Below are positions 1-18,846 of a stretch of 18,846 bases of DNA, piece after piece. A program made the position numbers and the translations under genes. The stretch lies in assembly GCA_018830405.1 (NCBI GenBank), contig JAHJSF010000134.1, forward strand, positions 1 through 18,846, in the 5' to 3' direction. Origin of the DNA: Nitrospinota bacterium. Lineage in GTDB: Bacteria > Nitrospinota > Nitrospinia > UBA9942 > JAHJSF01. The notes below the pieces were generated by a model that saw only the letters and a list, made by a program, of their open reading frames with translations, had not been told where the DNA came from and made no database searches. Positions within the stretch are counted from its first letter, which is position 1. Each line of letters opens with the position of its first letter.

Positions 1-1
1 G

Positions 2-673
2 ACAAAAACCAAGGCAAAGAGCAAGGCGGAGGCTGTATCCAACGGGTATACCAAAACCGGCGCTGCTTTCAAAGGGTATGTAGGCCAGAAGATTGGCAAT
101 GATGTTTATAGGGCTTTCCCACCTGATGCGGTAAATAAGTCGGGCAAGTTTGAGATCTACTCCGATTTGTTGAAGGATAAGGGTTTTAGTCCTTTACCTA
201 GTTGGGAGGAGGCTCCTGAACATAAGAAGATGAAATCAGGGGAGATGATTCTAACCACCTATAAGGTTGCTGTCCATAGCCACTCGAGGAGTCAGAATTG
301 CCAGTGGCAGACCGAGATTTATCATGATAATCCGGCTTGGATTAATCCCAAGACTGCTGCGGAAAAAGGGATTAAGAATGGGGATACGGTTCGCCTCAAG
401 TCTTCGGTTGGTGAGATGGTTACAAAGGTAAAAATTACCGAAGAGATTCATCCCCAAGCAATAGCCATTTCTCATCATATGGGACACTGGGAATATGGAG
501 TGTTTGCCTCAGGTAAAAAGGCGGCTACCGGGCATGCGGCTATCCCTGATGTTAAATATAAATGGTGGACCGAGACGGGTACACGTCCAAATTGGATTAT
601 GCCTAATGCTCCGGAGCCTATTGGCGGGCATTTGCGTTGGATGGATACCGTGGTCAAAGTTACCAAGGCATAG
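2..673 (+). CDS. Molybdopterin oxidoreductase, DMSO reductase family, C-terminal part (5' truncated)
   Basis: The frame is open from base 2, so this is the last 223 residues of a larger protein whose start lies outside the window. The visible part matches the molybdopterin-dinucleotide-binding C-terminal domain of the family. It has a short region ending SHSRSQN, then NPAWINPKTAAEKGIKNGDTV, the usual aspartate-decarboxylase-like barrel wording for cofactor contact, then HHMGHWEYG and a Trp-rich tail. Such enzymes transfer two electrons to or from an oxyanion or sulfur compound and are often exported folded. The TorD chaperone, TatA and TatC genes immediately downstream fit an exported catalytic subunit. 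The tail looks closest to the polysulfide, thiosulfate, tetrathionate or arsenate reductase side of the family. The substrate cannot be assigned because the active-site residue and the N-terminal Fe-S motif are outside the window. Confidence 0.88.
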   Translation, partial: TKTKAKSKAEAVSNGYTKTGAAFKGYVGQKIGNDVYRAFPPDAVNKSGKFEIYSDLLKDKGFSPLPSWEEAPEHKKMKSGEMILTTYKVAVHSHSRSQNCQWQTEIYHDNPAWINPKTAAEKGIKNGDTVRLKSSVGEMVTKVKITEEIHPQAIAISHHMGHWEYGVFASGKKAATGHAAIPDVKYKWWTETGTRPNWIMPNAPEPIGGHLRWMDTVVKVTKA

Positions 674-675
674 GT

Positions 676-723
676 TGTTACATTACTTCTTTTAGCCTTG
701 AACGTTAGATGAAATTGCCGCCC
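676..723 (+). repeat. Repeat copy 1 (single arm, attC-like or MITE-like)
   Basis: This 48-base stretch begins 3 bases after the molybdoenzyme stop. It shares TTCTTTTAGCCTTGAACGTT with 1313-1332. Its right half, GTTAGATGAAATTGCCGCC, is the reverse complement of 1258-1276 with one mismatch. It is therefore one arm of the same element that sits as an inverted repeat after the cytochrome gene. The AACGTTAGAT core resembles the 3' core of integron attC sites (GTTRRRY), but no matching left arm is present here. Confidence 0.6.
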
Positions 724-755
724 AAAAAATTTGATTAAAAAAAGGAGGAGCAAGA

Positions 756-1229
756 ATGTTAAAAGTAATTGCAAATGTGATTGTGTTTTTATTCCTCTCA
801 CTAATTGTTGTTGCGGGGTATTCAGTTGCTGCCGAAAAAAGTGCAGTAACATACGAGGAAAATGTTAAACAGATAGTTTCTGAAAAGTGTCTGTCATGTC
901 ATGGCAGCGATTCTCCAACAATCGATGAATTTAAAAAGGATAAGGAAGGGTTCGAGAAAAAGATGAAAGGACCAAGGATGGACACTTACGAAAACCTGAT
1001 GATATTTGTAGATGGAAAAGATGCAGGTGCTTTAATGAGGAGGCTTGATGATGGGAAGAATACAAAAGATGGCAAGCCTGGTAACATGCACCAACGTCTT
1101 GGAAAGACTGATTCTGAAAGGGCTGCAATGTTAAAAATAATCAAAAAGTGGGTTGGCGGTTGGACTTTAAAAAAGAAAGCAGAAATGACCGAAGAGGATT
1201 TAAAGGCTATCAAGGCCCTAAAAGAATAA
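756..1229 (+). CDS. Monoheme c-type cytochrome, secreted
   Basis: The 157-residue protein has a signal peptide (hydrophobic residues 5-20, likely cleavage near SVAA-EKS) and one heme motif, CLSCH, at residues 45-49. A plausible axial Met is M111 in GNMHQRLG. It should be a periplasmic electron carrier. Its position 82 bp after the molybdoenzyme gene suggests it is the enzyme's electron donor or acceptor. The start is well supported: GGAGG at 744-748 lies 7 bases before the ATG. The heme is near the mature N-terminus, followed by a lysine- and glutamate-rich body, as in small class I-like or cytochrome-cbb3-type domains. The gene looks more AT- and lysine-rich than its neighbours and is bracketed by related repeats, so it could be a later insertion. 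The partner assignment is inference. Confidence 0.85.
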   Translation: MLKVIANVIVFLFLSLIVVAGYSVAAEKSAVTYEENVKQIVSEKCLSCHGSDSPTIDEFKKDKEGFEKKMKGPRMDTYENLMIFVDGKDAGALMRRLDDGKNTKDGKPGNMHQRLGKTDSERAAMLKIIKKWVGGWTLKKKAEMTEEDLKAIKALKE

Positions 1230-1257
1230 AAGTACAATTTTCTGCAAGCGTGCTGTC

Positions 1258-1352
1258 GGCGGCAACTTCATCTAACAACAGGCTAAAAGATTGGTATCCA
1301 AATGTTACGCACTTCTTTTAGCCTTGAACGTTATCGTAAAAATTTTCGCCGC
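1258..1352. repeat. Repeat copy 2: long imperfect inverted repeat
   Basis: It starts 28 bases after the cytochrome stop. AGGCTAAAAGA (1280-1290) pairs perfectly with TCTTTTAGCCT (1314-1324). Outer bases 1259-1262 (GCGG) or GGCG can pair with the CGCC near 1347-1350, and TTGG/CCAA forms a small inner hairpin. The left end (1258-1276) is the reverse complement of the right half of copy 1, and the right half (1303-1333) is a direct copy of 676-707. The architecture suits a non-autonomous mobile or REP-like element, or a degenerate attC-like site (ATCTAAC at 1270-1276, GTTATCG at 1331-1337). It could also end the upstream transcript, but no T-run follows. Confidence 0.6.
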
Positions 1353-1370
1353 AAGTTTGTTCCCGCCTTA

Positions 1371-1404
1371 ACCCTCCCCCATCGGGGGAGGGAGGGTAGG
1401 GGGC
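1371..1404. repeat. GC-rich hairpin in the torD leader
   Basis: CCCTCCCCC (1372-1380) and GGGGGAGGG (1384-1392) form a perfect 9-bp stem with a 3-base loop. A G-rich tail follows up to 1404. No T-run follows on either strand, so it is not a classical terminator. Its low-complexity composition contrasts with the flanks and resembles dispersed intergenic repeats. It lies 27 bases upstream of the torD-like start and could act on transcript stability or translation. Confidence 0.5.
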
Positions 1405-1430
1405 ATTTATAAAAAGATCGGGAGAAATAG

Positions 1431-2066
1431 ATGAGAGATATGGATGTGTTAGCTGAGCATAGGAGTAACATTTACGGCCTCTTATCTATTGTTTACATTA
1501 AAGAACCAACCGATGAGTTTATTAAGTCGCTTAGAGAACCGAGCATCTTAAATACCTTCAAGGAGTTGGGACTGAATATTGGGGAAGGATTTCAGAATGT
1601 CGGGGATGGAAAGTTGCTGGAGGACTTAGTCTTGGAGTATACCCGCTTGTTTATCGGCCCCGGCAAACATATTTCTACCTACGAATCTGTTTGGTGCGAC
1701 CAAGATGGGTCGCTTTGGGGTAAATCGACAAGTGAAGTGAAAAGATTTATAGAGTCATCAGGACTTGAATATCATGCCGATTGGACAGGGTTACCTGACC
1801 ACGTTGGAGTGGAACTTGAGTTTATGCAGAAGATGATCAAAGCTGAGGCGCTGGCTTGGGAAAAGGAAGATAAAGAGATGGCAATGTCTCTCCTTCAGTA
1901 TGAGCAGAAGTTTATGGATGAACATATATATAAATGGATTCCTCCCTTCTGCAAGAAGGTTGCCGAGGAGGCAACCCTTTCCTTCTACAAGGAAATTGCT
2001 GATTTGACCGGGAGTTTTATAGAGTTCGACAAAAAAGAGATATCTAGGTTGTTGAAGGAGAAATAG
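1431..2066 (+). CDS. TorD/DmsD-family molybdoenzyme maturation chaperone
   Basis: The 211-residue, largely helical protein carries family hallmarks. EYTRLFIGPGKHISTYESVW sits near residues 68-87, DHVGVELEFMQKM near 122-134, and HIYKWIPPFC near 163-172. These chaperones bind the Tat signal peptide and apoprotein of one dedicated molybdoenzyme, hold it for cofactor insertion and prevent premature export. Its length is normal for the family. GGGAG at 1420-1424 lies 6 bases before the ATG. Its place between the molybdoenzyme and tatA/tatC genes makes that enzyme the obvious client. Which subfamily (TorD, DmsD, NarJ-like) cannot be decided, so no symbol is given. Confidence 0.88.
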   Translation: MRDMDVLAEHRSNIYGLLSIVYIKEPTDEFIKSLREPSILNTFKELGLNIGEGFQNVGDGKLLEDLVLEYTRLFIGPGKHISTYESVWCDQDGSLWGKSTSEVKRFIESSGLEYHADWTGLPDHVGVELEFMQKMIKAEALAWEKEDKEMAMSLLQYEQKFMDEHIYKWIPPFCKKVAEEATLSFYKEIADLTGSFIEFDKKEISRLLKEK

Positions 2067-2108
2067 GGGTTGTTTTCCTAAATTGTTTTTTTGGAGGAGG
2101 TGAGTAAT

Positions 2109-2300
2109 ATGTTTGGAATCGGCGGCGGTGAATTAGTTTTGGTTCTTTTTATAGCGTTGCTCGTTTTTGGGGCTACAGGGTTACCGGAGATTGGCAAGGG
2201 ATTGGGAAAGGCTATCAAAGAGTTTAAGAAGGCCGGCAAGGAGCTCAGAGGCGACATAGAAGAGTCAATCAAAGACGACGATGATGAAAAGAAGAAATAA
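2109..2300 (+). CDS. tatA: Twin-arginine translocase subunit TatA
   Basis: The 63-residue protein has the TatA layout: a short N-terminal membrane helix ([16 protein letters not shown]), the hinge [16 protein letters not shown], an amphipathic helix, and a highly charged tail with DDDDEKKK. TatA oligomers form the passage for folded proteins across the inner membrane. I chose the ATG at 2109 because the GGAGG at 2093-2097 precedes it, and a further upstream TTG would place that ribosome site inside the coding region. The next gene, tatC, starts 8 bases downstream. TatA and TatE, or a TatB-like role in a minimal TatAC system, cannot be told apart here, and no separate tatB is present. Confidence 0.93.
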
Positions 2301-2308
2301 AACTCAAA

Positions 2309-3025
2309 ATGGACGACAAGGAAATTACAGTAGTAGAGCATTTAGAGGAACTAAGACGACGGCTCATTATCTGTGTGGTCAGTGTTATTTTAGGAGCAGG
2401 TCTCTGTTACCTTGTAGTTAAGAGAATTGCGGACCTTTTAGCCAGACCGGTGGGGAATTTGGTTTTTCTTTCCCCTACAGAGGCCTTTGTTACCTATCTG
2501 AAATTGTCTCTCATTTCCGGTGTTTTCTTGGCATCACCGATTGTTTTATACCAACTCTGGCGGTTTGTCTCGGTGGCCTTGAAAGGAGATGAGAAAAAAA
2601 GTCTTCTGATTTTTGCCCCATTTTCATTTATCCTTTTTGTCGGAGGAGTTGTCTTTGCCTATTTCTTTATTCTTCCTTTGGGGATGGATTTCATGCTTGG
2701 TTTTGCAACGGATACGTTGCGGCCAATGATATCTTTCAGTAGTTATGTTTCTTTTGCGGGGATGTTTTTGCTGGCTTTTGGGGTGGTTTTCCAGTTGCCC
2801 CTAGTAATGATGTTTCTTACTAAAATAGGGATAATCTCTCCTAAATTTTTACGGAAAAAGAGAAGATACGCCATCCTTATAATTTTTATAGTTAGTGCGA
2901 TTCTAACGCCGCCTGATGTAATTACTCAGGCGTTGATGGCGGGGCCTCTGGTGGTGCTCTATGAAATAAGCATTATCCTCTCTAATTTTGTTTCTCCGCT
3001 AAGGATAGGGAGGCCTTCTGAATGA
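2309..3025 (+). CDS. tatC: Twin-arginine translocase subunit TatC
   Basis: The 238-residue integral membrane protein has six predicted helices. Conserved signatures include EHLEELRRR near residues 10-18, which belongs to the signal-peptide-binding cytoplasmic face, then SPTEAF, the periplasmic and transmembrane wording FILPLG, and the SAILTPPD motif before the last helices. TatC recognises the twin-arginine signal of exported folded proteins and recruits TatA. Its last four bases overlap the mobA start (ATGA), so translation of the two is probably coupled. Placement beside a TorD chaperone and a molybdoenzyme suggests a translocase kept close to its main cargo, although it may serve the whole cell. 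Confidence 0.94.
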   Translation: MDDKEITVVEHLEELRRRLIICVVSVILGAGLCYLVVKRIADLLARPVGNLVFLSPTEAFVTYLKLSLISGVFLASPIVLYQLWRFVSVALKGDEKKSLLIFAPFSFILFVGGVVFAYFFILPLGMDFMLGFATDTLRPMISFSSYVSFAGMFLLAFGVVFQLPLVMMFLTKIGIISPKFLRKKRRYAILIIFIVSAILTPPDVITQALMAGPLVVLYEISIILSNFVSPLRIGRPSE

Positions 3026-3642
3026 CGGGGATAATATTGGTTGGGGGCAGGAGTAGCCGAATGGGGGCTAATAAGGCCTTTCTGAGGATACCTCTTTCTA
3101 CCTCAGGCGGAGGGGGTAAGACAATTATTGAGATGATGGCGGATAAGATGAGAGTAGCCTTTAAGGAGATTATCATCGTTACAAACTCTACCGAGTCTGC
3201 CGAAGAGTATCAAGGTTTGGATGCAAGGGTGGTGAGGGATATTCTTCCTGACAAGAATTCTTTGGGCGGTTTATATTCCGGACTGGTTAATGCGAACAGT
3301 AAATATAGTTTTGTGGTTGCCTGTGATATGCCCTTTATAAATATGAGATTGATTGAGTATATGAAAAATAACTGTGCTGGCTTTGACGCGATTATTCCAC
3401 GGCTCAGGACCGGTTATGAGACACTCCACTCAATATATTCAAAAAGTTGCCTCGGCCCCATCGAAAGACAGTTAGCCCAGGATAACCTTAAGATTAGGGA
3501 TTTATTTCCCCAAATCAAAACAAATGAAATTGGAGAGGATACTATAAGGAGATTTGATCCGGAATTACTTTCGTTCTTTAACATAAATAAGGCTGATGAT
3601 TATCAGCAGGCTGTAAATATTACTCCGAGCCTCTGTTCCTAA
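3022..3642 (+). CDS. mobA: Molybdenum cofactor guanylyltransferase MobA
   Basis: The 206-residue nucleotidyltransferase begins with the GTP-binding signature GIILVGGRSSRMGANKAFL (residues 3-21). VVACDMPFI, whose Asp binds Mg2+, appears near residue 100. MobA joins GMP to molybdopterin-bound molybdenum, giving the guanine dinucleotide cofactor used by DMSO-reductase-family enzymes. That fits the oxidoreductase at the left edge of the window. The start overlaps tatC by four bases. The final 22 bases of the gene appear also to supply the 5' strand of the riboswitch that precedes moaA. A related cytidylyltransferase (MocA type) is an alternative but less fitting given the partner enzyme. Confidence 0.9.
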   Translation: MTGIILVGGRSSRMGANKAFLRIPLSTSGGGGKTIIEMMADKMRVAFKEIIIVTNSTESAEEYQGLDARVVRDILPDKNSLGGLYSGLVNANSKYSFVVACDMPFINMRLIEYMKNNCAGFDAIIPRLRTGYETLHSIYSKSCLGPIERQLAQDNLKIRDLFPQIKTNEIGEDTIRRFDPELLSFFNINKADDYQQAVNITPSLCS

Positions 3643-3735
3643 ACTTCTCAACTCATGTTGAGGAATATGGAGTATTGGCCGTTTCGGGTAGAGAAGGAAA
3701 CAACTCTGCCTCCCCATGCTTGGAAAGGAGTTTGA
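3621..3735 (+). promoter_or_regulatory. Molybdenum-cofactor (Moco) riboswitch candidate
   Basis: Visible pairings are ACTCC (3622-3626) with GGAGT (3727-3731) closing the structure, CTCAAC/GTTGAG (3647-3652/3657-3662), and GGTAGAG/CTCTGCC (3687-3693/3704-3710). Around them are unpaired stretches that I recall from the Moco RNA motif: CTCCGAGCC, GCCGTTTCGGG, AAGGAAAC, GCCTCCCC and TGGAAAGGAG. The site lies upstream of moaA and just before an intrinsic terminator, the usual context for this RNA class. The first 22 bases overlap the end of mobA. It should switch off moaA and downstream genes when cofactor is abundant. The Moco versus tungsten-cofactor form is not resolved. Identification rests on remembered motif pieces, not a covariance search. 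Confidence 0.8.
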
Positions 3736-3741
3736 CAGGAT

Positions 3742-3783
3742 AAAACCGACCTCTCGACCAAGTAACGAGATGTCGGTTTTTTT
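3742..3783 (+). terminator. Intrinsic terminator, riboswitch expression platform
   Basis: AAAACCGAC (3742-3750) pairs with GTCGGTTTT (3772-3780), extended inward by CTCTCG (3751-3756) with CGAGA (3766-3770). Seven Ts at 3777-3783 follow or overlap the stem. It lies only 11 bases after the closing stem of the riboswitch candidate and 37 bases before moaA. It is therefore most likely the regulated terminator through which cofactor controls moaA transcription. Confidence 0.88.
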
Positions 3784-3819
3784 GTTTGTGGTAACACCTT
3801 TATTTTTTGGGACAAGACT

Positions 3820-4809
3820 ATGAAAAGCTTGGTTGACCAGCATGGCCGTAAAATAGATTATCTGCGTATCTCCATTACCGACAGATGTAATCTCCGCTGT
3901 ATCTATTGTATGCCTGAATCAGGTGTTGCCCACAAATCACACGAAGAAATCCTGACCTACGCCGAGATTATGAAGATAGTGGTAGCGGCCTCCTATTGCG
4001 GGATTAAAAAGGTTCGGATTACCGGTGGAGAGCCTCTGGTGCGAAAAGACGTGGTTGACCTTGTGGCGGCCATAGCCAAAACAGCCAATATCAATGATTT
4101 TTCCCTGACAACAAACGGGATGCTTTTAGGTGAGTATGCAGAGGAACTGAAGAATGCCGGGCTGAGACGGATCAACATTAGTTTGGATTCTCTGGTCAGG
4201 GAAAAGTGCGAGATGATTACCAGGCGGGATGCTTTGAATAAAGTAGTTGAGGGGATAGATACGGCTCTGAGAGTAGGCTTGGGTCCGGTAAAGATAAATG
4301 TGGTGGTTATTAGGGGGGTAAATGATGATGAGATTGCCGAGTTTGCCAAACTTACCTGCGATAAGCCGCTGCATGTCAGATTTATAGAGTTTATGCCTAT
4401 TGGCGACAACTCGATTTGGGGAATGGAGAAGTTTATTCCCAATGACGAGGTTAAAAACCTTTGTCGCGAGTTGGGGGAGCTTAAGGAGGAAGGGAGCCAA
4501 CCGAATGGTAATACATCATCTTATCGTCTTGGGAAGGCTAAAGGAACGATATCATTCATAAGTCCCATAAGTTCCCCATTTTGTGGCGGATGTGGTCGCC
4601 TGAGGCTTACCTCAGACGGTAAACTAAGGCTCTGTTTAGGTTCGGCCGAGGAAATTGATCTCCTTTCCATAGTTCGTAATAGTAAATTTTCCTCGGAACA
4701 CCTTATAGAGGCCTTTGAGAGGGCTGCGATTTTGAAGCCGAAGGGGCACCGGTTTAATTGTGCCCCTCACATATCTGGTAAAAAAACGATGTGTCAAATC
4801 GGAGGATAA
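3820..4809 (+). CDS. moaA: GTP 3',8-cyclase MoaA (molybdopterin synthesis, radical SAM)
   Basis: The 329-residue radical-SAM enzyme performs the first step of molybdopterin synthesis, cyclising GTP to the precursor that MoaC converts to cyclic pyranopterin monophosphate. The N-terminal Fe-S cluster cysteines are C23, C27 and C30 (CNLRCIYC). The C-terminal second cluster is C255, C258 and C272. GGEP and the SLD strand motif are present, and the protein ends in the conserved Gly-Gly tail (QIGG). The ATG at 3820 has only a weak GGGA site upstream, consistent with a controlled leader. moaC begins 4 bases after the stop. Confidence 0.97.
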   Translation: MKSLVDQHGRKIDYLRISITDRCNLRCIYCMPESGVAHKSHEEILTYAEIMKIVVAASYCGIKKVRITGGEPLVRKDVVDLVAAIAKTANINDFSLTTNGMLLGEYAEELKNAGLRRINISLDSLVREKCEMITRRDALNKVVEGIDTALRVGLGPVKINVVVIRGVNDDEIAEFAKLTCDKPLHVRFIEFMPIGDNSIWGMEKFIPNDEVKNLCRELGELKEEGSQPNGNTSSYRLGKAKGTISFISPISSPFCGGCGRLRLTSDGKLRLCLGSAEEIDLLSIVRNSKFSSEHLIEAFERAAILKPKGHRFNCAPHISGKKTMCQIGG

Positions 4810-4813
4810 AAAA

Positions 4814-5290
4814 GTGGCAAAACTAACACACCTGGATGAGCAGGGGAGGATAAAAATGGTTGATATAACGGAGAAGAAGATAACCTCCCGCATGGCCGTA
4901 GCCGAGGCAACCGTATCTGTCAAACCTTCAACCTTGGACAAGATTCTGGAGAAGAAAATAGCCAAGGGAGAGGTTTTTACAACTGCCAAGATTGCCGGTA
5001 TAATGGCCGCCAAGCAGACATCCTCTCTTATTCCCCTTTGCCATCCCTTGCTGATTTCAAAGGTGGATATAGACTTTAGTATAAACAGTAAGGAATCGAA
5101 GATTCTTATTAGAGGTGAGGTGGTTTTAGAGGGGAAAACAGGCGTGGAGATGGAGGCGTTGACCTCTGTTTCGGTGGCCGCCCTAACAATCTATGACATG
5201 TGCAAGGCTGTTGATAAAGAAATGGTTATCTCGGACATCAAATTATTAAGAAAGAAAGGGGGGAAGAGCGGTGAGTATATCAGGGAATAA
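4814..5290 (+). CDS. moaC: Cyclic pyranopterin monophosphate synthase MoaC
   Basis: The 158-residue protein starts with HLDEQGRIKMVDITEKK. It contains LIPLCHPLLISKVD near residue 72 and MEALTSVSVAALTIYDMCKAVDKEM near residue 110, with the catalytic Asp and Lys of the DMCKAVDK loop. It acts directly after MoaA. I chose the GTG at 4814, because GGAGG at 4801-4805 lies 8 bases upstream and homologues begin just before HLDE; the frame is open further upstream inside moaA but that part has no family match. Its end overlaps the MOSC gene by 20 bases. Confidence 0.95.
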   Translation: MAKLTHLDEQGRIKMVDITEKKITSRMAVAEATVSVKPSTLDKILEKKIAKGEVFTTAKIAGIMAAKQTSSLIPLCHPLLISKVDIDFSINSKESKILIRGEVVLEGKTGVEMEALTSVSVAALTIYDMCKAVDKEMVISDIKLLRKKGGKSGEYIRE

Positions 5291-5741
5291 TTCGAGCGGT
5301 CTTGTAGTCGCTGTTTCCACATCTCAAAAGAAGGGGGAACGGAAAGAGAATGTCGACAGGGCTATCCTGAAGGAGAATTTCGGGATAATCGGGGATGCCC
5401 ATGCGGGGGACTGGCATAGGCAGGTTAGTCTTCTGGCAATGGAGAGCATAGATAAGATGAAAAAAAACCTCCCCCATCTTAATCCGGGCATATTTGCCGA
5501 AAATATTACGACAAGCGGGCTTGACCTGCCGCATCTCCCCGTGGGGGCAAGGCTTAAGATTGGTGATGGTGTCCTTTTGGAGGTTTCTCAGATAGGGAAG
5601 GAGTGTCATACCAGATGCGCCATTTATTATGCTGCAGGGGACTGTGTGATGCCCAAGGAGGGGATATTTGCCATAGTGCTAAAGGGGGGATCTGTTCAAG
5701 AAGGGGATTGTGTTGAGGTTATAGGCAATGTCGAGGCATAA
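5271..5741 (+). CDS. MOSC-domain protein
   Basis: The 156-residue protein is essentially one MOSC domain. Visible signatures are GIIGDAHAGDWHRQVSLL near residues 38-55, AENI and LPVGARLKIGDGVLLEVSQIG, and the conserved cysteine region KECHTRCAIYY. MOSC proteins bind molybdenum cofactor or carry sulfur to it. Stand-alone versions clustered with moaC and mog probably adjust or deliver the cofactor. The start is GTG inside the end of moaC, 20 bases before its stop, indicating coupled translation. The exact reaction is not known for this subtype. It sits between moaC and the Mog-type gene in a tightly packed operon. Confidence 0.9.
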   Translation: MSISGNNSSGLVVAVSTSQKKGERKENVDRAILKENFGIIGDAHAGDWHRQVSLLAMESIDKMKKNLPHLNPGIFAENITTSGLDLPHLPVGARLKIGDGVLLEVSQIGKECHTRCAIYYAAGDCVMPKEGIFAIVLKGGSVQEGDCVEVIGNVEA

Positions 5742-5743
5742 AA

Positions 5744-6250
5744 ATGGATAAACCAATAAATGAACAACTGAAGGGGATCAGGGTTGCTATCTTGACAGTC
5801 AGCGATAGTTGTTCGAGCGGCGATAGAGAGGATATATCGGGGCAGGTTATCAGGGATGAGGTTGAGCAACTGAGCGGGGAGGTTGTTAAACATGATGTTG
5901 TGCCTGATGAGATACCGGCGATTAAGGAGAGATTATCGACCTACTCTAATGAGCTTAAGGTCGATCTTGTCCTGACTACCGGAGGAACCGGTTTCTCCCC
6001 CCGTGATATTACGCCGGAGGCAACTTTGCAGGTTTTGGATAAGGAGATACCGGGGATTCCTGAGGCGATACGCGCCGAGGGGTTAAAAAAGACAAAGAGG
6101 GCTATCCTGTCTCGGGCCGTGGCAGGGATAAAAGGTCGAACCTTGATTATTAACTTCCCCGGAAGTAGCCGGGGGGTAAAAGAATCTTTGGCGGTAATAA
6201 TCGATATTATTCCGCATGCCCTTGAAATGATAAGAGGGGGAGGACACTAG
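5744..6250 (+). CDS. mog: Molybdopterin adenylyltransferase, Mog/MoaB family
   Basis: The 168-residue MogA/MoaB-fold protein has VSDSCSSGDREDISG near residues 19-33, the signature TTGGTGFSPRDITPEAT near residues 78-94, and NFPGSSRGVKES near residue 145. This enzyme activates molybdopterin by adenylation before metal insertion by MoeA. MoeA is absent from this window. The ATG lies 2 bases after the MOSC stop, with GAGG about 8 bases upstream. Family members called MoaB have the same fold and some are non-catalytic in E. coli, so the symbol could be moaB. Its stop overlaps the next start by one base. Confidence 0.88.
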   Translation: MDKPINEQLKGIRVAILTVSDSCSSGDREDISGQVIRDEVEQLSGEVVKHDVVPDEIPAIKERLSTYSNELKVDLVLTTGGTGFSPRDITPEATLQVLDKEIPGIPEAIRAEGLKKTKRAILSRAVAGIKGRTLIINFPGSSRGVKESLAVIIDIIPHALEMIRGGGH

Positions 6251-7434
6251 TGAAACTTGAGAAGATACGCTTCGACCGCATGGAATTTGCGGGGGCCTTG
6301 GGAGATATCGGCATTCTTATCCCGCTGGTTGTTTCTCTGGTAGCCATAAACGGGCTTAATCCGACCATGATTCTCTCTCTGGTTGGTATCTTTTATATTA
6401 TATGCGGACTTTACTACAGGGTTCCGATGTCGGTTCAACCCCTTAAGGCCGTAGCGGCCATTGCCATTGCGAGCGGACTTGGGGCGTCGGTCATTTCGGC
6501 GGCGGGGATACTGATGGGAATTTTTCTCCTCTTTATTTCTGTGACCGGTTTAGCTGAGCTTCTGAATAGAATCTTTGCCCGGCCTATAATTAGAGGCATA
6601 CAGCTTGGGGTAGGTTTGATGTTGATTAGAACCTCTTTGTTACTTATAGCCAGACCGATAAATGGGGCAGGGTCAATTCTGCTGACCAACAATATGGCCA
6701 TACCGTTCAGCTGGCTGGTTGTTGCGGCAGGGATAATCATTATGCTTATACCGCTTTGGGACAGACAGTTTCCGGCTTCCATCGTAATATTGGGTTTAGG
6801 TCTGGCGGCGAGCATGTTCAGCGGTCAGTTAAACGGCCTGAACCTCTCTTTTTTCAAACTCCACAAAATAATCGTGACTGTTCCCGCCAAGGATGACTTC
6901 ATTAAGGCCCTTGTTCTTCTGGTCATACCTCAGATACCCCTTACCCTGGGCAATGCCGTGGTCGCCACAGAGGATGTAGCTAAGAGATATTTTGGGGAGG
7001 GGGCAGAAAGGGTGAAAGCGCGTCCCCTGGCCTTTGGCATGGGGATAATAAATATTATTGCCGGATTTACCGGCGGCATGCCTGTATGTCATGGTTCGGG
7101 AGGTCTTACCGCCCACTACAGCTTTGGGGCGCGTACCGGGGGGGCATCTGTAATCATTGGTTCCATCTGTTTGTTGTTGGCCCTGATGTTTGGGAATGGG
7201 ATAGGTGAAATATTTAAGATAATTCCGCACGCCATTCTTGGAATTATGCTTTTTTATGTCGGCCTTAAACATGCCCTCCTGATTACCGATTTAGAGAAAA
7301 AAGAAGAACTGTTCTTAGCCTTAGGGATTGGAGTAACTGCTATTTTGACAGGTAACCTTGCTATTGCTTATGGGGCAGGAATGAGTTTATGGTATTTTGC
7401 CCGTTTTGTCAGGAAAAGCTTTTGTGAGGCTTAA
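6250..7434 (+). CDS. Molybdate transporter, MOT1 family
   Basis: The 394-residue integral membrane protein has about ten hydrophobic segments. It carries the MOT1 signatures GALGDIGILIPLVVSL (residues 14-29), PMSVQPLKAVAA (58-69), PQIPLTLGNAVVATEDVAKR, and MPVCHGSGGLTAHYSFGAR. MOT1 proteins, related to SulP transporters but lacking the STAS domain, import molybdate with high affinity. It starts at GTG 6250, overlapping the mog stop by one base, with GGGGGAGG at 6236-6243. The operon context of cofactor synthesis makes molybdate, rather than sulfate, the likely substrate. It is the last gene of this block and the next gene is convergent. Confidence 0.9.
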   Translation: MKLEKIRFDRMEFAGALGDIGILIPLVVSLVAINGLNPTMILSLVGIFYIICGLYYRVPMSVQPLKAVAAIAIASGLGASVISAAGILMGIFLLFISVTGLAELLNRIFARPIIRGIQLGVGLMLIRTSLLLIARPINGAGSILLTNNMAIPFSWLVVAAGIIIMLIPLWDRQFPASIVILGLGLAASMFSGQLNGLNLSFFKLHKIIVTVPAKDDFIKALVLLVIPQIPLTLGNAVVATEDVAKRYFGEGAERVKARPLAFGMGIINIIAGFTGGMPVCHGSGGLTAHYSFGARTGGASVIIGSICLLLALMFGNGIGEIFKIIPHAILGIMLFYVGLKHALLITDLEKKEELFLALGIGVTAILTGNLAIAYGAGMSLWYFARFVRKSFCEA

Positions 7435-7699
7435 GCTATACCATAGATTTTAAAATGGGCGATCTATACTGCTCCCCATTATGGTCAGCCAGGGAGAGCT
7501 TTTCAAGAGGAATAGGCTTTTGTAACAGGGCAGTACTTCGAAAGTGCTCCGTCTAAGATAAAACGAAATATTTTCATACTATTAACCTCGCGCTGTTTGC
7601 TCAAAATAATGCCAGGCTGAGGAAAGTTACATACTCGGCAGGATATCAGTCGCCATTCCGCGCCGCACTTGTGTCAGAAGCGGTATGGGACCATCGTCT
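7435..7699. other. Convergent intergenic region, structured but no gene found
   Basis: No convincing coding frame lies between the transporter and the convergent cytochrome gene. Several short inverted repeats are visible. AATGGG can pair with CCCATT (near 7454-7484), and ATAGAT with ATCTAT (near 7443-7470). These overlap, so only one can form at a time. AGTACTT/AAGTGCT-type pairing around 7530-7546 makes a tight hairpin. Without T-runs none is a clear terminator. A GAGGAAAG box near 7619 recalls RNase P RNA but nothing else fits. Confidence 0.35.
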
Positions 7700-7765
7700 A
7701 AAATGTTTTTATATTTAAGCCCCCTTGGGCCTCAGCCGCGATTGCTTGGCCGGCCCAAGAGGGCT
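7700..7765. repeat. Hairpin-bearing repeat, copy A
   Basis: TTTTTATATTT is followed by AGCCCCCTTGGGCC (7718-7731) pairing with GGCCCAAGAGGGCT (7752-7765), 14 bp with one mismatch. About 45 bases match the stretch at 8192-8253 on the other side of the cytochrome gene, with TTTTTATATTT and CCCCCTT-GGCCTCAG-GCGA conserved. It may act as the end of the minus-strand transcript, although the A/T tract lies after the stem rather than a clean T-run. Confidence 0.55.
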
Positions 7766-7819
7766 ACATTAAGCTGGTTATTGGGAGGTCAAACCGCCTT
7801 GACAGATTATTTTTTCCTC

Positions 7820-8179
7820 TTATTTCCCGCCGCCTTTGCGGACGCTTGAGTCGTATATCAGGAACTCCGATATCTTTTTGGCCGACATCGGGTCAATCCC
7901 TGAGCCTGGTTTCCCCATCATCTTCTTGATAACCTTCTTCCATTCGTCGGCCGTGGTGTAACTTGCCCCTATCGGCCGGGCCAAGACATGACAGTTTGAG
8001 CATTTATCTTTAAAGATATTGTTGTAGATATCCTGCATCTCCTTCGGATAGGAGGAGACATCTATCTCTCCCGGCCCGTTATCGAGCGGATCGGGAGGGG
8101 CCATTTCAGGCATAGCCCCGGCGATGATAGGTGTTCCCCATATGGATACTATTAAAAGAACAAGTATCAATTTTTTCAT
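7820..8179 (-). CDS. Small monoheme c-type cytochrome, secreted
   Basis: The 119-residue protein has a signal peptide (KKLILVLLIVSIWGTPIIAGA), then a short proline-rich stretch and one CSNCH heme motif at residues 60-64. A MMGKPGSGI segment after residue 86 offers the likely axial Met. The sequence order (YxxxF, CSNCH, W-KVIKKM, KPG, ISEFL) is that of small class I cytochromes in metal- and sulfur-respiring bacteria. I chose the ATG at 8179 because AAGGTGAG lies about 7 bases before it, while the GTG at 8188 would sit on that site. It is downstream of a porin-like gene on the same strand, 113 bases apart, and probably co-transcribed. Partner and redox role are unknown. Confidence 0.85.
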   Translation of the reverse strand: MKKLILVLLIVSIWGTPIIAGAMPEMAPPDPLDNGPGEIDVSSYPKEMQDIYNNIFKDKCSNCHVLARPIGASYTTADEWKKVIKKMMGKPGSGIDPMSAKKISEFLIYDSSVRKGGGK

Positions 8180-8191
8180 TATTCTCACCTT

Positions 8192-8253
8192 AAAAAATAT
8201 TTTTATATTTGGGCCCCCTTAGGCCTCAGTAGCGACCACTGGGCCTAAGGGGG
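8192..8253. repeat. Hairpin-bearing repeat, copy B
   Basis: CCCCCTTAGGCC (8214-8225) and GGCCTAAGGGGG (8242-8253) form a perfect 12-bp stem with a 16-base loop. The left flank repeats the TTTTTATATTT block of copy A. Here it lies between the porin stop and the cytochrome start on the minus strand. It could separate the two messages or stabilise the upstream one. It is a related duplicate, not an exact one, of 7700-7765. Confidence 0.6.
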
Positions 8254-8259
8254 TACCCA

Positions 8260-8288
8260 CAACCTTAAGGAGTTAGACTTAAGGGTTG
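8260..8288 (-). other. Hairpin after the porin gene
   Basis: CAACC-TTAAG (8260-8269) pairs with CTTAAGGGTTG (8278-8288), with one bulged base. It begins about 5 bases after the porin stop on the minus strand. No T-run follows. It may work with the copy B hairpin to protect the 3' end of the porin message, giving more porin than cytochrome. Confidence 0.45.
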
Positions 8289-8292
8289 TTGC

Positions 8293-9576
8293 TTAGAACA
8301 TCAGACTCGCCTTAATGAGAACCCTCGACAGATCATCAACCTTTGACCCGTAGTTGGTTACGTTTGAGGTGGTAGCGTTGTATGTCCCGTACTTGGTCAA
8401 CTGATATTCGGTGGTGATCTTAAGAGCTGCCTCCGGCGAATATCCGAGGGCCAAGGCCATACGGGACATGTCATTAACTGTGTAGGTGCCCAAATCCTCG
8501 GTCCTGCTTCCGGACAAGTGGCTGTACATGGCAGCTGCCTCAAGCTTCTTGGTCAGAGGATAATCGAACTGGGCATACCACCCGGTCTTGGTATATTCAT
8601 GTTTTGTCCCCGTTGAATATATGTTGGCTGCGGTAGTACCGCTACTGGCCTTATTTATCCACTCGGTTGGATTGGTGGCATACTCGGCCCTGAAGTTACC
8701 GGCGCCGACAGGGATGTGTAAATCAACTATTTGAATAGAGTTTGTCAGCTTAGACTCCGGGTCAAACTTGCCGGTCAGGTATGAGGCCCCGATGGTGAAG
8801 GTATTGCCGTATGAGTAGGCAACCCTGCCGCCGATCTCCTTATTCAGGTTGTTATCACTGGGCTGGACATGGTCCATCTCCCAGGTCATCTCAACCCTGC
8901 TGGCAGCCTCGGTTCCTCCCGTGCTCGGGTCGAAGGTGACATCATTGTGGTAGATGCCGTTTACCACATAAACCCCGTACCACAACTGGTCTTGGCTGTT
9001 GTTTACCCACTTACTTCCGCTCAACATCAAGCCTGTATCGTAGTGAGGAGACATATAGATCGGCCTCGGCCCGCCGTGTAGCTCCATATTCTCATCCGTA
9101 TGGTCGGTATAGGCCAACGGCCTGGAGACGGTTTTAAGGTTTCCATCCATGACACTGTTCAGGTTATAGGCCCCCAAAGGTTTGAAGAACCTACCGGCAG
9201 TGATTGTCAATGGATTGCCTCCAAAGTCATCTCCGCCGGCGTACGGGGAATACGCGACGTTAGCCTCCCAAACCATCGGCATATGGCGGTCACTCATACA
9301 TACCATCAATGTCGCCTGTGTCTTGTCCGATACGTCGATATTTAACATAGGATGGATATGGGTCATCCTAAATGTCTGGTTGGTCAGATTCTGATCCGGC
9401 CACTCATATATCGACATTGCGGCCCCTGCCTGCGGTGTATCTCCCCCTATGTTGGCCCGATATTCCGCGCTTATGTCTCCGCTTAGGGAAACCTTGACTG
9501 CTTCAGCTGAGATGGCACCTAAGGAAAAGATAGCTACAAAAACAATCAGCGATGATCCTATTCTCCTTACATTCAT
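8293..9576 (-). CDS. Outer-membrane porin-like beta-barrel protein
   Basis: The 427-residue protein begins with a signal peptide (MNVRRIGSSLIVFVAIFSLG, likely cut after SAEA). It then shows alternating beta-strand-like segments rich in Tyr, Gly, Ser and Asn, and ends in a terminal Phe (LIKASLMF), the usual barrel-insertion signal. No periplasmic or coiled-coil domain is evident. Phrases such as GKFDPESK, NLNKEIGGRVAYSYGN and WYAQFDYPLTKKLEAA fit porin strands. Met/His-rich stretches (MVCMSDRHMPMV, HTDENMELHGG) are unusual and could touch metal, but that is speculation. TTGGAGGC about 6 bases before the ATG supports the start. A sigma-54 promoter lies about 175 bases upstream. I do not recognise the specific family or substrate. 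Confidence 0.78.
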   Translation of the reverse strand: MNVRRIGSSLIVFVAIFSLGAISAEAVKVSLSGDISAEYRANIGGDTPQAGAAMSIYEWPDQNLTNQTFRMTHIHPMLNIDVSDKTQATLMVCMSDRHMPMVWEANVAYSPYAGGDDFGGNPLTITAGRFFKPLGAYNLNSVMDGNLKTVSRPLAYTDHTDENMELHGGPRPIYMSPHYDTGLMLSGSKWVNNSQDQLWYGVYVVNGIYHNDVTFDPSTGGTEAASRVEMTWEMDHVQPSDNNLNKEIGGRVAYSYGNTFTIGASYLTGKFDPESKLTNSIQIVDLHIPVGAGNFRAEYATNPTEWINKASSGTTAANIYSTGTKHEYTKTGWYAQFDYPLTKKLEAAAMYSHLSGSRTEDLGTYTVNDMSRMALALGYSPEAALKITTEYQLTKYGTYNATTSNVTNYGSKVDDLSRVLIKASLMF

Positions 9577-9749
9577 TTTTTGCCTCCAAATTATTTATTT
9601 TTAAGTTGACCTTAATTTGTTCTAACTCTCTTAACTCGAATAACGCTTCTTTCCTCTTTGTCCTTATCCTCCTTTCCGTTTCTTTTGAACTTTTATTGCC
9701 TCGACAGACAATACGACAGTATTATCATTACTTTGGTAGTATTTAATAA
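9577..9749 (-). other. Long 5' leader of the porin message
   Basis: If transcription begins about 12 bases after the sigma-54 -12 box (near 9740), the porin mRNA has a leader of about 165 bases. It contains a strong purine-rich run with AAAGGAGGATAAGG in its middle and the true ribosome site (TTGGAGGC) before the ATG. No gene was found. The extra GGAGG could be a decoy or a site for RNA-level control. Confidence 0.4.
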
Positions 9750-9765
9750 AGCAAGAGTTGTGCCA
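9750..9765 (-). promoter_or_regulatory. Sigma-54 (RpoN) promoter upstream of the porin gene
   Basis: On the minus strand the sequence reads TGGCACAACTCTTGCT. That is a full match to the sigma-54 consensus TGGCAC-R-N4-TTGCW, with GG and GC at the required ten-base distance. It points toward the porin and cytochrome genes. Sigma-54 promoters need an activator bound 80-200 bases upstream; that stretch would fall at about 9840-9970 on this map. Confidence 0.85.
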
Positions 9766-10100
9766 AAGTGTCAGTTGTTTACTTAGTCTTTGATTTGAAA
9801 TGACATATGCTAGTTACGGGAGGCTTTGCAAGTCTGCCTTGGCTTCCAATTTTACCAACAAGGTATCCTGTTTGAAGGGATGTGGAGGTGCCAATTACTA
9901 TTGTTGTTACCGTATAGTTGTTTTTAAATGGGAAAAATTAGGTGAGGAGCGATGGGGTCATATCACCTAACTGCTTGATATAAAACAGGTTTGTCTCAAG
10001 CAAGGAGAAGGTGGGTGAAGATTATTTTGGAGAAAACCACGAATATGTGGCCGAAACGCGGAAAAACTACATTTGTGTATGTTTTTATCGGTGAAGCGAC
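9766..10100. other. Intergenic region between porin promoter and rrf2-type gene
   Basis: No gene seen. The part nearest 9840-9970 is where an enhancer-binding activator of the sigma-54 promoter would sit. It holds an imperfect ATATCACC...GATAT palindrome (9960-9981), related to the operator at 11666-11686. Short inverted repeats such as CCACGAATATGTGG (about 10038-10051) could act as a weak terminator for the minus-strand regulator gene, but the evidence is slight. Confidence 0.4.
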
Positions 10101-10547
10101 TCAGATGTGGTATATGTTGGGTGAAGTTTGATTGCTTTTTTTATGGTGCATCTCAACCATATCGGCCAAGGTTATGGTGCAGATGCTCCCCATCATCGCC
10201 TTTTTCATATTGACCCATATATCGCGGGTGATACATTTATCGCTACGGGGGCACAACTTATCGTCGTCAACGCAGGAGGTTGGGGCTATAGAACCCTCAA
10301 CAAGCTCTACTACTTCACACAGCGTTATTTCGCTTGGAGCTTTGGCCAGGGAGAACCCTCCAACCCTTCCTCTGGTGCTGTTGACTAGGCCACCGGAGAT
10401 AAGCATGGTCATGATATGCTCAAGGTATCTTACAGAGATATCTTGTCTGGCGGCTATGTTCTTTAGGAGTATAGGCCCTTCCCCATAGTGTAGGGCGAGT
10501 TCTAACATGGCCCTGGCGCCGTATCTCCCTTTGGTTGATAGTTTCAT
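10101..10547 (-). CDS. Rrf2-family transcriptional regulator with Fe-S cysteines
   Basis: The 148-residue protein starts with the Rrf2 opening MKLSTKGRYGARAMLELAL. It continues with a winged helix (NIAARQDISVRYLEHIM, then VNSTRGRVGGFSLAKAPSEITL) and three cysteines, C92, C99 and C105, in the positions of the IscR cluster (C92, C98, C104). It should therefore be a DNA-binding sensor of Fe-S status, oxygen, nitric oxide or redox state. Its targets here are unknown. Candidates are its own promoter, the divergent Hpt gene and the nqr operon. The ATG has no strong ribosome site. Its C-terminus is slightly longer than in IscR-like minimal forms. IscR, NsrR and RsrR roles cannot be separated. Confidence 0.88.
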   Translation of the reverse strand: MKLSTKGRYGARAMLELALHYGEGPILLKNIAARQDISVRYLEHIMTMLISGGLVNSTRGRVGGFSLAKAPSEITLCEVVELVEGSIAPTSCVDDDKLCPRSDKCITRDIWVNMKKAMMGSICTITLADMVEMHHKKSNQTSPNIYHI

Positions 10548-10583
10548 TTTTCAGTAAGTCTTTTTTAAGTGTTTATTTTTTTA

Positions 10584-10652
10584 CTGTTTCACTAGTATAA
10601 TGAACAGATATTTTTGCGGCTACTTTTAAAAACACCGTTTCAGTATACATTG
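10584..10652. promoter_or_regulatory. Direct repeats in the divergent promoter region (possible operators)
   Basis: CTGTTTCACTAGTATAATG (10584-10602) and CCGTTTCAGTATACATTG (10635-10652) are related, differing mainly by three extra bases in the first. On the minus strand both read TATACT-(AGT)-GAAAC. They lie between the Rrf2-type start (10547) and the Hpt start (10708), and the first contains a TATACT box suitable for the regulator's own -10. The arrangement suits autoregulation, but no binding protein is shown by sequence. Confidence 0.4.
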
Positions 10653-10707
10653 GTAATAGGGGAAAAAGTAAAGCAATTTTTATAATTAGGATATTCTGAT
10701 ACATACT

Positions 10708-11034
10708 ATGGACACGAAGAAAGAAGCCATACTTAAAGAGATGGGGGATATCCCCGAGGAGTTTTATTATGAGCTGGTGAGGGAGTTTCTCTCCGATGCC
10801 TTTGGCCAGATAGATTCCCTTGAGAGCAGCCTGAAGGGGGGAGATATAGAATCGGCTAAGAGGACAATACATTCTATTAAAGGGGTGTCTGCCAATCTCA
10901 GGCTTAATGATATCTGCCAATTGTCAAAAGAGGTGGAGGCTGATATCAAGAACGGCTTGGGTTTTGATGAGATTGCAGGTAAGGTGGATGCCATGAGGTC
11001 TATTCTGGTTCGCCTGTCGGATGAGGTGGACTGA
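10708..11034 (+). CDS. Stand-alone Hpt (histidine phosphotransfer) protein
   Basis: The 108-residue helical protein has the Hpt motif TIHSIKGVSANL, with phospho-accepting His at residue 55. There is no kinase, receiver or output domain. It would pass phosphate between a hybrid histidine kinase and a response regulator. The receiver-only protein encoded 71 bases downstream is the obvious partner. The start is the first ATG, with little ribosome-site support; another ATG at 10741 would still leave the motif intact. No sensor kinase is encoded in the window. HPt-like folds in chemotaxis or cell-cycle relays are alternatives. Confidence 0.85.
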   Translation: MDTKKEAILKEMGDIPEEFYYELVREFLSDAFGQIDSLESSLKGGDIESAKRTIHSIKGVSANLRLNDICQLSKEVEADIKNGLGFDEIAGKVDAMRSILVRLSDEVD

Positions 11035-11105
11035 GTTTTCAGATTTGTTTTTATATCCATCGCACAACTTGAAAATGTTTTATCTGTCAAAGGAGAGGAG
11101 AGTCT

Positions 11106-11513
11106 ATGTGGAACGTTCTTATTGTAGATGATGATTTTGTTAACCGTAAGCTTTTAACAGAGATATTACGTGACAAAGCCGTGTGCGATACAGCTGCAAA
11201 TGGGGCCGAGGCCATTCAGGCCTATAATCTTTCTATTGATGAGGCGAGACCCTACGATATAATTCTTCTCGACATTGCTATGCCTGATATTGACGGAATG
11301 GAGGTTCTGGCCAAGGTAAGGGAGAGTGAGGAGTCGGCCGGCATAGAGTTGGGGAAGGGGATACCGATAATAATGGTGACCGCCTATAAAGAGCCTCTCT
11401 TTGATTCCTTCAGCCAAGGTTGTGATGACTATATCGTCAAACCTATTGATCCGGCCGAGCTGGTCTCTAAAATGGCAGGAGTGCTCGGTAAACATAAAGT
11501 ACGCTACTCTTAA
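11106..11513 (+). CDS. Single-domain response regulator (receiver only)
   Basis: The 135-residue protein is a bare CheY-like receiver. The acidic pocket is D8-D10 (VLIVDDD), the phospho-acceptor is D56 in LLDIAMPD, the conserved Thr lies in IIMVTAYKE, and K112 lies in YIVKPID. There is no DNA-binding or enzymatic output. The signal must be passed by protein contact or by phosphate transfer through the neighbouring Hpt protein. GGAGAGGAG precedes the ATG. The pair is on the same strand and just upstream of nqr, but separated from it by two promoters and a hairpin, so shared transcription is uncertain. It could act as a phosphate sink, as CheY- or Spo0F-like proteins do. Confidence 0.9.
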   Translation: MWNVLIVDDDFVNRKLLTEILRDKAVCDTAANGAEAIQAYNLSIDEARPYDIILLDIAMPDIDGMEVLAKVRESEESAGIELGKGIPIIMVTAYKEPLFDSFSQGCDDYIVKPIDPAELVSKMAGVLGKHKVRYS

Positions 11514-11546
11514 TGGTGCTGTGAGTTCATTGGAGATGAGGCGTCA

Positions 11547-11609
11547 TTTTTTTGTTTGACAAGTTTGTTGGCTGGTGATATCTTTCAAAACCCGTTCTTA
11601 AAAATGGGA
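11547..11609 (+). repeat. Duplicated promoter module, copy 1
   Basis: This copy matches 11652-11717 over about 63 bases. Shared pieces are the T-run, GTTTGACA, GGTGATATCTTTCAAAA, CCGT, and AAAAATGGGA. The spacer between -35 and -10 differs most, and only one half of the downstream copy's palindrome is present here. It arose most simply by local duplication. Confidence 0.8.
11556..11584 (+). promoter_or_regulatory. Sigma-70-type promoter P1 upstream of nqr
   Basis: TTGACA (11556-11561), a 17-base spacer and TATCTT (11579-11584) fit a housekeeping-type promoter: the -35 is perfect and the -10 matches four of six positions. It overlaps one half-site GGTGATAT at 11574-11581. Its transcript would pass a short open frame and a hairpin before reaching P2. 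Confidence 0.65.
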
Positions 11610-11620
11610 TTATGAAAAAC

Positions 11621-11657
11621 TTTGAGAGGTGGTCATAGCCCTCCAAAAATATTTTTT
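11621..11657 (+). terminator. Possible attenuator between the two promoters
   Basis: TTTG-A-GAGG pairs with CCTC-CAAA (11621-11629 with 11640-11647, one bulge), followed by AATATTTTTT. An 8-codon frame, ATG AAA AAC ending in TAG (11612-11638), stops inside the loop. That is the geometry of a translation-sensitive attenuator for transcripts from P1. Stem and ribosome site are weak, so this is a candidate only. Confidence 0.35.
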
Positions 11658-11717
11658 GTTTGACAATATCACCAAAGTGGTGATATCTTTCAAAATCCGT
11701 CCCCAAAAAAAATGGGA
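11652..11717 (+). repeat. Duplicated promoter module, copy 2
   Basis: Second copy of the module at 11547-11609. It starts in the T-run (TTTTTTGTTTGACA) and ends in AAAAATGGGA. It differs mainly in the -35/-10 spacer, where it carries a complete palindrome, and in the run of As before the final TGGGA. Confidence 0.8.
11660..11689 (+). promoter_or_regulatory. Promoter P2 of the nqr operon with operator palindrome
   Basis: TTGACA (11660-11665), an 18-base spacer and TATCTT (11684-11689) form the promoter nearest nqrA. The spacer is filled by a perfect inverted repeat, ATATCACC-AAAGT-GGTGATAT (11666-11686), which overlaps the -10. A protein bound there would block polymerase directly, so this is most likely a repressor operator. 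The regulator is not identified; the Rrf2-type protein is one candidate. Confidence 0.68.
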
Positions 11718-11723
11718 GGCGGA

Positions 11724-11759
11724 TTGGTTTTTATTAAACTACGTTCTTTAGATTTATGA
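11724..11759 (+). CDS. Possible 11-codon leader peptide upstream of nqrA
   Basis: A TTG at 11724 opens an 11-codon frame (MVFIKLRSLDL if started as Met) that stops at TGA 11757-11759, overlapping the nqrA ATG as ATGA. GGGAGG at 11714-11719 is the only good ribosome site in the nqrA leader and is 4 bases before this TTG. It is 36 bases before the nqrA ATG, too far to serve it. Coupled translation of nqrA is therefore plausible. The TTG start and the short spacing make it uncertain. Confidence 0.3.
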   Translation: MVFIKLRSLDL

Positions 11760-13108
11760 CGACGATAAGTATCAAAAAAGGATATGATCTTAAAGTAGCA
11801 GGGTCGGCCGCCAGGGAGGTTGTCTCTGCCAAGCACCCGACTACCATTGCCATCCATCCGGTAGAGTTTCGAGGAATTAAGCCTAAGCTCCTGGTTCAGG
11901 AGGGAGATAAGGTTAGAGGCGGATCTCCTCTCTTCTCAGATAAGGTGAATCCCGCAGTCAGGTTTGTTGCCCCCCATTCAGGTGTTATTTCTTCGATAAA
12001 CTATGGAGAGAGGAGAAGGCTCGACTCCATAATCATTACCCCTGATTCAAGCAACGACCCGATCGATTTCGGGGCCAAAGACATAAACGCTATCCAGTCT
12101 ATGAGCAGAGCCGAGGCTGTTACCTATCTACAGGATAGCGGAGCCTTTACATACCTCAGACAGAGGCCTTTCAATTCTATTCCTGATTCCGGCCGACCCC
12201 CCAAATCCATATTTATAAATGCGATGAATTCTGCGCCAAACTCCCTTGATCAGGAGTTTGTTCTTGAGGGGAGAGAAAACGAGTTACAGCTTGGAATCTA
12301 TCTTATTAAGAAGCTTACAGAAGGAAAAGTCCATCTTTGTCATACCGAGGGCTCTAAGCTATTTACCTCTCTATCAGGTGTTGAGAAACATGCCTTTACC
12401 GGCCCTCATCCTTCCGGCTTGGTCGGGACACATATCCACTTCATAGACCCGATCAATAAGGGGGATATCGTTTGGTATATCAGTGCCATGCACCTGGCCG
12501 CCATAGGCTCTCTCTTAAAAACAGGGCATTTTGACCCTGAGACGGTAGTGGCCATGTCGGGAGAGGGGTTAAAGAATCGAAAGTATGTAAAGACCATTAT
12601 AGGAGCTGATCTAAAGGGTCTTATAGGTGACGGACTTGAGAAGGAGGAGCAGAGAATCGTCAGCGGGACAGTCCTCTACGGAACAGCTGTTGACCTTTCC
12701 GGCCATATCCTCTATTACAATAATGACCTACAGGTTATCCCTGAGGGGCGTAAGAGACGTTTCCTCGGCTGGATGATGCCGGGGTTGGATCAGTTTTCGG
12801 TCACTGCCAGGGTGTTTTTGTCTTCCTTAATTCCGTCCGGTCCTATTAACTATACAACGAATATTAATGGCGGTCACAGGGCCCTTGTCTGGACCGATGT
12901 TTATGACAATTTTACGCCGCTTGGAATATATACCAATTTCCTCCTTAGGTCAGTTTTGGCCGAAAATCTTGAGGAGATGGAACAGCTTGGCATATTTGAG
13001 GTGGCCGAGGAGGATTTTGCTCTGGCTACCTATGTCTGCCCATCAAAGATAGATGTAAGCGCCATAATAGGTAAAGGTTTGGCGACGATAGAAAAGGAAG
13101 GGTATTAG
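11756..13108 (+). CDS. nqrA: Na+-translocating NADH:quinone reductase subunit A
   Basis: The 450-residue soluble subunit starts MTTISIKKGYDLKVAGSA, the usual NqrA opening. It contains VEFRGIKPKLLVQEGDKVRGGSPLF, the biotinyl/lipoyl-like hammerhead, then TGPHPSGLVGTHIHFIDP and later PEGRKRRFLGWMMPGLDQFS. NqrA is the cytoplasmic face subunit of the six-subunit pump that moves Na+ while passing electrons from NADH to quinone, and it lies near the quinone pocket. It is not RnfC: the Fe-S ferredoxin motifs of RnfC are absent. In frame, a TAA at 11735 leaves only this ATG as start. Its own ribosome site is poor. nqrB starts 2 bases after the stop. Confidence 0.96.
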   Translation: MTTISIKKGYDLKVAGSAAREVVSAKHPTTIAIHPVEFRGIKPKLLVQEGDKVRGGSPLFSDKVNPAVRFVAPHSGVISSINYGERRRLDSIIITPDSSNDPIDFGAKDINAIQSMSRAEAVTYLQDSGAFTYLRQRPFNSIPDSGRPPKSIFINAMNSAPNSLDQEFVLEGRENELQLGIYLIKKLTEGKVHLCHTEGSKLFTSLSGVEKHAFTGPHPSGLVGTHIHFIDPINKGDIVWYISAMHLAAIGSLLKTGHFDPETVVAMSGEGLKNRKYVKTIIGADLKGLIGDGLEKEEQRIVSGTVLYGTAVDLSGHILYYNNDLQVIPEGRKRRFLGWMMPGLDQFSVTARVFLSSLIPSGPINYTTNINGGHRALVWTDVYDNFTPLGIYTNFLLRSVLAENLEEMEQLGIFEVAEEDFALATYVCPSKIDVSAIIGKGLATIEKEGY

Positions 13109-13109
13109 T

Positions 13110-14300
13110 ATGAGGTTGATAGCTGATCTTTTTGATAAGGTAAGACCTAATTTTGAGAAGGGGGGGAGCTTGGAGTTTGCCGAGCCACTCTTTGAGGCTA
13201 CCGAAAGTTTCCTCTTCACTACGGATAAGGTTACCGAGGGAAAAACGCATATTCGCGATTATCTAGAAACCAAGAGGCTTATGTCTATGGTTGTTCTGGC
13301 CGTTGTTCCATGTACATTAATGGCCTTTTATAATACCGGTCTTCAGCGTCTTTTGGCTACAGGGGTTGCCAATCCTTCAATTCTGAAAGCGATGGGAATT
13401 GGGGCGATGGTTTTCTTTCCCTTATATATTATAACTTTAATAGCCGGTGGTTTTTGGGAGGTTCTCTTTGCCATAGTCAGAAAACATGAGATAAACGAGG
13501 GTTTTCTTGTTACCAGTCTCCTCTTTCCTTTAATACTTCCTCCTACCTTGCCCCTTTGGCAGGCGGCCATAGGGATATCGTTCGGTGTTGTTATAGGGAA
13601 AGAGGTCTTTGGGGGAACAGGGATGAATATACTCAACCCGGCCCTGACTGCCAGGGTATTCCTCTTCTTTACCTATCCAAGTAACATGTCGGGGGACAAG
13701 GTTTGGATTTTGGTCGATAGTGCCAAAGATAAGTTAATAGACGGCTTTAGCGGAGCGACTCCTTTGGCGGTAGCAGCGGCTGAGACAGGGGGAAATGTGG
13801 TGGCCGCCCTTAATAAGGCGGGGTTTACCTATTCAAAACTCTTTTTTGGCTTAATCCCCGGTTCTATCGGCGAGACATCTGCCCTGGCCTGTCTTATAGG
13901 AGCCGTAATATTGATATGGGTTGGAATAGCATCCTGGAGGACTATGGTGGGGTGTATCTTGGGGGCAACGGTCGTTAGTACGGCGTTTAACTTTTTGGCC
14001 CCGGCTTCAACAAATGCTATGTTGTCTTTACCCTTCTACTACCATTTTGTTATGGGAGGCTTTGCCTTTGGTACTGTCTTTATGGCGACCGATCCGGTCA
14101 GTTCGGCCACAACCAGTACCGGCAAGTGGATATACGGGATACTTATCGGTGTGCTCGTAGTTATCATACGCTGTGTAAATCCGGCTTACCCTGAGGGAAT
14201 GATGCTGGCCATATTATTAATGAATGCCTTTGCGCCGCTTATAGATCATTTTGTAGCCGAGGCAAATATAAAGGGGCGAAAGAAACGTGCGACGGAGTAA
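13110..14300 (+). CDS. nqrB: Na+-translocating NADH:quinone reductase subunit B
   Basis: The 396-residue membrane subunit has many helices and the covalent-FMN signature SGATPLA, with the attachment Thr at residue 217. Family wording includes NPALTARVFLFF and the C-terminal MATDPVSSATTSTGKWIYG. The N-terminal soluble part (DLFDKVRPNFEKGG) is typical. NqrB carries FMN and non-covalent riboflavin and forms most of the sodium path. FMN is attached by ApbE, which is not encoded here. The end overlaps nqrC by 14 bases. Confidence 0.97.
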   Translation: MRLIADLFDKVRPNFEKGGSLEFAEPLFEATESFLFTTDKVTEGKTHIRDYLETKRLMSMVVLAVVPCTLMAFYNTGLQRLLATGVANPSILKAMGIGAMVFFPLYIITLIAGGFWEVLFAIVRKHEINEGFLVTSLLFPLILPPTLPLWQAAIGISFGVVIGKEVFGGTGMNILNPALTARVFLFFTYPSNMSGDKVWILVDSAKDKLIDGFSGATPLAVAAAETGGNVVAALNKAGFTYSKLFFGLIPGSIGETSALACLIGAVILIWVGIASWRTMVGCILGATVVSTAFNFLAPASTNAMLSLPFYYHFVMGGFAFGTVFMATDPVSSATTSTGKWIYGILIGVLVVIIRCVNPAYPEGMMLAILLMNAFAPLIDHFVAEANIKGRKKRATE

Positions 14301-15018
14301 CGCTTACACAATATTTTTTGCGGGATTGGTCTGCCTAATCTGCAGCGCCCTGTTGACCTTGGTTTCCTTTGGTTTAAGGGACAGGCAAGACCTGAATAAG
14401 GAGATTGAACGTAAAAAGAACGTTCTTAAGGTTATTGGTGTTGATGATTTACTGGCCAAGGCCGAAGGTGAAGGCACTAAGGCAATTATGGAACTTTATG
14501 CCAATAGGGTTAAGGAGGTAGTTATAGATACTAAAGGGGAAATAATTGAGGGACTTACCCCTGAAAACATTAAATCTCCCCAAGAGGAGTTGTCTGTCTA
14601 CGTTTCAGTAGATGGAGATGCCGTTACCGGCTATGTTATCCCGATAGAGGGTCCCGGTTTATGGTCTACTCTCTACGGTTATTTCTCGATGGAGAATGAT
14701 CTTAATACTGTTAAGGGTATCACATTCTATGAGCATGGGGAGACACCCGGACTTGGAGGCGAGATAGAAAAGCCTTGGTTCCAGCAGAACTTTGTTGGCA
14801 AGAAGATATTTGGTGAGGATGGTCAATTACGGAGTGTAACAGTGGTTAAAGGGAAGGCCAAGGAGGTTATTTCTAATGAAGCTGAGAGGAAATATTATGT
14901 TGACGGAATAAGCGGGGCCACCATGACATCCACGGCGGTTACCGATCTATTAAAGTCCTCCCTAGATAAGTATAACCCCTACATTGCCACTGTTCGTAAC
15001 GGAAGAGAGGTGCTATGA
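14287..15018 (+). CDS. nqrC: Na+-translocating NADH:quinone reductase subunit C
   Basis: The 243-residue protein has one N-terminal membrane helix (IFFAGLVCLICSALLTLVSFG) and a periplasmic domain ending with SGATMTST, whose Thr at residue 212 carries covalent FMN. TPGLGGEIEKPWFQQ is the other family mark. Electrons move through this FMN on the periplasmic side. The start is GTG, inside the end of nqrB, overlapping it by 14 bases. The stop overlaps the nqrD start by four bases (ATGA). The length is slightly shorter than the Vibrio form, in a loop region. Confidence 0.96.
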   Translation: MRRSNAYTIFFAGLVCLICSALLTLVSFGLRDRQDLNKEIERKKNVLKVIGVDDLLAKAEGEGTKAIMELYANRVKEVVIDTKGEIIEGLTPENIKSPQEELSVYVSVDGDAVTGYVIPIEGPGLWSTLYGYFSMENDLNTVKGITFYEHGETPGLGGEIEKPWFQQNFVGKKIFGEDGQLRSVTVVKGKAKEVISNEAERKYYVDGISGATMTSTAVTDLLKSSLDKYNPYIATVRNGREVL

Positions 15019-15665
15019 GCCAGAGAGAAGGATTGTTTTCAAAAAGAAGATGGGAGGCATTTAGGGAGTTTGTTTGGGAACAGAACCCGATAAGTTTCCA
15101 GATATTGGGGATATGTTCAGCTTTAGCTACAACAACCCAGGTTAAGACAGCCATGATTATGGTCCTAGGTCTGGCCTTCGTTACTTCACTATCCAATACT
15201 ATTATTTCCCTTCTTAGGAAATATATACCGTCGGCCATACGTATAATAATCTTCCTGGTGGTTATCGCTACCCTAGTTATTATAGTGGATGAAGTGTTGA
15301 AGGCCTTTATGTTTGATCTCTCGAAGAAACTGAGTGTTTACGTCGGCCTTATTATTACCAACTGTATTGTTATGGGACGGGCCGAGGCATTTGCCATGAG
15401 TAATGGCCCGTGGGATTCATTCCTCGATGGTTTGTCTAACTCGGCCGGGTATGGACTATTCCTGTTGGCAGTGGCGATACCTAGAGAGCTGTTTGGAAAA
15501 GGAACCATCCTTGGTTTTACAATTATTCCTGAGTCGGCCTATCAGATGGGTTACAAGGATGCGGGGATAATGCTCTTGGCCCCTTCAGCCTTTATTATTT
15601 TAGGGCTCTTGATTTGGGGAAAGACAGAAATAGAAATGAGGGCAGCAAAGAAGGGGGGAAGATAA
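15015..15665 (+). CDS. nqrD: Na+-translocating NADH:quinone reductase subunit D
   Basis: The 216-residue membrane protein has six helices. Cysteines C34 (LGICSALATT) and C117 (ITNCIVMGRAEAFA) are in the conserved places where NqrD and NqrE together hold an Fe-S centre in the middle of the membrane. NPISFQILGICSALA and PRELFGKGT are family wording. It shares ancestry with RnfE, but the operon identifies it as Nqr. nqrE begins 3 bases after its stop. Confidence 0.96.
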   Translation: MSQREGLFSKRRWEAFREFVWEQNPISFQILGICSALATTTQVKTAMIMVLGLAFVTSLSNTIISLLRKYIPSAIRIIIFLVVIATLVIIVDEVLKAFMFDLSKKLSVYVGLIITNCIVMGRAEAFAMSNGPWDSFLDGLSNSAGYGLFLLAVAIPRELFGKGTILGFTIIPESAYQMGYKDAGIMLLAPSAFIILGLLIWGKTEIEMRAAKKGGR

Positions 15666-15668
15666 TAG

Positions 15669-16283
15669 ATGCAACACTATCTTAGCTTAGCGATAAAATC
15701 TATATTTGTAGAGAATATACTCCTCGCCTTTTTCTTGGGGCAATGTTCTTTCGTTGCCTGTTCAAAGAAGGTTGAGACCGCCATAGGCCTGGGGACAGCG
15801 GTTATTTTTGTTATGACCATAACTACTCCGGCCAGTTGGTTCTTTTACAATATACTCTTAAGGAAGGGTGCGCCCCTTCTGATGTGGCTGAATGTCCCCT
15901 TCTTAGATCTCAGCTTCTTGGGCTTTATGGCCTACATAGCGGTTATTGCAGCCATGGTTCAGTTTCTTGAGATGTTTCTTGATAAGTATTTCCCTGCCCT
16001 GTATGCGGCCCTCGGTATATTCTTGCCTCTTATAGCGGTTAACTGTGCTGTTCTCGGCGCAGCTCTCTTTATGGTCAAGAGAGATTATAACCTTATGGAG
16101 TCGATTGTATACGGAGCCAGCACAGGTATGGGATGGGCGATGGCCATTGTGAGCATGGCGGCCATAAGGAAAAAACTAAGATATTCGAATATTCCGGCCG
16201 GTTTGGAGGGATTGGGTATTATCTTCATCATGACCGGTTTGTTGGCTATGACCTTCATGTGTTTCTCGGGGATAAAGCTTTAA
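15669..16283 (+). CDS. nqrE: Na+-translocating NADH:quinone reductase subunit E
   Basis: The 204-residue membrane protein pairs with NqrD in inverted orientation. C26 ([11 protein letters not shown]) and C126 (AVNCAVLGA) provide its half of the intramembrane Fe-S centre. The opening [21 protein letters not shown] is characteristic. It is related to RnfA; nqr gene order decides the name. A G-rich stretch about 10 bases before the ATG acts as ribosome site. nqrF begins 1 base after the stop. Confidence 0.96.
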
Positions 16284-16284
16284 A

Positions 16285-17514
16285 ATGAGTCTTACAAATA
16301 TACTTTTTCTAAGTTCAGGTATCTTTACCTTAAGCATCCTGGCTATGGTTGGGCTTTTGCTGGTTGCCCAATCAAAGCTGGTTGAGAGTGGCGATGTATC
16401 TCTTCGAATCAACGATGATGATGATTTAACCAAGGTCGTCCCGGCAGGATCTACACTTCTTACAACCCTCTCCGGAGCGGAAATATTTCTCCCTTCGGCC
16501 TGTGGCGGCGGTGGAACCTGCGGTATGTGTAAGTGTCAGGTTGTGGCCGGCGGCGGGGATATACTGCCGACTGAGACGAGCCATATAGGGAGAAATGAGG
16601 CTAAAGAGCATTGGCGCCTCAGTTGTCAGGTTAAGGTTAAGCAGGATATGAGTCTCTTAATTCCTGACGAGATATTCAATATTAAGAAGTTTGAGTGTAC
16701 TGTCAGGTCAAACAGGAACGTTGCCTCCTTTATCAAGGAGCTTATCCTGGAATTGGATAATGGGGAAACATTGAAGTTTAAGTCCGGCGGGTATATACAG
16801 ATTGATATTCCTCCTTACGATATAAGCTTCAAGGACTTTGCCATAGAGGAAGAATATTGTCCTGCCTGGAATAATTTTAAGCTATGGGAGATTAAGGGAA
16901 AGAATGAGGAGCCTATCTACAGGGCCTATTCTATGGCCAACCATCCGGCCGAGGGGAATATAGTTATGCTAAACGTCCGTATAGCTACACCTCCTCCGGG
17001 GGCTACCGATATACCGCCGGGACTTTCTTCAACCTATATCTTCAACCTGAAACCTGGTGATAAAGTAACGGTAAGCGGTCCCTATGGTGAATTCTTTGTT
17101 AAGCCCACCAAAAGAGAGATGTGTTTCATAGGGGGTGGAGCCGGTATGGCCCCGATGAGGTCTCATATATACAATCAGATGTTAACGGAGAAGACCGACA
17201 GAAAAGTTACCTTCTGGTATGGAGCCCGCTCTAGGCTTGAGATGTTCTACCATGAGGAGTATCTTGAGATTGCCAAGAATCATCCCAACTTTAGCTACAA
17301 TATAGCCCTTTCCGACCCGCAGCCTGAGGATAAGTGGGATGGGCCGACCGGGTTCATACACAATGTTATTCATGATATGTACCTGAAGGATCACGAAGAC
17401 CCAACAGAGATAGAATATTATCTATGCGGTCCCCCAATGATGATGAGCGCCGTTCAGAAGATGCTCTACGATCTGGGGGTTGAGAAGGAAATGATTGCCT
17501 TCGACGAATTTTAA
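16285..17514 (+). CDS. nqrF: Na+-translocating NADH:quinone reductase subunit F
   Basis: The 409-residue NADH-oxidising subunit has an N-terminal membrane helix. A plant-type [2Fe-2S] domain follows with C73, C79, C82 and C114 ([10 protein letters not shown], then SC). Next come the FAD site RAYSMANHP and the NADH domain with [12 protein letters not shown] and YLCGPPMM. It ends in AFDEF, as the family does. It passes hydride electrons from NADH into the complex. It is the last operon gene, followed 24 bases later by a terminator. Length and motif spacing agree with the Vibrio protein. Confidence 0.97.
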
Positions 17515-17537
17515 GTAAAAATAATTTAGCAGCAGCA

Positions 17538-17568
17538 ATGGGGGACTTAAAAGTCCTCCCATTTTTTT
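17538..17568 (+). terminator. Intrinsic terminator of the nqr operon
   Basis: ATGGG-GGACTT pairs with AAGTCCTCCCAT around 17538-17561, with one bulged base and a very short loop, followed by seven Ts (17562-17568). It lies 24 bases after the nqrF stop. Confidence 0.9.
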
Positions 17569-17825
17569 GTACTAACTTCTTGGCTCATACTATATAGTCC
17601 CTTACTGGCCCATGTAGGATTTTATTTCCTTTGTTTTTCCCTACCAATTCAGTGTAGATAGTTCCTCTGCCTGTTGATTGACTCTAAATCTGCAACGAAA
17701 AGGTACCCCCCCCTCAGAGTGATTATACATTTACGTATGATTGTCACCTTTTCTCTTTTCCATCTTCCCCTAGGATTCCCTTTTAAGCTCAAACAAATTA
17801 AGCAGTTAGAAAAACGACTTTTGCA
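17569..17825. other. Intergenic region upstream of sigma-54 site, with possible activator site
   Basis: No gene was found. At 17719-17746 lies an imperfect inverted repeat, with ATTATAC (17722-17728) facing GTATGAT (17735-17741) and flanking GTGA and TCAC. It is about 90 bases upstream of the sigma-54 -24 box, the distance expected for an enhancer-binding activator. A run of Cs at 17706-17713 is the only other notable feature. Confidence 0.35.
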
Positions 17826-17841
17826 CGGCATATTTTTTGCA
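17826..17841 (+). promoter_or_regulatory. Sigma-54 (RpoN) promoter upstream of outer-membrane protein gene
   Basis: CGGCATATTTTTTGCA has GG and GC separated by ten bases and matches the consensus TGGCACN5TTGCA except at the first base and the C of CAC. Transcription would begin near 17852, leaving a leader of about 110 bases before the coding region. The T-rich spacer is common in this promoter class. Confidence 0.65.
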
Positions 17842-17896
17842 AATAGTATAGTGAAAGTCAATATTAATTTATTAGTTAATTGTGAGGGTTAGTGGT

Positions 17897-17921
17897 CGGC
17901 CCAGTTCTTTCTTTTGGGCCG
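17897..17921 (+). other. Hairpin in the leader of the outer-membrane protein gene
   Basis: CGGCCCA (17897-17903) pairs with TGGGCCG (17915-17921), with an 11-base loop. It lies in the presumed leader, about 40 bases before the start codon. No T-run follows. It may protect the 5' end or affect translation. Confidence 0.45.
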
Positions 17922-17961
17922 CATTTAGTAATTTTGTCAATTTTATAGAAAAGAGGGAGAC

Positions 17962-18846
17962 TTGAGATCAAGTAGAGTTTTTTCGACAAAGGTAGTTGCT
18001 TTATTGTTGTCTATAATTTTTATTGCCACTCCAGTCTCTTACGCGGCCAACAGCCAAGAGATTGAGGCCCTTAGAAGAGAGCTTAAAGCTATTCAGCAGA
18101 AGCTGGATGCCCTTGAAGAGAGCAAGGAGGAGGATTATGATGAGCTTGATGACCGCCTTGGTAAGGTTGAACTTCATTCGGCCACCGACAAAATATCCTT
18201 CTCAGTTGATTTTAGAACCAGAGCCGATTCAATCCATTATCAAGATATCAGGGTAGCCCCACAGTCACTCATAAATAGTTTGTTGGCAGTAAGCGGAGAC
18301 CTTAGCACAGTTAGAAGTGCCATGGCTGGCCCTTTCCCCTCCCCAGAAAAGTATGATCTAAACAACGATATAATCTACACCAATAAGTTTAACCTCAATA
18401 TGAAGGGGAAGGTTAACCCAAGCCTCAACTTTATGGGGCGTATTAGTGCCTATAAGGTCTTTGGGGATAGTACCGGTGTTCAATACTACGCAGGGAGTCC
18501 AGGGGGAGACGTTGCCTTGGACGGGAATAGCGCCTCTCTCCCTCATGGGGATGCCCTTCACCTTGATAGGTTCTACTTTATCTATAAAGATAGTCTAAAG
18601 GATATCCCTGTGAGCTTCTCTTTAGGAAGACGCCCTTCAACAGACGGGATGGGACTTGAATATGCCGAATATGATGTTGAAGGGGGGTCAGCCGTAGCCA
18701 CAATTATAAACTGGCAATTTGATGGAGCCTCCCTCTCTTTCAATCTTGAGGAGGCAACAGAAGTTCAGGGAGCCAGCTTAAAGTTCTGTTACGGAGTTGG
18801 GTATGAGAATGGCTGGGGGAATAGTGGGGCCTTAAGCAGCAGCTCA
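17962..18846 (+). CDS. Coiled-coil outer-membrane beta-barrel protein, DUF3373-like (3' truncated)
   Basis: The frame is open from TTG at 17962 to the window end (295 codons so far). A stop at 17929 leaves TTG as the only start before the signal peptide (VVALLLSIIFIATPVSYA). GAGGGAG lies just before it. After the signal comes a coiled-coil segment (EIEALRRELKAIQQKLDAL and on to about residue 60), then KISFSVDFRTRAD, which opens the barrel, followed by strand-like repeats (FNLNMKGKVNPSLNFMGRIS). This is the layout of DUF3373-type proteins found in Geobacter-like and epsilon-type bacteria. It would be an outer-membrane channel with a periplasmic coiled coil. Substrate unknown. The family call is from memory of sequence style, so moderate. 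Confidence 0.75.
   Translation, partial: MRSSRVFSTKVVALLLSIIFIATPVSYAANSQEIEALRRELKAIQQKLDALEESKEEDYDELDDRLGKVELHSATDKISFSVDFRTRADSIHYQDIRVAPQSLINSLLAVSGDLSTVRSAMAGPFPSPEKYDLNNDIIYTNKFNLNMKGKVNPSLNFMGRISAYKVFGDSTGVQYYAGSPGGDVALDGNSASLPHGDALHLDRFYFIYKDSLKDIPVSFSLGRRPSTDGMGLEYAEYDVEGGSAVATIINWQFDGASLSFNLEEATEVQGASLKFCYGVGYENGWGNSGALSSSS

Follow-up and report, generated by a model that had tools for sequence, protein, structure and literature searches.

Results

Genes and RNA features of the locus

The window, i.e., the whole stretch of 18,846 nucleotides from a Nitrospinota bacterium that was analysed, carries in this order tatA-tatC-mobA, an aptamer, a terminator and moaA-moaC-MOSC-mogA-MOT1. 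Direct computation shows the aptamer and the absence of its P3 helix, the terminator, the order of the genes and the overlap of the aptamer with mobA. The features are as follows.

2109-2300, plus strand: tatA, the first gene of a tight tat-mobA group (Pfam TatA_B_E, E 2e-17; NCBIfam tatAE above cut-off)
2309-3025, plus strand: tatC (TIGR00945, 211.7 bits, cut-off 132.7)
3022-3642, plus strand: mobA, molybdenum cofactor guanylyltransferase (NCBIfam MobA models, Pfam NTP_transf_3)
3622-3626, plus strand: 5' strand of P1, ACUCC, inside mobA (RF01055 alignment and fold)
3680-3685, plus strand: linker GUUUCG at the site where P3 would be (RF01055 alignment; pattern scan permitting 2-11 nt there)
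3686-3711, plus strand: P4 with its GAAA tetraloop at 3697-3700 (RF01055 alignment and fold)
3717-3764, plus strand: predicted antiterminator (folding of partial transcripts; complementarity at the family level)
3727-3731, plus strand: 3' strand of P1, GGAGU, whose GGAG is also part of the predicted antiterminator (RF01055 alignment and fold)
3742-3783, plus strand: intrinsic terminator, stem 3742-3780 and T tract to 3783 (hairpin -17.6 kcal/mol)
3820-4809, plus strand: moaA, the first gene past the switch (TIGR02666, 365.7 bits, cut-off 284)
4814-7434, plus strand: moaC, a MOSC-domain gene, a mogA/moaB-like gene and a MOT1-type molybdate transporter gene (NCBIfam/Pfam)

The upstream genes are closely packed: the tatA-tatC gap is 8 nt, and tatC overlaps mobA by 4 nt (ATGA). 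Between mobA and the aptamer no terminator turned up, and the T tract is separated from the moaA start codon by only some 36 nt. The product of mobA matches the NCBIfam MobA models with E values of 1e-48 and 2.5e-34, below their curated cut-offs, and Pfam NTP_transf_3 with E 2.8e-32.

The MOT1-type molybdate transporter gene (6250-7434) closes the moa operon. Elsewhere in the window, acttcttttagccttgaacgtta occurs at 683-706 and 1311-1334, in both gaps flanking a cytochrome c gene (756-1229); similar stretches at 7700-7770 and 8195-8255 (tttttatattt...gccccctt.ggcctca), with GC-rich inverted halves, flank a small cytochrome-like gene on the minus strand (7820-8188).

Identity and anatomy of the aptamer

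An earlier note on this DNA had described a Moco riboswitch whose closing pair ACTCC/GGAGT has its left half within mobA and which is followed by a terminator, and had proposed a search with the Rfam Moco RNA covariance model. The search, a cmscan of the full window with all 4227 families of Rfam, yielded one match, RF01055 (Moco RNA), at 3611-3746 on the plus strand, with 66.3 bits against a gathering score of 36 and E 2.8e-14; it is full-length (1-135 of 135 model positions), and the conserved core of the aptamer is intact. The match does not begin 3' of the mobA stop codon; it begins 32 nt inside the gene. P1 is formed by 3622-3626 and 3727-3731, exactly as the note had it, and a terminator indeed follows, with its stem at 3742-3780 and its T's to 3783. 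Folding of the aptamer region is better than that of shuffled sequences (z -3.46), and the genes 3' of the RNA (moaA, moaC, mogA, MOT1) serve cofactor synthesis and transport. The RNA is a real riboswitch of an already known family; what is unusual is its tight join to the upstream gene.

P2 carries a tetraloop receptor (CCUAA at 3638-3642 and UAUGG at 3665-3669), whose GAAA partner is on P4. The positions of P3 are deleted in the RF01055 alignment, so that a six-base linker alone joins P2 to P4, and the pattern scan likewise finds that the aptamer fits the P3-less pattern. The naming as a Moco riboswitch thus stands as to family, but not as to class: given the missing P3, the tungsten-cofactor class is at least as likely (PMC2408646).

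Overlap with mobA

P1 starts 21 nt before the end of mobA (stop counted), and the 5' strands of both P1 and P2 are the last codons of the gene. The stop codon TAA (3640-3642) falls within the P2 internal loop, where it forms the UAA of the conserved receptor CCUAA. The homology to MobA ceases near residue 199 of 206 (about 3618), just before P1; relatives align with the product to residues 194-204, and their proteins extend about ten residues beyond FFNIN with unrelated sequence. Judging from these alignments, the overlapped codons are a free, variable C-terminal tail that MobA has anyway. Since they lie beyond the conserved domain, tight packing would account for the overlap.

Terminator and predicted antiterminator

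The terminator starts 11 nt after GGAG. A simple terminator scanner missed it: the rule allowed a loop of at most 8 nt, and the loop here has 9 nt. In the predicted antiterminator, UGCUUGG (3717-3723) pairs with CCAAGUA (3758-3764), GGAG (3727-3730) with CUCU (3751-3754), and UUG (3732-3734) with CGA (3747-3749). When growing transcripts are folded, P1 pairs with a probability of about 0.9 as far as 3760; at 3764-3768 the value drops to 0.02-0.06, the antiterminator having formed, and with the terminator stem complete it is 0.9 again. At 3766-3768 the antiterminator is better than P1 by 2.4 kcal/mol, a margin that a ligand bound with ordinary strength could overcome.

In the window alone this pairing is not distinguished from chance: with the downstream segment shuffled, P1 still drops to 0.05 or below in 108 of 200 cases, and the ungapped complementarity is unremarkable, being reached by 0.59 of the shuffles. 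The signal appears at the family level. Taken together, the 60 P3-less loci with terminators among the matches listed show complementarity of the terminator 5' arm plus loop to the conserved aptamer end UUGGAAAGGAG well beyond that of shuffles, with a z of 7.6. Some of these loci are related, and the shuffles ignore kinship, so that the z is somewhat inflated, but the signal covers several phyla. The complementarity sum over these loci is 846 against 726 (sd 16) in shuffles, and none of 500 shuffle sums reaches it; at least 6 exact complementary nucleotides are present in 25 loci, with 8.9 expected. The control, the terminator 3' arm against UUGGAAAGGAG, gives z -1.0. Pieces of CUCCUUUCCAA, which is complementary to the aptamer 3' core, occur in the terminator 5' arms and loops of the 60 listed loci. 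Most likely, as far as folding and complementarity can tell, this core is the antiterminator strand, and the ligand would hold P1 closed, so that the terminator forms and the genes past 3783 are off.

Distribution of the arrangement

The genome of the window has one RNA of the RF01055 type, and in the 77 genomes of the phylum there is just one further genome, from the same order, with a match above the cut-off; here a same-strand TauE/SafE gene ends 14 nt ahead of the RNA, and a moaA-like gene follows it. In the other genomes of the order mobA is found in different contexts, which argues that the arrangement in the window is not old and conserved.

A P3-less pattern scan of 84,980 species genomes provided a sample of more than 100 listed loci, from which 111 distinct aptamers with enough upstream sequence were analysed. 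Among these listed matches, 45 of the 111 have a same-strand frame of at least 150 aa ending between -150 and +60 nt of P1, and the ends are spaced smoothly, from -146 via -15, -8 and -3 to +20 in the window. The overlap is certain only in the window among the 111; one more is possible, at L049 (an iron-sulphur protein, +41 nt). Six further overlapping frames were rejected as chance open frames: those at L033, L075, L145, L143 and L124 have no Pfam match, and that at L086 is short and has unknown bases within it.

Directly before the RNA, mobA recurs in two other lineages among the matches listed, with gaps of 46 and 67 nt. The position behind mobA recurs and the overlap does not; on these spacings, the overlap forms the far end of a continuous distribution. 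A partial literature search found no report of riboswitches overlapping an upstream coding end.

CUAA is present at the receptor in 67 of the 111 P3-less aptamers listed, and 56 of those 67 share the frame that it has, relative to P1, in the window. A gene drifting into an aptamer in this preferred frame gets an immediate UAA stop.

Some of the listed loci have features of their own. In L003, L083, L112 and L119, moaA and MOT1 recur behind a P3-less RNA. L062 (a contig of Candidatus Schekmanbacteria) carries three Moco RNAs (554-679, 3629-3750 and 3815-3943, minus strand), two of them in tandem about 65 nt apart, and L143 has two divergent ones about 185 nt apart (381-499 on the minus and 684-801 on the plus strand).

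Discussion

Ligand class

Moco RNAs are divided by P3, which is missing in 58 of 176 (Regulski et al. 2008, PMC2408646). As 17 of 19 organisms with P3-less RNAs had tungsten-cofactor genes, this class was proposed, but not proven, to sense the tungsten cofactor; that study did not show direct ligand binding, and the ligand is unstable (PMC2408646). The RNA of the window belongs to this putative Tuco (P3-less) class, and by its anatomy the tungsten cofactor is at least as likely a ligand as the molybdenum cofactor. Many P3-less loci among the matches listed have a tupA-like tungstate-binding gene just downstream, which agrees with the proposal of PMC2408646.

In the genome of the window, an assembly that is 87% complete, AOR (PF02730) gave no matches with positive controls found, TupA gave none with one query run without a control, and no PF00384 domain was found; the sole enzyme trace is a molybdopterin oxidoreductase truncated by the window's left edge.

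Comparison with known systems

The closest relatives are the P3-less Moco RNAs (RF01055, PMC2408646), with which the RNA shares the core, P1, P2 with its receptor, P4 with GAAA and the absence of P3, as well as the intrinsic terminator that follows and the cofactor synthesis genes downstream. In contrast to them, it is operon-internal, and the preceding gene's coding sequence takes in the 5' strands of P1 and P2; and whereas 17 of the 19 hosts in PMC2408646 have tungsten-use genes, none was found in the genome of the window, an incomplete assembly.

OFF polarity was established for the Moco RNA of E. coli moaA (PMC2408646). That RNA also controls a moaA-led operon, and an OFF switch is expected for the window. 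It differs in having P3, in lying in a 5' UTR behind promoters of its own, and in hiding a ribosome binding site in P1, where the window has a terminator instead.

Two of the listed loci are also close to the window, with such an RNA right after mobA and a cofactor or tungstate gene following. L083 (Calditrichota) has mobA, a P3-less RNA, moaA and MOT1 in the same order as the window, and then moaC/mogA, but 46 nt separate the mobA stop from P1, without overlap, and no terminator lies within 170 nt. L037 (Oryzomonas japonica) has mobA, the RNA, a terminator and tupA; as in the window the RNA lies directly behind mobA, but again without overlap, at 67 nt from the mobA stop to P1.

Proposed mechanism and alternatives

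We believe that this P3-less Moco/Tuco-type riboswitch is a transcription attenuator inside one operon, which shuts off moaA and the genes after it, and we assign this reading a probability of about 0.78. Transcripts from upstream would run through tatA-tatC-mobA into the aptamer, and the variable tail of mobA would read into P1 and P2 and end at the UAA of the tetraloop receptor. With the cofactor bound, in its tungsten or molybdenum form, P1 would be held closed and the terminator would form; moaA-moaC-MOSC-mogA-MOT1 would then be off, and tat and mobA would still be made. With the cofactor scarce, the aptamer 3' core (UUGG, GGAG) would pair with the 5' arm and loop of the terminator, and transcription would continue. 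That tat-mobA is made while moaA onward is shut off had been suggested in the earlier note, and the anatomy (the packing of the genes and the placement of the terminator) supports it well.

It is conceivable, though unlikely, that the RNA mainly serves a moa transcript from a promoter inside mobA; it would then be an ordinary 5'-UTR riboswitch, and the overlap would have no operon consequence. A promoter-like match inside mobA (3248-3277, 10/12) could separate the two halves of the operon. Such matches are, however, a weak signal (four against 1.5 expected from shuffles), and tat-mobA is tightly packed and runs into the aptamer without a terminator.

Somewhat less probable is the suggestion that terminating mobA ribosomes block the folding of the aptamer and free the antiterminator, so that translation of mobA overrides the cofactor's repression and ties moaA expression to that of mobA. 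With its A site at 3640-3642, a ribosome would cover roughly 3625-3655. Such a ribosome, ending mobA, would sit on the 5' strands of P1 and P2, and a conserved, functional element of the aptamer contains the stop codon; with 3622-3655 blocked in the fold, P1 is impossible, and from 3764 to 3772 the antiterminator ranks with the best structures. Competition between ribosome and aptamer would thus possibly favour readthrough, if the folding is a guide. Against this, the terminator still wins at full length with the same region blocked, and the polymerase has about 140 nt to go beyond the stop before the terminator is complete, so that a leading ribosome, if released promptly, may leave first and give the aptamer time to fold. 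Among the matches listed, moreover, the other two mobA-RNA pairs do without an overlap, and the continuous spacing across loci has no sign of selection for one. It is tempting to go further and regard the aptamer, as the end of a gene of its own pathway, as a joint sensor of MobA translation and cofactor level, with mobA ribosomes gating the sensing; we consider this quite doubtful.

A constitutive terminator that ends the tat-mobA transcript, with a degenerate aptamer and a separate moaA promoter after 3783, would agree with the full-length terminator state being favoured by about 10 kcal/mol over the antiterminator and with the antiterminator of the window not being significant on its own, but it is very improbable in view of an aptamer score far above the gathering threshold, an intact core and the short distance from the T tract to the moaA start codon.

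Conclusions

The attenuator reading would mean that an operon-internal cofactor switch sets early cofactor synthesis, together with molybdate uptake, apart from the late steps of cofactor use (tat export, mobA). The aptamer could encroach on the coding sequence harmlessly because its conserved UAA supplies the stop codon. In the P3-less class, whose ligand is a proposed one, the terminators appear to include a decoy for the GGAAAGGAG core of the aptamer itself; this would be a concrete expression platform for the class and gives something testable.
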